From the NCBI GenBank assembly GCA_913058255.1, contig CAJXQU010000009.1, positions 1 to 64,000 on the forward strand: a stretch of DNA of 64,000 nucleotides, written 5' to 3'. The DNA is from an uncultured Pseudomonadota bacterium (lineage in GTDB: Bacteria; Pseudomonadota; Gammaproteobacteria; CAJXQU01). A program made the translations under genes and the position numbers. This document shows, in pieces, positions 1 through 64,000 of this stretch. A model generated the notes under the pieces. The model did not search any database. It saw only the letters and a program-made list of their open reading frames with translations, and was not told where the DNA came from. Each line of letters begins with the position of its first letter. The first letter of the stretch is position 1.

Positions 1-47
1 GAGATTTCTGCCTGTCTCGTGGGCTCGGAGATGTGTATAAGAGACAG
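1..47. other. Illumina Nextera/P7 adapter at contig end
   Basis: This is not genomic DNA. Bases 29-47 are the 19-bp Tn5 mosaic end AGATGTGTATAAGAGACAG, preceded by the Nextera read-2 tail (14-28). Bases 6-13 (TTCTGCCT) match an i7 index as I recall the Nextera index set (N703), and bases 1-5 (GAGAT) match the end of the P7 primer. The true genomic sequence therefore starts at base 48, and the first ORF's apparent start codon lies inside the adapter. Confidence 0.97.
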
Positions 48-503
48 GTCGTATATATAGCCCCATTAGTTGTGATCTCTATACTTATATATTATTTTAT
101 TGATCTTAAACAAAGATGCATGTACCAAGCAGATTTAAGGAATCATGTTCAACATATCGTGCAGAATAGTCAGCAAGATACACTACTACGGTTAGCAGAA
201 GTAACGCCGTTCGTTTGGGAAAAAGTAAAAATATTTAATAATTTTAAGCCTGAGCGTAAATCTAAAAGCTGCCCTTTTGGATGGGACTGGTCATCGGTGG
301 AACGTGAGTCAATTATTTCATCTGGTCAGTTAACGGTATTGATTTTTGTGAATAAGGGAAAGCTTTCAAATTATATTGAGCTTAAAAGTGATCATGTCAG
401 ATTTAACGCGATTGATGAAAGCCTTTCTCCTGATTCGGCAATCTTTGTTGTAAATAAAAGCAGTCATGCCAATGGTGCACCGACACTTTTACTTGTTCAA
501 TAA
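48..503 (+). CDS. Truncated membrane-anchored hypothetical protein (3' part)
   Basis: The tracked ORF opens with a GTG at 33 inside sequencing adapter, so its first five residues are artefact. Genuine coding begins at 48 with the 5' end missing. What remains (about 151 residues) starts with a hydrophobic segment (APLVVISILIYYF) followed by a soluble domain of about 125 residues with no motif I recognise. One membrane anchor with an exported soluble domain is the likely topology. It faces away from the downstream minus-strand operon and shares no operon with it. No function can be assigned. Confidence 0.6.
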   Translation, partial: VVYIAPLVVISILIYYFIDLKQRCMYQADLRNHVQHIVQNSQQDTLLRLAEVTPFVWEKVKIFNNFKPERKSKSCPFGWDWSSVERESIISSGQLTVLIFVNKGKLSNYIELKSDHVRFNAIDESLSPDSAIFVVNKSSHANGAPTLLLVQ

Positions 504-567
504 TGTAGTTGTGATAGGTTTATATATTTTTTGGGAAATACCGAATAGAGATACTCATCTCAAATGT

Positions 568-2718
568 TTAAAGATCTGAATCTATCTCAAGCCAAGGCCA
601 CTTTGGTTTAGATAGTATTGAATTGATGGTTTGTAAGTCGACAGGTTTTAAAAAGTTAGATCCTTGTAAATAGTCAGCGTTTAGCTCCCTTATAGAATGA
701 ATCCTAACATCAGTATCTATGCGGGAGATAACTACTGGTATATTCTGTGTATGAATAAACTCGATCATTGATTTAAAGGTGGTGTATTGTTCTGAATTAT
801 CGGGTTTAACTGGATTTTTCAATATAATCATATCAGAATCAGTTCTTTTTATGTTATTACTAATGAACTTTCCTAGTTCATGAAACTCTATGCATATACT
901 AATATTGTTAATACTACAATATTGTTGAAGTAGAGTAGATTGCTCTTTTGGTAAAGTTCTACTTTCTTCATCAGTTAGAAGTAAATAATATGTAATATTA
1001 GACTCAGTTTTTTTAAATAATAGCTCTTCAAGTTGTTCAAAGAAAGTTTTTTTCAAATTAGGAGTATCGAAAAAATCAATAATAAGATACAGAGGGGAAG
1101 CAGAAAGCGCGCGCGATTTCCAATTGATAATTTGTTCACATAAAAGGTTGAGTAAGTGCTGATTTAATTTATCGGCGAGACGTTTTTCAATGTCTGTGGG
1201 TAGGTGGCTTTTGAGAATTACTTGGCCCTTACGAGGATGGTCCCAAACAAGACTCGCTTCAAGTCCAGCTATAATATCATCCTTTGCTGATATTATAGGT
1301 TGGTATAATATAGTTATATTATTTTGTTTAATAGCATTGCTTATATCAGCATCTATGCGATTTAATACGGAAATTTTCGAGTTCAGACGTTCATCAAATA
1401 TTTCATGACACCCCCCGCCTATTACCTTTGCTCTAATGAGGGCTGTATTAGCATCTCTAATTATATGGTTATGATTATCATAATGTGGGGAATTAGTAAC
1501 GATTCCAATACTTACAGTAATGAAAAGATTAGAACCTTTAACAATAATTGGGCAGGATAGTTTGTCATGAATACGTTGAGTTAAATTTGAAATATTGTTT
1601 ATGGATTCAATATTTTCACTGAGTATTGCAAATTTGTCATCATTGATAATACAAAGCGTGTCTAGAGGTTGTGTGATTTCTGATAAAAGTTTGATTATCT
1701 GAGAGCGAATAACTTCGCGCTCGTTCTCACTGAAACCACTCATGACTTTGTCTAAACGGTCTGCTTGAATTAATAACAACGCATAGTTGAAATTGCTAAC
1801 AAACCTTGACCGTGTAACGGCTAATTTGAGCCTATCTATAAGTAAATGCGAACGCACGACTTCGGAAATTCCAACGTAAAGGTTATCATTTAATGCTCGT
1901 AAATAATATTCTTTCTGGTTGGTAATATCTATCATATGACCTTGCAAGCTTAAGAGATCGCCGTTAGACGAAGAAAAATTTCCTTGACCACGTTCTAAAA
2001 TCCACTTTATTTCGCCGGTAATGGTTTTTATTCGATAGATAATTTCAAAAGGTATTCTATTATTTAATGCTAACTGGACCTCTTCCCATACTTTCACTTG
2101 ATCATCAGAGTGGATTAATGATGCAAAAGTAATCGATTTGTTGATTAACTCTTCTGCTTTGTAGCCAGTAAGTTCATAACAACCTGCAGAAATGTATTCC
2201 ATAGACCAAGCATGATCGTTGCGTCCTCTATATATAAGACCACTAAGATTATCAACTAAAGAGGATAGGCTGAGATGATTAGATTGGGATAGTTCATCTG
2301 TATATACTTCATTGCTTATATCAGAAAACGAGCCAATTATAGCAGGTTGATCTCCCATGAAATTCTTGGCATATATACTTGCCCAAAAATAATTATCATC
2401 TTTAGAAATAAAACGAGTTTTTATGTGGATTGAATCTTGTTCATTATTGACGAGGCTTATAAAGCTATGGCTACATAAATTACGATCATCAGGATGGACA
2501 AATTCTAAAACATTTTTTTCTATACTATCTTGTATTGAAAAACCAGTTAGGGTCACCCATGCGTCATTCAAAAAAGTCCAATGACCTGCATAACTAATGC
2601 TGAAAATTACCTGTTCTAAGTGTTGAACTAAATCTGATGAATGATGAATCAGTTCCTGATAAGGCTTGATTTTCTGTTCGCCTTTGTTGTGAAATGGGAG
2701 GTTGTTAAAGAACGTCAT
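568..2718 (-). CDS. PAS-PAS-GGDEF-EAL protein, both catalytic domains degenerate
   Basis: 716 residues with no membrane segment. The order is PAS (about 25-135), PAS/PAC (about 145-265), a GGDEF-like domain (about 285-435) and an EAL-like domain (about 445-710). The diguanylate cyclase signature is replaced by NDDKF, and the EAL signature is GLEASLVW. The usual metal-binding DDFGTG loop reads EFHELGKF, so neither cyclase nor phosphodiesterase activity is expected. Proteins of this kind usually act as c-di-GMP or partner-binding scaffolds; that role is inference. It lies 49 bp downstream of the NarL-like regulator on the same strand, so it is probably the third gene of the kinase-regulator operon. 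The ATG at 2718 has no clear Shine-Dalgarno sequence. Confidence 0.88.
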   Translation of the reverse strand: MTFFNNLPFHNKGEQKIKPYQELIHHSSDLVQHLEQVIFSISYAGHWTFLNDAWVTLTGFSIQDSIEKNVLEFVHPDDRNLCSHSFISLVNNEQDSIHIKTRFISKDDNYFWASIYAKNFMGDQPAIIGSFSDISNEVYTDELSQSNHLSLSSLVDNLSGLIYRGRNDHAWSMEYISAGCYELTGYKAEELINKSITFASLIHSDDQVKVWEEVQLALNNRIPFEIIYRIKTITGEIKWILERGQGNFSSSNGDLLSLQGHMIDITNQKEYYLRALNDNLYVGISEVVRSHLLIDRLKLAVTRSRFVSNFNYALLLIQADRLDKVMSGFSENEREVIRSQIIKLLSEITQPLDTLCIINDDKFAILSENIESINNISNLTQRIHDKLSCPIIVKGSNLFITVSIGIVTNSPHYDNHNHIIRDANTALIRAKVIGGGCHEIFDERLNSKISVLNRIDADISNAIKQNNITILYQPIISAKDDIIAGLEASLVWDHPRKGQVILKSHLPTDIEKRLADKLNQHLLNLLCEQIINWKSRALSASPLYLIIDFFDTPNLKKTFFEQLEELLFKKTESNITYYLLLTDEESRTLPKEQSTLLQQYCSINNISICIEFHELGKFISNNIKRTDSDMIILKNPVKPDNSEQYTTFKSMIEFIHTQNIPVVISRIDTDVRIHSIRELNADYLQGSNFLKPVDLQTINSILSKPKWPWLEIDSDL

Positions 2719-2767
2719 TTGTATAGAAGTTCTGAGTATGAAAATAATAGCATTGTCGATTATTTAT

Positions 2768-3421
2768 TTAGAAATAACCTTTATGTTCAATAGCCCAAAC
2801 AGCTGCTTCAAGTCTTGATTTAAGTTTTAGTTTTCTCAATAGGTTTTTGACATGAACTTTGACAGTTCCATCACTAATATCAAGATTCCTAGCAATCACT
2901 TTGTTGCATTGGCCTACTGCGATAAAAGATAGTATTTCAGATTCTCTATTAGTTAGAGAAGACTTGTTAACAGGTGACAGGAGCCTGTCTTCTCGGATAA
3001 TACGGGATAATATCGTAGCAAGCGTGTCATCAAGAATAATTTCGCCTTTAGCTGCTTGTCTAACCTTAGAGAGTATCTCTTCAGGTTCAGAATCCTTGAG
3101 TAAATAACCATCTGCACCTAACCGTACGGCAGTGAGAAGGTCTTTCTCCACATCTGAAACTGTTAAAAGAATAACAAGAGATTCTAGATCAGTCTCTTTT
3201 ATTTTCTTTAAGACCTCGAACCCATCCATATGCTTCATATTTAAATCGAGGAGTATTATATCTGGTTTAAGCTGAAAGGCCATTTCGATGCCTTCCTTAC
3301 CCGATGCTGACTCTCCAAGAACGTTTAAGTCATCTTGAGAGTTAACTAATTGCCCTACGCCTTTTCTAAATAATGGATGGTCATCGATAATTAATACGGA
3401 GCTTATTGTTAATGAATTCAT
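2768..3421 (-). CDS. NarL/FixJ-family response regulator
   Basis: Receiver domain (about 8-125) with the acidic pair in VLIIDDHPLF, phospho-acceptor Asp in ILLDLNMKHMDG, the conserved Ser/Thr (LLTVSD) and Lys (LLKDSEP). It is followed by a LuxR-type HTH (about 150-217), LTNRESEIL...GTVKVHVKNLLRKLKLKSR, very close to NarL. The tracked ORF begins at a TTG (3442). I prefer the ATG at 3421, which has GGAG about eight bases upstream and leaves a 17-bp gap from the kinase stop. It is the cognate partner of the kinase immediately upstream and presumably controls redox or nitrate-linked genes, although no target can be read from the sequence. Confidence 0.93.
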   Translation of the reverse strand: MNSLTISSVLIIDDHPLFRKGVGQLVNSQDDLNVLGESASGKEGIEMAFQLKPDIILLDLNMKHMDGFEVLKKIKETDLESLVILLTVSDVEKDLLTAVRLGADGYLLKDSEPEEILSKVRQAAKGEIILDDTLATILSRIIREDRLLSPVNKSSLTNRESEILSFIAVGQCNKVIARNLDISDGTVKVHVKNLLRKLKLKSRLEAAVWAIEHKGYF

Positions 3422-3438
3422 TTTGAGTTCTCCACAAA

Positions 3439-4761
3439 TCAATCAGTATTTTGATTATTTGTACGGAATGATATTGAAATTATAGTTCCACCACCAGATC
3501 TCTCATCAAAGTGAATAGTTCCATTTAGTGCTAATACTCTCTCTTGCATGATAATAATGCCATGGTGGCGCTCTCGGTTATATGATTTAGGTAACCCGAT
3601 ACCATTATCTTCAATACGTACATTGATATCAGAACTACATTGTAAAGATACCTGAGCGTAAGTAGCCCGAGAATGTCTGACCACGTTTGAGAGACTCTCA
3701 CGAATAATCTGAAGAAGCTGTATTTCTTCAGATACGGTAAGAGTGTTTTCATGTAATCTGTTGTCGATATTTATAGCAATAACACTTCTGTTTGATAACT
3801 CATTGATCGAATCAATCAGTGCCTGTGTGAAATCACGTCCCCCCAAGGTTATCCTGTATGAAGACATTAGCTCGCGAAGGTGGCGATAAGCAATGCTCAA
3901 AGTTGTCCGTAAGTCTTGAGTAACATCATCAATCATTAACTCAGTAGTAGCATCTAATGAAGAAGAATTAGAAATTATATCTTGAATGCGGCTTGCCTGA
4001 ATCTTCATATATGAAAGTGACTGTGCTATTGAATCATGTAACTCGCGAGCAATTATAGAACGTTCCTCATATTGTGCATTTCTTAAGTTCAACTCTGTTA
4101 GTTCTGAAATGTAGAGGATATTTGCTATAAACTTTGAATGTAATTTGAAGGTATTTTCAAGCTTCTCCGTTACTATCATTTCAACTGGCACTCTTAATAA
4201 TAACTGCGCCTGATTTTCTATCCCTCTGAATATGGGTAAAAAAACAACATTGTATAAAGGTGAGCTGGAGTCTATAAGTTGCACTTCTCCATTTGACGGA
4301 AAAGTAGCGTCGTGTGGTGAATCTATAGGCCAAGAGAGCGAGTGACTATCAGTATTCACAAGCAACCTCATTTCAGCAGTTGTATCATCTCGAACATAGA
4401 TAGCGCTGGAGATTGCACCTGATAGTGATTCAAGATGCTCTAGGAAGAATACGTATGGCTCTAGCGAGTCAGGATTTTTATGTAGTTGAGTTAAGACATC
4501 ATGTTCACTATCAATAAGTGAAATGAGAATCTCAACCTCGTCTGTTTTATTATTACTCCAAATGTTGGAAATAAATATAAACAAACCCACAACAATAGAG
4601 GTCGCGAGAGCAAAAAATATATCAGGTGAAACTATAAAAGGTGAGTTATCATTTGTAACTACCCACCAATTTAGAGTAATTAAAAGAAAGGTAAGCAATA
4701 AACCAAACAGTATTATTTTATTATTATGAATGTCGAGATTAGAAACTCTAATTGGTCGCAT
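3439..4761 (-). CDS. NarX-like sensor histidine kinase
   Basis: 440 residues. There are two membrane helices near the N terminus (about 14-30 and 48-66) with only a short loop between them, then a GAF-like region (about 80-210), a HisKA_3 dimerisation domain with phospho-acceptor His in IIARELHDSIAQSLSYMKIQ, and a HATPase_c domain (RESLSNVVRHSRA, DNGIGLP). The catalytic half closely resembles NarX/NarQ. The long periplasmic nitrate-binding region and HAMP domain of those proteins are absent, so the signal is unknown and may be read by the cytoplasmic GAF-like part. It is first in an operon with the NarL-like regulator and the degenerate GGDEF-EAL protein. Confidence 0.92.
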   Translation of the reverse strand: MRPIRVSNLDIHNNKIILFGLLLTFLLITLNWWVVTNDNSPFIVSPDIFFALATSIVVGLFIFISNIWSNNKTDEVEILISLIDSEHDVLTQLHKNPDSLEPYVFFLEHLESLSGAISSAIYVRDDTTAEMRLLVNTDSHSLSWPIDSPHDATFPSNGEVQLIDSSSPLYNVVFLPIFRGIENQAQLLLRVPVEMIVTEKLENTFKLHSKFIANILYISELTELNLRNAQYEERSIIARELHDSIAQSLSYMKIQASRIQDIISNSSSLDATTELMIDDVTQDLRTTLSIAYRHLRELMSSYRITLGGRDFTQALIDSINELSNRSVIAINIDNRLHENTLTVSEEIQLLQIIRESLSNVVRHSRATYAQVSLQCSSDINVRIEDNGIGLPKSYNRERHHGIIIMQERVLALNGTIHFDERSGGGTIISISFRTNNQNTD

Positions 4762-5028
4762 TGTAATATCGCTTAAACTACTAATTGGTTGTCTGTAAGC
4801 TTTTAAAGTTTATTTTGAAGAGCATTATTTTTTCTACAGTTTTATGTGTGCAGTTGTATGCATCGTATACGTAAAATATATTTATTCAACTCGAGAGCAC
4901 GTAACTACTACTTTTGGCGTACCAAAGATAGGGGATTGATTAGGGTATGTTGTATCTATGAAAATAGCACTGTAGTTGAAGTAGACTACTTCCTTACTTT
5001 TAATATTTGTTGTTTTCATTTGATATTT

Positions 5029-5067
5029 ATCCTCACTGCGGGCATTTTGCACGTGAGGATTTTTTTT
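5029..5067 (+). terminator. Intrinsic terminator with no upstream gene
   Basis: The arms ATCCTCAC (5029-5036) and GTGAGGAT (5053-5060) pair perfectly, and TGC/GCA can extend the stem. Eight T residues follow directly. The T-run is on the plus strand only, so it does not serve the minus-strand kinase. The nearest plus-strand gene begins 220 bp downstream. Confidence 0.75.
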
Positions 5068-5180
5068 AACTCAATAGTGTACCTTAAGTTTGATAATAGT
5101 GACTCGAACGACGTACCTACTAAGGGGTACCACTTCAAAGCAATTGATGTTTTTACACAGATAACTTCAAATACGTTTGT

Positions 5181-5234
5181 GTTAATTAACAACAATAAAT
5201 TGTATATATTGTTGTTAATTAACAACAATAAATT
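5181..5234 (+). repeat. AT-rich 21-bp direct repeat containing TGTTAATTAA boxes
   Basis: Two exact 21-bp copies start at 5181 and 5214 (period 33 bp). Each contains GTTAATTAAC, and the preceding T gives TGTTAATTAA, which fits the published ArcA-P consensus WGTTAATTAW. The block also folds as a hairpin with 15-bp arms (5182-5196 with 5208-5222). It ends about 50 bp before the porin start codon, where an operator would sit. Assigning it to ArcA is inference, because AT-rich DNA gives chance matches. Confidence 0.6.
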
Positions 5235-5287
5235 AAAATTCTAGAAGTAAAATCAATTAAAACAATCCCGTCATATGGAGGGGAATT

Positions 5288-6031
5288 ATGAATAAAATCT
5301 CAAAACTAGTGACAGCACTTACGTTACTCTCAAGTTCTTACGGGGTTTCTGCTGAAGGTAATGCATTTGATGTAGAGAATTTTTCTGCAACACTAACCTT
5401 TACTACCGATTATACGTTCCGTGGAACTACATTCAGTGATGGCGACCCAGCTATTCAAGGTAGCTTTGATTGGGGGTCAGGTCCTTGGTTTGCTGGTGCT
5501 TGGGCTACAAGTCTAATTCCACAAGCAGCTAATGGCGTTGGCGGCACGATGGAGATTGACTATTATTTTGGTTGGGCTGATGCCTTTGGTGGTGTCGATT
5601 TTATGGTTATGCCATTATTTTATACCTTCCCGGGGCAGAATGATGCCGGTCGTGATGATTTCACCTTCGAATTATGGACCAGCGCCGGTTACGGCTTCGC
5701 TAATGCGCCTGGCTCTCCTTATGTGAATTTTGAATTTAACTGGTCTCCAGAATACTTTGAAAATGGTGATGATTCTTTGTATTACAGACTTTCTGCAGCA
5801 TTTACATTACCTCAGGGTTTCGGTATTGATGCTGGCTACGGTTACACAGACATAGGTGATAAGAATGACTTTTTTGCTGATGATTATGGGCATTGGGACC
5901 TTGGTGTGACGAAGTCAGTACTCGGTTTTGATTTTGACCTACGTTACCATGACAACGCAGATGTGGATAAGATCGGAAAAGGTTTTGCCATCGACAGTGA
6001 TTTTGTTTTCAGCGTATCTAGAAGTTTCTAA
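5288..6031 (+). CDS. TorF-family putative porin (Gcw_chp / TIGR02001)
   Basis: 247 residues with a Sec signal peptide (about 1-22, cleavage after GVSA). The mature part has the alternating aromatic/acidic beta-strand pattern of this family: FTTDYTFRGTTFSDGDPAIQG near the start and a C-terminal Phe (SVSRSF) typical of outer-membrane barrels. Length fits the family. The ATG is preceded by a strong GGAGGGG. The substrate is unknown; the family name reflects association in some genomes and does not prove function. A perfect terminator follows 80 bp downstream, so it is probably a single-gene unit, perhaps controlled by the AT-rich repeat upstream. Confidence 0.85.
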   Translation: MNKISKLVTALTLLSSSYGVSAEGNAFDVENFSATLTFTTDYTFRGTTFSDGDPAIQGSFDWGSGPWFAGAWATSLIPQAANGVGGTMEIDYYFGWADAFGGVDFMVMPLFYTFPGQNDAGRDDFTFELWTSAGYGFANAPGSPYVNFEFNWSPEYFENGDDSLYYRLSAAFTLPQGFGIDAGYGYTDIGDKNDFFADDYGHWDLGVTKSVLGFDFDLRYHDNADVDKIGKGFAIDSDFVFSVSRSF

Positions 6032-6111
6032 AACTATAGACTCGAAATTATTTAATTCTTCTTTCTTCCAAGAAGTTTTTAATTAGTTTAGAGTTTATAT
6101 TTAGAGAGTTG

Positions 6112-6139
6112 ATAGTGATCCGAAAGGATCACTATTTTT
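6112..6139 (+). terminator. Intrinsic terminator of the TorF-type porin gene
   Basis: A perfect 10-bp stem (ATAGTGATCC / GGATCACTAT) is closed by a GAAA tetraloop and followed by TTTTT. Confidence 0.93.
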
Positions 6140-6792
6140 CACTTAAAGACTTAATTTAACCTAGATCTAGAAACATACTTCTAATCTTCTAGTTGCACAT
6201 ATCCTTTCATTAGTTCGCTATATCTTCTTATCTCTAAAGAGGTGCAGCAAATGTGACATTGATTCCAGTTGTCATTCGGAAGTACCCTTGCAATAGATAC
6301 AGAATTTGCCATTCCTATTTTTACTTTTGCGGAATAATAAATTGTTATTAATATCTTTGTTTGAGATTGGAAGTGAGTGTTGGTTTAAGTATTAAGCCAG
6401 AACCCATATCGCCGATGACGGATGTCCGCTGATCTTCGAAGGCTGGAGAAGCAAAGAGTTGAGACTAGGGGTTTAACTTGCCTCGTTATATTTTGACGGT
6501 AAATAGGTGTGCAACAGACCAGATCTAACAGCAGCCTTTAAAGTTCGACACCATTTTCAGGGAACAATTCGACGATGAGTTATATTGAAGATACTATCGA
6601 AGACTGCTGAAAAAATGCTTCAGCAGGAATTTTTAGAAGGTATCATCTGTGACGTGGCTTCTTATCTGCAAAAGGACGATCGAACTTAGGGTTTATTGTA
6701 GAAACTGAAAATTTTGAATCAATCCACAATCATTCAACATATGTGATGATTTATCAGATGGATTAATAGTACACCATAACTAGGAGCTCTTG
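6140..6792. other. Gene-free stretch
   Basis: About 650 bp with stops in all frames. Apart from a weak hairpin at 6604-6626 (CTGCTGAA / TTCAGCAG, followed by a short T-rich run), nothing recognisable was seen. It could be decayed coding or mobile DNA, but no family could be named. Confidence 0.4.
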
Positions 6793-7506
6793 ATGAGTAA
6801 GATGATTTCTGTAATTACAATCGATCTTGATGATACGCTCTGGAATAATAAGCCAACACTAGATTACGCCGAAGGTGTCTTACACGATTGGTTGAAAGAA
6901 TATGTTCCATTACTTGCAGCAAAGTATTCTATTGAAGATATGAAAAAGCATCGTGGTGAAATCTCAAAGGTAGAACAAAAGCTAAGTCATGATATGACCC
7001 TGCTACGGCGAGAGTCTTTATGTCGTCTCTCGAATAGAATGGGTTATTCTGAGCAACTAATAGATCAGGCTATGGAAGTTTTCCTTGTCGCCAGAAATAA
7101 TGTGACGCTATACGATGATGTCATACCTTTTCTTGAATCGTGCCGGGCGAAAAACTATCAAATAGTTGCTCTTAGTAATGGTAATTCAGATGTGCATGCG
7201 ATTGGAATTGGACAGTATTTTTCGATGACTCTTTCTCCCAGTGACGTAGGGACTTCAAAACCAGATCCGGCGATGTTTCATTTTGTATTTGAGCAGATGA
7301 ATATAAAACCTGATGCTGTTTTACATATTGGAGATGAACCAAAGACTGATATTCTTGGGGCTGCTTCTGCAGGTGTTCCATGTGTGTGGATTAATCGGAA
7401 TAATATGAAACTTCCGGAAGGTATTCCAGCTCCTGAAATTGAAATAACATCATTAGCGGAGCTCATACCTTTAAGTGAAACGCTTCAGAATTATGTTCTT
7501 AACTAA
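6793..7506 (+). CDS. HAD-superfamily phosphatase, YigB-like
   Basis: 237 residues. HAD motif I is ITIDLDDTLWNN (DxDxT), motif II IVALSNGN, motif III the Lys in TSKPDPAMF, motif IV HIGDEPKTDILGA. Length and layout match the YigB/YjjG-type group; E. coli YigB dephosphorylates the riboflavin precursor 5-amino-6-(5-phosphoribitylamino)uracil. The tracked ORF starts at TTG 6790; I prefer the ATG at 6793, which has AGGAG seven bases upstream. It stands alone between intergenic regions, so context gives no substrate. Confidence 0.85.
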   Translation: MSKMISVITIDLDDTLWNNKPTLDYAEGVLHDWLKEYVPLLAAKYSIEDMKKHRGEISKVEQKLSHDMTLLRRESLCRLSNRMGYSEQLIDQAMEVFLVARNNVTLYDDVIPFLESCRAKNYQIVALSNGNSDVHAIGIGQYFSMTLSPSDVGTSKPDPAMFHFVFEQMNIKPDAVLHIGDEPKTDILGAASAGVPCVWINRNNMKLPEGIPAPEIEITSLAELIPLSETLQNYVLN

Positions 7507-7682
7507 AGATGAAACGGTCTCAGATTACAATAAAATTTACTACTTTCCTGTCCTTATCTGAAGTCGCTCTATTTCATGGATAATTAATTACACCTAATGA
7601 ATATTTTCCAAATGGAGAAGTATAAGTTTCATAGAGAGGTTTCATTAAGTGTTCATATTGGTCGCCATTTGTTTGCATTGTT

Positions 7683-8078
7683 ATGCTTTCATTAAAACGA
7701 AAGATTACACCGATCTCTGAGACAAAATTATATTTGCGGCGAGTACGGGTTTTCTTTTCCGTTATGGCAGGGCTTGTTTCTTTTGGCTTTATGTCGATAT
7801 CGGGCATCATCAGTGACAACATTATCAGAATTATTGCCGTGATGATCAGTCTGGTTATTGCATTTGTCGTTTATTCATTACTAAGAATTCAGTATCAACA
7901 TCGCCAATCATTATCAAATGCAGATAGGCTTGAAACTGTGCTCAAAAACTTGCCTGGTATGGCTTACCGTTGCTTTAATCGCCGAAATTGGCCGATGGAG
8001 TTTGTCAGCGAAGGATGCTTTTCGCTCTGTGGTTATGAGCGTTGTGATCTTGAAGAGCAACGTGTAATGGTCAAGTAA
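7683..8078 (+). pseudogene. PAS-domain membrane sensor truncated by IS3
   Basis: The N-terminal 127 codons of a signalling protein survive: two membrane helices (about 23-42 and 48-66) and the first half of a PAS domain (NLPGMAYRCFNRRNWPMEFVS). The IS3 element starts at 8063 and supplies the last residues (VMVK) and the stop. Proteins with this beginning usually continue into a histidine kinase or GGDEF/EAL output domain, which is missing. No continuation of the PAS domain is readable beyond the far end of the IS, so the 3' part seems deleted. Confidence 0.8.
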
Positions 8079-8091
8079 TCTTGAACGAACT

Positions 8092-8971
8092 TTAAGCCAC
8101 TTTTTTCATTTCTGCTGTTCTTTGTGCTGGCGTGATATACCCCAATGAAGAATGTAGTCGTTTATAGTTGTAAAAATAGATATAACTCTCAACTGTAGTG
8201 ACAGCAGCCTGATGATTGATAAAACTTAATAGATTTAATCGTTCTGTTTTTAAACTCCTGAAGAATCGCTCCATCACACTATTATACCCCAAGGGCAGGC
8301 TTCGCGCTCCCAACAGTTCCCTCGACGACTCATACTTTGCGTGATGCTGAGCTTACTTAAATACTCAACAAATACGTTCGCTGAATACTGTACTCCTTGA
8401 TCGGAGTGAAAAAGCAATTGGCTCGCGTCGGGTCGTTGCCTGCGAATAGCATGGCGTAATGCTTTTTTTGCTAATTCTGCATTGGGATGTTTTGACATCG
8501 CCCAACTCACAATTTCCTTTGAACCTAAATCAAGCACACAGGCCAAATAACTCCAGCCTTGATGAGTGCGGATATAGGTGATGTCACCCACCCAGTGGGT
8601 GTTAATTGTTTCAGGGTAGAACTGACGACGAAGAATATTATCTGCTTTGATATGAGATTTACCTGTGTTTGGATAGTAATGCTTTTTTCGAGGCGTGATG
8701 GCGAACACATTGGCTTTTCTCATCAAGCTTGCGGTTCGATAGACGCCAAGAGAAAAACCTTTATTTAATAACGACGATGCATGCCTCGTTTGCCGTATGA
8801 ATAGTTTGTTTCAACAGCAATCATTTTGATTGATTCCACCATGATACGTTCTTCATGATGAGTGGATTTTTGACGACATTGGTAATAATAAGTGCTGGTA
8901 CTTACCTTAAAAACGCGACAAAGTTCGTGAGTCGTATAATCAGGGTTGGCTTTTTTCATCTCACTCATCAA
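8092..8971 (-). pseudogene. IS3-family transposase OrfB (two frameshifts)
   Basis: The DDE integrase reads in three pieces: 8765-8971 (N-terminal, ends ...YGKRGMHRRY), 8274-8726 (WVGDITYIRTHQGW, catalytic Asp regions, HSDQGVQYS) and 8092-8313 (NSVMERFFRSLKTE to the C terminus). The first break is a one-base change near 8765. The second is caused by 23 extra bases (around 8284-8306) between GNCW and NSVMERFF, which normally almost adjoin. The enzyme should be inactive. Confidence 0.88.
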
Positions 8972-9279
8972 CTTAGACTGTTGTTGTCTCGAATGAAAAA
9001 AGCTGCCGCCTTTTTTAGTATTTCATTATCCCGTTTAGCACGCCAAAGTTGTTTTTCTAACGCTTGGATCTTCTGTTGCTCGGCTGTGAGTGCCTTTTTC
9101 CCTTGAGGTGTTTGTCCGTTTATTTCAGCAAGGTATTGTCGTTTCCAGCGTGATACAGCCGTTGCCCCGGCCCCCGATATTTCTCTTATCTGGCGATTAC
9201 TATAGCCTTCGTTGACCATCAGTTTGGCATATTCTAATTTCTGCTCAACTGAAAAATTGATTCGTTGTTTTCGGTTCAT
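8968..9279 (-). CDS. IS3-family transposase OrfA
   Basis: 103 residues: an HTH_Tnp_1 domain (about 8-50; SNRQIREISGAGATAVSRWKRQ) then a leucine-zipper-like coiled coil (QQKIQALEKQLWRAKRDNEILKKAAAFF). An A6G run (complement of 9010-9016) near the 3' end is the expected programmed -1 frameshift site that would fuse OrfA to OrfB. It appears intact, but OrfB is broken. Confidence 0.9.
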   Translation of the reverse strand: MNRKQRINFSVEQKLEYAKLMVNEGYSNRQIREISGAGATAVSRWKRQYLAEINGQTPQGKKALTAEQQKIQALEKQLWRAKRDNEILKKAAAFFIRDNNSLS

Positions 9280-9434
9280 TTATAGCTCCTCTTTATACTT
9301 CAAAAGTATAGGCTATAAATTCATTCAACTTTATTAGACCATTACAAATCAAAGAGCTGGCTCCGAACGAAGCAGAGAAAAAGTTCTGGGTTGGCTCTTG
9401 AGCTGCGGCCAAAATTACTTTACCACTACAAGCA

Positions 9435-9472
9435 CTTAAAAAGATAGAGAGTGTACTTAGTACACTCTCTAT
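9435..9472 (-). terminator. Terminator of the porin gene
   Basis: A 13-bp perfect stem (ATAGAGAGTGTAC / GTACACTCTCTAT, loop TTA) lies about 75 bp beyond the porin stop. Read on the minus strand it is followed by CTTTTTAAG. Confidence 0.85.
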
Positions 9473-9547
9473 AATCATCCTTGTTAGGTTAAATAAAAAC
9501 CTTCCTTGGCCCAACAGCGGCTAGTGAACCCATATAAACCAGACTCC

Positions 9548-10732
9548 TTAGAAGAATAATTCCAATCCTGTAGAGATGATTTTCACATCTTCTAATCCTT
9601 CATGTTCAAAATTGTTGTATTCAACCAGTAGCGTTAATTTATCATTGAATCTATGATTCCAACCAAACGCAAATGATGTTGCATCAAAGGTATTTGCACT
9701 AGCGGCCGTTGCCCCTTCTTGTTCTGTTTTGCCCAAAGAGACAAACAGCTTTTCTTTATTGAAAGTATAAGATACCTGAGCCAAACGCGCCTCAACATCT
9801 AATTCTTCAAAAGTGCCATTTCCATTAACAGCAAAGCCTCCTTGAGAGTTAATCAATGGGCCTATACCACTACCATCTAGAGCTGACAAATGTAGTACAA
9901 AACCACTTTGCCTTAATACAAAACCATAGTTAACTCCAGTAGAGTCAATTGTGTCTCCATTAGCAATCAACTGAGTTGATTCTTGGGTTGTGCCACCTAG
10001 AAATGCCGTTAAACTACCACCATCCCACTCTCGATCATAGGTTAACTCTGCTTCAAAACGAGGCATATCTTCTTCTGAGTCAATTCCACCATTTCGAGCT
10101 TGCTTTGATGGATCAACTGCAGCGAGGGCTAATTTAAACCCGTTAATTGTCGGTGTACGATAAGTAATCTGTCCTATCGGTAATGGGAAAGTTTGTCCCG
10201 AACCCAAGTTACCAAATGAGACAAATTCAAAATCAACGACTCCCAATGTTTGACTAATATTACCTACTCCCATCACATTGACGTCATTAAAAACCGTGGT
10301 TCTACTAAAGATTTCAAAATCTTTACCAAATAACACTTCACCCCAATCTCCGCCAACGGTGCCATAAAACTGTCTGGTGTCTACAACACTTTCGGTTAGT
10401 TTTGAATCATCAACCTGATCACCGACAGAGACGAAAAATGATGTTCGCGCACCAAGTTTCAGCCCACTTTCAGTTTCATTACTGAAATTAAATCCTATCC
10501 AGTTTGGTATATACCCAATACGAACTCTAGATTGTTTTTTATCAATTCTCGCCGGATCAGAAAAATCTGAATCAGTGCTCACATAAAACGCACTTAGAAA
10601 TGCATCCACAGAAACTGTTGTTTTATCTTTATCATATAATACTATTTCAGCATTACTATTGAATGAAATACAACATGCCAGCAGGCTAAATAATATTAAA
10701 TGACTCTTTCTTTTTTCAAATTTTGATTTCAT
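9548..10732 (-). CDS. Gram-negative trimeric-type porin
   Basis: 394 residues with a Sec signal peptide (about 1-29, ending SNA). The mature protein is rich in alternating beta-strands, with the family-like stretch GTVGGDWGEVLFGKDFEIF and a C-terminal aromatic pair (GLELFF) for BAM recognition. This is typical of general-diffusion porins of the Porin_4 type. It lies downstream of the GMC dehydrogenase genes on the same strand, but a 265-bp gap with a hairpin separates them, so separate transcription is likely. It may admit the dehydrogenase substrate to the periplasm (inference). Confidence 0.85.
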   Translation of the reverse strand: MKSKFEKRKSHLILFSLLACCISFNSNAEIVLYDKDKTTVSVDAFLSAFYVSTDSDFSDPARIDKKQSRVRIGYIPNWIGFNFSNETESGLKLGARTSFFVSVGDQVDDSKLTESVVDTRQFYGTVGGDWGEVLFGKDFEIFSRTTVFNDVNVMGVGNISQTLGVVDFEFVSFGNLGSGQTFPLPIGQITYRTPTINGFKLALAAVDPSKQARNGGIDSEEDMPRFEAELTYDREWDGGSLTAFLGGTTQESTQLIANGDTIDSTGVNYGFVLRQSGFVLHLSALDGSGIGPLINSQGGFAVNGNGTFEELDVEARLAQVSYTFNKEKLFVSLGKTEQEGATAASANTFDATSFAFGWNHRFNDKLTLLVEYNNFEHEGLEDVKIISTGLELFF

Positions 10733-10919
10733 AACATCCTCTTCAGTTATTATTTGTTTAATGTGATTTCCACATCAACATATTTCATTTTTCACAGGTT
10801 AAAAACTCCTGAAAACTATCTACACAGTTTTAAACACTTACACATATGAGGTAACCAAGTGAAGTTATTAACTAATAAAAAAACATAGTTAATTCACATT
10901 CAATATTTCCAGCCACCAT

Positions 10920-10959
10920 CTCATCTCAATAACATTAAATTATTATTGAGATGAGTTTT
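10920..10959. terminator. Stem-loop between dehydrogenase and porin genes
   Basis: 12-bp arms CTCATCTCAATA and TATTGAGATGAG with a 12-base loop. T-richness follows on the plus strand (TTTTA), although the flanking genes are on the minus strand, so it may act as a processing or transcript-end stem rather than a classical terminator. Confidence 0.5.
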
Positions 10960-10997
10960 AATCCGACAATATAATATTATTATCGAAAAATTTTTAA

Positions 10998-12563
10998 TTA
11001 AATGGCCTTGCTTGAAAGTTGCTTAGCAATATATTCCGCTTGTCTGATTGCTAAAGAAACAATCGTTAAAGTAGGGTTCTCCGCAGCACCTGTTGTAAAT
11101 TGGCTACCATCTGAGATGAACAAGTTTTCAATATCATGAGTTTGTCCATATTTATTACAAACACCATCTTCTGGTTTTGCACTCATTCGGCATGTGCCTA
11201 GATTATGTGTTGATGGATAAGGAGGAGTTCGATAAACTTTTTTTGCCCCAGAAGCCTCATAAACTTTAGTGCCTTGTTGATACGCATGCTCACGCATAGC
11301 GATATCATTTTTATGATCATCAAAATGAACATTAGGCACTGGCAAACCATATTGATCTTTATCAGTTGGATGCAATGTAATGCGGTTGCTTTCTTGAGGC
11401 ATATCTTCACCGACTAACCACATACCGGCCATGTTTTTATAGTTATCCATGGCTTCTGTAAAGTCTTCACCCCAACTACCTGGCTCCAAAAAAGCTGCCA
11501 TGAAAGGTAAGCCCAGTGATAAAGTTTCCATCTCATATCCGCCAACGAAACCTCGAGACGGATCATGTTTTGACTCATCGGTAATAATTCCAGCCATGGT
11601 TGTACCACGCCACATATGCACGGGTTTATCAAATGTTGCATAGACAGAACCCGTCATATGCCGCATATAGTTTTTACCGACTTGTCCTGATGAGTTAGCT
11701 AAACCATCACTAAATAAACCACTCGCTGAATTGAGCAATAAACGTGGAGACTCAATGGAGTTTCCTGCGATGCAAACTACACGGGCTTTTTGTAACTGGG
11801 TGTTTCCTTCAGAATCAGTGTAGAGGACGCCATCAACTTTTCCATCTTTAGAGTGATGTACCTTCATCACATGGCTACCTGTTCTCAAATCAAGATTGCC
11901 TGTTGCTTCAGCTGCAGGTATCTCTGTATAGAGCGTTGACCATTTAGCGCCCATCTTGCAACCTTGGAAACAAAACCCTAGCTGCTGACAGCTTCCACGA
12001 CCATCTCGAGGCCTACTATTAATCGCCATACGTCCGGTATGACAGTCTTTATAACCAAGTTTCTTCGCACCTTCATACATCACCTTGAAATTATTATTTC
12101 CAGGTAATCCAGGTATACCGTTGGTTCGAGTTACACCCATTTTACTTTCTGCTTTTGCGTAGTAGGGCTCTAACTCTTTTAAGGTTATTGGCCAATCTAA
12201 AAGGTTTGCACCTTCTACCTTTCCATAAGTACTCAAAGCTTTAAACTCATAGTCTCTTATTCGTAAGCTTGCCCCCGCCCAATGTGCTGTGCTTCCTCCA
12301 ACGGTTTTACAAATCCATGCTGGTAAATTAGGAAAGTCTTTCGACACTTGCCAGCCTCCGGAGGTGCTTCTATTATCAAGCCAAGCTAATTGTGTAAAAG
12401 ATGCCCATTCATCATTTACAAATTTCTTAGTTGATTGTCTTTCACCTGCTTCAAGCAATACTACCTTGACGCCTTTTTGACAAAGTTCGTTGGCTAACGT
12501 ACCGCCTCCAGCACCTGAACCAATGATGACAACAGGACTACTATCATTCAAATCGTACTTCAT
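10998..12563 (-). CDS. GMC-family FAD-dependent dehydrogenase, large subunit
   Basis: 521 residues. The N-terminal FAD-binding motif is VVIIGSGAGGGTLANEL, with LLEAGE following the second strand. The C-terminal GMC half contains THNLGTCRMS with the catalytic-type His and ends with the family block SDGSQFTTGAAENPTLTI. It resembles the flavoprotein subunit of membrane gluconate, sorbitol and fructose dehydrogenases. It has no signal peptide and probably leaves the cell with the Tat-bearing small subunit encoded 70 bp upstream. No cytochrome c subunit is encoded nearby, so the electron acceptor is unknown. The oxidised alcohol or sugar cannot be read from sequence. Confidence 0.9.
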   Translation of the reverse strand: MKYDLNDSSPVVIIGSGAGGGTLANELCQKGVKVVLLEAGERQSTKKFVNDEWASFTQLAWLDNRSTSGGWQVSKDFPNLPAWICKTVGGSTAHWAGASLRIRDYEFKALSTYGKVEGANLLDWPITLKELEPYYAKAESKMGVTRTNGIPGLPGNNNFKVMYEGAKKLGYKDCHTGRMAINSRPRDGRGSCQQLGFCFQGCKMGAKWSTLYTEIPAAEATGNLDLRTGSHVMKVHHSKDGKVDGVLYTDSEGNTQLQKARVVCIAGNSIESPRLLLNSASGLFSDGLANSSGQVGKNYMRHMTGSVYATFDKPVHMWRGTTMAGIITDESKHDPSRGFVGGYEMETLSLGLPFMAAFLEPGSWGEDFTEAMDNYKNMAGMWLVGEDMPQESNRITLHPTDKDQYGLPVPNVHFDDHKNDIAMREHAYQQGTKVYEASGAKKVYRTPPYPSTHNLGTCRMSAKPEDGVCNKYGQTHDIENLFISDGSQFTTGAAENPTLTIVSLAIRQAEYIAKQLSSKAI

Positions 12564-12632
12564 GAGTACCTCCTCATTTTTATGTCAGTTCTACAGAAAC
12601 TTTAAACTGTTAATTTTTATTATTATCTCAAT

Positions 12633-13190
12633 TTACATCTTTGCTGGACTATCTTCTGGAAGCGGATCAGGCAACCAATCAAGATCCTGGAATCCTCGAT
12701 TGAAATATCCACCTTTATCAAAAGATGATCCTTCGTATCCAAAATGAGCCCATGCCATATCATTGTTATATAATGAGACTATTCCAGTACCTCTAATTTT
12801 TTCAAAAAAATCACTTCCTGCAATCTCTTTAATAATTGCATGCTGTTTTTCTTTTGATACTTCTAACCAACTACCACCTGCACGTTTATCAAGATCGACG
12901 ACACCATCAGTTAATAACTTTTTGACCTCACCACTTCCTTTAGCTGCACCATCAAGATCCTTAACCAACAATGCATAAATGGCATCATCTAAATCTTTAT
13001 GTGGAAAAATTGTTTTTGCAGCAACCAGAATACTTTCTCCATCAGTACTGGATAGAGCATCCAAATTTAATGCCCAAGAACGACTTGGGGCCATCATCGA
13101 CAACATCCCACTTGTCGCGACAATCGTACCGGTTAGTACGCTGACACTCGACTTAACAAATTGTCTTCTTGATTGTTTTGTTTTTATCAT
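12633..13190 (-). CDS. Gluconate 2-dehydrogenase subunit 3-like, Tat signal
   Basis: 185 residues. It begins with a twin-arginine signal (QSRRQFVKSS, hydrophobic stretch, cleavage near SRSWA, about 1-39). The mature domain matches the small subunit family of membrane-bound GMC dehydrogenases (PF13618 type). In characterised enzymes this subunit carries the flavoprotein through Tat and stabilises it. It sits 70 bp before the GMC gene and 72 bp after the glyoxalase gene on the same strand, and TACCTCCT (complement AGGAGGTA) lies just before its ATG. Confidence 0.88.
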   Translation of the reverse strand: MIKTKQSRRQFVKSSVSVLTGTIVATSGMLSMMAPSRSWALNLDALSSTDGESILVAAKTIFPHKDLDDAIYALLVKDLDGAAKGSGEVKKLLTDGVVDLDKRAGGSWLEVSKEKQHAIIKEIAGSDFFEKIRGTGIVSLYNNDMAWAHFGYEGSSFDKGGYFNRGFQDLDWLPDPLPEDSPAKM

Positions 13191-13262
13191 TATTACCTCC
13201 TCGCTATTTGTTTACTTACTTAAATGAAACACTTGAAAAATAACTTCCTCAAGACTATAAAG

Positions 13263-13658
13263 TCATTGGTAATGTCCATGGCGCTGTAGTACTTCTATAC
13301 TGTATCCGTCAGGATCTGTTACAAAAAAGAATCGAGCAATAAGTTCATCATTGTGTACAAACTCAACTATGTCATTGGGCTGATACTTCAAGTCAGTAAC
13401 TTTTTTATGCATAAAATCTAAATTATCAACACAAAATGCGATATGCCCATAGCCATCACCGTGTGTGTAAGCTTGATCTCGACTTTTATTCACCGTTAGC
13501 TCTATCTCTGACTCATTGTATTTATTTCGCAAATAAACTAATTTAAAATCTGGAAAGTCGAGCTGGTGAGATTCTTTAAAATCAAAAACATCGTTATAAA
13601 ATTGTTTAGATTTTTCAATATCTAAAACTCGTATCATTGTGTGAATGAACTTGCTCAA
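13263..13658 (-). CDS. gloA: Lactoylglutathione lyase (glyoxalase I)
   Basis: 131 residues, a single VOC-fold glyoxalase I. Metal ligands expected for the bacterial enzyme are visible: His6 (KFIHTMIRV), Glu in EIELTVN, His in GYGHIAFCV and Glu in GYSIEVLQ. The enzyme isomerises the hemithioacetal of methylglyoxal and glutathione to S-lactoylglutathione. It is the first gene of an apparent operon with the GMC dehydrogenase subunits, so the dehydrogenase product may be a reactive aldehyde or ketoaldehyde (inference). The C terminus is a few residues shorter than E. coli GloA. Confidence 0.85.
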   Translation of the reverse strand: MSKFIHTMIRVLDIEKSKQFYNDVFDFKESHQLDFPDFKLVYLRNKYNESEIELTVNKSRDQAYTHGDGYGHIAFCVDNLDFMHKKVTDLKYQPNDIVEFVHNDELIARFFFVTDPDGYSIEVLQRHGHYQ

Positions 13659-14233
13659 TTATCTAAATCTCCTTCTTATTTCATTTGTCGATTTTTGAAT
13701 TGTAGAGAGAAAAAAACATTGATGGTAGTACTTGCCTGTTATATTAAATACTTCATATGGATAACTTTAATCATCGTAGAATTGAGGATTTAAAAGACCA
13801 TTTCTAGATGAAATAAATTCATTTGTTTATTTTATTTTTAGATATTAAAAGACAATTAAGCCTTCTAGTTTCATTACTTTTTTAGTATAGGTACGATTTT
13901 TTTAGATTAAATTAACCTGAAATAAAAATTGAGCTTAATTAAGTAATAATATTTATCGGAAGATAAAAAAATGGATAGTTTGATTTTATAAGTCTTTACG
14001 GCCTAGTTTATATATAGTCGAGGTTGAAATTATGGTATGGCGGAATATGATGGAATAACTACGAAATTATTTGGCAGAGGTAGACACAGATCGGCACTTT
14101 AAGGTTTAAAGCACCGGTTAGCCACAGAGTGATTTTAAATATGTAGTAGCATAGTACTGCATGAAGAGTACTATATTTTGTTATATTTGCTATGTAGTCA
14201 TAATAATTAATACCTCAGGAGGATAAAGTCACA
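13659..14233. other. AT-rich divergent intergenic region
   Basis: 575 bp between gloA and the ribbon-helix-helix gene, holding the promoters of both. Many T/A runs are present, but no convincing operator, terminator or ORF was recognised. Confidence 0.4.
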
Positions 14234-14557
14234 ATGTGTAATATATACTTAAGTGGGGATGCTCGGTTATTTAAACAAAAAACTCGCTCCATCCGAATTG
14301 ATGGTCATGTGACCAGTATTAGAATAGAAATGATTTTCTGGCAACTTTTGGATAAAATTGCCTATGAAGAAAATATGCGCTTGTCGACTTTTTTGTCACA
14401 ACTTTATACAGAAGGATTAAGTAAGTCCGGTGATGTCACTAACTTTAGTTCGGTTATAAGAGTTGCTTGTACTACCTATTTAACCAATCAAGGAGAAATA
14501 GGTAAGGAAGCTGAAGCACTCGTTGCTCCGCAACTTTATATTGCAAGTATAAACTAG
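14234..14557 (+). CDS. Ribbon-helix-helix domain protein
   Basis: 107 residues. The strand-helix-helix core RSIRIDGHVTSIRIEMIFWQLLDKIAYEENMRLSTFLSQL (about 19-58) matches the RHH_4-type family, predicted DNA-binding dimers of proteobacteria. An AGGAGGA ribosome site precedes the ATG by about nine bases. The C-terminal 40 residues are unassigned. It stands alone, so no target can be suggested; autoregulation would be usual for the fold. Confidence 0.8.
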   Translation: MCNIYLSGDARLFKQKTRSIRIDGHVTSIRIEMIFWQLLDKIAYEENMRLSTFLSQLYTEGLSKSGDVTNFSSVIRVACTTYLTNQGEIGKEAEALVAPQLYIASIN

Positions 14558-14615
14558 GGAGATCTATCAATCAGGAAACTGTCTCTTAATTGTCCCATTA
14601 CAGAGGGTAGTATCT

Positions 14616-15090
14616 CTAACAGATATGTAATGCGTTATATTTGTGATTGAAAAAAGTGGGTTTATGTTGCAAGTGCAACACCTGTGATTTTGAAAAAAAT
14701 ACCTTGTAGGGTGTTAAATAATTGAGGCGTTTACGAGGCCGTTTATTAAAGGTTTCCACGGCATGAACGAGCGTTTTTATCGGTAACCTTTCTTCAACCA
14801 ATCTTTTTTGGAAAATAATGCGGTAATAAATCATTCGTGTTTTCGTTTGTTTCTCGCTCCTAAAGGAAATATGGGGCGACAAAGTAAACAGAGATTCAGG
14901 TTTTTGATTGCCCATCAGCTTAAAGCCGCAAACTACTTACCATTATCGACCGTCAAAGTTTTACGCCATACTATAAATCTCAGCCCGTTTGCCATGTAGC
15001 TTAGTGGCCACCAACAATCGACTTTTACGTTCGATACGGCTTGCTATATCACCACGGCTTTTTGCTCCTTCTACCGTATGACTTTTCCAG
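14616..15090 (-). pseudogene. IS30-family transposase remnant
   Basis: The intact C-terminal piece (14616-14915) contains ETFNKRPRKRLNYLTPYKVFF, the hallmark end of IS30 transposases. About 80 bp further, on the same strand but in broken reading, the catalytic core can be read as HWKSHTVEGAKSRGDI and then IERKSRLLVATKLHGKRAE. The N-terminal helix-turn-helix part is missing, and several frame breaks separate the pieces. It is dead. Confidence 0.75.
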
Positions 15091-15622
15091 TGGCTAGCCG
15101 ACACTTATTCTCAATGCTTTCGATGCTTATGAATACTGATTCAGCCAAGGGGAAATCCTCTTGTGCCATAAACCATTTGTTGATGGTATTTTTCATGTAA
15201 TCCTAGTAAATGGTTATAAAGTTCTACATCTTCTTTGACATTCTGGTAAATCCACTTTCAGTACTAATACGCATCTGTCTTTTCTTGAACAGCCTTGTTG
15301 CAGATGTTGAACAACGTAGTGAGCTAATGAAGATTTATGTCGCTCCTGATCGAATAAGGAGTAAGGTATTTTATCAGCTGTTCAAGTCATGCCTTTTTTC
15401 TAAATAAAGTGGCGCACTTGGAAATGAAGTTTACCTATGAATAAATAGCATTTATCGTATGGTTGAAGTCGATTGAGGGATCAAAGAGGGGTGGCCTCAG
15501 AGGAAATTTTTGACTTTTCAACTGTTACGTCAACAGGTTATATTGGTTAAGAATAGGTAACTATTATGATATAGTTGTTATAACTTTAATTTTTATTCAC
15601 CCTGTTTTTCGAGGTCTTCTAC
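15091..15622. other. Gene-free stretch with mobile-element debris
   Basis: No credible ORF. A segment at 15381-15421 (TCAAG.CATGCCTTT..TC, then AAATAAA) recurs imperfectly at 17011-17050, so the two paralogous secreted-protein genes lie between the copies. The rest shows no recognisable element. The promoter of the next gene should lie in the last 100 bp. Confidence 0.4.
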
Positions 15623-16198
15623 ATGCTCAGCATCAAATCGTCACGCATGGCAGCATGCATATTTGTCTTAACTAACTTATTATCAGCGCCCGTTATCGCT
15701 TTAGATTTAACTCTACATTTAGAACAAGGCTCTGACCTAACAAAGTTAACTGATACTGATTGGCAGCTATTGAAAACAACAGCTAAAGAGGCATTAAACA
15801 CCTCTCAAGAAGGAAAAAACTATTTCTGGCAAAACCCAAAATCATTTAATAGTGGTGTTATTACTATTCTGTCTACAGATGAAAGTAGTGGAGGGGTAAC
15901 CTGTCGAAATGCCAGTTTTACTAACACTACAAAAGAATTAACAAGTACGACCATCGTTAAACTTTGCCAACAAGGTGAGAAATGGGTAGAGCTTAGTTCA
16001 AAAAAAACAACCTTTTCAAAAAACACTTCTACTAGAAATGATTTGGCAACGTCTCCTCAAGAAGAGGTAACGAATCAAAAATTGGACCATACATCAGAAC
16101 GTTGTCGAAATTTATCCCGAAATATTGATGAGCTCAAAGGAAAGCCTTTAAGGCGGTCAGCGGCTATGGACTTATATAGTGCAGAATGTCTAAGATAA
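15623..16198 (+). CDS. Secreted protein with surface-antigen-type domain (paralogue 1)
   Basis: 191 residues with a Sec signal (about 1-26, cleavage near VIA). The core (about 40-125) contains DWQLLKTTAKEALN, a NP...SG.I motif and two Cys (TCRNASF, KLCQQGEKW), resembling the RT0821/Lpp0805 17-kDa surface-antigen type domain. A Thr/Ser-rich linker and a C-terminal tail with two further Cys follow. The gene 160 bp downstream encodes a shorter paralogue (DW..LK.TA...L, then CR.A.F and LC). Function is unknown; the periplasm or outer membrane is likely. Confidence 0.75.
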   Translation: MLSIKSSRMAACIFVLTNLLSAPVIALDLTLHLEQGSDLTKLTDTDWQLLKTTAKEALNTSQEGKNYFWQNPKSFNSGVITILSTDESSGGVTCRNASFTNTTKELTSTTIVKLCQQGEKWVELSSKKTTFSKNTSTRNDLATSPQEEVTNQKLDHTSERCRNLSRNIDELKGKPLRRSAAMDLYSAECLR

Positions 16199-16360
16199 TA
16201 CAATTCAGTCAAGTGATAATGTAACTTGAATTTATAATGGCGATCTTTCGAGGTTACCTATAGGTTGGGGAATTTGTTCTATTTATAACCCATATACTGG
16301 TGTATCGCTTTGTGAATTCATTTATTATGACTTGCGTAAACCAATTATATAAAGAGGTAA

Positions 16361-16738
16361 ATGATGACATCATCAAACATTAATAAAACGGCAATTACTT
16401 TATCATTCATAACACTCACGCTAGTTTCCTCCCCAGCACTTTCCGGAAGCTGGAATTGGCTGGAAAACAGTCCTGCAGAAGCTTTTACTGATAGTGACTG
16501 GGCGATGTTAAAACAAACAGCTAGAGCCACCTTAGAACATGGGGAGGATGGAAATACGGCAACGTGGGTTAATCAAGATACAGGACACTCAGGCTCTATC
16601 ACACCATTAAGTACCTTCGACAATAATGGCATGCTCTGTCGAAAAGCAAAGTTCTTTAACAGCGCAGATAAAATGACGGGTAGCTCAATATTCAGGCTTT
16701 GTAAACAAGAGGATGGGAAGTGGAAAGTCACCAATTAA
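16361..16738 (+). CDS. Secreted protein with surface-antigen-type domain (paralogue 2)
   Basis: 125 residues. Signal peptide about 1-30 (VSSPALSG), then a single domain that aligns along its length with paralogue 1: DWAMLKQTARATLEHG, SGSITPLSTF, LCRKAKFFN and FRLCKQEDGKWK. It keeps the Cys pair and lacks the C-terminal tail. AGAGG precedes the ATG. The arrangement looks like a tandem duplication followed by divergence, because identity is only moderate. Function is unknown. Confidence 0.75.
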   Translation: MMTSSNINKTAITLSFITLTLVSSPALSGSWNWLENSPAEAFTDSDWAMLKQTARATLEHGEDGNTATWVNQDTGHSGSITPLSTFDNNGMLCRKAKFFNSADKMTGSSIFRLCKQEDGKWKVTN

Positions 16739-17189
16739 TTACTATATAACTCCAAGTCTACTTAAGAAATTGAACTAAAGGCCTGTTCTTCGGGCAGATC
16801 AATTGTTACCAAACAGTTTAAAAAAGGAGAGCAGGCCAGTGTCTAAGTTAGTTGATGTTTTTGTGATGTCGATGATCTTAGGTTAGATAACCATACTACT
16901 TTAATGGCCACTGTTGTAACTAGATCAGTCTAGTATCCTCTTTCAATAGAGGACGTAATATTGATTTATTGATTGAATAATATGCCTGATACTTCATTCT
17001 ATTAGCTCTGCTCAAGCCATGCCTTTCTTCAAATAAACTGATACATTTGAGAGCGAGATCCATCTAAAATAAAAATAGATTTAACTTCTTAGAAAAAGGA
17101 TGGGGACTATCTTTGTCTAGAGTTTAAATAATATTTATTTAGCTTTTAAATAGAGGCTTATTTATGAATTTTCATGGAGTCCCTTAGGA
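16739..17189. other. Gene-free stretch with possible transposase start remnant
   Basis: From 16840 a reading MSKLVDVF, then after a one-base frameshift CDVDDL, resembles the start of IS982-type transposases, and it is preceded by GGAG. Nothing further of that gene is readable. The imperfect repeat partner of 15381 is at 17011-17050. Otherwise the stretch seems empty. Confidence 0.35.
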
Positions 17190-18770
17190 TCAAAGCTGTC
17201 CTTTGATGGGTATGAAACGCATCAAGCCCGCAACAAATCGTTGTCTCCAAGTTGAGTAGGGTTCTTTTTTATAGACTCTCTCAACTCCTTCATCATATGC
17301 ACGCCACTGAACCTTATTAGTGTCATTGAGGAACAGCTCAAAAGCCTGTGTGGGAAGTATGGTATCTATATGATTGGCAAACTGTAGTGCCAGTAGTGGA
17401 GATGATATAACAAGGCCAGACTCGGTATTAAGATAAGCAGATCGTGGATCAAAATTAAAAGAGCCAACGAATATTTTTTCGCGATCGATAATGAAAGCTT
17501 TTGTATGAAGAGTGGCCTTCGCGCCACTAGCTGCAAAAATCTCAGCACCAGATATATTCGCATCGGGTCGAACTTCGAAAATCTGAATGCCATTCATCAA
17601 AAGAGGTTTTCGTGAGGGTGAGTAACCGCCATGAACAGCGGCATGGTTGTTTGCGGCTAAAGAATTTGTGATTATTTTTACTTTTACACCACGTGCTTGC
17701 AGTGAAGAGAAGAATTCAATGCCATCTTTTCGAGGAACAAAATAGGGTGACAGTAGAATCAGCTCTTTACTGGCAGTTTGAAGTGTCTTTAATAAAGGTC
17801 CTGTTATGTCGAGGCTTGGGCCAGATTTAGATTTGATGCCCTTATCAGGTGAGTCGTAGATTAGTTTATAGGGAACCCAGTCGAATACGTCATTCTTCCC
17901 ATCGAGAAATGCCATGGCTTTTTTAATAACTACAGAAGCATACTTGGTGTTTTTGATCGACTCACGTGATTGATCAAGTTTAGTGCTCAACTGTTCCAGT
18001 GCTTTTTCTGGGGCATCCAATGGTTTTGCGAATGCAGATACAGGTAATGCGGTTTGATGATTCCAGAAACTGTCAAACATTGCAGAAACATCTTGGGCAA
18101 CACTGCCGATACCAACAACATCCAGATCACCAAACTTTTCATGTTGGCTAGCACCGAAATACTCGTCGGCAATATTACGACCGCCAATAATTGTTACTTG
18201 ATTATCGATGGTAAACGATTTGGTATGCATGCGACGATTAATGCGACTGAAATCAGTAACACCGCTCCAGGCTCGACCGAACACTCCACGTTGGAAAGGA
18301 TTAAATACACGAATTTCAAAATTTGGGTGTGTGTCAAGAGCCAGCATTTCAGCATCATAACCAGAAGCAAAGACATCATCTATTAATAGTCGGATACGCA
18401 CGCCACGATTTGCGGCTTGGAGTAAGGTGTTGATAAAAATAAGGCTGGTTGTATCGGTTTTAATCAGGTAATACTGGGCATCAATTGTACGCTCGGCTTG
18501 CTCTGCGAGCAGCAGCCGTGCGGTGAGCGCATCCATGCCGTTTAGTAGAGGATAAAAGCCCGAATGATCTTTTGGTTTAGAGGCAACAAGAGGGGTGTAT
18601 GTGGTTCCAAGTAGAGTATCTTCAGTATTAATTATGGTATGTGATTCTATTCGAGGGTGCTTATAGTTGATACTCGTGCAAGCTGTGAGTGTAGTGAGTA
18701 TCGACATTAGAAGACCCATCTTAATAAAAAGGTTGATGATAGTGTTATTCATTAATAATTGATTTGGCAC
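17190..18770 (-). CDS. Phospholipase D-family lipoprotein (ClsC-like)
   Basis: Two HKD motifs mark a complete PLD-superfamily enzyme: MHTKSFTIDNQVTIIGGRN in the first half and LHTKAFIIDREKIFVGSFNFD in the second. Overall layout resembles cardiolipin synthase C/YmdC-type proteins. The N terminus has a lipobox (LTTLTAC), so it should be a lipoprotein. The tracked start is a GTG at 18770, overlapping the preceding gene by 26 bp; an ATG at 18752 (overlap 8 bp, MNNTIINLF) fits a lipoprotein signal better. Neither has a clear ribosome site, so translational coupling is likely. It is the last gene of the sulfatase cluster. The substrate is probably a phosphodiester lipid (inference). Confidence 0.85.
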   Translation of the reverse strand: MPNQLLMNNTIINLFIKMGLLMSILTTLTACTSINYKHPRIESHTIINTEDTLLGTTYTPLVASKPKDHSGFYPLLNGMDALTARLLLAEQAERTIDAQYYLIKTDTTSLIFINTLLQAANRGVRIRLLIDDVFASGYDAEMLALDTHPNFEIRVFNPFQRGVFGRAWSGVTDFSRINRRMHTKSFTIDNQVTIIGGRNIADEYFGASQHEKFGDLDVVGIGSVAQDVSAMFDSFWNHQTALPVSAFAKPLDAPEKALEQLSTKLDQSRESIKNTKYASVVIKKAMAFLDGKNDVFDWVPYKLIYDSPDKGIKSKSGPSLDITGPLLKTLQTASKELILLSPYFVPRKDGIEFFSSLQARGVKVKIITNSLAANNHAAVHGGYSPSRKPLLMNGIQIFEVRPDANISGAEIFAASGAKATLHTKAFIIDREKIFVGSFNFDPRSAYLNTESGLVISSPLLALQFANHIDTILPTQAFELFLNDTNKVQWRAYDEGVERVYKKEPYSTWRQRFVAGLMRFIPIKGQL

Positions 18771-20001
18771 AACGGAAACCTAAATGTTGCATGCCGCTGT
18801 CAGGGCTTAAACGCATACGTCTGGAATTGCGATAACCAGAACACCAACTATCATTACAGAGAAATGAGCCACCACGTACTACTTTATTGGTCGCGTGTTG
18901 TTGATATATTTCATGACTCTTCTCTGGGCCTTGTGGGTTGATAGAGGTTGTCCCTTTCAGTATTTGTTGTTGATAATAATCGGGATCATACCAATCATTG
19001 GTCCATTCCCAAACATTGCCAGCCATGTCATAGAGGCCATAGGCATTGGGGCGGAAAGACTTAACTGGTGCGCGAGTAACGTAACCGTCTTTGCCTGTAT
19101 TGATATAGGGAAATTCCCCTTGTAAAAAGTTGCCCTGTTGGCTGTTATTTGTAGTCTTTTGATTGCCCCAAGGATACATAGTGTTCCCACCTCCCGCGCG
19201 CATGGCATATTCAAACTCGGCCTCAGTCGGCAGCCGTTTTCCACGCCACTTAGCGTAGGCCATGGCATCGTACCAAGAGACTTGGGTGACGGGCAGGTTG
19301 AGTAACTGATGAATATCGCTATTTTCAGCTTTAGGAGACTTCCAGTTTGCTCCTCTGATAAAAGACCACCAGTTGGCTAAATTTTCTTTGTTGATAGATT
19401 TATCAATTAAGTGAAAAACCAAGGCGCCGGCTTTAAGGTCCTCATCGTTTGGTTTAGGCGTGCCTGGCGGGAGTTGTTTTTTTAACTCTTCCCAATTGAT
19501 ATCCTGTTCTGCGACGGTTTTATAGCCTGTTGCCTTAACGAAGGTTAAATAATCACCGACGGTAACCTCATGTTCATCTATGTAGTAGTCAGATACACGT
19601 ACGGGGTGTTTAGGAAACTCGTCGGGTTGGGGTAAGGCACTTTCGGGCATATTTTCAAAACCGGCTACTTTATCAGCGCCCATTTCAAACTGGCTACCTT
19701 TTATCAATATCATATCAGCTGTTATGGTGTTGATATCTTGTTCTACTGGACTGATCGCATCAATTACACTCAGAAATTGTTGATCTAAATATCGTTGTCC
19801 AAGTAAAAGCTTAGTATCGGGGTTAACACAAAAAGTCGGTGTCACTTCTGTATTCGATATATCTATATTGTCTTGTGTTTTTGGCTGGGTGGCTTTTGTT
19901 GTGCCAACCTTTATGCTGCTCGTATCCTCTTTAGGGTTATCGCATGCTGTTAATACGAGCATTAATGATAATGAGGAGATTACGATTATTTTTGTGACCA
20001 T
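18745..20001 (-). CDS. Formylglycine-generating enzyme (sulfatase-modifying factor), lipoprotein
   Basis: 418 residues. A lipobox signal (LMLVLTACDNP) predicts a periplasm-facing lipoprotein. The FGE-sulfatase domain (about 65-415) carries EVTVGDYLTF, RLPTEAEFEYAMRAG, MAGNVWEWTNDWY and VVRGGSFLC. Cys382 and Cys387 (CNDSWC) occupy the positions of the two copper-binding catalytic cysteines of aerobic FGE, so it should be a true enzyme and not a catalytically lost homologue. FGE oxidises the sulfatase active-site Cys to formylglycine using oxygen. A Cys-type sulfatase is encoded two genes upstream. The 3' end overlaps the PLD gene. Confidence 0.92.
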   Translation of the reverse strand: MVTKIIVISSLSLMLVLTACDNPKEDTSSIKVGTTKATQPKTQDNIDISNTEVTPTFCVNPDTKLLLGQRYLDQQFLSVIDAISPVEQDINTITADMILIKGSQFEMGADKVAGFENMPESALPQPDEFPKHPVRVSDYYIDEHEVTVGDYLTFVKATGYKTVAEQDINWEELKKQLPPGTPKPNDEDLKAGALVFHLIDKSINKENLANWWSFIRGANWKSPKAENSDIHQLLNLPVTQVSWYDAMAYAKWRGKRLPTEAEFEYAMRAGGGNTMYPWGNQKTTNNSQQGNFLQGEFPYINTGKDGYVTRAPVKSFRPNAYGLYDMAGNVWEWTNDWYDPDYYQQQILKGTTSINPQGPEKSHEIYQQHATNKVVRGGSFLCNDSWCSGYRNSRRMRLSPDSGMQHLGFRCAKSIINE

Positions 20002-20015
20002 AAGTATTTTCTTTT

Positions 20016-21005
20016 TTATAACTCAAATGGAAAAATGACCTTCCAGTCTTTTTTCATATCAATCACTGTCCAGTTGTTATTATTGGCTTGAGTTAGTCCT
20101 TTATCAAGTCTACCGACGTTGGAATGTTTGTCATATGCCCACTCTCTATCAACATCTGTATGGTGTAAATACAGCATAAAACGTGATCCTTTACCTGATG
20201 CCGTCCACTGCATCATTTCTAAATCACCATCGGAATTACCGACGGACATAACAGGTTTACGACCAATGAATTTATTAATACTGAGTGCTTTTCCTTCGTG
20301 GTCGTTATTGAATTCTAGCTCAGGAAGACGGGTGATCGTTGTCTGGCCGTTTTCATAACTGAAATGAGTTTTTAATGTGCTACCTATAATGCGGTCTTTA
20401 GGGATACCGTAGACCTGTTCTGCCCAAGCACGTATAAACTCTATACTGCCGCCTGACACGATAAAGATTTTAAAATGATTGACACGCAAGTAATCTAATA
20501 GCTCCAGCATAGGTTGGTAGACTAATTGGGTAAACGGTTTCTTTAGAACAGGGTGTTGTGCTGTAGATAGCCACGTATTCACAAGTTGTTCAAATTCATT
20601 AGTATTCGTTTGGCTATGTGCGCTGAATACTAAATGCATCAAATCCTCTGCGTTGAATTGTGCGATCTTTTGAGTGTCATTCTCAATGACTGCCTGGTAG
20701 GGATGTGTGTCTTTCCATTCTGGGTGATCATCTGCCAGTTCGCGTATACGATCCATGGCGAAGAAGAATTGAAAATACATTGGTTGTTCGCCCCAAAGTG
20801 TACCGTCATTGTCGAAAGTGACAATACGATCCTCAGTTGCAATGAAGTGTTTACTTTTAGGATCTACCGTTTTTTCTACAAACGTTATAATAGCTGACTT
20901 TGTCTGACCTTCATTCCAAGAGGGTAAAAAGTGTTGAACATCTGATGCTTTTGAGCAAGGTATCAAACAACAGAAAAGAAAAAAGAAATGGATTTTAAAC
21001 TTCAT
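20016..21005 (-). CDS. Exported HAD-family hydrolase
   Basis: 329 residues with an N-terminal hydrophobic signal (FFFLFCCLIPC, about 1-20), so it is probably periplasmic. HAD motif I is VTFDNDGTLWGE (DxDGT), motif II KIFIVSGGS, and motif IV MSVGNSDGDLEMMQ, all intact. This suggests a phosphatase of the phosphoserine-phosphatase-like branch. It lies between the sulfatase and the FGE gene (14 bp before the latter), which implies a shared pathway, perhaps removal of phosphate alongside sulfate from an imported ester. That role is inference. Confidence 0.82.
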   Translation of the reverse strand: MKFKIHFFFLFCCLIPCSKASDVQHFLPSWNEGQTKSAIITFVEKTVDPKSKHFIATEDRIVTFDNDGTLWGEQPMYFQFFFAMDRIRELADDHPEWKDTHPYQAVIENDTQKIAQFNAEDLMHLVFSAHSQTNTNEFEQLVNTWLSTAQHPVLKKPFTQLVYQPMLELLDYLRVNHFKIFIVSGGSIEFIRAWAEQVYGIPKDRIIGSTLKTHFSYENGQTTITRLPELEFNNDHEGKALSINKFIGRKPVMSVGNSDGDLEMMQWTASGKGSRFMLYLHHTDVDREWAYDKHSNVGRLDKGLTQANNNNWTVIDMKKDWKVIFPFEL

Positions 21006-21113
21006 AACGTATTCTCTAGCTATTTTGTGACGTTAGTAATGTGAAGCGTGTTGATCGAGATGCAATATGAACAATGGTGAGCGTTGTTATTACTCGCTTC
21101 TTAATGATAAACA

Positions 21114-21140
21114 ACCCTGCCTCAGGAAATGAGACAGGGT
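21114..21140. terminator. Hairpin between sulfatase and HAD genes
   Basis: ACCCTGCCTCA and TGAGACAGGGT pair with one mismatch around GGAAA. Flanks are T-rich on both strands (GTATTTT on plus; TGTTT on minus). It could reduce read-through from the sulfatase into the HAD-FGE-PLD genes and so set expression ratios. Confidence 0.65.
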
Positions 21141-21165
21141 GTATTTTCATTATGCTATAAGCACG

Positions 21166-22695
21166 TTAATTAGAAGGTGCTTTATTAAGGATTTCAAAAG
21201 CGTTATCTAACTGTATACTGTTGCTTTTTTGACTTGGTGGATATTCTTTAAACGATTGTAACAGGTTGCCAATAACTTTCCCTGCGGGGCCGGCCATATA
21301 GAGTCGTTGCTCCATCCATTCACCATAGCCTCTGGTTTTATGCATTCTTTCAAATGGATCTAACTTTAGGTTAGTAACGATAGGGCTTGACAATGATTGT
21401 TGCGGAGACATAAACCAATCCTCTTGATCTCTAAACATGAACTTCCAATCACCATACCTTACTGCATGGAATGTGGTTTCTGTGAAATAGAAAAAGTCTT
21501 TACGTTTAGTCTTGCCGTTATTTAACACTAGATCACTTTGGTCGTAGCCGTCCAGATGGTTTTTATAGGTTTTTCCGCCTACTTTCTTACCCACTAGTAG
21601 CTCATCTTTGAGTTTATCTTCACCTTGGGTGATAGAGAGGATAGTCGGTAGCCAATCTTCCATAGTCATAAATTCACCGGTAGAAACATCTTCTGGAATA
21701 TGACCTTCCCATTTAACAATAACAGGAACTCGGAATGCACCTTCCCAACCTCCGGCACCTTTTTCACCGTGGAAAGGTTGGTTACCACCATCGGGCCATG
21801 AATGGGTTGCCGCACCATTATCGGTAGCAAACATAATAAAAGTATTATCCGCAACACCTAACTCTTCTAAATGCGAAACTAGTTGGCCAACATTGTGATC
21901 TAACTCCGCCATTCCATCGGCATATTTACCGTAACCGGTTTTACCTTCGAACTCAGAAGTTTGATGTGTAGGGTAATGCATTCTAATGAAGTTATGCCAA
22001 ACGAAGAAAGGTTTGTCTTCTTGTACAGCTCTAGACATAAAATCTTTAGATTTTTCAACCACTTGTTGATCGAGTGTCCTTTGTGCTTCAGTTCCCCAGT
22101 TGCCAAGGTCTTCAATTGTTTGCCCGCCTTTTCCATCGGCTTTGGAATGAATGATTCCCCGTGTACCAATTTTCCAGGCTTCGGCTTCCTTAGGTGTTGG
22201 GTAATCATATTGCTCTGGATATTGCGCGGCATTCAAGTGATACAAAATGCCATAAAACTCATCAAAGCCGTGATTCGTTGGTAAAAACTCATCTCTATCA
22301 CCGAAATGATTTTTACCAAATTGACCGGTTGCATAGCCATGGGGTTTAAGTAATTCAGCAATCGTTGGATCTGTACTTTGAATTCCTTCAGCTGCACCTG
22401 GTAAGCCGACTGTACTTAGCCCCGTTCTCATCGGATATTGCCCTAAAAGAAATGCGGCTCTTCCTGCAGTGCAAGACGCTTGTGCATAATGATCCATAAA
22501 CATCATGCCTTTCTTAGCAAGTTTATCAATATTAGGTGTAGTGCCGCCCATCATGCCACGATGATAAGCACTAATATTCCACATACCAACATCATCTCCC
22601 CAAATAATTAAAATATTTGGTTTTTTATCTTCAGCGTGAGCTGTACTCGATAATAATATAAATAATAAGCTAAAAGCTTTAATGAACTTTTGCAT
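21166..22695 (-). CDS. Cys-type sulfatase, periplasmic (arylsulfatase family)
   Basis: 509 residues with a Sec signal (about 1-21, STAHA). Metal-binding Asp pair in IIWGDDVGMW. The activation motif is SCTAGRAAFLLG, i.e. C-x-A-x-R, whose Cys must be converted to formylglycine for activity. FATDNGAATH supplies the distal metal ligands. It is the Cys form, matching the FGE encoded downstream. It hydrolyses sulfate esters; the substrate is unknown. Its upstream neighbour is an outer-membrane protein gene (38 bp gap). Confidence 0.92.
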   Translation of the reverse strand: MQKFIKAFSLLFILLSSTAHAEDKKPNILIIWGDDVGMWNISAYHRGMMGGTTPNIDKLAKKGMMFMDHYAQASCTAGRAAFLLGQYPMRTGLSTVGLPGAAEGIQSTDPTIAELLKPHGYATGQFGKNHFGDRDEFLPTNHGFDEFYGILYHLNAAQYPEQYDYPTPKEAEAWKIGTRGIIHSKADGKGGQTIEDLGNWGTEAQRTLDQQVVEKSKDFMSRAVQEDKPFFVWHNFIRMHYPTHQTSEFEGKTGYGKYADGMAELDHNVGQLVSHLEELGVADNTFIMFATDNGAATHSWPDGGNQPFHGEKGAGGWEGAFRVPVIVKWEGHIPEDVSTGEFMTMEDWLPTILSITQGEDKLKDELLVGKKVGGKTYKNHLDGYDQSDLVLNNGKTKRKDFFYFTETTFHAVRYGDWKFMFRDQEDWFMSPQQSLSSPIVTNLKLDPFERMHKTRGYGEWMEQRLYMAGPAGKVIGNLLQSFKEYPPSQKSNSIQLDNAFEILNKAPSN

Positions 22696-22733
22696 TCTTA
22701 ATTCCCCTCTTGGTAGTTTTTATAAAAATAGGT

Positions 22734-23543
22734 TTACTTAGAAAACTGCATATTTACTGCGAAATAGATCTGCCATTTAGGTTGGCCAGGACCTTTATCA
22801 AAAATAGAATACTGCGGTTCAACAAAAAAATTGAAAACCGTTTTATTCTTTTGAATCACTTTTCCTAAACGAAGGCCTACTGGTATGCTGTAACTATCAT
22901 TTTTAAAGTTGTATCCCCAAAGAGGCGCCATACCTGTATACCAACCTTTCTCAAGTTGATATACAAGAAAAGGTTGAAGAGCTGCTAGTGATACACGATC
23001 ACGCCCATTTGTATCTCCAACACCAGCGCGATAGGTTAATAAATAACCATATTGAAATTTTTCAGAACGCGCATTGAAGTAAACATTCGCCAACCCCAGC
23101 TGTAATTGTTCAGCCCCTAGCCGATCATCTGTCGCGGTGGGCAAAACCACTTGTGGCCCGATACCAAAACTAATTTTCGGATCACCTGTTTTAAAAAGGT
23201 AAGAAGCAAAAATATCAAAATCACCTATGCCCGTCTCTCTAGTTCCATCAGTATTAACAGGTAAACTATTAATCGGTAATGATGCTCGTGCTAACCAATT
23301 CGTTTTGCCAATACTGACAGGCTTGCCGTAGCGTAATACAAATTGATTTCCTTTTTGGTTACTCTCGGTGAACTTACCGATGTAATAATTTTGAATATTA
23401 AACGAGGTTGTTTCTGCTAGCGGATTGTTTGCATCTGAAGTTGTATTTGTTGCTTCAAAATCATCCTGAGCCTGCGCCGTCTGACTAGATATGCCAAGCG
23501 ACATAACAGCGATAATAGATGTTGCGATTCTCTTGTAAACCAT
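22734..23543 (-). CDS. Outer-membrane protein, phenol-MetA-type transporter family
   Basis: 269 residues with a Sec signal (about 1-25, AQAQ). The mature sequence is a predicted beta-barrel with repeated aromatic-bounded strands (FVLRYGKPV, GIGDFDIFASYLF, SFGIGPQVVLPT), ending FAVNMQFSK. The pattern resembles the MetA-pathway/transporter outer-membrane family. GGGGGG precedes the ATG. As the first gene of the sulfatase cluster it may import or bind the sulfated compound (inference). Confidence 0.7.
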   Translation of the reverse strand: MVYKRIATSIIAVMSLGISSQTAQAQDDFEATNTTSDANNPLAETTSFNIQNYYIGKFTESNQKGNQFVLRYGKPVSIGKTNWLARASLPINSLPVNTDGTRETGIGDFDIFASYLFKTGDPKISFGIGPQVVLPTATDDRLGAEQLQLGLANVYFNARSEKFQYGYLLTYRAGVGDTNGRDRVSLAALQPFLVYQLEKGWYTGMAPLWGYNFKNDSYSIPVGLRLGKVIQKNKTVFNFFVEPQYSIFDKGPGQPKWQIYFAVNMQFSK

Positions 23544-24692
23544 AATCCCCCCGGTGGTTTTTATAATTAGATGTTAAAAATCATCTTAGGTTACCTCAAC
23601 TTAATTATCAAGGAGCTTTAGTTAATTTAGTAAAAGATCAAAAGTTGAATTTTATTTAAGCTATTTTTTTATTCCAGCTACTCTCTGTATGGGCATTATG
23701 TAAAGCACAACCGAAATAAAAATGAAGGATGCAAGTATTTGTGCTATTACAAATAAATGGTTTTAACAGGAGAGTTCGAGTCGTAAGTGAATCACCTTTC
23801 AGGTGTTCTGAAGTTCAGATATTTCATGGGGCTATCATGGTGGTTTTTCATAATGACGCCAATGAAGTTTTACTCAAGATTATCGATGTTGAACTTCTTA
23901 ATCGGATACTGCCGAAATGGCCATTGGCATTCTCGATAGTATTTTTTGTAGAATTTAATAAGGCTTGCAAAAATAGGCAGTCGTTTTTATCTTCTCACTT
24001 ATTTTTTTGTGGTGGTGAAAAACTCCAGATTACTATGAAAGATCAAGTTTTGTATCGTACCGGATAATCGCAGATTTGAGGCTCTCGCAAGGTAAGAGCA
24101 TTGTTTTTCGTGTAGGGACACAGAATTAATTTAGCTTCTCAGTGATCAAGGTGAGTGCGTTACTTAAGTAGGTGTTTATAGAATTTTAATCTAAAATTTT
24201 TAAGACTAAAAGTCGGTGCAAGATTTTATGGCTGATGATTTTAAATGTCTCTATCTTCGTGCTAGGCAGTCGATTTTTTAGTAATTTCTTGAACTGAATA
24301 GTCTTTTCGTAAGTAAAGAGATAAAGTGCTTTTCGGTTCAGATACATTGTAAATGTAGGTATTACTTTTTCATAACACAACTTCGAATAGCTGTTGTTAG
24401 TTTAATTAAGAGTTTGTTTTTTAGATTTTTTCCCGATCGGCCAGAGACAGAGGCTATTGATTTAAACCTTTGAGCTAGTGAATTAATCTTTGTATTCTTA
24501 GATAGAGAGGCATGACATGCCCCCGGCATTTCTGGTATTGATTAAAGGTGAAAATAGAGGTTTTTGGTTGCTTATTGGAGAGAGAAATACCTTGTTCGAT
24601 CAACCCTAGGGACTCCAATATTAGAGTGTTTTTTGTTGATATAGATATACTCATGTTCTCACGACAACTTCATAATTTTTCTAATTTTAGAG
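23544..24692. other. Long gene-poor stretch
   Basis: 1.15 kb between two minus-strand operons. The only sizeable ORF, 23729-24067 (112 codons, plus strand), has a weak GAAGG ribosome-site candidate and no recognisable domain; I leave it unannotated. Several short hairpins (for example GCTCTCGCAAGGTAAGAGC near 24083) are present. The promoter of the sulfatase cluster should be near 23560-23640. Confidence 0.35.
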
Positions 24693-26360
24693 TTAGTCCA
24701 ACTTCTCCAAACAAATAATTTTATCCATCCGTTCTAGTCCTATTTTTCTATGAGTGATCATCAAAATGCTGATGTCGGGATTATCGTCAAAAATAGCATT
24801 CAGCATTTTTTTCTCAGTGATGGTATCTAGTCCTTCTCCCGGCTCGTCTAGGATTAGGATGGGTGTGTTTTTGAGTAAGGCTCTGGCGGTGGCTATACGG
24901 CGTGATTGGCCGCCTGAGAGTTTAAGGCCTGCTTCGCCGATCCATGTGTCATATCCCTGGGGCTGGCTGATGATGAAGTCGTGTATTTGTGCGGTTCGAC
25001 AGGCTTGCTCTATTTCATCATCATTCGCATTGTTATTCGCTAATAGTAAGTTCCTTTTGATTGTGCTGTTAAATAGTAGGGTTTGTTGACTGACGACGCT
25101 GAAATATTGACGACTGTCGTCACTGTGGAAATGTTCGAGAGAGTGGCCGCCGAGTGTTATTTCTCCGCTTGTTATTGGCCAGAGTCTTAGTAGTAAATGC
25201 ATAACGCTGGTTTTGCCGGCGCCACTTTCACCGATGATAGCTAACTTGTTACCTTGAGGAAGTTTAAAGTTGAGCGAACTGAGAACATTCCCTTGCTTTT
25301 CATCGTAGTGAAAGCTGACTTGCTTAAACTCGATATCAAAATTTTCTGGTTTAGGTGAGGCAGTTTTAGGTTCTTTGATCAGTGGTTTTTTGTCGACGAT
25401 TTCAAAAATACGTTTGGCTGATTTCAATGTTTCAGGCAATAATTGCAGTGCTAAGGGCAGGGGAGCAATGGCCTCGAAACTCGCGAGTGCAAATAGCGCC
25501 AACATAGGGATGTTTGCAGCGGAAATTTGTTGTTCTTTAAGTAGTGGGATGCTCAGAAGCAGCATGCTCCACATTGCTAGGTTTGCGCAGAACAACATGG
25601 CTGCCTGGGAGATACCGTATAAACTGGCTTGTTTTTCCTGATCCTGTAACAGGTCCTCAGTTAATTGGGATATTTTGCCCGCTTGTGTGTCTGCAGCTCC
25701 GTAGATCAGCAGTTCCCCCATACCTTGTACGCTGTCTGAGGTGGTTACTCGTAGATCGCTTTTGCATGTGATCAATCGTTCACCACTGTGTTTGGCTTGT
25801 CTGTTGATCAGAATAGGGACTAACACACCGGCAATAAATAATAGTGACATTTCTACAAGTAAAAGTATGTCGTTGTATTGGTGCAGGAATAAGGCAAAGA
25901 ACACACATGCGATGATGGCGACGATAATCGGCGCTAGGATCCGTAAATAGAAATTTTCGAGGTGATCAATATCAGCTCTAATTCGGCTAAGAAGATCGCC
26001 GCTGTGATAGTGCTGTAAAACAGCTGGGGCTAGTGGTTCTAAGTGTTGATAAAACCAGACTCGTAGGGACGCCAGTAATCTAAATGTGGCCTCGTGAGTG
26101 ACTAACCTTTCAGCATAACGTCCCGCCGTGCGTGTTATGGCAAAACCTCGAATAGCAGCGGCTGGTGTAAAGTAGTTCACCTCTGTCGTGCCGGCGGCTC
26201 CGGCAATTGCCATCATAGTAATAAACCAACCTGCTAATGCAAGTAGACTGACATTGGCCAGAATCGTCATTAATGACAAGCACACTCCTAACAGCATCCA
26301 TGCCCAATAGGGTCGAAACAACTTCAGAAGTCTGCATAATATATTTATGTTATTTATCAT
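24693..26360 (-). CDS. cydC: CydC, heterodimeric ABC exporter of glutathione/cysteine
   Basis: 555 residues: six-helix transmembrane domain (about 1-310), then ATPase with Walker A IGESGAGKTS, signature LKLSGGQSRR and Walker B ILILDEPGEG. With CydD it exports reducing thiols to the periplasm, needed to assemble cytochrome bd. The start overlaps the cydD stop in ATGA, so the two are translationally coupled. It is the last gene of cydABX-DC; no clear terminator was seen downstream. Confidence 0.92.
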   Translation of the reverse strand: MINNINILCRLLKLFRPYWAWMLLGVCLSLMTILANVSLLALAGWFITMMAIAGAAGTTEVNYFTPAAAIRGFAITRTAGRYAERLVTHEATFRLLASLRVWFYQHLEPLAPAVLQHYHSGDLLSRIRADIDHLENFYLRILAPIIVAIIACVFFALFLHQYNDILLLVEMSLLFIAGVLVPILINRQAKHSGERLITCKSDLRVTTSDSVQGMGELLIYGAADTQAGKISQLTEDLLQDQEKQASLYGISQAAMLFCANLAMWSMLLLSIPLLKEQQISAANIPMLALFALASFEAIAPLPLALQLLPETLKSAKRIFEIVDKKPLIKEPKTASPKPENFDIEFKQVSFHYDEKQGNVLSSLNFKLPQGNKLAIIGESGAGKTSVMHLLLRLWPITSGEITLGGHSLEHFHSDDSRQYFSVVSQQTLLFNSTIKRNLLLANNNANDDEIEQACRTAQIHDFIISQPQGYDTWIGEAGLKLSGGQSRRIATARALLKNTPILILDEPGEGLDTITEKKMLNAIFDDNPDISILMITHRKIGLERMDKIICLEKLD

Positions 26361-28096
26361 AATGATGACTGATAAATATCATGTGAAATATCACTATAAA
26401 GTCCCGGTTCTTCAAGTAGTTCCTTATGTGTGCCTGTTTGTGTTACTTGACCTTTATCCATCACCAAAATTTGATCGGCTTTCTCTACGGTTTTTAGTCG
26501 GTGAGCGATCATAATAAGAGTTTTATTTTGACCAAGCTGGTCTAAGCTTTGTTGGATCAACTGCTCACTTTCAGCATCTAAATTTGCCGTCGCTTCGTCT
26601 AATAGGATAATCGGTGCATCTTTTAGGAAAGCGCGGGCTAGGGCAATGCGTTGTATTTGTCCGCCTGATAGGCCTTGACCTCGCTCGCCGATCAATGTGT
26701 TATAGGCTTCAGGCAGGTTTTGAATGTATTGATCAATATGTGCGAGCTTCGCTGCTGTTCTGATTTTTTCTTCACTCGCTTCAGGCATGCCTAAAGCAAT
26801 GTTTTCTCGAATACTACCGTGAAATAAATAGGGGTTCTGTGGTACCCAAGCAATATGTTTTCGCCAGTCTTCTAATTTGAGCTGGTTGAGGTTGTGATCA
26901 TTTATTTTGATCTCACCACTGGTGGGAGAGATGAAGCCAGCTAACAGTCTGATGATGGTCGTTTTACCAGCGCCACTCTTGCCGACTAGCGCGGTTCGGC
27001 TTCCTGCTGGGATAGATAGCTTGAGAGGCTGTAAGGCTATGCCTCGATTATCATAGGCATAGCTGACCTGATCAAATTGAATATTTATCGGCTTGTTTGT
27101 GGCGATTAATGATTTGTCGTTATTAGCGAGAGCATGTGCAGGGATAGGTTTCGCGAGAATATCCAGCATTTTTTCAGCCGCACCGATGGCTTCCAGTCGG
27201 GCGTGATAATGTGTGCCCATATTACGTAGTGGTAAGTAGAACTCGGGAGCGAGTAATAGCGCAAAGAAGCCATAAAAGAAGTCTATTTCACCATAAAGTA
27301 GCCTGAAACCGACTAAGACAGCAACAATTGCAATACTAACACTGGCAAGAAATTCTAAAACTAGTGATGAAAGAAAGGCCACGCGTAATACTGACATGGT
27401 TGATTGTCGGTATTCTGTGGAGATCCGCCGGATCGTTTCAATTTCACGCTGGCTGGCGTTAAATATTTTTAAGGTGCTTAGCCCCTGAATCATATCTAAA
27501 AAATGAGCACTCATACGCGCCATTTCTCGCCACTGTTTCTTGTTTAGTCGCTCAGTGCCCTTACCGATCAAGATCATGAAAAATGGGATTAAGGGAGCCG
27601 TTACTAGCAGTACTAGTCCTGAGATCCAGTCGATAGGAAAGACAAATATCAAAATAGAAAGTGGAATCAAAACGACTAATGACATGGTTGGTAGGTAGCG
27701 TGCGTAATAACCTTCGAGTGCTTCAACGCCATCGATCAATGTGTTGATCAGTTCACCGCTTCTTTCACCATCCGTTGCGATGGGCCCGAGAGATAGAATA
27801 TGCTGGTGTAGTGTTTGGCGTAAGTTACGCTTTATTTCAGCGGCGGCCTTAAAGGCGATGATTTCAGCGGCCCAGCTGAGGATTGCACGCAGTGAAAAAA
27901 CTCCGAGCATGCTCAACAACCAAACGTATACATCATCCAATGCTGCTTTTTCAAAGATGACGGCATTGATTATATTGGCAAGTAGCCATGCTTGTAGGAT
28001 GAGTAAAAATCCAGCGCTGAGCCCCAAACCGATCGCGAGTGAAAGGTAGTGTCCGGTGAGGTATTTTTGTGACTTGAGAAAGTCAGATATGCTCAT
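26357..28096 (-). CDS. cydD: CydD, heterodimeric ABC exporter subunit
   Basis: 579 residues: transmembrane domain (about 1-325), then ATPase with Walker A VGKSGAGKTT, signature GLSGGQIQR and Walker B IILLDEATANLD followed by the switch His (IAHRL). It partners CydC. It begins 88 bp after cydX in the same direction, so it probably shares the cydABX transcript. In E. coli cydDC lies elsewhere from cydAB; the contiguous layout here ensures co-expression. Confidence 0.93.
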   Translation of the reverse strand: MSISDFLKSQKYLTGHYLSLAIGLGLSAGFLLILQAWLLANIINAVIFEKAALDDVYVWLLSMLGVFSLRAILSWAAEIIAFKAAAEIKRNLRQTLHQHILSLGPIATDGERSGELINTLIDGVEALEGYYARYLPTMSLVVLIPLSILIFVFPIDWISGLVLLVTAPLIPFFMILIGKGTERLNKKQWREMARMSAHFLDMIQGLSTLKIFNASQREIETIRRISTEYRQSTMSVLRVAFLSSLVLEFLASVSIAIVAVLVGFRLLYGEIDFFYGFFALLLAPEFYLPLRNMGTHYHARLEAIGAAEKMLDILAKPIPAHALANNDKSLIATNKPINIQFDQVSYAYDNRGIALQPLKLSIPAGSRTALVGKSGAGKTTIIRLLAGFISPTSGEIKINDHNLNQLKLEDWRKHIAWVPQNPYLFHGSIRENIALGMPEASEEKIRTAAKLAHIDQYIQNLPEAYNTLIGERGQGLSGGQIQRIALARAFLKDAPIILLDEATANLDAESEQLIQQSLDQLGQNKTLIMIAHRLKTVEKADQILVMDKGQVTQTGTHKELLEEPGLYSDISHDIYQSSL

Positions 28097-28184
28097 TGTG
28101 GCTCAGCTGTGCAGATTTAAGAATGAACGATGTGCTCCATACAATCGGGTAAACGATATTAAAAAATCAAGCATTCTTCAATGC

Positions 28185-28289
28185 TTACTCGTCTTCTTCT
28201 TCTAGCCCATTTAGCTCAAGCCACATGACATTAATGATGCCGAATGCACAGGCCAGTAAAACTCCAAGTATCCATGCAAAATACCACAT
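28185..28289 (-). CDS. cydX: CydX, small subunit of cytochrome bd oxidase
   Basis: A 34-residue protein too short for the ORF track. It begins MWYFAWILGVLLACAFGIIN, a single membrane helix, and ends in an acidic tail (LEEEDE), exactly the CydX/YbgT pattern. GGAG lies seven bases before the ATG. It follows cydB by 26 bp and precedes cydD. CydX stabilises the haems of the CydAB core. Confidence 0.95.
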   Translation of the reverse strand: MWYFAWILGVLLACAFGIINVMWLELNGLEEEDE

Positions 28290-28315
28290 GTTAGTTCTCC
28301 TTAATGGGTTGGTAA

Positions 28316-29461
28316 TTAATAAAGTGAATGATCATTTTCGCGGATGCTCTCAGGCGTATGCTTGCCCCACATTATTTTATAACACCAGCTTGTATAAGCC
28401 AAAATGATCGGTATGAAAACAAGTGATACCCAAAACATGATGTGTAAGGTTAGCTCACTAGAAGTTGCATCCCATAAAGTTAGGCTATGGTTTGGGTTCA
28501 GGCTTGATGGAAAGATAAACGGGAATAGCGAGAAACCGGCGGTGAGAATGATGCCTATCAAACTCGTACATGATCCAAAAAATGCCAATATTGGTCTTGC
28601 AGCTTTACCCATGATCAGGGCTGTTATGGCGCCGGCAAAACCCAGTAGAGGCGCGATGATAAACAAGGGATAGTTTGAATAGTTTTGCAACCAGCTTGAT
28701 TCACCCACCGTGACGGTTTTATTAAGAGGGTTGCTAGCTGCGGAGAGATCCAATTGGCCTTGAATAGCATAGCCATCAATACCAAGCCAGATCCAGAGAC
28801 CTTCTATAGCGAATAAAGCGATCACGGCAGTAGCTGCTATTTTTAAAAACCTTCTAGAACGCTCATAAACCGCGCCATCTGATCGAAGCATTAGATAACT
28901 AGCACCTTGCATCATAAACATGGCGATCGCTAATAGGCCAGACAGGATGGCAAAAGGATGTAGCAATTGGAAAAAGCTGGTATCTAATGACGATCGTAGG
29001 AGTTCATCGAATTCAAAACCAATGCCTAGAAATAGATTTCCCATGCCGACACCGAAGATCAGTGGAGGTATGACGCCGGGAACAAATAAAGCCCAATCCC
29101 AGAAATTACGCCAGCTTTGGTTCGGTAGCTTAGATCGATAATCGAAACCAACAGGTCGTAGAAATAATGAGAATAATAAGATCAATAGTGCTAAATACAT
29201 TGCCGAGAATGCGGTCGCATAGAGAGTTGGCCATGCGGCGAATAGGGCGCCAGCAGCTAAGATTAACCAAACTTGATTCCCATCCCAATGCGGTGCTATC
29301 GCATTGATCGCAACCCGTCGCTCTTCATCTGTTTTACCAACAAACGGCAGGATCATGGCGACTCCCATATCAAAACCTTCTGTGAGTGCAAAACCGATCC
29401 ACAGGACACCAATGATGATCCACCAAGCCAGCCTTAAAAATTCGTAATCTAAAAATTCCAT
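28316..29461 (-). CDS. cydB: CydB, cytochrome bd ubiquinol oxidase subunit II
   Basis: 381 residues, all-helical membrane protein with the N-terminal block FLRLAWWIIIGVLWIGFALTEGFDMGV typical of CydB. The tracked ORF starts at 29566, but that extension overlaps the end of cydA and is not conserved; the ATG at 29461 has GGAGG ten bases upstream and follows the cydA stop by 13 bp. CydB pairs with CydA in the inner membrane. Confidence 0.95.
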   Translation of the reverse strand: MEFLDYEFLRLAWWIIIGVLWIGFALTEGFDMGVAMILPFVGKTDEERRVAINAIAPHWDGNQVWLILAAGALFAAWPTLYATAFSAMYLALLILLFSLFLRPVGFDYRSKLPNQSWRNFWDWALFVPGVIPPLIFGVGMGNLFLGIGFEFDELLRSSLDTSFFQLLHPFAILSGLLAIAMFMMQGASYLMLRSDGAVYERSRRFLKIAATAVIALFAIEGLWIWLGIDGYAIQGQLDLSAASNPLNKTVTVGESSWLQNYSNYPLFIIAPLLGFAGAITALIMGKAARPILAFFGSCTSLIGIILTAGFSLFPFIFPSSLNPNHSLTLWDATSSELTLHIMFWVSLVFIPIILAYTSWCYKIMWGKHTPESIRENDHSLY

Positions 29462-29474
29462 GACTAAAAACCTC

Positions 29475-31061
29475 CTACAGTAAGTTGTTATTTGTGTTGG
29501 TGCTGCTCGCAGCGGTTTCAAAATGATAACGACCAGTATGTAAAGAACTTGGCCCCTGGCGAGCAAACTTGAGCATTAGGAACACTTCTACAACGAGCAA
29601 GATGGAATAAAAGATGATAAATGCGATGAGGCTATTAAAAACGTCGCTGTATTCAAGACTGGAAACTGCCAGTGCAGTTGGCAAGATTTCACCGACAGCC
29701 CAAGGCTGACGACCAAATTCTGCAACGAACCAACCACACTCAATGGCAATCCACGGTAATGGCAGGCTTAGGAAACATAACCAAAGTAGCCATCGTTTAT
29801 GAAAAGAGCTGCGTTTGGCCGTGAAATAGAAAGCCAATAAAAAGACAAATAACATGGCAACACCCGCACCGACCATGGCACGAAAAGCAAAAAATAATGG
29901 AGCAACTTTCGGAATACTGTTTTTCGCAGCCAGTTTGATCTGCTCTTCTGTCGCATCAACGACATCTTCGGTGTATTGCTTGAGTAATAAACCGTAACCA
30001 AAGTCTTGGCTTAGTTCTGTTTTAAAAGTTAATTTTTCGGCTGCGGAAGCATTACCGCTGCGTATCTTTTCAAATGCAGCGTAGGCCAACATGCCATTTC
30101 TGATCCGATCTTCGTTTTCCACAATAATATCTTTTAGGCCTTTTACTTCTTCAGTGAATGAGCGGGTGGCAATAATTCCCATTACATAAGGTACTTTTAG
30201 CGCATAATGCGTTTCTTGTGCTTCTTGATCAGGAATACCAAACACTGTAAAGGCGGCTGGAGCTTCTTCGGTTTCCCATTCTGCTTCAAAAGCGGCTAGT
30301 TTGTATTCTTGCAAAGCACCAGCTTCGTAACCACTCTCATCGCCGAGTAATAACACTGAGAAAATAGAGGCTGTTCCAAAACCTGCCGCGACAGCAAATG
30401 AGCGTTTAGCAAAACCGATGTCACGGCCTTTAAGCAGATACCAAGCGCTAATACTTAAGATGAACATTGAACCAGCTACATAACCACTGGCGACGGTGTG
30501 AATGAATTTAACTTGAGCGACAGGGTTGAGAAGGATCTCTGTAAAGCTGACCATTTCCATACGCATAGTTTCGATATTAAACTCAGCACCTACTGGATTC
30601 TGCATCCAACCATTCGCTATAAGGATCCATAAAGCAGAGAGGTTTGTACCCAAAGCCATCAACCAGGTGACGGTAAGGTGTTGGACTTTAGTCATTCGAG
30701 CCCAGCCGAAGAAAAACATCCCCACGAAAGTAGATTCTAAAAAGAATGCCATCAATCCTTCGATCGCGAGAGGAGCCCCGAAAATATCTCCAACGTAATG
30801 TGAGTAGTATGACCAATTGGTGCCGAATGAGAATTCCATCGTCAATCCAGTGGCTACACCTAAGGCAAAATTGATCCCAAACAGCTTGCCCCAAAACTGA
30901 ACCATGTCTTTATAGACTTGCCGGCCCGTCATGACATAGACCGATTCCATGATCGCGAGCAAGAAGGTCATTCCTATTGTTAAAGGAACAAACAAGAAAT
31001 GATACAAAGCTACAACAGCAAATTGTAAGCGCGAAATATCAACTACTTCTTCAGGGATCAT
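29475..31061 (-). CDS. cydA: CydA, cytochrome bd ubiquinol oxidase subunit I
   Basis: 528 residues. The haem b595 ligand His lies in VALYHFLFVPLTIG, the GRQP motif is intact (FGRQPWAVGE), and a long periplasmic Q-loop (about 255-385) marks the L-subfamily found in enterobacteria. It oxidises quinol and reduces oxygen to water with high affinity, supporting growth at low oxygen. It is the first gene of cydABX-DC. Two WGTTAATTAW boxes lie about 370-400 bp upstream, which would fit ArcA-type redox control. Confidence 0.96.
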   Translation of the reverse strand: MIPEEVVDISRLQFAVVALYHFLFVPLTIGMTFLLAIMESVYVMTGRQVYKDMVQFWGKLFGINFALGVATGLTMEFSFGTNWSYYSHYVGDIFGAPLAIEGLMAFFLESTFVGMFFFGWARMTKVQHLTVTWLMALGTNLSALWILIANGWMQNPVGAEFNIETMRMEMVSFTEILLNPVAQVKFIHTVASGYVAGSMFILSISAWYLLKGRDIGFAKRSFAVAAGFGTASIFSVLLLGDESGYEAGALQEYKLAAFEAEWETEEAPAAFTVFGIPDQEAQETHYALKVPYVMGIIATRSFTEEVKGLKDIIVENEDRIRNGMLAYAAFEKIRSGNASAAEKLTFKTELSQDFGYGLLLKQYTEDVVDATEEQIKLAAKNSIPKVAPLFFAFRAMVGAGVAMLFVFLLAFYFTAKRSSFHKRWLLWLCFLSLPLPWIAIECGWFVAEFGRQPWAVGEILPTALAVSSLEYSDVFNSLIAFIIFYSILLVVEVFLMLKFARQGPSSLHTGRYHFETAASSTNTNNNLL

Positions 31062-31727
31062 AAGTGAGTTACCGGTTTATTATGGAAATGGACAACTTAG
31101 TGATTTTAGACTATCTACCAATAATGATACATTCATTATTTCTAAATATATGTGTAATTGAACAGAGTAAGAGCTAAGCCTATGTTAGCAAAGACAATCT
31201 AATGTAGAGGCGTCTATCTCACTGTATAAGTTTCCTTAAATAAGAGCACAAGGAGTAAACCAATAGTTTAACCCATTCATATTCCATTCAGCTAAATATC
31301 AACAGAATTGCCGACGTTGTAGAGATAATGATTTAAGTTTTAGATAATTGTTATAAGTTTCTTTTAAGTTTCTAATTGTTAACAACTATTGAGTTGACAC
31401 ACTTCAGAAGAAATTTTCTTATAACTTAAAGTTAATTATCATATAAGTTAATTAACTTATTGTTTTATAAATTTAAATTTCTAAACGGTTAGTATGTATT
31501 TTAAAATAAACGTGCACTTTAGATGTTAATTTCATCGTTTAGAGCTATTTATCAGGGTATGCCAGCGCTTACAATATATTCATAATAATCAATGAGATGC
31601 TGGATGTATGAAAATAATGTTTGAAATATTTTTACAATAATCTACAATTGGTATCAAGTCATCGAGAGTGACTTGACTCGTGATCAAACTTAAGTATTTT
31701 TTTAATCTATTCAAAGGAGGGGGGATA
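31062..31727. other. Divergent regulatory region of cydA and the repeat-protein gene
   Basis: About 660 very AT-rich bases with no ORF. It holds the TTAATTAA cluster annotated separately, two close AAGTTTC copies near 31347 and 31362, and a TTGACA at 31394 that could be a -35 element with an imperfectly spaced TATAAC. The promoters of both flanking genes must lie here. Confidence 0.45.
31430..31460. promoter_or_regulatory. Candidate ArcA-type sites upstream of cydA
   Basis: AGTTAATTAT (31430-31439) and AGTTAATTAA (31446-31455) both match the ArcA-P consensus WGTTAATTAW. The second sits inside a perfect 18-bp palindrome, ATAAGTTAATTAACTTAT (31443-31460). cydAB is a classical ArcA target, which makes the site plausible, but AT-rich background weakens it and no arcA gene is in the window. 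Confidence 0.45.
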
Positions 31728-33329
31728 ATGTCAATTAAACCTCGTAATAAAAGTATAGTTTCTTTAAGCGCAATGGGGCTGTTAGCTTTAGGTTCAACGC
31801 TAGCACATGCGGATGAAGTTTCATCTCAGTTAATCAACATACAAGCACCGATAGCCACCAGTATTGGTATGGCAACAGGATCTGCTGCAGTAGCAACTGC
31901 TCCAATAGCAGGCGCAGCGGCTGCAGGAATGCAAACCGATCTTCTGCCTCCTAACGCGACTCCTGGTCAGTGTTATGCTCGTATTTGGGTTCCACCAAAG
32001 TTTCAAACTGTAACTGAAACAGTTGAGACTAAACCAACGGGTGAGCGCCTAGAAGTTATTCCAGCAAAATTTGAAACTGTTACTGAAAGAATTCTTGTTA
32101 AAGAGGCTTCAGAAAAGCTAGTGACAATTCCTGCTACTTATGGAACAACTTCAGAGAAAATCCTTGTTAAAGATTCTTCTCTTCATTGGCATTATGGCCG
32201 TAACGGTGTTCAATCAGCTAAACATTCAAAAACTCAACATCCAGATGCTGCGTTCTTGAACTATGCTCGTTCTTTGGGTATGCCTGATAATGTTCAGCCT
32301 GGTCAATGTTATGCTGAGTACACACAACCAGAAAAATTCGAAACAGTTACAGAAAGAATGGTTAAGTCTGAAGCGTCTCAAAAAATCGATATCGTTCCAG
32401 CTACTTACTCTACTGTAGAAGAAAGAGTCTTGGTTAGTGAAGCTTCAGAGAAACTAATTACAGTTCCAGCTACTTATGGAACAGTGACAGAAAAAGTTCT
32501 AGTTAAGCCTGCATTCACTACTTGGAAAGTATCTGAGTGTTCTGGTGGTGCTTGTCAAACGGGTACGGTTCCAAATCGTGTATCTGGTTCTGTTGATCGA
32601 ATCGATCAATCGACTGGTGAAATCATGTGTTTGATTGAAGTTCCTGCGCAATACAAAACAATTACTAAACGTGTTTTGAAAACGCCAGCAACGACTAAAA
32701 CAGTTTCAACTCCAGCTCAATATAAAGTACAAAAAGTACGTAAGCTTGCTACTTCAGCTTCAGAGCGTGTGATTGATATTCCTGCGACTTACCAAACTGT
32801 TTCTAAGACAGTTAAGTCTGCAGATCCTGTAACTTCTTGGCACCTACATGGTTCAGCTAGCACTAAAAATGCTGGTCTAGCGACTGGTAATGCACTTTGC
32901 TTGACTGAAAAGCCAGCTGCTTACAAAACTGTGTCTAAGCGTGTTGTGAAAACAGCTGCAGCGACGAAGACGATTGCTATTCCTTCGGAATATAAAACTG
33001 TTCAAGTACGTAAAATGGTTACTCCACCACAGGAACGTCGCATCGAAATTCCTGCTGAGTTCGGTAAAGTGACTAAAACTGAAAGAATCAGTGAAGGTAA
33101 TATGGAATGGAAACCTGTTCTTTGCCAAGCGAATATGACTTCTGCTAAGGTTCAAGATATTCAGCGAGCTTTGAAAGCAAAAGGTAGTTATCACGGGCCA
33201 ATTGATGGTGTTGTGGGTTCACAAACTATTCGTGCATTTCAGAAGTATCAAAAAGCTAAAGGTTTAACTCCTACTCGATTCCTCACTATTGAGACAGTCA
33301 AGTCATTAGGCGTTAATCCTACGCACTAA
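31728..33329 (+). CDS. Secreted four-module repeat protein with peptidoglycan-binding C terminus
   Basis: 533 residues from the ATG at 31728, chosen over the tracked 31680 because GGAGGGGG lies directly upstream and a clean signal peptide follows (about 1-28, THE LAHA cleavage region). After an Ala-rich linker come four modules, Cys82-Trp154, Cys194-Trp266, Cys301-Trp371 and Cys391-Trp461. Each holds three copies of a roughly 23-residue unit with the pattern P-A-x-Y/F-x-T-V, for example IPATYGTVTEK-like segments. The C terminus (about 467-527) is a PG_binding_1 domain (QDIQRALKAKGSYHGPIDG). The repeats are not a family I can name. A perfect terminator follows, so it is probably monocistronic. 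Likely a periplasmic or surface scaffold tied to peptidoglycan (inference). Confidence 0.85.
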   Translation: MSIKPRNKSIVSLSAMGLLALGSTLAHADEVSSQLINIQAPIATSIGMATGSAAVATAPIAGAAAAGMQTDLLPPNATPGQCYARIWVPPKFQTVTETVETKPTGERLEVIPAKFETVTERILVKEASEKLVTIPATYGTTSEKILVKDSSLHWHYGRNGVQSAKHSKTQHPDAAFLNYARSLGMPDNVQPGQCYAEYTQPEKFETVTERMVKSEASQKIDIVPATYSTVEERVLVSEASEKLITVPATYGTVTEKVLVKPAFTTWKVSECSGGACQTGTVPNRVSGSVDRIDQSTGEIMCLIEVPAQYKTITKRVLKTPATTKTVSTPAQYKVQKVRKLATSASERVIDIPATYQTVSKTVKSADPVTSWHLHGSASTKNAGLATGNALCLTEKPAAYKTVSKRVVKTAAATKTIAIPSEYKTVQVRKMVTPPQERRIEIPAEFGKVTKTERISEGNMEWKPVLCQANMTSAKVQDIQRALKAKGSYHGPIDGVVGSQTIRAFQKYQKAKGLTPTRFLTIETVKSLGVNPTH

Positions 33330-33355
33330 ACGATTACTTAGTATGTAATTGAATC

Positions 33356-33385
33356 GAAGGGCCGCTTATGCGGCCCTTCTTTTTT
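33356..33385 (+). terminator. Intrinsic terminator of the repeat-protein gene
   Basis: A perfect 10-bp GC-rich stem (GAAGGGCCGC / GCGGCCCTTC, loop TTAT) followed by six Ts. Confidence 0.95.
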
Positions 33386-33513
33386 GTGAAATATAATGAT
33401 GTTCTGATGCCATTCTATTTACTTAACGAATAGAACAGAGGCTCTTTTATTTTAAAAGAAGATCTTTCTCATTATATAAACTTCAATTAATGACCGGATG
33501 AGGATGTAAGATT

Positions 33514-33948
33514 ATGAAAATGTATTATCTTGTAGCGCTTATGTTTTTGGGACAATTAGCCATGTTCTCAACAGCTCAATCACAAGAACAAAGGTTTCCT
33601 AAACAAACCAAAGATATTGTTTGGATCGAGAAAAATGCACAAGGTGAGTCTATCGTCCATTTGTATGTGTATTGGTCTTTGACTTGTCCACATTGTGAAA
33701 AATCATTACCTTATATAAAAAAATTAGCCAAAACTAACCCTTGGTTAAAATTGCACCTTAAGGAAGTTTCCAAAAACCAAAAGCATTTAATCTCATTATA
33801 TAAAATGGCTGAGACATTAGACGAACCAAACTCAGGTGAAGTACCAGCATTTTTCTTTTGTGGAATAATGTATACGGGTTACGGAGAAAATGAGACGACT
33901 GGAACCTGGATTAAAGACACCTTGAAAGAATGTCACGCACAAAAGTAG
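33514..33948 (+). CDS. Exported thioredoxin-fold protein (CPHC)
   Basis: 144 residues with a Sec signal (about 1-23, STAQS). The thioredoxin-like active site is LTCPHCEKSLPY, preceded by the strand HLYVYWS. A cis-Pro-type loop is readable as GEVPAFFFCG, with a further Cys there and one near the end. It is probably a periplasmic thiol-disulfide protein. AGGATG precedes the start. It lies 55 bp before a DUF2059 gene, and about 180 bp after the Cys-bearing repeat protein; a link to the latter is only speculation. Confidence 0.75.
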   Translation: MKMYYLVALMFLGQLAMFSTAQSQEQRFPKQTKDIVWIEKNAQGESIVHLYVYWSLTCPHCEKSLPYIKKLAKTNPWLKLHLKEVSKNQKHLISLYKMAETLDEPNSGEVPAFFFCGIMYTGYGENETTGTWIKDTLKECHAQK

Positions 33949-34003
33949 TGAGAGCGTATTTTATATTTTTAAATATTAAAGAAATATTTGAAGGAAGAGA
34001 TTG

Positions 34004-34519
34004 ATGAAAAAGTCCATTTTAGTGTTAACAATGATATTTCTTTGTAGTATTAAACCCATATTGGCTGAAGAGGTACCATTCGAAAAGAAAGCGCTGATTG
34101 ATCAACTGTTGACGCAGACAGGACAGACAACTATTTCTGTAAGTAAGCAGTTTTCAACTATCTTTATTCAACAAATGACGATGCTGTTAAGACAATCACA
34201 GCCAGATATTGATCCGAAAGCATATGACTATATGAGCGAAGAAGTCATCAGCATTTTTGATGATGAAATTAAGATAAATGGTGGTTTTTTTGATTTAATT
34301 TATCCAATTTATAATAAACATTTTTCGAATCAAGAGCTTGAGGAAATTATCGCATTCAATAATACGGCCCTAGGTAAGAAAATGAACAAGGTACTTCCCC
34401 AAATAACACAAGAAGCGATGCTTGCTGGACAAGAGTTCGGGAAGTCTTTAGGTCCAAAAATAAAGGGGAGAGTTTTGGCTCGATTTGAACAAGAAGGTAT
34501 TGAGATAAAAAAGAAATAA
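34004..34519 (+). CDS. DUF2059-family exported protein
   Basis: 171 residues from ATG 34004 (the tracked TTG at 34001 is one codon earlier; GGAAGAG precedes both). Signal peptide about 1-20 (KPILA). The rest is helical with the DUF2059 core YNKHFSNQELEEIIAFNNTALGKKMNKVLPQ. The family's role is unknown; members are periplasmic. It probably shares a transcript with the thioredoxin-fold gene upstream. Confidence 0.8.
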   Translation: MKKSILVLTMIFLCSIKPILAEEVPFEKKALIDQLLTQTGQTTISVSKQFSTIFIQQMTMLLRQSQPDIDPKAYDYMSEEVISIFDDEIKINGGFFDLIYPIYNKHFSNQELEEIIAFNNTALGKKMNKVLPQITQEAMLAGQEFGKSLGPKIKGRVLARFEQEGIEIKKK

Positions 34520-34543
34520 ATTTCAATACAGAAAAAATCAGCA

Positions 34544-34578
34544 GACTAACTAAATGGAGCTTACCTCCATTGATAGTC
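34544..34578 (+). terminator. Stem-loop after the DUF2059 gene
   Basis: AATGGAG / CTCCATT around CTTAC, with an outer GACTA / TAGTC pair. The following sequence is only weakly T-rich, so termination efficiency is doubtful. Confidence 0.4.
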
Positions 34579-34765
34579 CTATAAATAAGTTTCGTGCAGA
34601 ATTTTAATGAGAAAAAGGATTTTCTCAAATGCAGTCTATACCGCCATGTTCAAAACTACAAAGCTCGCATTCTCATTTTAATGGTAGTGCCTAACAATAA
34701 CGAAAGAGGAGCTTGAAAAAAATAGTTTGCCTTATCAACAGGATAAATTTCTTTGCAAAACATAA

Positions 34766-35962
34766 ATGAGTAAACCTTCAACAAATATTAGTTTCACAGA
34801 ATTTGTCGCATTGATGGCGCTTATGATGTCATTAACTGCATTGTCTATCGATGCAATGCTTCCGGCATTACCGCAAATAGGTCATGACTTAGCTGTAGCC
34901 AATAAGAATGATCTGCAACTGATTATCACAACATTATTTGTGGGGATGGCAATAGGGCAGCTGATTTACGGGCCATTTTCTGATAGTAGAGGCCGTAAAC
35001 CAGCGATCTATCTAGCTATTAGTATTTTTATTGTTGGCAGTTTGTGCTCAATTTTTGCGACAAGTTTTTCTATGATGCTATTTGGTCGTTTTCTTCAAGG
35101 GTTTGGCGCTGCAGGGCCGAAAATAGTTTCTGTGGCACTGGTACGTGATGAATATGAAGGTCGTGCGATGGCACGTGTTATGTCATTCATTATGACAATA
35201 TTTATATTAGTACCTATCATTGCGCCAGCACTAGGACAAATGATTTTATTTATCGCTGATTGGCGTGCTATCTTTGCTTTATTTTTAGTTTTAGCATTAA
35301 CAATTTTAGTTTGGTTTTCAGTCAGGCAAGCTGAAACTTTGTTAGCTAGCGAACGCATCCCTATATCAGCTGAAAAAATTCAATCAGAAATTAAAGAGAT
35401 ATTATCTAACAGAGTTTCTACAGGTTACGCTATCACCAGCGGTTTAGTTTTTGGTGCACTAGTCGGTTATCTAAGCTGCATTCAACCAATCTTCCAAGAA
35501 TTGTATGGGCTAGGTTCTAAGTTCGCTCTTTATTTTGGCTTTATTGCGGGTTCTATTGGTATAGCAACCTTAGTCAACGCCAAACTTGTTATGCGTTATG
35601 GTATGCATCTACTTAGTCGAATTGCATTGATTACGATGATGGTTATTTCGATCATATTTTTTATAATAGCCAGCTTCTATTCAGGGCTTCCTGACTTAGG
35701 AATGTTAATTGTATATTTTCTGTTATGTTTCTTTTGTATAGGCATCCTGTTCGGTAATCTTAATGCGATAGCAATGGAACCTCTAGGCCATATTGCGGGC
35801 ATGGGAGCAGCTGTTATAGGTTCATTATCTACTTTTATTTCAGTACCTCTAGGTATGTTAATCGGTCACTATTATAATAATACGGTCCTTCCGCTAATCG
35901 CAGGTTTTATGATATTAGCAATACTCTCTTTATTGGTTACTAATTGGGCTAACCGTACATAA
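34766..35962 (+). CDS. Bcr/CflA-family MFS drug exporter
   Basis: 398 residues, twelve predicted membrane helices. MFS signature GPFSDSRGRKPAI follows helix 2, and the N-terminal block LSIDAMLPALPQIG is typical of the Bcr/CflA subfamily (proton-driven export of bicyclomycin, chloramphenicol or other small molecules). The start ATG lacks a strong ribosome site. An IS3 remnant begins 17 bp after the stop, so the natural downstream region has been replaced. Confidence 0.88.
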   Translation: MSKPSTNISFTEFVALMALMMSLTALSIDAMLPALPQIGHDLAVANKNDLQLIITTLFVGMAIGQLIYGPFSDSRGRKPAIYLAISIFIVGSLCSIFATSFSMMLFGRFLQGFGAAGPKIVSVALVRDEYEGRAMARVMSFIMTIFILVPIIAPALGQMILFIADWRAIFALFLVLALTILVWFSVRQAETLLASERIPISAEKIQSEIKEILSNRVSTGYAITSGLVFGALVGYLSCIQPIFQELYGLGSKFALYFGFIAGSIGIATLVNAKLVMRYGMHLLSRIALITMMVISIIFFIIASFYSGLPDLGMLIVYFLLCFFCIGILFGNLNAIAMEPLGHIAGMGAAVIGSLSTFISVPLGMLIGHYYNNTVLPLIAGFMILAILSLLVTNWANRT

Positions 35963-35978
35963 CTATTTTTTAGTTATG

Positions 35979-36450
35979 TGTAATGGTCAACTAAACTTGG
36001 AGACTTGTTTAGGCGCCTTTCAGTAATTTCCTTTCATATTCCACAGGTGAAATATTTCATAATTTATAATGTCGTCGTTTTTGATTATAAAACGGTTCAA
36101 TATAATCAATAATATCCGCAATAGCCTGGCTTCTAATTTGATAACGACGATAGTTCACTTGCTCTGATTTCAGGCTTCTAAAAAAGCGTTCGGTCGCCGC
36201 ATTATCCAGGCAATTTCCAGCGCGACTCATGCTGGATGTTAAGCCATGCTCTTTCAGCGCATGTTGAAAGGCTTCGCTCGTATATTGAACACCCTGATCA
36301 CTGTGAAAACACACACGGTCTTCCGGCTGACGTTTATGGACAGCCAGGCGTAATGCACGTGTCGTGAGTTCGCTATTGGGTTTGTCCGAGAAGGCCCAGC
36401 TGATCACTTTACGTGAACACAAATCCATTAGACCAGAACAGACATACAAG
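35979..36450 (-). mobile_element. IS3-family remnant (3' end only)
   Basis: One terminal repeat (TGTAATGGTCAAC, similar to the ends of the IS at 8063) followed inward by the 3' third of orfB. orfA and the rest of orfB are missing; similarity stops at about 36450, where truncated ardA sequence begins. The junction looks like a deletion or recombination point. Confidence 0.8.
36009..36449 (-). pseudogene. IS3-family transposase OrfB fragment
   Basis: The C-terminal part of the DDE domain: VCSGLMDLCSRKVISWAFSDK, FHSDQGVQYTS, and the Glu region ATERFFRSLKSEQ. An in-frame TGA at 36057 interrupts the end (HYKL*NISPVEYERKLL), and the 5' two-thirds are gone. Inactive. Confidence 0.85.
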
Positions 36451-36464
36451 ACCAGATTAATTCT

Positions 36465-36857
36465 ATGTTGGTATCAAGCCCTGAAGAGGATGCAGAAGAA
36501 TATGCAATTCATGATTACGAGGGGTTTGGCAGTTACAGCTTGGGAGAGTATGAAGGGATAGACAGTGCGCAGGAGGTTGCTTGTTTTATCGAGGAGCACG
36601 GCGAGCTAGGCGCGGAGTTACTTGGTTATTACAGCGATATCGACGAGGCACGAAAAGCCGTAGACGAAAGTTATTGTGGGTGTCATACCAGTGTGGCGGA
36701 TTATGCCCAAGAGCTAACCGAGGACACCGGCAATATTCCAAGCCACTTAGAAATGTATATCGACTATGAGCGCATGGGGCGTGATATGGAGCTAGGCGGC
36801 GACATCTTTACAATTGAAACAGGCTATCAGGAAGTGCATATATTTTGGAGCCATTAA
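36465..36857 (+). pseudogene. ardA: ArdA antirestriction protein, 5'-truncated
   Basis: The 130 residues match ArdA from just before the middle of its first domain to the end: DAEEYAIHDYEGFGSY, DESYCGCHTSVADYAQEL, MYIDYERMGRDMEL and a final VHIFW. ArdA mimics B-form DNA and blocks type I restriction enzymes. About 40-45 N-terminal residues are missing, replaced by the IS3 remnant, and no ribosome site precedes the ATG. The acidic composition is preserved. It marks a plasmid or conjugative-element origin for this region. Confidence 0.8.
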
Positions 36858-36864
36858 AAAAGTG

Positions 36865-36889
36865 AAGCCCCTGCTACGGTGGGGGCTTT
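36865..36889 (+). terminator. Hairpin after ardA
   Basis: AAGCCCC / GGGGCTT stem followed by TAATC. GC-rich stem with a short T stretch; a plausible ardA terminator. Confidence 0.55.
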
Positions 36890-36900
36890 AATCTACCCCG

Positions 36901-36986
36901 CTTTTGGGGCTCAGCGGCCTATCGGCCTTAATTGCTCATACTTCGCTTGTATTGTCTCGTGCCCGAGCCAAACTGAGCCCCAAAAG
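36901..36986. repeat. 86-bp inverted-repeat element, structured
   Basis: Perfect 14-bp arms CTTTTGGGGCTCAG (36901) and CTGAGCCCCAAAAG (36973) enclose 58 bp that contains a second small hairpin (GGCC TATC GGCC). Its size resembles a recombination or transfer site, but it lacks the conserved integron attC end motifs I would expect. Identity unknown. Confidence 0.6.
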
Positions 36987-37068
36987 TTTAAATAATGCTG
37001 GCCTTGGGCAGTGTAAGTACCCAAAGACGCTATTTATTAAACCTTCCAGTTTGTATTTTGATTTATTT

Positions 37069-37161
37069 ACGGCGTTTATCGCCGTGAAAAATAATATTAG
37101 TAAACTTTTTCGGTTTGTGTTAGTTTGATATTTATAAATTATACGGCGTTTTACGCCGTAT
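37069..37161. promoter_or_regulatory. Paired inverted-repeat operators of the abiE operon
   Basis: Two related palindromes, ACGGCG-TTTAT-CGCCGT (37069-37085) and ATACGGCG-TTTTA-CGCCGTAT (37141-37161), are centred about 74 bp apart and end about 70 bp before the antitoxin gene. Autoregulated abiE operons are known to use two inverted repeats bound cooperatively by AbiEi, which fits this arrangement. Confidence 0.75.
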
Positions 37162-37229
37162 ATATCGGTAGTGATAAACTATTGAGCGATTTTAGCAGGC
37201 TTAACGGCCAAGAATACTAAGAAAGGTAA

Positions 37230-38075
37230 GTGCGCTTGGTTAATAGCATGACTTCAAAGGGTGATGGTGTAAAAGGGACTTATAAGCAGTCACTTAAAGC
37301 GCTTCTGCCTTATGGCATGTTGGCCACGAAGAAGTGGCTAGCAGAACAAGGCTTGAGCGCCCATGCCATAGACAATGCGGTTAAAACTGAAACCTTGTTG
37401 CTGCTGGCAACGGGGGTATACAGCCAGTATTCCCGCTCTGTGAGTTGGGAAGGTGTGGTTGCCTCTATGCAGCGTATGGACAAGGTCGAGGGTACTGATG
37501 TGCCGCCTGCCGTGGTAGGTGGGCTATCAGCGCTTTCTTTATCTGGTTTGTCGCAGTATCTGTCATTAGGCAATCAGCCGCATATCCACCTATACGCGGT
37601 AGGTAAGCTACCAACATGGTTAGTGCGTTTGTCGCTGCCTGTAGAGTTTGAAGGACACAGTACAAGCAAGCTATGGCCTGAAAGCCTTTTGATGGATAAG
37701 GTTTTCATCAAAGAGCATGAGTGGGGGGTGGAATTGCCTCCTGTGTATTTCTCATGCCCTGAGAAAGCCATATTGGAATTATTGATCGACTTGCCAGATA
37801 GAGTGACGTTTGAGCATGCCGATGAGTTAATGCAGGGGTTAGTGAACCTGTCGCCCAGAAAGCTCGATACACTTTTGAAAGCCTGTAAAAGCGTAAAGGC
37901 CAAGCGATTGTTTTTCTGGATGGCAAAGCGCCAAGCCTATCCTTGGTTTAGCAAACTAAACGTCAAGGATTATGACTTAGGCTCAGGTAAGCGCGTTGTG
38001 GCTAAAGGCGGAAAGCTGGATGCGGATTATTTAATCACCGTGCCGTCGCATATGGCATTGAACAGTGAAGATTAG
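37230..38075 (+). CDS. abiEi: AbiEi-type antitoxin, type IV toxin-antitoxin system
   Basis: 281 residues. An N-terminal winged-helix region (about 20-80; LLPYGMLATKKWLAEQGLS) and the AbiEi C-terminal domain (CPEKAILELLIDLPDRVTFEHADELMQGL) are recognisable. The antitoxin binds its own promoter and neutralises the partner nucleotidyltransferase without forming a complex with it. The GTG at 37230 has AAAGG just before; the ATG at 37248 is an alternative start. It precedes the toxin gene by 17 bp. GC is visibly higher than in flanking genes, supporting horizontal origin. Confidence 0.88.
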   Translation: MRLVNSMTSKGDGVKGTYKQSLKALLPYGMLATKKWLAEQGLSAHAIDNAVKTETLLLLATGVYSQYSRSVSWEGVVASMQRMDKVEGTDVPPAVVGGLSALSLSGLSQYLSLGNQPHIHLYAVGKLPTWLVRLSLPVEFEGHSTSKLWPESLLMDKVFIKEHEWGVELPPVYFSCPEKAILELLIDLPDRVTFEHADELMQGLVNLSPRKLDTLLKACKSVKAKRLFFWMAKRQAYPWFSKLNVKDYDLGSGKRVVAKGGKLDADYLITVPSHMALNSED

Positions 38076-38092
38076 AGATAAGGATATTGAGG

Positions 38093-39004
38093 ATGGATAG
38101 AAGCAGTATGTATTACAAGCAAGTGCAGTTGTTGATGCAGGTTTTGCCCTTCGTCGCGAAACAGACCTGCTTTGCGCTTAAAGGTGGAACGGCTATCAAC
38201 CTCTTTGTAAGAGAGTTTCCACGCTTGTCTGTCGATATTGATCTGGTTTATCTGCCTATGAAAGCCCGTGATGAGGCTTTGGATGAGATTTGTGAGGCTT
38301 TGGATGTCATTAGTGCTGATTTAAAAATCGCGTTCAAAGATGCGGAGATAACCGAAGCTTATAAATCGAAACGTGATTCGTTGAGGCTCATCGTTGCGCG
38401 CAACGGGGTTCAAATTAAAGTGGAGCTTTCTCCAGTGTTACGTGGAACGGTTTACGAGCCGCGTCTTATGGAAGTTTGCGAAGCTGTTGAAGAAGAGTTC
38501 GGTTACGTTGAAGTACCCGTGGTGGCACTAGCTGATCTTTACGCCGGAAAAATCTGTGCGGCATTGGATAGGCAGCATCCAAGAGACTTATTCGATGTTA
38601 AGTGGCTTTTAGATAATGAAGGCTTAACGGATGAAATACGCAAAGCCTTTCTCGTGTATTTATCGAGCCACAATCGGCCTATGGCCGAACTGCTGAAGCC
38701 GCAATGCAAAGAGTTATCGACCATTTACGCAGGTGAGTTTGCAAACATGGCCGAGACGGATGTACCGCTAGAAGAGCTGGTGGCTGTTAGAGAGCGTTTG
38801 GTCGAACTTATTCACCAAGGGCTAACAGAAAGCGAGAAGAGTTTCCTTCTATCGTTTAAAAACCGTGAGCCAGATTGGGCGTTGCTTGGTTTAGATGGTG
38901 TAAGTGAACTTCCGGCCATTAAGTGGAAGCAGATTAATCTGGCTAAGATGCCGGAGAATAAACATAAGTTGGCATTAGAAAAGCTGAAAGGCATTTTGGC
39001 GTAG
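38093..39004 (+). CDS. abiEii: AbiEii-type nucleotidyltransferase toxin
   Basis: 303 residues from ATG 38093 (the tracked TTG at 38087 is two codons earlier; AAGGA lies eight bases before the ATG). The start MDRSSMYYKQVQLL and the nucleotidyltransferase motif LKGGTAINLF...LSVDIDLVY (GG-x(n)-DxD) are intact, and DLYAGKICAALDRQHPRDLFD follows in the family's usual place. Such toxins transfer nucleotides and cause growth arrest, for example during phage infection. It is the second gene of the abiE operon; a short hairpin CCCC-GAA-GGGG lies downstream at 39051. Confidence 0.9.
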   Translation: MDRSSMYYKQVQLLMQVLPFVAKQTCFALKGGTAINLFVREFPRLSVDIDLVYLPMKARDEALDEICEALDVISADLKIAFKDAEITEAYKSKRDSLRLIVARNGVQIKVELSPVLRGTVYEPRLMEVCEAVEEEFGYVEVPVVALADLYAGKICAALDRQHPRDLFDVKWLLDNEGLTDEIRKAFLVYLSSHNRPMAELLKPQCKELSTIYAGEFANMAETDVPLEELVAVRERLVELIHQGLTESEKSFLLSFKNREPDWALLGLDGVSELPAIKWKQINLAKMPENKHKLALEKLKGILA

Positions 39005-39111
39005 TAGTGTATAGCGTGGCGGTTATTCGTTAGAATGACGCGCTTTTTAGCCCCGAAGGGGTAATTTAACAAACAAGTACAAATTTAAGTACAAATTAGG
39101 ATTTTGAAGGT

Positions 39112-40686
39112 ATGGGTGATAGCAATTTTATCAATGAAATCAATAAGAGACGCACGTTTGCTATCATCTCGCACCCAGATGCGGGTAAAACCACCGTTAC
39201 TGAAAAGCTACTTTACCTTGGTGGGGCTATTCAGGTTGCTGGTACTGTTAAGGCACGCAAAAGCAGCCGTCACGCGACATCAGATTGGATGGAGATTGAA
39301 AAACAAAGAGGGATTTCAGTGACCTCATCTGTCATGCAGTTTCCTTATAAGGATTGTGTTATCAATTTGTTAGATACTCCTGGGCATGCGGATTTTTCTG
39401 AAGATACCTATCGTGTTTTGACTGCGGTTGATGCGGCTCTGATGGTAATCGACTCAGCTAAAGGTGTTGAAGAACGTACTATAAAATTAATGGAAGTCTG
39501 TCGTCTACGTGATACACCAATCATAACTTTTATTAATAAGTTAGATCGGGACAGCAAAGATCCACTGGATCTATTAGATGAAGTTGAGAGTGTATTGAAA
39601 ATTGAATGTGCTCCCGTAACTTGGCCGATTGGATCAGGTAAGCAGTTCAAGGGCATTTTTAATATCAATAAGGATCAGACACGACTCTATCAGACTCAAA
39701 AGGGGCAGAGTGAATATATCTCAGGCCTACATAGTGATGAGTTGAAGGTTGCTATTGATGGTCAATATGATGAGCTTTGTGAAGGTGTCGAGCTGGTTGA
39801 TGGAGCAGGGCACGGATTCGATAAGGATGCGTTTCTTTCAGGTAAACAGACGCCCGTTTATTTTGGTACCGCATTGAATGGTTTCGGCCTTGAAGAGATG
39901 CTTGACTGTTTTCTAGAGCATGCTCCAACACCCGTTAAACGTGATGCTTTAACCCGTACGGTTGAACCTGATGAAGACAAGTTCACTGGCTTTGTATTTA
40001 AGATTCAAGCGAATATGGATCCCGCTCATCGTGACAGAATCGCATTTATGCGGATCTGTTCTGGGAAGTACACAAAAGGTATGAAGTCCAAGCAAGTACG
40101 TGTTGGAAAAGATTTACAAATACCTAATGCTTTAACTTTTTTAGCCGGTGCTAGGGAACACGCAGAGGAAGCTTATCCGGGCGATATTATTGGTATACAT
40201 AATCATGGAACCATTCAAATTGGTGATACTTTTACTCAGGGCGAGGATTTAAAATATACGGGTATTCCACACTTTGCCCCAGAGTTATTTCGACGTGTGA
40301 TTTTGAAAGATCCACTCAAATCTAAAGCACTACTCAAAGGTTTGATCCAATTAAGTGAAGAAGGTGCTACACAGCTATTTAGACCTATGAACAATAATGA
40401 TCTGGTCTTAGGTGCCGTTGGAATTCTCCAGTTTGATGTTGTCGCGTGGCGCCTAAAAAATGAATATAACGTCGAGTGTAAGTTCGATAATGTTCAGGTT
40501 GCAAAGGCACGTTGGGTTGAAAGTGCCGATGAAGCTATTTTACAAAAATTTAGAACTAAAGCTTTTGATAACTTAGCGATCGACGGCGCAGGAAACCTAA
40601 CGTATCTCGCACCAACAAGAGTGAACTTAGATTTAGCGAAAGAACGCTGGCCTGAAATTGAGTTCCATAGTACTCGAGAACATTAA
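39112..40686 (+). CDS. prfC: Peptide chain release factor 3
   Basis: 524 residues. Translational GTPase: G1 SHPDAGKTT, switch [23 protein letters not shown]3 [13 protein letters not shown]4 NKLDRD. Recycles RF1/RF2 after termination in the cytoplasm. Two 11-bp direct repeats (AAGTACAAATT, 39075 and 39087) lie just upstream, at the border of the abiE island. Length and order match family norms. A hairpin shared with the convergent rne gene follows. Confidence 0.95.
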
Positions 40687-40775
40687 GGCTTAAAGTAGTG
40701 TTGGTTGCCAACTGACTGAATCTCTAGCCTTTAAGGAAGCGCTTAGTCAAAAGGAAGTCAGGAATCATTTTATAA

Positions 40776-40804
40776 TTTACAAGGCCAATGACTGGCCTTG
40801 TAAA
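40776..40804. terminator. Bidirectional hairpin between prfC and rne
   Basis: 12-bp perfect stem (TTTACAAGGCCA / TGGCCTTGTAAA, loop ATGAC) between two convergent genes. The arms carry A and T ends that serve as short T-tracts in either direction. Confidence 0.75.
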
Positions 40805-40818
40805 TCATTCGGTATTAA

Positions 40819-43359
40819 TTAATCATTACCAATATCATCCAGTCCTTGTGAATAAGGACTACTAGAAGGCGTTTCTGCTTTCTTATCTACTTTGGGTTTT
40901 GAAGTAGGTTTTTCGGTCACAGTTTTCTCAGTTGTAACTTTCTCAGGCGTTGGTTTTGCTACAACAGCTTTCTCAGTTGTGACTTTCTCAGGGATAGGCT
41001 TTGCAACAACAACTTTCTCAGGCACGGACGCTTTCTTTTCCGCAGAACCTTCTTGCTTAACCACAGCTTTCTTTACAGGCAATTTAACTTCTGGTGTTGG
41101 AGCCTTCGCGATTGATACTTCTGTTGTCGTGCTTATTTTTTCTATTTTATCGGCAGCTTTGGCTTCAGGTTTCTTCTCAACAGGCTTTTGTGTACTCTCA
41201 GATGTCGTGGTGACTTTAGACTCTGAGTCTGTTGTAGTCTCAGTCTTTGCCGGTGTATCTTCTCGTTTACGATTGCGGTTTCTATGTGTTCTAGGTCCGC
41301 GTCGAGGTCGATCACCTCTTGTCTTATCTGTCGCAGTCACTTCGCTGCTAGTTTTCTGAGTATCTACTACAGACTGCTGACTACTCGTCTTATTTTCATC
41401 TGAACTCGACTGCTCAGCTCCATTCTGGTTGTCTCTATTTTGTGTGGTCTTAACTTGTGTCTTCTTGGAGGCAACTTTTTTCGAGCGTGTCTTTTTCGCT
41501 GCTACTTTCTTTTGAGCAGGCTGCTGCTGATTAGTGTTTTGTTCAGAACGACTACTGGTTTTCTTTCTGGGTTGTCGTCTTTGCGATGCTTTTTTCTTAG
41601 CGGCTGTTTTTTTAAGGTTCTCTTCTTGGTTAGAAGCAGTAGATGCTCCTGAAGTAAACAGGCTAGAGAACATACGTTTAATCAAACCGCCTTCTGACGA
41701 TTTTTGTGTGGTTGCATTTGGAGCTGCTAAAGTTGCTCCCGCAGGTTTTGGTGCTGTACGACTAATCTCTTGAACCGCCGCTTTTTCTCCCGTCGATTTT
41801 TCATTCAAGGTTTGGGAAGGGGAGCTTTCTTCTGTTACTTGTAGCTGATCATAGCTCGCTTCTTCTTTCCAGTCAGCAGCTTCCAATATCTGGTTACGGA
41901 ATCGCTCAACTGAATAATGAGGCGTTTGTAATTGAGGATTGGGGATCAGTAGCACATCAACACCAAGGCGTTTTTCTAAGCTAATGATTTCATCACGTTT
42001 TTCGTTGAGTAAAAAGGTCGCTGTATCGACAGGGAGCTGTACGACAACACGTCCAACACCATCCTTCATTGCTTCTTCTTGGATTATTCTTAGCAGAGAT
42101 AAGCCTAGCGAAGCAGTGCCACGTATCGTACCCAGTCCACTACAACGAGGACAAGTCTCATGTGTGCCTTCTATTAAAGAAGCGCTCAATCGTTGGCGTG
42201 ACATTTCTAACAAGCCAAACCTTGAAATCCGACCAATTTGCACGCGCGCACGATCAACCTTCAAAGCTTCCTTCAGGCGGTTTTCAACTTGGCGTTGGTT
42301 TTTTGAAGCCAACATATCGATAAAATCGATAACGACGAGACCACCAAGATCGCGTAAACGTAGTTGCCTAGCAACTTCATCAGCAGCTTCAAGGTTCGTG
42401 TTATGCGCTGTTTCTTCAATATCACCACCCTTAGTTGCACGAGCAGAGTTAATATCGATCGTTGTCAGTGCTTCTGTTGGCTCTATGACGATTGAACCGC
42501 CTGATGGAAGGCGAACTTCTCGACCAAAGGCAGTTTCGATCTGACTCTCTATTTGATAACGAGTGAACAGCGGTGTCGCATCTTGATAATGTTTAAGCTT
42601 ACGCAGATTATGTGGCATAACCTGTTCCATAAACTCAACAGCCTTGTCATAAAGTGCTTTATCATCAACCAATATTTCAGAGATATCATTGCGTAGATAA
42701 TCTCGAATAGCACGAATAATGACATCATGCTCTTGGTAAATAAGGAAAGGAGCGGACTTAGTCTCAGCAGCTTCTTCGATGGCTTTCCAAAGCTGCATGA
42801 GATAATCCAAATCCCATTGCAGTTCTTCTGATGCTTTACCAACACCCGCTGTGCGTAGAATGAGACCCATTCCTTCCGGAATTTCAAGCTCACTCATGGC
42901 CTTTTTAGATTCTTCACGATCAGAACCTTCAATTTGACGTGAAACACCACCCGCTCTGGGGTTGTTCGGCATAGCCACTAGGTAACGACCTGCCAAGCTT
43001 ATAAAAGTCGTTAATGCAGCACCCTTATTACCTCGTTCTTCTTTCTCAACTTGAACAATAATCTCTTGTCCTTCTTTGATCACGTCTTTTATTTTGACAC
43101 GACCACCACCAGAAGGAGAGTTATTAAAGACGGAGCGAGAGATTTCTTTTAGCGGTAAAAAACCGTGGCGTTCGGAGCCATAATCGACAAAGGCAGCTTC
43201 AAGACTCGGTTCGATCCTGATGATTTTAGCCTTGTAAACATTTGATTTCTTTTGTTCTTTTCCTGTGGATTCGATATCCAGATCGTAAAGCTTTTGCCCA
43301 TCCACAAGGGCTACACGCAACTCTTCCGGCTGAGTTGCGTTAATTATCATGCGTTTCAT
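40819..43359 (-). CDS. rne: Ribonuclease E
   Basis: 846 residues from the ATG at 43359 ([22 protein letters not shown], as in E. coli; AAGGAA upstream). The tracked start at 43383 adds eight unconserved residues. S1 domain about 35-120, RNase H-like and DNase I-like catalytic parts with VIDFIDM, and the zinc-link CPRCSG (about 405). The C-terminal half is Lys/Ala/Pro/Thr-rich, disordered, and ends with near-repeats of [15 protein letters not shown]. It processes and degrades RNA, anchored to the membrane and scaffolding the degradosome. Confidence 0.95.
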
Positions 43360-43649
43360 TGTATGTTCCTTTAGTGCGCTCAACCTGCCTGACTTTATAT
43401 AAATATATAAGCGAGCGTTTCAGAGTTTAATAACCCTGGAAATTTAAGGGAGCGCTGTTGCAACCATTACCTTTTTTCCAAAGCTAATGGTTGATAATAT
43501 TCTGTGTATTGTTCGTAAGTCGCACTGTCTCTTTTCCGTTAGACTTGGTCATAAGTCTGGGACAGTCACTTTAATTATCTTCGTTTTAATGTCATCTTCA
43601 TTCTATGATGAGACGCTGTTTTTCTTTATAGACGACGGATGATAAGCAT
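43360..43649. other. Divergent rne / rluC leader region
   Basis: 290 bp holding both promoters and the rne 5' untranslated region. In E. coli the rne leader mediates autoregulation through a hairpin; I could not confidently place an equivalent hairpin here. Confidence 0.4.
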
Positions 43650-44678
43650 GTGATAATAGCAAGCTTGGATCTCATCAGCAACATGCCCTCGAAAAACTCA
43701 CAAAATAAATCACAAACAGGTCCTAAAAAATTGCCTGAGAACGAAGTCAGCTTTCAAAAAGTACAGTATCTAACGATAGATGCCGATCACGCTGATCGCC
43801 GGATAGACAACTTTTTATTTAACTTTTTAAAAAATATTCCTAAAGGCCGTGTCTATAAGATGCTGCGCAAAGGTGAAGTTCGGGTTAATAAAAAACGTAT
43901 CAAGACTAATTATCGCCTAATCGTAGGTGACCAAGTCAGGATCCCCCCTGTCTTTATAGAAGAAAACGTCGAGTTAAAAATACCGCTACGGGTTATAGAG
44001 CAGCTTGAAGCCAGTACTCTTTATGAAGACGATGCTTTTCTAATTATTAATAAACCTTCTGGTATCCCTGTTCATGCAGGTTCAGGCTTAAGTTTTGGCA
44101 TTATTGAAGCCATGCGCAGTATGCCTAAGTTTAAAGATAGCTATATAGAACTCGCTCACCGGCTTGATCGTGAGACTTCAGGCTGTCTTATACTCGTTAA
44201 GCAGCCATTAGTTTTGCGTCAAATGAATAAGTTGATTAAGGACAATAAAATGTCCAAGCATTATTTAACACTGGTTGATGGTATTTGGGAAGGTTCAAGC
44301 CAGATGGTTGACGCACCCTTGTCGAAAAACACCATGCGTGGTGGTGAAAGAGTTGTTCAAGTTAATAAAAGCGGAAAGTCTGCTCTCACCGAACTACAGC
44401 TTCAAAAGCGTTATTCAGCCTCATCTTTATTGAATGTCACCTTGCATACAGGTCGAACTCATCAAATCCGAGTGCATTGTGCACATATAGGCATGCCAAT
44501 TGCTGGTGATAACAAATACGGAAATGATGGTTTTAATAAAACAATGAAAACTTTTGGCTTGAAGCGTTTATTTTTACATGCAAGTCATTTAAGTTTCGAA
44601 CTTGAGAATTTTGATCGAATTACAGTTGAGGCGCCTTTATCTGAAGAGCTTCAACGAGTTCTCACATCGTTATCCTAA
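43650..44678 (+). CDS. rluC: 23S rRNA pseudouridine synthase RluC
   Basis: S4 domain (about 45-105; RIDNFLFNFLKNIPKGRVYKMLRKGEVRVNKKR) and a catalytic domain with HRLDRETSG, whose Asp is the nucleophile. It modifies helix positions of 23S rRNA. The GTG start at 43650 is tracked; the ATG at 43683 (MPSKNSQ) is equally possible because the first 35 residues are unconserved. It is divergent from rne, the arrangement seen in many gammaproteobacteria. Confidence 0.93.
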   Translation: MIIASLDLISNMPSKNSQNKSQTGPKKLPENEVSFQKVQYLTIDADHADRRIDNFLFNFLKNIPKGRVYKMLRKGEVRVNKKRIKTNYRLIVGDQVRIPPVFIEENVELKIPLRVIEQLEASTLYEDDAFLIINKPSGIPVHAGSGLSFGIIEAMRSMPKFKDSYIELAHRLDRETSGCLILVKQPLVLRQMNKLIKDNKMSKHYLTLVDGIWEGSSQMVDAPLSKNTMRGGERVVQVNKSGKSALTELQLQKRYSASSLLNVTLHTGRTHQIRVHCAHIGMPIAGDNKYGNDGFNKTMKTFGLKRLFLHASHLSFELENFDRITVEAPLSEELQRVLTSLS

Positions 44679-44738
44679 AATAATATTCCTAACTCAATAT
44701 TTTTATAAATATTTAAATTTAAAGATAAGAACTTAAGT

Positions 44739-46202
44739 ATGCTTAGAAACCTTTTGGTTCATGTTTCGCGTTATTCTTTGGCTGGGCTGATGGGCTCGCT
44801 CGCAGGTCTCGTTTCTTTTCCTATTTTGACAAGAATGCTATCTGTTAGTGACTATGGTCTTTTGAGTTTAATCGTGACGACAATCACTTTTGTAACTGCA
44901 TTTGGTAAATCAGGGCTTCAGTTTTCAATTGTCAGATATTATTCGGATGCCGAGTCCGGCAAGGGTAAGTGGAATCTAGCTAACTATCATTCGACGATTA
45001 TTTTAGGCATGTTAGGTATTGGAACGATCGTGATGTTGCTCTGGGCACTCACGGTATACATACTTCCGGCCTCAATTTGGGCAGAGCCTAAGCTTAAATA
45101 TTTATTCTTAATCACAGCTATCCTCGTTTTAGCCGAAGTTTCTATGAGTATGATGTCGGGTTTTTTACAGGCAATGCAGAAGAGTGGTTGGTTAAGTCTT
45201 TTTACTGTTGTTGAACGTTATGGCGTTTTAATCTTTATTGTTGTCACCTTATTCTATATTTCAACATCACTTGAGTCGGTGATCATTGCAAGAATGATTG
45301 CTCAAATTACAGCAATACTTTTTCTAGCATATTACGTACTCAGAAATATTGAGTTGAATAAAAGTAGCTTTTCGCCACCCATGCTTAAAGATATGTTGAT
45401 CTACGGCATACCTCTGCTCGGTAGTGAATTGGCCTTTATAATTTTGAGCCTAGGTGATCGGTATATTATTCAATGGAAGATCGGTTCAGAGCCTTTAGGG
45501 ATCTATTCCGCAGCCTATAACCTGTGTGAATATGTACAGATCATGCTGGTCGTGGCTCTATTCCAAGCAATTCGTCCGATGTACTTCAAACTTTGGAGCG
45601 AAGAGGGTGAGCAGGCGACTAAAGATTTCATTAATAAATCACTGTATTTTTATATGATGCTTTGCTTTCCGATTATTGCTGGAGTCGCTATTGTTGGACC
45701 AGCTTTATTAAATTTACTCACTTCAGGTAAATATTCGGAAGGAGCCGTAGTGATACCTTATGTCATCGCCGGCTTAATGATCCATGGTGCACATCCTATG
45801 CTTGGTGCTGGTATTTTTATCAAAAAATCGACTATTTTGATTTGGATCACACTTGCAGCAGCCATCGTCAATATTATTTTGAATATACTTCTTATCCCTC
45901 CTTTCGGGATTGAAGGGGCTGCGATTGCGACGCTCCTGTCATATGTTTTTATGACGATAGTCGAAACCATTTACGGAAGGCGCTTATTACCGGTCGATTT
46001 TCCTTTTATAGCAAGCTTGAAGTTTCTAGCCTTATCGCTAGTAATGTATTTTGTGCTTAAACAAATCTCAATGGCAGGGGAAGTGTCGACGATGATTATG
46101 CAGATAATCGCTGGAGGGGTGATTTATCCAACCTTGTTATTGGCGACTGATAAAAAAGCAAGAACAATTGTGTTTGAACGAGTTAGAGATCGCCTTGCTT
46201 AA
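44739..46202 (+). CDS. Oligosaccharide flippase (Wzx/MOP family)
   Basis: 487 residues, about twelve to fourteen predicted membrane helices. The N-terminal block SYGxx-like ILTRMLSVSDYGLLSLIVTTITF is typical of Wzx-type polysaccharide flippases of the MOP superfamily. These move undecaprenyl-linked sugars across the inner membrane. No glycosyltransferase or polymerase gene is nearby, so it is an orphan placed between rluC and the S49 peptidase. Start ATG after a weak ribosome site. Confidence 0.83.
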   Translation: MLRNLLVHVSRYSLAGLMGSLAGLVSFPILTRMLSVSDYGLLSLIVTTITFVTAFGKSGLQFSIVRYYSDAESGKGKWNLANYHSTIILGMLGIGTIVMLLWALTVYILPASIWAEPKLKYLFLITAILVLAEVSMSMMSGFLQAMQKSGWLSLFTVVERYGVLIFIVVTLFYISTSLESVIIARMIAQITAILFLAYYVLRNIELNKSSFSPPMLKDMLIYGIPLLGSELAFIILSLGDRYIIQWKIGSEPLGIYSAAYNLCEYVQIMLVVALFQAIRPMYFKLWSEEGEQATKDFINKSLYFYMMLCFPIIAGVAIVGPALLNLLTSGKYSEGAVVIPYVIAGLMIHGAHPMLGAGIFIKKSTILIWITLAAAIVNIILNILLIPPFGIEGAAIATLLSYVFMTIVETIYGRRLLPVDFPFIASLKFLALSLVMYFVLKQISMAGEVSTMIMQIIAGGVIYPTLLLATDKKARTIVFERVRDRLA

Positions 46203-46291
46203 GAGTGTATTTTAAAGTGACTCTAGAATATTTCGAAAATCTTCAACAAAGAACAACTGATTAAACTTAATTTATAGATGGGAACACGTAT

Positions 46292-47251
46292 ATGTTAGAA
46301 AAACCGAATTCGGACAAGCTTGGTGATAATTGGGAACGAGAAACCCTTATCAAATTAGCGAACTCATCACTTGATGAGCAAAAAAAGACACGTCGCTGGG
46401 GAATATTCTTCAAGTTTATGATGTTTATGTATTTGCTGACCATTTTATGGCTTTATACACCTAAGAACGTGCTATCTGGTTCTAGTAGTGACGGCACACA
46501 CACCGCTCTGGTTGATCTTAGTGGCGTTATTGCACCAGACTCAGAGGCCAGTGCTGATCGCATTGTAACGGCACTCAGAAAAGCATTTGAAGACGAAGGC
46601 ACGAAAGGGGTTATCTTACGAATTAATAGTCCTGGTGGCAGCCCTGTCCAATCGGGTTATATCAATGATGAAATAAAAAGACTACGAACTTTACACCCAG
46701 AAACCCCACTTTATGCTGTGATCACTGATCTTTGTGCATCAGGTGGTTATTACGTTGCCGCGGCGGCGGACAAAATTTATGTTGATAAAGCTAGCCTAGT
46801 CGGCTCAATCGGCGTATTGATGAATGGATTTGGCTTTGTTGATGCCATGGAAAAAGTTGGTGTGGAGAGACGATTAATCACTGCTGGTAGTCATAAGGGG
46901 TTTCTTGATCCGTTCAAACCGGTCAATGATGATGAGGTAGAACACGTTAGAGGTATGCTCAGCGATATTCATAACCAATTCATTGATACCGTTAAAGCGG
47001 GGCGTGGTGATCGTTTGAAGTCGGTAGAGGATATTTTTAGTGGCTTGATCTGGACGGGTGAAAAAAGTATTGAAATGGGCTTAGCGGATGCCTTGGGTAG
47101 CAGTAGTTATGTCGCACGAGAAGTTATTGGTGCTGAAGAGATCGTTAATTTTACGACTCAAGAACCTTTATTTGAAAAACTGGCTAAGCGTTTTGGCGCG
47201 TCAGCCAGTGCACAAATAATGGGGCAGACTGGAGCTATTCAATTACGTTAG
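46292..47251 (+). CDS. S49-family signal peptide peptidase (SppA-like)
   Basis: 319 residues with one membrane helix (about 37-56). Catalytic Ser in CASGGYYVAAAADKI and Lys in TAGSHKGFLDPF give the Ser-Lys dyad; RINSPGGSP precedes. It is the short form, with a single peptidase domain, and likely degrades cleaved signal peptides. It ends with a 9-bp overlap with the convergent yceF gene. Confidence 0.9.
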   Translation: MLEKPNSDKLGDNWERETLIKLANSSLDEQKKTRRWGIFFKFMMFMYLLTILWLYTPKNVLSGSSSDGTHTALVDLSGVIAPDSEASADRIVTALRKAFEDEGTKGVILRINSPGGSPVQSGYINDEIKRLRTLHPETPLYAVITDLCASGGYYVAAAADKIYVDKASLVGSIGVLMNGFGFVDAMEKVGVERRLITAGSHKGFLDPFKPVNDDEVEHVRGMLSDIHNQFIDTVKAGRGDRLKSVEDIFSGLIWTGEKSIEMGLADALGSSSYVAREVIGAEEIVNFTTQEPLFEKLAKRFGASASAQIMGQTGAIQLR

Positions 47252-47854
47252 AACTTCAACATTTTCTTGTTTCAACATAGAGACAAGACGGATCAGGGGA
47301 AGACCGATCAAAGCGGTCGGATCTTCTCCTGACATTTTCTGAAAAAGCGCAACACCTAAAGCTTCAGATTTAAAACTACCAGCACAGTTTAAGGGCTGTT
47401 CTTTTTCTACATAGGCTTTTATCTGGCTATCTGTTAAGTCTCTAAAATGAACGAAATAAGGAACAATGTCTACTTGATAGCGACCTGTTCTCGCATTTAA
47501 TAAGCAAAGTCCAGTAAGGAACTTTACCGTTTTTCCACTAGCATTTTTTAGCTGCTGTTGCGCATTTTCGATTGTTCCTGGTTTGCCTAATATCAATTCA
47601 TCGATGATTGCGACTTGATCCGAGCCGATTATTAAAGCATCTTTATGTGTCTCAGCGATTTTTTTTGCCTTATCAATAGAAAGCCGCTCGACCAGTTGGC
47701 TGGCTGTCTCCTCTGATTGTTGTGATTCATCGATGTCAGGTGATTCAGTATCGAAAATGAGACCCAGACGAGATAATAACTCCTTCCTAAAAGGAGAAGA
47801 AGAACCCAATATTAATCTTTGTGCCGTTTCGTGCGATAATTTGTTTTTAGTCAT
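47243..47854 (-). CDS. yceF: Maf-family nucleotide pyrophosphatase (YceF type)
   Basis: 203 residues with the Maf block LILGSSSPFRKELLSRLG, catalytic region GSDQVAI and CAGSFKSEALGV. It is closest to the YceF subgroup that hydrolyses 7-methyl-GTP to the monophosphate. It is on the minus strand, divergent from yceD by 53 bp, an order common in gammaproteobacteria. Its 3' end overlaps the peptidase gene. Confidence 0.9.
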   Translation of the reverse strand: MTKNKLSHETAQRLILGSSSPFRKELLSRLGLIFDTESPDIDESQQSEETASQLVERLSIDKAKKIAETHKDALIIGSDQVAIIDELILGKPGTIENAQQQLKNASGKTVKFLTGLCLLNARTGRYQVDIVPYFVHFRDLTDSQIKAYVEKEQPLNCAGSFKSEALGVALFQKMSGEDPTALIGLPLIRLVSMLKQENVEVLT

Positions 47855-47907
47855 CTTGTTATTTTATTACCATTTCACTAAATGATCCTCTATAATGTGC
47901 GCCGCTT

Positions 47908-48429
47908 ATGATGAAGCATTTTCCTGAGCAAGTAGACCCGTTTAAATTTTCCAAATTAGGTGAGAATCTGGTTGGTAAATTTGAGCTTACACGAATGAAA
48001 CGCCTTAACGAAAGTTTAGGGGTAGGTTTAGACAATGGTAGTAATACTGTTGAATTCACGCTTGATTTTGGTAAGCAAGATCGTGCTAAAGTAGCCACTG
48101 GTAATTTTAGTGCAGGGGTAAACATGAGCTGTCAGCGCTGCCTTAAACCAGTAGCAGTAGCAGTTCGTGGAGAGATTCATTTAGAATTTGTTGTGGGAGA
48201 GGAAATAGAAGGGCGTCTTGAAGATCTAGGATACGAGACAGTGGTGGTGGTAGATGAGTCGCTTTCATTGTTGGAACTAATCGAAGATGAGGTTCTTTTA
48301 GCCATACCATTTGCACCTTTGCATCATAAGGGTGAATGTCCCGGCAGCTCTATAGTTGAGAAATTACAGGAATCAGACAGACCGAATCCGTTCGCTGTAC
48401 TGGCAAAATTGAAAAAAGATCAGGAGTAA
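47908..48429 (+). CDS. yceD: YceD/DUF177 large ribosomal subunit accumulation protein
   Basis: 173 residues. DUF177 signature with the Cys pair in MSCQRCLKPV and a later HHKGECPGS, probably metal-binding. YceD affects 23S rRNA accumulation in E. coli and is nearly always next to rpmF, as here (three bases apart). Start is ATG 47908 or the adjacent ATG 47911. Confidence 0.92.
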   Translation: MMKHFPEQVDPFKFSKLGENLVGKFELTRMKRLNESLGVGLDNGSNTVEFTLDFGKQDRAKVATGNFSAGVNMSCQRCLKPVAVAVRGEIHLEFVVGEEIEGRLEDLGYETVVVVDESLSLLELIEDEVLLAIPFAPLHHKGECPGSSIVEKLQESDRPNPFAVLAKLKKDQE

Positions 48430-48432
48430 GAA

Positions 48433-48609
48433 ATGGCTGTACAAAAGAGTAAAAAAAGTACTTCACGAAGAGGCATGCGCCGTTCACATGACGCATTAAC
48501 AGCGAAGACATTGACAACAGATCCAACGACAGGTGAGGTTCACCTACGTCATCATATTAGCCCCGATGGCTATTACAAAGGACGCAAAATTATCAACACA
48601 GAAGAATAA
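48433..48609 (+). CDS. rpmF: 50S ribosomal protein L32
   Basis: 58 residues, missing from the ORF track because of size. Begins [20 protein letters not shown] and contains [16 protein letters not shown], both L32 hallmarks. AGGAG lies six bases before the ATG and is part of the yceD 3' end. It forms part of the large subunit. Confidence 0.97.
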
Positions 48610-48680
48610 TTCTTTACGTTGATATACTGTAAGACTGGTCTGATGTCGGGTATTTATGACATCAGGCTAGCAAATACCTG

Positions 48681-49688
48681 ATGAAAGTTTCTATTGATGC
48701 AATGGGTGGTGACTTCGGACCTTCTGTCACGGTGCCTGCATGTCTACACGTACTCAAAAACAATCCCGAGTTGAATCTGGTGCTTGTTGGAAAAGAGGAC
48801 GTACTTCAAGACGCCTTAAAAACCGCTGGTGAATCAAATAATGCTCGCCTCAGTGTGCATCACGCTTCTGAAATTGTGGCAATGGATGAATCTCCCTCAC
48901 AAGCATTGAAGAAAAAGAAAGACTCTTCGATGCGTGTTGCTATTAATTTAGTAAAGGAAGGCGAAGCTGGAGCCTGTGTCAGTGCCGGCAACACGGGTGC
49001 TTTGATGGCGACGGCACGGTTTGTGTTACGCATGCTTCCGGGGATTGATCGTCCGGCTATTTGCAGCGGGATGCCGGGGATCAATGGTAGTTCTCATGTC
49101 TTAGACTTGGGGGCTAATGTCGATTCTAGTGCAGACCAGCTTTATCAGTTTGCGGTGATGGGTTCCATCCTTGTTAGTGCCGTTCAAAATATAGAGTCTC
49201 CCACTGTTGGTTTACTTAATGTCGGCGAAGAAGAGATGAAGGGTAATGATCGCGTTAAATTGACATCAAAAATGTTGGCTGAAAGCCAATTAAACTACGT
49301 TGGTTTTGTCGAAGGCAATGATATCTATAAGGGTGAAATAGATGTTATCGTCTGTGATGGTTTTATTGGTAATGTTGCATTAAAGGCCAGCGAAGGTGTT
49401 GCGCATATGCTGACATCCTTTGCTAGAGAAGAATACTCACGCAATATTTTCACTAAAATTGCAGCCCTAGTGAGCAAACCCGTTTTATCGGCTATTAAGA
49501 AACGAACTGATCCTCGTAACTATAACGGTGCTAGCTTATTAGGACTGACAGGGATCGTCGTGAAAAGTCATGGCGGTGCTGATATCCTCTCATTTGCAAG
49601 TGCAATTGAAGAAGCGATAAAAGAAGTTGAAAAAAATGTACCTGATCAGATCAGAAATCAACTAGAAAATTACTTAGTGAAAACATAA
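48681..49688 (+). CDS. plsX: Phosphate acyltransferase PlsX
   Basis: 335 residues. Starts [14 protein letters not shown], the PlsX signature, with [10 protein letters not shown] and the C-terminal AVLLGL-like [16 protein letters not shown]. It makes acyl-phosphate from acyl-ACP for phospholipid synthesis. It heads the fab cluster: rpmF is 71 bp upstream and fabH starts two bases after its stop. Confidence 0.96.
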
Positions 49689-49690
49689 GC

Positions 49691-50626
49691 GTGACATATT
49701 CCAGAATTATAGGCACGGGTAGTTACCTTCCAGAAAAAGTTCTTACCAATGAAGAGCTATCTAAAACGGTTGATACTACGGATGACTGGATCGTTGAACG
49801 TACCGGTATTCATCAACGACATATTGTTGCAGAAGATCAAACAACCTGCGATCTTGCGGAACAAGCAGCTTTACGCGCTATTGAAGCGGCAAACATTCAA
49901 GCGAATGATATTGATCTCATCATATTTGCAACGACAACTCCTGATCGAATTTTCCCCAGTACTGCTTGCTTATTACAGCAAAGACTTGGCATTAAACAAT
50001 GTCCCGCTTTTGATGTGCAAGCCGTTTGTACCGGCTTTATGTATGCGCTTGATATTGCCGATCGATTTATTAAAACTCACGGCGCTAAACGCGCATTAGT
50101 CATTGGTGCAGAATCATTTTCTCGTATTATTGATTGGACTGACCGTGGTACCTGCATCTTATTTGGTGACGGTGCGGGGGCTGTGATTATAGAAGCTAGT
50201 GAAGAGCCTGGAATACTGAGCTCACACATTCATGCGGACGGTGATTATAATAGCTTATTACATGTGCCTCAAGGTGAAGCTTACGTAGAAATGCAGGGTA
50301 ATGAAGTTTTTAAAATGGCTGTTAAGACACTAGGCCGTATCGTTGATGAGACACTAGAAGCTAATAATCTCCAAAAAACAGACATTGATTGGCTCATTCC
50401 GCATCAGGCAAATATTCGCATTATTCAAGCAACGGCTAAAAAACTGGGTATGAGCATGGATCGCGTCGTTGTCACGGTTGATAAACATGGAAATACATCT
50501 GCCGCATCAGTTCCTTTAGCCCTCGATCACGCCGTTCGTAGCGGAAAAATTAAACGAGGCGAACTACTTTTACTCGAAGCTTTCGGCGGCGGTTTCACTT
50601 GGGGCTCTGCTTTAGTCAAGTTTTAG
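49691..50626 (+). CDS. fabH: 3-oxoacyl-ACP synthase III
   Basis: 311 residues from a GTG start. The catalytic triad is visible: Cys in [12 protein letters not shown], His in IPHQANIRI, Asn in [11 protein letters not shown]. It condenses acetyl-CoA with malonyl-ACP to start fatty-acid synthesis. Tight spacing with plsX suggests translational coupling. Confidence 0.96.
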
Positions 50627-50660
50627 ATGACAAGCTTTATTTTTTTGAGAATTTAATCTT

Positions 50661-51575
50661 ATGAAAACAGGATTTATTTTTCCGGGACAAGGCTCCCAAT
50701 CCGTTGGAATGTTGGCTGATCTGGCTGAATCATTCGATGTTGTTATTCAAACGTTTGCACAAGCCTCTGAAGTCTTAGGTTATGATCTTTGGAAAGTCGT
50801 ATCAGAAGGTCCTGATACCGAACTTAATAAAACAGAATGCACCCAACCAGCCCTATTAACCGCTGGTGTGGCTGTTTACCGAGTATTAAAAGATAAAGCT
50901 GCAACGCCTTCTATTATGGCTGGACACAGCCTCGGTGAATATACGGCTTTAGTGTGTGCTGAAGCATTAGCATTTACTGATGCTGTCTCGCTCGTCGCAG
51001 ATCGAGGTCGCTTTATGCAAGAAGCTGCTCCGGCTGGAGCAGGGGCAATGGCCGCTATCTTAGGTCTAGATGACGATGTCGTCGAGCAGGTTTGTGCATC
51101 TACAGAGTCAGGTATTGTTTCTTGTGCTAACTACAATTCTCCAGGACAGATTGTCATTGCTGGCGAGCATGCAGCGGTTGAAGTCGCTATTGAAGCGTTG
51201 AAAGAAGCCGGTGCTAAACGTGCGTTGATGCTGCCTGTCAGTGTTCCTTCGCACTGCTCTCTAATGAAACCCGCAGCGGATGCATTAGCAGAACGTCTAT
51301 TTGCAATTGAAGTGAAATCACCGACGGTACGAGTCATACATAATGTTGATGCTCAAACACACTCTGAGCCAACCGAGATTAAACAAGTACTCATAGAACA
51401 ACTCTATAAACCTGTGCGTTGGGTTGATGTGATGACGGTTATGTCGGCACAATCAGATCAAGTTATAGAGAGTGGGCCAGGTAAAGTACTTGCTGGGTTA
51501 TGTAAACGAATTGATCGAAAACTTACCTGTTTACCCGTATACGACCCTTCATCATTGGAGAAAGCACTCACATGA
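50661..51575 (+). CDS. fabD: Malonyl-CoA:ACP transacylase
   Basis: 304 residues. FPGQGSQSVGM at the N terminus, nucleophile Ser in GHSLGEYTAL, and His in SVPSHCSLM. It loads malonate onto ACP. The stop overlaps the fabG start (ATGA). Confidence 0.96.
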   Translation: MKTGFIFPGQGSQSVGMLADLAESFDVVIQTFAQASEVLGYDLWKVVSEGPDTELNKTECTQPALLTAGVAVYRVLKDKAATPSIMAGHSLGEYTALVCAEALAFTDAVSLVADRGRFMQEAAPAGAGAMAAILGLDDDVVEQVCASTESGIVSCANYNSPGQIVIAGEHAAVEVAIEALKEAGAKRALMLPVSVPSHCSLMKPAADALAERLFAIEVKSPTVRVIHNVDAQTHSEPTEIKQVLIEQLYKPVRWVDVMTVMSAQSDQVIESGPGKVLAGLCKRIDRKLTCLPVYDPSSLEKALT

Positions 51576-52315
51576 AATTAGAAAATCAAACCGCATTAGT
51601 CACAGGGGCAACCCGTGGTATTGGCCAAGCAATTATGTTGGAACTGGCTAAAGAGGGTGCATATGTTATAGGAACTGCAACTTCAGAAAAAGGTTTGGAA
51701 ACAATTAGTAACACTATGAAAGAGAACGAGATAGATGGCATGGCTTTAGAGCTTAACGTTGCCGATTCTACCTCAGTTAGCACGATGATTAAAATATTAG
51801 CTGACAATGATAAAACACCATCTATACTCGTCAACAATGCTGGTGTTACGCGTGATAATTTGCTTATGCGTATGAAAGATGAGGAGTGGGACTCTGTCAT
51901 TGAAACTAATTTGACCTCGATTTTTCGCATGAGCAAAGCCTTTTTACGCGGCATGATGAAAGCTAAATATGGACGGATTATTAATATTGGTTCCGTCGTA
52001 GGCTTAACCGGGAATCCAGGTCAAACTAACTATTGTGCAGCAAAAGCTGGCATGGTCGGCTTCACTAAATCGATGGCTCAAGAAATAGGCTCTCGCGGTA
52101 TTACGGTTAATCTCGTTGCTCCAGGCTTTATTGAAACAGATATGACGAATGAGCTTGAAAAAAATCATATAGACTCTATGTTAAACAGCATACCTGTTGG
52201 ACGACTTGGAAATGTAAAAGATATTGCAAATGCTGTATCTTTTTTAGCCTCTGAAGAGGCGGGTTATATTACAGGAGAAACATTGAATGTTAACGGTGGA
52301 ATGTATATGCCATAA
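51572..52315 (+). CDS. fabG: 3-oxoacyl-ACP reductase
   Basis: 247 residues, short-chain dehydrogenase. NADPH site TGATRGIGQAI, catalytic Ser region NIGSVVG and Tyr-x-x-x-Lys in NYCAAKAGM. It reduces the ketoacyl-ACP. It overlaps fabD by four bases; a 138-bp gap then separates it from acpP. Confidence 0.96.
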   Translation: MKLENQTALVTGATRGIGQAIMLELAKEGAYVIGTATSEKGLETISNTMKENEIDGMALELNVADSTSVSTMIKILADNDKTPSILVNNAGVTRDNLLMRMKDEEWDSVIETNLTSIFRMSKAFLRGMMKAKYGRIINIGSVVGLTGNPGQTNYCAAKAGMVGFTKSMAQEIGSRGITVNLVAPGFIETDMTNELEKNHIDSMLNSIPVGRLGNVKDIANAVSFLASEEAGYITGETLNVNGGMYMP

Positions 52316-52453
52316 ATCAGTTAACTGTTTGTTATATAAGAAAAATATATTTATATGCTATTTAATCACTTGCAACTTGGCACAAAATCAATAAACTATG
52401 CAGCGCACGTAATCACTGATTACGTATAGTTTTAAATTGGAGGAGTTTCCACA

Positions 52454-52690
52454 ATGAGTAGTATAGAAGAAAGAGTCAAAAAAATCGTAGTTGAGCAACT
52501 CGGAGTAAAGGAAGATGAAGTTACAAATGAAGCTTCCTTCGTTGATGATTTAGGCGCAGACTCACTCGACACGGTCGAATTAGTTATGGCTCTTGAAGAA
52601 GAATTCAAAACCGAAATTCCTGATGAGGAAGCAGAAAATATCACAACAGTTCAATTAGCTGTGGATTATATTAACGCTAACGCTAGTTAA
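52454..52690 (+). CDS. acpP: Acyl carrier protein
   Basis: 78 residues, acidic. The phosphopantetheine attachment Ser is in [25 protein letters not shown] precedes the ATG, in line with high expression, and its own strong terminator follows. It carries growing acyl chains in the cytoplasm. Confidence 0.97.
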
Positions 52691-52716
52691 GGGTTAGAGT
52701 TCTGCAAGACATTATA

Positions 52717-52750
52717 AAGGCCGTGTCATTTTGGATGACACGGCCTTTTT
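52717..52750 (+). terminator. Intrinsic terminator after acpP
   Basis: 13-bp perfect stem (AAGGCCGTGTCAT / ATGACACGGCCTT) and a T-run. It would allow acpP to be transcribed at a higher level than fabF. Confidence 0.95.
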
Positions 52751-52886
52751 CATTTTCTGATAAAATTCACATAAGAAGTCATCAATGGATCGATGATCTA
52801 AATATAATTAGTAATCTCTGATCGAGTTTTCTCTAACTGGAACGGATTTCAGTGAAGAAATAAACTCCATCAATGACAAAATTATC

Positions 52887-54125
52887 ATGAGTAAAAAACG
52901 CGTAGTAGTCACTGGTACTGGTCTTGTAACTCCTGTGGGGAACACTGTAGAAGCTGCTTGGGAATCGATACAAGCAGGCAACAGTGGGATTGCTCCGATC
53001 ACAACATTTGATGTTTCGGAATACTCCACTCGCTTTAGTGGCGCGATCAAAGATTTTGATATCACTGAATATATATCTAAAAAAGAAGCTCGCAAAATGG
53101 ATATCTTTATCCATTATGGTATGGCAGCAGGCATTCAAGCATTTAACGATTCAGGCATAGAAGTTACTGAAGAAAATGCACCACGCATTGGTGTTTCAGT
53201 AGGCTCGGGTATTGGTGGTTTACTAGGAATTGAAACCAGTAGAGATACGATTGTTAATCGTGGACCAAAACGAATTTCTCCATTTTATATTCCTAGTAGT
53301 ATCATCAATATGATCTCCGGTAATTTGTCTGTACACCTTGGTTTACAGGGACCGAATTACGCAATAGTGACTGCTTGTGCTACAGGCACGCATGCTATTG
53401 GTGATGCAGCGCGCTTGATTGAATACGGTGATGCAGATGTGATGATTGCTGGTGGTGCTGAAATGGCAACTACTTCGACTGGACTGGCAGGTTTTGCTGC
53501 TGCTCGTGCATTATCCTCAAGAAATGATGATCCAGAAGCAGCGAGTCGCCCTTGGGATAAAGATCGTGATGGTTTTGTGCTGGGTGACGGTGCTGGTGTG
53601 ATGGTTTTAGAAGAGTATGAACATGCTAAAGCACGCGGTGCAAAAATTTATGCTGAATTAATCGGCTCAGGAATGAGTGGCGATGCTTATCATATGACTG
53701 CACCTTCTGTCGGTGGTGAAGGTGCTGCACGTTGTATGGTCAATGCATTGAGTAATGCGGGTGTCAATGCCGATGAAATTGATTATATCAATGCTCACGG
53801 CACTTCAACGCCTGCAGGTGATGTTGCCGAGACGATGGCTGTGAAATCTGTCTGTGGTGATCACGCTTATAAGCTTGCTATGAGCTCTACAAAATCAATG
53901 ATCGGACATGCGCTCGGCGCTGCTGGTGGTATGGAAGCTGTTTTTGTAGCGCTTGCCCTTAGAGATCAAGTTGCTCCACCAACCATTAACTATACAACCC
54001 CTGATCCAGACTGTGATCTTGATTATGTACCTAACGAATCAAGAGCAATGAAAATTGATATTGCACTATCAAACTCGTTTGGTTTTGGTGGCACAAACGG
54101 AACCTTAGTTTTTAGGAAAGTTTAA
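52887..54125 (+). CDS. fabF: 3-oxoacyl-ACP synthase II
   Basis: 412 residues. Catalytic Cys in [13 protein letters not shown], His in [11 protein letters not shown] and His in [12 protein letters not shown]. It elongates acyl-ACP with malonyl-ACP. It lies 197 bp after acpP, beyond the terminator, so it likely has its own promoter; pabC follows after 22 bp. Confidence 0.96.
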
Positions 54126-54147
54126 ACTACAGAAAACAAACTTATCT

Positions 54148-54993
54148 ATGCACTCTGCTGAAACAAAAAATACTGTTCTGGTTAATGGTGAGATCACCGC
54201 CGATATTTCTGTACACGACCGTGGCTTACAATATGGCCACGGCTTGTTTGAAACTATCGCAATCAAAGATGGTGAACTCAAATATTGGGATCAGCACATG
54301 GCTCGTCTCATTGATGGTTGTGCTAGATTACTCATAAAATCCCCTGATATTTCCTTATTGTTGAAAGAAGCATTGGTCTTAATGGCAGATGTTGAAGGTA
54401 AAGCTGTTTTAAAGATAATCTATACTTCTGGGGGGGAGGGCCGTGGTTATAAATCACCAGAAAAGATGACTCCGAACCGAATTCTTAGCTGTTCAGATTG
54501 GCCAAATTATCCAGAAGAAAACTTCCAGTCAGGAGTTACTGTACGACTTTGTGAAACCCGTCTCGGCATAAATTCATCTCTCGCAGGAATCAAACATTTA
54601 AACAGACTTGAACAGGTTCTTGCACGCTCAGAGTGGAGCGATCCCGACATCGCTGAAGGTTTAATGCTTGATCAGCAAGGGTTATTAAAAGAGGCAACGA
54701 TGAGCAATGTCTTCTTTGTCAAAGATAATACACTTTGCACACCTGATCTGACTCAGAGCGGTGTTGCGGGAATTATGCGAAAAGTTGTTTTGGATCAAGC
54801 AGAAAATTTGGCTATTCGTACCTATATTGACGACTTTACACCGGCTGATATTTTTCAAGCCGATGAGGTTTTTTTAACCAATAGCTTGATCGAAATTTGG
54901 CCGATTAAAAAAATCCTGTCGGAAGAGACGATAAACTTGACTCAGCCTAAAACAATAACAACAAAATTAATAAATAAGATAAGGGAAGCGTAG
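54148..54993 (+). CDS. pabC: Aminodeoxychorismate lyase
   Basis: 281 residues, PLP fold-type IV. The PLP Lys is in GIKHLNRLEQVL, and HDRGLQYGHGLFET is the typical N-terminal block. It makes p-aminobenzoate for folate. It is three bases ahead of mltG, so the fabF-pabC-mltG-tmk-holB string is tightly packed. Confidence 0.94.
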   Translation: MHSAETKNTVLVNGEITADISVHDRGLQYGHGLFETIAIKDGELKYWDQHMARLIDGCARLLIKSPDISLLLKEALVLMADVEGKAVLKIIYTSGGEGRGYKSPEKMTPNRILSCSDWPNYPEENFQSGVTVRLCETRLGINSSLAGIKHLNRLEQVLARSEWSDPDIAEGLMLDQQGLLKEATMSNVFFVKDNTLCTPDLTQSGVAGIMRKVVLDQAENLAIRTYIDDFTPADIFQADEVFLTNSLIEIWPIKKILSEETINLTQPKTITTKLINKIREA

Positions 54994-54996
54994 CGT

Positions 54997-56001
54997 ATGT
55001 TGAAGCTGTTGGTTTCAAGCATTTTTAGTGTCTTATTTGCAGGCGTGATCTACGCTGCGTGGCTCTATGTCGATATGCAAAAGACGTTAGATGAGCCGAT
55101 GGCTTTAAAAGAAAACACGGTGATTTTTACAGTGAAACCTGGCGATAATATGAAAGTTATTTCTCAGCGTTTAAATAAAAGCCAAGCCTACGAGCACCCT
55201 GAACTTCTACGACTTACTGCAAAAATGCGCAAACTGGATAGCCGAGTTCATGCGGGTGAATATGAACTTAAACAAGGTATGACACCCAATGATTTTCTAA
55301 CCCTCGTTACCCAGGGCAAGGTTGTTCAACATAGTATTATTTTGGTTGAAGGGCTGACGTTTAGACAATACCTAAGTAAGTTAGCGGCTCAAGATGATCT
55401 GAAAAAAGAATTGACCGGTTTAACGGACGAGCAAATCATGACAAAGCTCGGTAAAGCTGGCGAGCACCCTGAAGGGCGTTTTTTCCCGGATAATTATTTT
55501 TATACGATTGGAACGAGTGATTTAGATATTCTAAACCGCGCTTATGTGGCAATGGAAACTACTTTAGAACAGTTATGGGAAAAGCGTGAAAAAGATTTGC
55601 CGTATAAAACACCTTACGAAGCATTAATAATGGCGTCAATCGTAGAAAAGGAGACTGGCAAAGCTGAAGAGCGGCCAACCATCGCTGGTGTCTTTGTTAG
55701 ACGACTTAGAAAAGATATGAAACTGCAAACAGATCCCACAGTAATTTACGGAATTGGCCCAGAATTTGACGGTAATATTACACGTAAACATTTACGAACA
55801 GATACGCCATACAACACGTATACACGAAAAGGTTTACCGCCTAGCCCTATTGCGATGCTTGGTTCTGCTTCTCTTGAGGCAGCACTACACCCAGCAAAAG
55901 GTGACTCGCTTTATTTTGTTGCTAAAGGTGACGGCAGCCATTATTTCTCTGCCACGTATAAAGAACATAATAATGCCGTTACAAAGTACCAATTGAGATA
56001 G
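54997..56001 (+). CDS. mltG: Endolytic murein transglycosylase MltG
   Basis: 334 residues: N-terminal membrane helix (about 5-25), LysM-like part (TVKPGDNMKVIS), then the YceG domain with catalytic Glu in MASIVEKETGKAEERP and LQTDPTVIYGIG. It cuts nascent glycan strands at the inner membrane. tmk begins two bases after its stop. Confidence 0.95.
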   Translation: MLKLLVSSIFSVLFAGVIYAAWLYVDMQKTLDEPMALKENTVIFTVKPGDNMKVISQRLNKSQAYEHPELLRLTAKMRKLDSRVHAGEYELKQGMTPNDFLTLVTQGKVVQHSIILVEGLTFRQYLSKLAAQDDLKKELTGLTDEQIMTKLGKAGEHPEGRFFPDNYFYTIGTSDLDILNRAYVAMETTLEQLWEKREKDLPYKTPYEALIMASIVEKETGKAEERPTIAGVFVRRLRKDMKLQTDPTVIYGIGPEFDGNITRKHLRTDTPYNTYTRKGLPPSPIAMLGSASLEAALHPAKGDSLYFVAKGDGSHYFSATYKEHNNAVTKYQLR

Positions 56002-56003
56002 TT

Positions 56004-56624
56004 ATGAGCGGAATGTTTATTACATTAGAAGGGATTGAAGGCGTCGGTAAGACGACACAGCTTGAGTTTATTGCTGAATATCTACGTACACGGGGCAGGG
56101 AGCTTGTTATCACTCGTGAACCCGGAGGTACTCTCATAGGCGAAGAAATTCGTAGCATAGTACTAGATAATAAACATACGGGGATGGCGGCTGATACAGA
56201 GCTGCTATTAATGTTTGCTGCACGCGCAGAGCATATCAATAAGGTCATTAGGCCCGCACTAGAGTCGGGTAAAGATGTGCTTTGTGATCGTTTTACAGAT
56301 GCAAGTTATGCTTACCAAGGTCTTGGCCGGAATATTCCTGCAGCAAGAATTACTCAGATGAAAGATTGGGTGTTGGGTGATTTGAAGCCCAACCTAACGA
56401 TCCTTCTGGATGCGCCAGTTGCAATAGGTTTGGAACGCGCAGCTAAACGCAGTGCAAAAGATCGTTTTGAGTCAGAAGCTTTAGATTTCTTTGAGACCGT
56501 TAGACATTGTTATTTACAAATCGCAGAAGATGAACCTGATCGTGTCAAGATTGTCGATGCTGCGGGAACACTCGAACAAGTTAAGCAGCAGGTTTTAACC
56601 ATTTTGGAACAAGAAGTTGGATAG
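56004..56624 (+). CDS. tmk: Thymidylate kinase
   Basis: 206 residues. P-loop GIEGVGKTTQ, DR motif in CDRFTDASYAYQG. It phosphorylates dTMP to dTDP. It overlaps holB by eight bases if the TTG start of holB is used. Confidence 0.96.
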   Translation: MSGMFITLEGIEGVGKTTQLEFIAEYLRTRGRELVITREPGGTLIGEEIRSIVLDNKHTGMAADTELLLMFAARAEHINKVIRPALESGKDVLCDRFTDASYAYQGLGRNIPAARITQMKDWVLGDLKPNLTILLDAPVAIGLERAAKRSAKDRFESEALDFFETVRHCYLQIAEDEPDRVKIVDAAGTLEQVKQQVLTILEQEVG

Positions 56625-57615
56625 TAATAACTTGCCAGTTTATCCGTGGCAAGTAAAACCGTGGCAACTCATTCAGTCGATGGTGACAACGGACAGATTG
56701 CCACATGCACTATTGATCTCTGGTTTGAAAGGGATGGGATTATTTGAATTTGCATCAAACTTTGCAAGTTCTATTCTCTGTGAGCAAGCCTTAGAATCCG
56801 GTGAGCAATGTCATCGTTGTTCCGCTTGTAATCTGATCAAGGCCGAAACGCATCCTGATCTACTCATCGTTGAGCCAGAAGAAGAGGGCAAGGCGATCAA
56901 AATTGATCAGATCCGAAAATTAGTTAGCTTTAGCCAATTTCAAAGTCATTATAGTAAACGTAAAGTAATCATTATTTGTCCTGCCGAGGCGATGAATACC
57001 AGTTCCGCAAATAGTCTGCTCAAGACACTCGAAGAACCGCCCGGTGATACCTTGATCATCCTTGTTAGTCAGCAACCATCAATGTTACCGATAACCGTGC
57101 GTAGTCGGTGTCAGAAAATCAAGATCTCAGCCACCTCTACAGAGGTTGAGGAATGGTTGAGTGACAAAGTAGAGCTTGAAAAAATTCAAACAGCACTGGC
57201 TTCTGGTTGTGGCCCATTATTTTTTGATGGTAAGGAAGAGCTCGATCAGTCTATTGATAGGAAAAGCTTACTAGATGACTTAGAACTAATGTCTAACAAA
57301 CAGAAAGATCCTATCGATACTGCGGAGCAATGGTCTAAAAAACAGCCACATGAGACATTTTTCTGGTTGTTAAATATCTGTCAGGATATGTTGAAATTAA
57401 GTTCCATAGATAATCCCAACCAAGCCAAACTCGTCAACCAAGACCTTTGTGAACGACTACACCAGCTAGCTAAGCAATATGAAACTAAAGGAATCTTCAA
57501 TATTTACGATAAACTATTTGAATATCATCGATTGATTTCAACGAATACAAGCGTAAAAACATCAACCATGTTCGAAGACTTAACTGTCGAATGGGTTAAT
57601 TTGAGAAGACTATAG
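56617..57615 (+). CDS. holB: DNA polymerase III subunit delta'
   Basis: 332 residues, AAA+ clamp-loader subunit. Zinc-binding cysteines in CEQALESGEQCHRCSAC; sensor region SLLKTLEEPPGDTL. The tracked start is a TTG overlapping tmk; a TTG five codons on (LPVYPWQ) is an alternative, so the first residues are uncertain. Together with other subunits it loads the beta clamp. Confidence 0.93.
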   Translation: MDSNNLPVYPWQVKPWQLIQSMVTTDRLPHALLISGLKGMGLFEFASNFASSILCEQALESGEQCHRCSACNLIKAETHPDLLIVEPEEEGKAIKIDQIRKLVSFSQFQSHYSKRKVIIICPAEAMNTSSANSLLKTLEEPPGDTLIILVSQQPSMLPITVRSRCQKIKISATSTEVEEWLSDKVELEKIQTALASGCGPLFFDGKEELDQSIDRKSLLDDLELMSNKQKDPIDTAEQWSKKQPHETFFWLLNICQDMLKLSSIDNPNQAKLVNQDLCERLHQLAKQYETKGIFNIYDKLFEYHRLISTNTSVKTSTMFEDLTVEWVNLRRL

Positions 57616-57616
57616 A

Positions 57617-57973
57617 ATGAATGCATTACCAAACAAAGGCAAACAGGGCATTTTGTCATTATCGATACGTGATAAAAGCTCGTTATATGCCTCTTATATG
57701 CCTTACATAAAGAATGGCGGCTTGTTTATACCAACCTCAAAAGGCTATAAACTAGGTGATGAAGTGTTTATGTTGCTTACTGTCATGGAAAATAAAGAGC
57801 GTGTACCTGTTGCTGGAACTGTTGTTTGGATTACACCAAAAGGCGCACAAGGTAGCAAAACACCGGGTATAGGTGTTCAGTTCAGTAACCTCGATAAGGG
57901 CGCAACACAAAAGAAAATTGAAACCGAACTATCAGGTGCGGTAGGATCTGATCGTCAAACACACACAATGTAG
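57617..57973 (+). CDS. pilZ: Type IV pilus protein PilZ
   Basis: 118 residues, a lone PilZ domain. Position between holB and tatD is the same as for the founding PilZ of Pseudomonas. The RxxxR and D/NxSxxG motifs that bind c-di-GMP are not visible (NGGLFIPT instead), consistent with the original PilZ, which does not bind c-di-GMP but acts in pilus assembly through PilF/PilB partners. No pilus genes are in the window. Confidence 0.88.
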   Translation: MNALPNKGKQGILSLSIRDKSSLYASYMPYIKNGGLFIPTSKGYKLGDEVFMLLTVMENKERVPVAGTVVWITPKGAQGSKTPGIGVQFSNLDKGATQKKIETELSGAVGSDRQTHTM

Positions 57974-58016
57974 ATCCTAAATTATTTAAGGATCACGTAA
58001 CAAGGATTCTTAAGTA

Positions 58017-58805
58017 ATGTCAGCAGTAAAACTGGTCGATTCGCACTGCCACCTTCCTATGATCAAACATGAAGAAGGTTTGGATAAAATACTTTCAAAC
58101 GCAAAAGAAGCAGGAGTAGGGCACATGCTCTGCGTTTCTGTTGATCTGGATAGTTATCCAGAAATCAAGCAGATAGCGGATCAATATGAGCATATTTATG
58201 CATCTGTCGGCGTGCATCCAAACACCGAAGTCAAAACAGAAGCCACGGTCGAAAATTTGGTTGAACTTTCACAAAACGAAGCAAAAGTCATCGCCATCGG
58301 TGAAACTGGCTTAGATTACTTTCGATCGGAAGATGAAGATCACAGCGCTCAGCAACAACGCTTTATTACACACATCAAGGCCGCCAATCAGGTTAATAAA
58401 CCCTTGATCATTCATACACGGGAAGCTGGTGACGATACCATTGCGATCATGCGTGAATATAAAGCAGATCAATGTACTGGTGTAATGCATTGTTTTGTCG
58501 ATGATTATGACATCGCAAAAAAAGCGCTGGATCTAAATTTCTACATCTCATTTTCGGGCATTGTCACATTCAAAAATGCCGCACAAGTCCAAGATGTAGC
58601 AAAAAGAATTCCATTAGATCGCTTATTGGTTGAAACCGACTCACCATATTTAGCACCTGTTCCACACCGAGGCAAAACTAACGAACCAGCCTACGTTAAG
58701 CACGTGGCAGAATTTGTTGCTGAATTACGTGGGATTTCAGTAGAAGAGGTGATCACAGCATCAACTGAAAATTTCTTTAAGTTATTCCACACGGCAAAAG
58801 TTTAA
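58017..58805 (+). CDS. TatD-family metal-dependent hydrolase (YcfH type)
   Basis: 262 residues. Metal ligands: DSHCHL, GETGLDYF, HTREAG, HCFVDD and ETDSPYLAP. TatD proteins are 3'-5' DNases, and the YcfH branch usually follows holB or pilZ, as here. It closes the fab-to-tatD cluster. Confidence 0.92.
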   Translation: MSAVKLVDSHCHLPMIKHEEGLDKILSNAKEAGVGHMLCVSVDLDSYPEIKQIADQYEHIYASVGVHPNTEVKTEATVENLVELSQNEAKVIAIGETGLDYFRSEDEDHSAQQQRFITHIKAANQVNKPLIIHTREAGDDTIAIMREYKADQCTGVMHCFVDDYDIAKKALDLNFYISFSGIVTFKNAAQVQDVAKRIPLDRLLVETDSPYLAPVPHRGKTNEPAYVKHVAEFVAELRGISVEEVITASTENFFKLFHTAKV

Positions 58806-59044
58806 TATAGATATTCTTTATCGAGTTACTGTGTTTAAACTTAAGTTCGCATAATGTATATTATGTTAAATTTAAGATGTGACTTAACACCCTTTTTGTA
58901 GGCTGTTTGTGTTTTAGAACAGTCCTATTGCTTTATAAACTATGAAATTCGTTTTTGGATCAATATCTTCTCAGCACTGTAATAGTTTTGATCCTGTAAC
59001 TAATTAAGGTTAACTAACGTCTTTACACGCAAACGCTTAAATCA

Positions 59045-59566
59045 TCAATTAGAAATACTCAATCGGTTATTTCTATCTCGGCTTTTGAGGATTAGTTCAT
59101 CATTGGTAACTTGAGATGGTTGTTTTGCTAGACGATCATAAAGAACTACGTTTACCGTAGCCGCTAAGTTCATACAGCCGATGGTCGGTACATAAACCAC
59201 GTCATCAGCGTGATCAATTAAGGCTTGGTTTATTGAGCCATCTTCAGGGCCAAAAATATAAAAAGCATTCTCAGGATGTTCATATTCAGGTAATGGTATC
59301 GCTCCAACTACTAGCTCTATGCACACTATTTTATTTTGTTTAGGCATGTTATCTAATAGCGAATCCACCTTAGAAATAACCACTCCTTTACTGACCTTTC
59401 GATGAGTATCAGTAGAACGAGATTGATGACTCAACGCGCGAGGATAACGTTTACCGGTATAAAAAATACGTTCGACTTGGTAGTTTCCAGCTGCGCGCAT
59501 AACTGAACCTACATTGTCTGGACTTTTGGGATTAACTAAGCCAATGGTCACTTTGGAAGAGTTCAT
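59045..59566 (-). CDS. SpoU/TrmH-family RNA methyltransferase
   Basis: 173 residues with the knotted-fold motifs: LVNPKSPDNVGSVMRAAGNY (motif 1), FIFGPEDG-like YIFGPEDGSI (motif 2) and PTIGCMNLAATVNVVLYD (motif 3, SAM knot). It probably 2'-O-methylates an RNA; tRNA or rRNA target unclear. Short single-domain form without an RNA-binding extension. Neighbours give no further clue. Confidence 0.87.
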   Translation of the reverse strand: MNSSKVTIGLVNPKSPDNVGSVMRAAGNYQVERIFYTGKRYPRALSHQSRSTDTHRKVSKGVVISKVDSLLDNMPKQNKIVCIELVVGAIPLPEYEHPENAFYIFGPEDGSINQALIDHADDVVYVPTIGCMNLAATVNVVLYDRLAKQPSQVTNDELILKSRDRNNRLSISN

Positions 59567-59809
59567 AAAAATAATGATGTGTCTAAAATAAAGAAGGCTT
59601 CATCATACTCGTTATCAGTAAAGACAGTGAGAACCATTGTTAAACTAATAGAGCTAAGGAAATAGATCTGAAAATATCTGAGGTAGTTGATAAATATATG
59701 CTAATCAATAAGAAAATATGGAAGTAAAATAAAGTTGATAGTGCCTGTCATAGGTTTAGGAAGATTTAAATCAACTGACCCTGCCCCATTGAGATATTTG
59801 AAAACCAAT

Positions 59810-60295
59810 TTATTTTCTCGACTTTGCCCATGGATCGATACCCGAATGAACAGAGCTACTTAAAGGTTTTGGCGGCTTCCGATCATTCTTCTTAGTGACA
59901 TAATGTTCACCCGAACCGGAGTTATATTCAGCCGATTTCTTAGCACGTTTTTTATGCAATCGTTCAGCATCTTCTAGACTTAGTTCAGCAGGACTTCTCG
60001 GTACATGATCGTCAGGCATAATGCGATCTCTAGGCGATAATTGATAGTTTTCATCAGAGGCTCTAGGTAAGTTTTTAAATTCATACAAATAAAAAATCTC
60101 AACCTTTTCACGTGCCCAATCTATTTTTTTGAGAAACTTGACGCTGGACTCAATGCTAGGATTGGTCTTAAAGCAATTAATATTGAGATAGGCAAAAAGA
60201 ATATCAAAACCGTAGTGATCGACCAGTTCAATCAACAAATTTTTTGAACTGACACCGTGCAACGGGTTGTTTGTGTAATTAATTTCATCATTCAT
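59810..60295 (-). CDS. VF530-family DNA-binding protein with long tail
   Basis: 161 residues. Residues about 9-73 form the VF530 domain ([49 protein letters not shown]). The remaining 85 residues are charged, Lys/Ser/Pro-rich and probably disordered, an extension unusual for this short family. VF530 is a structurally known DNA-binding fold of unclear role. It stands alone between intergenic regions. Confidence 0.8.
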
Positions 60296-60574
60296 GATAG
60301 ATGTCCATCTAAGAGAGGTAAGTGTGTCGTAATGCCTTTTTGCAATTTAGTTATAATATAACACGACAAAGGCTTTACCTTTCTTTCCTATAATGTCGTG
60401 CTAGTACCGTTTAGATGATGCGCCTCGCTTAACGGGAAAGTGAGTTTAGCTATTAACTAGAGCAGCGCTGGAATGCATGGTGAGACATAGAGACAAAGTT
60501 AAAACCACTCGCTGGATAATGGTTTATAATTTGCGGCATATGAAAGAATCTCTCATGGTCTTGAGACCACAGTG

Positions 60575-61225
60575 TGTAACGGTACAATTTAGTTGGAGAC
60601 ATTGTTAGAGGTATTATTACAAGAACTAACGAGGACAACATGTCAAAGAAAATACTATCATCTGAATATAAACGTGAATGTGTGGAGCTAGTGATTGTTC
60701 ATGGACATAGACAAAAAGAAGTCGCCGCAACGATGGAGGTTGGTTTATTTTCCATTCAACGCTGGGTCACCCAATATCGAAAAGAACAATCGGGAGTCAC
60801 ACCAAAAGCAACCGCAATGACATTAGAGCAACAGCGTATTCAAGAATTAGAAAAACAAGTTAAGCAATTGCAAAGTGACAACGCTCTGCTAAAAAAAGCG
60901 TCAGCCTTCTTCGCTATGGAAATGAACAACGGCAACAAGTTGCGGTGAAACTGAAGAAGGCTGGAAACAACGTTCAGCAAATCTGTCGCTGCTTATCATT
61001 GGCACCGAGCACGTTTTATTATCGCGCTAAGCCTAAAGTCATTAATGTTGAAAAAGTAAAACTTGATGCTGCAATGAAACAAGTTCATCACGATATGGAT
61101 GCCACTTATGGTAAACGTAGAATGTTAGTAGAGCTACAATCTATGGATTTTGAGTTAGGCATTCATCGAGTAAGAACGTCAATGAAGCGGTTAAAGCTTG
61201 TCGCGAAGCGACCTAATTGGGCTTA
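60575..61225 (+). mobile_element. IS3-family element, 3'-truncated
   Basis: The left terminal repeat begins TGTAACGGTAC (60575), loosely like the ends of the other IS3 copies. orfA is complete and orfB stops after 93 codons, followed within 20 bp by the 3' end of livF. The right end of the IS is missing. Confidence 0.8.
60640..60948 (+). CDS. IS3-family transposase OrfA
   Basis: 102 residues: HTH domain (about 6-50; HRQKEVAATMEVGLFSIQRWV) and a leucine-zipper coiled coil (QQRIQELEKQVKQLQSDNALLKK). An A7G run at 60891-60898 near the 3' end marks the usual -1 frameshift site into orfB. Intact but without a working OrfB. Confidence 0.88.
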   Translation: MSKKILSSEYKRECVELVIVHGHRQKEVAATMEVGLFSIQRWVTQYRKEQSGVTPKATAMTLEQQRIQELEKQVKQLQSDNALLKKASAFFAMEMNNGNKLR

Positions 61226-61226
61226 A
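60945..61226 (+). pseudogene. IS3-family transposase OrfB, truncated
   Basis: Only the first 93 residues: the N-terminal HTH_21-type region (QQICRCLSLAPSTFYYRAKP, YGKRRMLVELQ). The DDE catalytic core is absent; the ORF ends KRPNWA* at the junction with livF. Confidence 0.85.
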
Positions 61227-61246
61227 CTACTCAAAACCACCATTTC

Positions 61247-61960
61247 TTACATCCCTAAATAAGTTTTACGTACCTCATCATCTTCTCGCAAATCTTCAGC
61301 CTTACCTTCAAGCGCGACATCACCTGTCTCTAGAACATAGCCATAGTCTGCAAGTGCCAACGCAAGGCGAGCATTCTGTTCAACTAAGACAATAGTGCTA
61401 CCATGCGCGTGAATCTGTTTAATAATTCTCGCTATTTCCTGGCACATGATCGGCGATAAACCTAAGGAAGGTTCATCCATCAATATTAGTCTAGGACTAG
61501 ACATTAATGCTCGTCCCATTGCCAGCATTTGCTGTTCACCACCACTCATGGTTCCTGCAGCCTGGTTAACACGTTCTTTCAAACGCTTGAAATGTGAAAA
61601 GACAAGTTCAATATTTCTCGCCACTTCTTTCGGGTCTTTTCTTAGATAGGCTCCCATTTCAAGATTTTCCATGACAGTCATCTGCGGAAATACACGACGA
61701 CCTTCAGGAATATGGGCAATACCTATACCAGTAATCTCTTCGGGAGGGAGGTGTGTAATTGAATTGCCTTCAAAAAGCACTTCACCTGATGAGGGTCTAA
61801 CCAATCCCGAGATCATTCTCAACGTTGTACTTTTTCCCGCACCATTAGCACCAATTAAAGTAACTATATCGCCTTCTAGGACTTTAATAGAAATATCTCG
61901 AGTCGCCTCGACTTTGCCATAATGGACAGCTGTGTTTTTAAGTTCAAGCAACAATGTCAT
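61247..61960 (-). CDS. livF: Branched-chain amino-acid ABC transporter ATPase LivF
   Basis: 237 residues. Walker A IGANGAGKST, signature TMSGGEQQML, Walker B LILMDEPSLGLSP. It powers high-affinity uptake of branched-chain amino acids or a related substrate. Overlaps livG by 17 bp. It is the last liv gene; the IS fragment lies just beyond it, and no terminator was seen. Confidence 0.9.
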   Translation of the reverse strand: MTLLLELKNTAVHYGKVEATRDISIKVLEGDIVTLIGANGAGKSTTLRMISGLVRPSSGEVLFEGNSITHLPPEEITGIGIAHIPEGRRVFPQMTVMENLEMGAYLRKDPKEVARNIELVFSHFKRLKERVNQAAGTMSGGEQQMLAMGRALMSSPRLILMDEPSLGLSPIMCQEIARIIKQIHAHGSTIVLVEQNARLALALADYGYVLETGDVALEGKAEDLREDDEVRKTYLGM

Positions 61961-62711
61961 CTGCTCCTAGATAAGCTTCAATTACCTTATCGTTATTAAT
62001 GATTTCTTCGGGTAAACCTTCGGCCAACTTTTCACCAAAATCAAGCACGGTTATTTTGTCGCAAAGGCTCATTACAGTTTTCATGTCATGCTCCACTAAT
62101 AAAACCGTAATACCCCAGGTATCTCGAATTTTCTTTATCAGACCGACCATAACCGCTTTCTCACTCGAGTTCATTCCAGCAACTGGTTCGTCAAGCATCA
62201 ATAGTTCAGGCTCAGTAGCAAGTGCCATTGCAACGCCTAACACACGCTGATGTCCATGCGATAAATTTAAGGCTAAATTATCTTGCTCATCTTTTAAGCC
62301 CAAAAATTCTATAATCTCTTTTGAGCGTGCAAGATTACCTGCTTCAGCTTTAGTATTATGTCTAAAGATCGCATTCAGTAATGATGTGTCAGCGTTAAGA
62401 TGTCGTGCAATGATGACATTTTCGAGTACCGTAAATTCAGGGAAAAGTGCCGCCCTTTGAAAGGTACGCACCGCACCTAACTTAGCAATCTTACTTGAAT
62501 GTAATCCTGAAATTACCTTGCCCTTAAATTCAACCGTGCCAGAAGTGGGTGTATAAAAACCGCTCACCACATTAAAGAAGGTTGTTTTACCAGCTCCGTT
62601 AGGGCCAATTACTCCACGAATCTCACCTTTCTCCACATCCAGATCGATTGAGTTATTCGCAACTAAACCACCAAAGTGTTTTGATAAACCTTTTACAGAA
62701 AAAAATGACAC
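61944..62711 (-). CDS. livG: Branched-chain amino-acid ABC transporter ATPase LivG
   Basis: 255 residues from a GTG at 62711, which has GGAGG nine bases upstream and follows the livM stop by one base. The tracked start (62735) adds an unconserved MAKRRCVK overlapping livM. Walker A IGPNGAGKTT, signature LSHGHQRVL, Walker B LLMLDEPVAGMN. Confidence 0.9.
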   Translation of the reverse strand: MSFFSVKGLSKHFGGLVANNSIDLDVEKGEIRGVIGPNGAGKTTFFNVVSGFYTPTSGTVEFKGKVISGLHSSKIAKLGAVRTFQRAALFPEFTVLENVIIARHLNADTSLLNAIFRHNTKAEAGNLARSKEIIEFLGLKDEQDNLALNLSHGHQRVLGVAMALATEPELLMLDEPVAGMNSSEKAVMVGLIKKIRDTWGITVLLVEHDMKTVMSLCDKITVLDFGEKLAEGLPEEIINNDKVIEAYLGADDIVA

Positions 62712-62712
62712 T

Positions 62713-63702
62713 TTAACGCACCTCCTTTTTGCCAACCAAGCCTAGGAAAAATGATTTGATCCGCGGTAATAATGTTTCTAATCCACCCGGCATAAAGACC
62801 AGAAATAAAATCAATATTAAGCCAAATAAAAGTGGTCGCCATTCCTGAAGAGGTCGTGCTAGCTCAAACACTAAAGACATAGAGAAAACACCGATCAATG
62901 GCCCCCAATAGGTTTTCACTCCACCAACGACAACCCAGATGATCAAGTAAACCATTTCAACCATCTCAAAATTATGTGGATCAATCGAGCCTACTTGGTA
63001 AGCTAATAGCGACCCCGCAATGCCAGCAAAAAAACCGGCAACACAAAAAATCAAAACACGATAGCGAGTGACGTTTATACCGATACTTTCACATAGTTCG
63101 CTATCTGCATAAATTGATTTCCAGGCATTTCCCACCCGTGAACGGTCGATGCGATAGAGAACTAAAAGAGCTAAGACAGTAAAGATCAAAGTGAAAAAAT
63201 AAAAGTTAGTAGAATCCCAAAAATCGATAAAATACCAATCTCCCTGTTGGCCAATTTCCAGCTTTGGTATGCCATTCACACCACGCGCACCACCAAAAGG
63301 AGTATGAAACTTTAACCACACATGGCGAATAAACTCACCCAGTGCGAAAGAAGCTATAAAAAATGCAAAACCAATAGTTCTTGAAAGTGGCAATGCAAGT
63401 ATAAGACTTACTCCAACAGTAATAACTGCCGCCAAAGGCATTGCTGCATAGAATGGCACGCCAAACTTTTTCGCAAGAATACCAGTGGCATAGGCTCCAA
63501 CACCCATAAGTATGTAGTGACAAAGCGTCCAATCTCCTGTGGTTGTCATCAAGCGATAACTCTGTGCCAGGATCACATTGATCAGAAAGATAGTTAATAA
63601 CTCAAGTCTATACGCGGATACAACTTGAGGAGCAAAACAAAACAAGCCAATGACTATAACGACTGGCAACCAAATAAATGATGATGAGTTAGACTTTGAC
63701 AT
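62713..63702 (-). CDS. livM: Branched-chain amino-acid ABC permease LivM
   Basis: 329 residues, about nine to ten membrane helices; conserved permease block GNAWKSIYADSELCESIGINVTRYR facing the ATPases. It forms the inner-membrane channel with LivH. It overlaps livH by 14 bp. The periplasmic binding protein is not in the window. Confidence 0.9.
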   Translation of the reverse strand: MSKSNSSSFIWLPVVIVIGLFCFAPQVVSAYRLELLTIFLINVILAQSYRLMTTTGDWTLCHYILMGVGAYATGILAKKFGVPFYAAMPLAAVITVGVSLILALPLSRTIGFAFFIASFALGEFIRHVWLKFHTPFGGARGVNGIPKLEIGQQGDWYFIDFWDSTNFYFFTLIFTVLALLVLYRIDRSRVGNAWKSIYADSELCESIGINVTRYRVLIFCVAGFFAGIAGSLLAYQVGSIDPHNFEMVEMVYLIIWVVVGGVKTYWGPLIGVFSMSLVFELARPLQEWRPLLFGLILILFLVFMPGGLETLLPRIKSFFLGLVGKKEVR

Positions 63703-64000
63703 TACCTAATAATCCTGTTGGTTTAACCACTAAAACAATGGCCATAAAGAGAACACCTACCATAGTGGCGGTCACTGAATCGTAAACGGTTGAAATAAAA
63801 GTATGGATAAAACCTAGAATAAAGGCTGCGAGAACCGCACCTTCAATACTCGCCATACCACCAACGATAACTACAATAAATGCCGTAACTCCATAAACAT
63901 GCCCCATATAAGGTGTGACAGGTATAATGGGAGCCATTAATGCTCCACTCACTCCTGCAAAACCTCCAGACAGAAGCATCGCAAGTGATGTCATCTTATT
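63689..64000 (-). CDS. livH: Branched-chain amino-acid ABC permease LivH (partial)
   Basis: Only the C-terminal part (about 104 codons) is present; the reading frame stays open to the window edge (NKMTSLAMLLSGG), so the tracked Met at 63994 is internal. Membrane helices and the family stretch FIVVIVGGMASIEGAVLAAFILG support LivH. The gene continues beyond 64000. Confidence 0.9.
   Translation of the reverse strand, partial: NKMTSLAMLLSGGFAGVSGALMAPIIPVTPYMGHVYGVTAFIVVIVGGMASIEGAVLAAFILGFIHTFISTVYDSVTATMVGVLFMAIVLVVKPTGLLGNVKV

Follow-up and report, generated by a model that had tools for sequence, protein, structure and literature searches.

Short repeated β-units form the rods of the adenovirus fibre, a triple β-spiral, and of trimeric autotransporter stalks, and in both cases the number of units sets rod length; the shaft repeat of triple β-spiral fibres is short and the fibre is a homotrimer. 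Here we describe a protein, encoded within the window (the whole stretch of DNA analysed, 64,000 nucleotides), which shares with these systems a proposed rod of repeated β-units. It differs from them in that the rod would be made of two different arrays of one chain, running antiparallel in register; its unit is 23 residues long, and neither a sequence match nor a credible fold match links it to such shafts. With SleB and the lytic transglycosylases SltB2/SltB3, the protein has in common a C-terminal peptidoglycan-binding-like domain, but it lacks their catalytic domain, and its remainder is a repeat unrelated to those enzymes. HxsA (TIGR03979) matches only residues 454–529, the C-terminal peptidoglycan-binding part, with 41.4 bits against an equivalog cut-off of 121.65, and the protein has no His-Xaa-Ser repeat. 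The model of the Lpp/OprI alanine-zipper lipoproteins (NF040598) is matched by 4 of 18 two-module homologs of the protein, whereas the protein itself has no lipobox and no NF040598 match; to our knowledge, Lpp contains neither a β-repeat nor a PG_binding_1 domain. As detailed below, the protein is very probably an exported, peptidoglycan-anchored rod consisting of one long nested antiparallel β-hairpin.

The gene and its surroundings

The open reading frame (positions 31728–33326, forward strand; stop codon 33327–33329) encodes 533 amino acids, and its ATG at 31728 follows the Shine-Dalgarno-like AGGAGGGGGG, as read from the sequence. Position 31971, from which the sequence-only reading had the protein start, is the codon of Cys82. 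Judging from its N terminus, the protein is exported by means of a signal peptide; this, together with a fifth conserved cysteine (Cys466) and two more in the loop between the second and third modules (Cys271 and Cys276), adds to what that reading described (Table 1). The gene is probably transcribed on its own, because a good ribosome-binding site precedes the reading frame and an intrinsic terminator follows it. No second copy was found in the source genome. Of two congeners, one encodes a 71% identical protein and the other yielded a weak match to the peptidoglycan-binding domain only. No conserved gene neighbourhood was detected across 29 loci, and the gene appears to stand alone, without conserved neighbours.

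Table 1 Features of the gene and of the encoded protein (coordinates in the window; structural roles are proposals)
Feature	Coordinates	Strand	Basis or remark
Putative signal peptide, residues 1–28 (cleavage AHA/DEV, without lipobox)	31728..31811	+	Type judged by eye
Module N1 (N-type, proposed outer ribbon), Cys82–Trp154, three 23-aa units	31971..32189	+	Antiparallel with C2 (covariation)
N1–N2 linker, residues 155–193, proposed mid-rod joint (upward strand)	32190..32306	+	Short helices predicted
Module N2 (N-type, proposed inner ribbon), Cys194–Trp266, three 23-aa units	32307..32525	+	Antiparallel with C1 (covariation)
Proposed tip loop N2–C1, residues 267–300	32526..32627	+	Cys271 and Cys276 (CSGGAC); conserved TGEIM before Cys301
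Module C1 (C-type, proposed inner ribbon), Cys301–Trp371, three 23-aa units	32628..32840	+	Pairs with N2
C1–C2 linker, residues 372–390, proposed mid-rod joint (downward strand)	32841..32897	+	Linker lengths
Module C2 (C-type, proposed outer ribbon), Cys391–Trp461, three 23-aa units	32898..33110	+	Pairs with N1
Cys466, five residues after Trp461, proposed base partner of Cys82	33123..33125	+	Conservation
PG_binding_1 domain, residues 472–526	33141..33305	+	Pfam E = 7.2e-9; SleB, SltB2 and SltB3 fold matches
Intrinsic terminator, GAAGGGCCGC TTAT GCGGCCCTTC TTTTTT	33356..33385	+	Read from sequence

Immediately downstream, positions 33514–33948 (forward strand) code for a small thioredoxin-like protein that is exported and contains a CPHC motif (Pfam Thioredoxin_9, E = 0.001, below the cut-off). 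This protein could have a part in disulfide formation; no such gene was seen beside the homolog in L021. An exported DUF2059 protein follows at 34001–34519 (forward strand; Pfam E = 1e-14). Upstream, on the reverse strand (24696–31061), lie genes that by eye resemble those for a cydDC-type ABC transporter and for cytochrome bd oxidase subunits. The region 36057–38075, which looks like mobile DNA, comprises a transposase-like fragment (IS3-type by eye), an ArdA-like antirestriction ORF (36465–36857) and a further ORF (37230–38075).

Two types of repeat module

The sequence-only reading had recognized four Cys-(3 × 23)-Trp modules, with Cys-to-Trp spacings of 72, 72, 70 and 70 residues and three repeat units in each, and this description holds: the four pairs are located as given in Table 1, and every module contains three 23-residue units of the form P-x-x-[YF]. 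Self-similarity of the protein at lag 23 reaches z = 10.5, compared to a maximum of 4.1 across all lags in 200 shuffles. The modules fall into two types, arranged in the order N1-N2-C1-C2. The first unit proline is found at Cys+7 in the N-type modules (CYARxxxP) and at Cys+5 in the C-type modules (CLxExP), which explains the spacing of 72 versus 70 residues. N-type modules are acidic and C-type modules basic, with mean net charges of −2.2 (N1), −2.8 (N2), +3.7 (C1) and +5.7 (C2) in 81 four-module proteins, and of −1.8 (N) and +5.9 (C) in 41 two-module proteins.

An apparently undescribed family with a PG_binding_1 domain

The C-terminal domain matches PG_binding_1 (PF01471) with 36.1 bits, above the curated cut-off of 23, and the same model is matched at E ≤ 0.01 by all 18 of 18 two-module homologs. 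Thus, the link to peptidoglycan that had been suggested from the sequence stands as far as a PG_binding_1 domain supports it, and no further. The repeat itself, which the sequence-only reading could not assign to a characterized family, is likewise without a match in Pfam, NCBIfam or the PDB: residues 82–461 produced only sub-cut-off noise against Pfam and NCBIfam, consistent matches of the homologs to these databases were to peptidoglycan-binding models only, and significant matches in a PDB sequence search were confined to the peptidoglycan-binding domain. Nor did we find a description of the family in the open-access literature. As far as could be tested, the family appears to be undescribed and is apparently unnamed.

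Scans of genome collections yielded, after fetching, 156 distinct homologous proteins; the taxa represented include Gammaproteobacteria, Alphaproteobacteria (Aquisalinus), Mariprofundaceae, Desulfobacteraceae, Krumholzibacteriota, Gemmatimonadota and Lentisphaerae. Within the class of the source organism, 46 of 369 sampled genomes (about 12%) contain a match, and in one order the proportion is 45 of 48. Collections of phages, plasmids and viruses contained no homologs of the repeat, the plasmid matches being to the peptidoglycan-binding domain only. A homolog contains either two modules, one of each type, an architecture present in all of the taxa listed, or four modules, a form that was found in gammaproteobacterial or proteobacterial samples. 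Many homologs carry a lipobox-like cysteine and an N-terminal helix, both of which are absent from the window protein. In L233, L234, L235 and L236, the PG_binding-like domains are rich in extra cysteines (for example, CCKCGPNRNEC), possibly representing a metal- or disulfide-stabilized variant of this clade.

AlphaFold2 models, built from alignments of 7 and 18 sequences, are all-β and show a regular alternation of 12- and 7-residue strands separated by 2-residue kinks, but at low confidence (pLDDT 67 and 69; pTM 0.29 and 0.41). A Foldseek search with these low-confidence models, and hence a weak test, gave a credible match for the peptidoglycan-binding domain only and no fold relative of the repeat, for which matches had rmsd values of about 20–60 Å and probabilities of at most 0.3. 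The lysenin pore, the phi29 collar and viral proteins were discarded as fold relatives for their huge rmsd, and a single match below 1e-3 in the viral library was not credited (rmsd 33 Å). The structural claim made here rests on covariation and unit counts, not on the AlphaFold2 models.

The two arms nearly always match in unit number

For a module of n units, the distance from Cys to Trp is 23n + 3 in N modules and 23n + 1 in C modules. Unit numbers were taken from these lengths, given that profile-based counting ran modules together across linkers and overlooked degenerate units. Counted in this way, proteins of the family contain 2 (L048), 3 (L093, L233), 4 (the majority of two-module proteins), 6 (L017, L128), 7 (L027 and L028, each arm at most one residue off the length rule), 8 (L234; distances 187/185) or 10 (L235; 233/231) units per arm, and within each protein the two arms agree, from 2/2 to 10/10, with one intact exception. 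The complete four-module proteins that we saw have three units in every module, with occasional one-residue indels (for example, in L204), and the window protein, with 3/3/3/3 units, belongs with these paired-arm proteins by its equal arms and by the antiparallel covariation described below.

Because strict length filters had been used in the collection of alignment rows, the 31 proteins that these excluded were examined individually for unequal arms. The exception, L058 (441 residues; 10/6 units), was the sole intact unequal-arm protein among them; it is distant, very basic, lacks the peptidoglycan-binding domain, has recently expanded and carries near-identical basic repeats. It is part of a tandem pair of distant relatives without this domain in genome G296, a 4/4 protein lying beside the 10/6 one. 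Two four-module copies in genome G844 (L138 and L139), with an in-frame TGA and an N2 module reduced by two units to one, look like decaying copies. In the 10/10 protein L235, two unit types alternate in both arms, with a period of two within the repeat: KTVT-type and YGxGS-type units in the N arm, and KTVT-type and YANVDT-type units in the C arm.

A strict 23-residue period combined with a variable number of units is typical of solenoids, and one could suppose that each module is an independent small β-domain or β-solenoid, the equal counts reflecting nothing but shared ancestry. We consider this very unlikely. In a tree of the C-terminal region, the 3/3 protein L233 is sister to the 8/8 protein L234 (support 0.97), beside the 10/10 pair, indicating that both arms change together over short evolutionary distances; the deep branches of this tree are unreliable because the region is short. 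Furthermore, covariation within modules has no register comparable to that between the arms (MI z of at most 3.2 versus 7.5).

The arms covary in antiparallel register

Since arms of a given unit number have a fixed length, they could be aligned without gaps. Mutual information with average-product correction (MI-APC) was averaged along each of 282 parallel and antiparallel registers. In the two-module proteins with 4+4 units (51 rows, Neff 37, three rows misaligned by one residue), inter-arm MI-APC is highest at the antiparallel register i+j=96 (z = 8.0), followed by 94, 97, 95 and 93. The best register outside 93–97 is a parallel one (3.1), and registers shifted by 23 score between −1.7 and 0.7. 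In 60 re-pairings of N and C arms, the maxima average 3.1, with a top value of 4.68. The peak at i+j=96 recurs in random halves of the data; the 41 clean rows alone give the same register (z = 7.5), at which covariation of opposite charges also peaks (z = 6.7). At this register, as derived from the AlphaFold2 strand boundaries and the unit consensus, each class of strand lies opposite its own kind, 12 residues against 12 and 7 against 7, and kinks lie across from kinks.

If the same ribbon were built with three units per arm, the register expected for four-module proteins would be 96−23=73. In 81 such proteins (Neff 51; Cys and Trp anchors imposed at row selection), an antiparallel peak was obtained for only two of the six module pairs, N1·C2 (MI 5.2, charge 4.7) and N2·C1 (MI 5.5, charge 4.6), both at i+j=73 and above the maxima of the respective nulls (3.5 and 3.8). 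The pairs N1·C1 and N2·C2 gave no signal at register 73 in the same 81 proteins (band means −0.2 and 0.1). The pairing of N1 with C2 and of N2 with C1 is a nested arrangement, that is, one long hairpin with a half-way joint. Therefore, a single module is not the folding unit, and the sequence-only picture of four equivalent, independently folding modules gives way to one of two arms of each type, N arms pairing with C arms. That reading's suggestion of a repetitive β-structure and a rod fares better, being in line with the 12/7 strand alternation in the low-confidence models and with the inter-module pairing.

The anchors imposed at row selection and the modest Neff values raise the question of whether the peaks could stem from sequence relatedness or row selection, and the shared lengths from the row filter. 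This explanation is extremely improbable: relatedness would lift all registers alike, whereas one of 282 stands out and the same register minus 23 emerges in the second set; charge and MI agree; and the proteins that the filter had excluded, 31 in number, were searched for unequal arms. Weaker parallel signals connect N1 with N2 (z = 5.1) and C1 with C2 (z = 3.1) and are not accounted for by a simple hairpin. Lateral stacking of two ribbons was considered and set aside, because the C1–C2 linker of 17–29 residues is too short to retrace an extended arm of 70 residues. The parallel signals may instead be residual similarity of paralogous modules, for which identity is 0.397 within the same protein versus 0.365. 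The N1–N2 linker measures 33–44 residues, and the lengths of the two linkers are correlated (rho 0.42), an effect driven by one clade.

Covariation of this kind is blind to whether paired arms belong to one chain or to two. In a dimer or fibre, the N arm of one chain could pair antiparallel with the C arm of the next, and the outcome might be a polymer or adhesive fibre, in which a free tip cysteine (C2-type Cys) could cross-link. Covariation and equal counts would fit such an assembly equally well, and the 4 of 18 matches to the Lpp/OprI model suggest oligomers in part of the family. Nevertheless, we regard two-chain pairing as unlikely, considering that the N-to-C loop is short and near-constant, as befits a hairpin turn (18–19 residues in most four-module homologs, 34–35 in the clade of the window protein, and often 19 in two-module proteins), and that the nested N1·C2 and N2·C1 pattern is what a single chain would make.

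A proposed nested hairpin rod and its cysteines

In the single-chain hairpin that we favour, the C-terminal PG_binding_1 domain would hold peptidoglycan, with both ends of the ribbon at this base. N1 and then N2 would lead away from the base, the N2–C1 loop would form the tip, and C1 and C2 would return, so that N1·C2 pairing would make up the base half and N2·C1 pairing the tip half, the N1–N2 and C1–C2 linkers facing each other at the half-way joint. Each unit would comprise one 12-residue and one 7-residue strand, split by P-A and E/P-A kinks. With long strands facing long ones and short strands facing short ones, both arms would need equal numbers of units. Taking 0.33 nm per residue, each ribbon would be no longer than about 24 nm and the whole rod no longer than about 48 nm, upper bounds that kinks and coiling would reduce. 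A two-stranded ribbon alone has little core, and oligomerization or lateral packing is therefore probably needed.

On this hairpin, the conserved cysteines would occupy base, mid-joint and tip. The equivalent of Cys466 is present in 81 of 81 four-module rows, its presence having been a requirement of the row filter. The two-module proteins tested keep both the first and the last cysteine (confirmed by eye in L051 and L117), including those in which the middle cysteine is replaced (L050, L051, L052, L117, L118 and L145). In the proposed hairpin, the first cysteine faces, at the base, the residue that precedes the last one by two positions, and the joint retention of these two upon loss of the middle cysteine matches the prediction of a first–last disulfide. 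Perhaps, then, Cys82 and Cys466 form an internal clasp beside the peptidoglycan-binding domain, as their conservation suggests. At the mid-joint, Cys194 would lie against Cys391, and Cys301 would be placed at the tip with Cys271 and Cys276 of this clade; an intermolecular role is possible for the tip cysteines only.

Discussion

In the lipidated relatives, the base of the ribbon would be tied also to the membrane, and attachment to both wall and membrane suggests a wall–membrane strut or spacer. Taken by itself, a role as a wall-tethered strut or rod of the envelope has, in our estimate, about an even chance of being correct, the main alternative being a surface rod or adhesin.

More tentatively, and with slightly less than even confidence, we suggest that the family represents a new fibrous fold, a modular hairpin of antiparallel ribbon in which each arm is a repeat array of its own. 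Units would be added to both arms together, and doubling would come from placing one hairpin within the tip of another, to give a length-tunable, wall-anchored rod in bacteria of several phyla. Wall-anchored repeat rods are already a known kind, and it is the paired repeat arms that would constitute a new fibrous fold if a structure confirms them. What had been an anonymous ‘peptidoglycan-binding domain protein’ thereby acquires a defined architecture, with a testable register, disulfide pairs and length per unit. Repeat number changing in step in two arrays that lie far apart in a single gene is an unusual constraint on evolution. With its span of 2 to 10 units, the family also offers a natural length series for work on the sizing of envelope rods.
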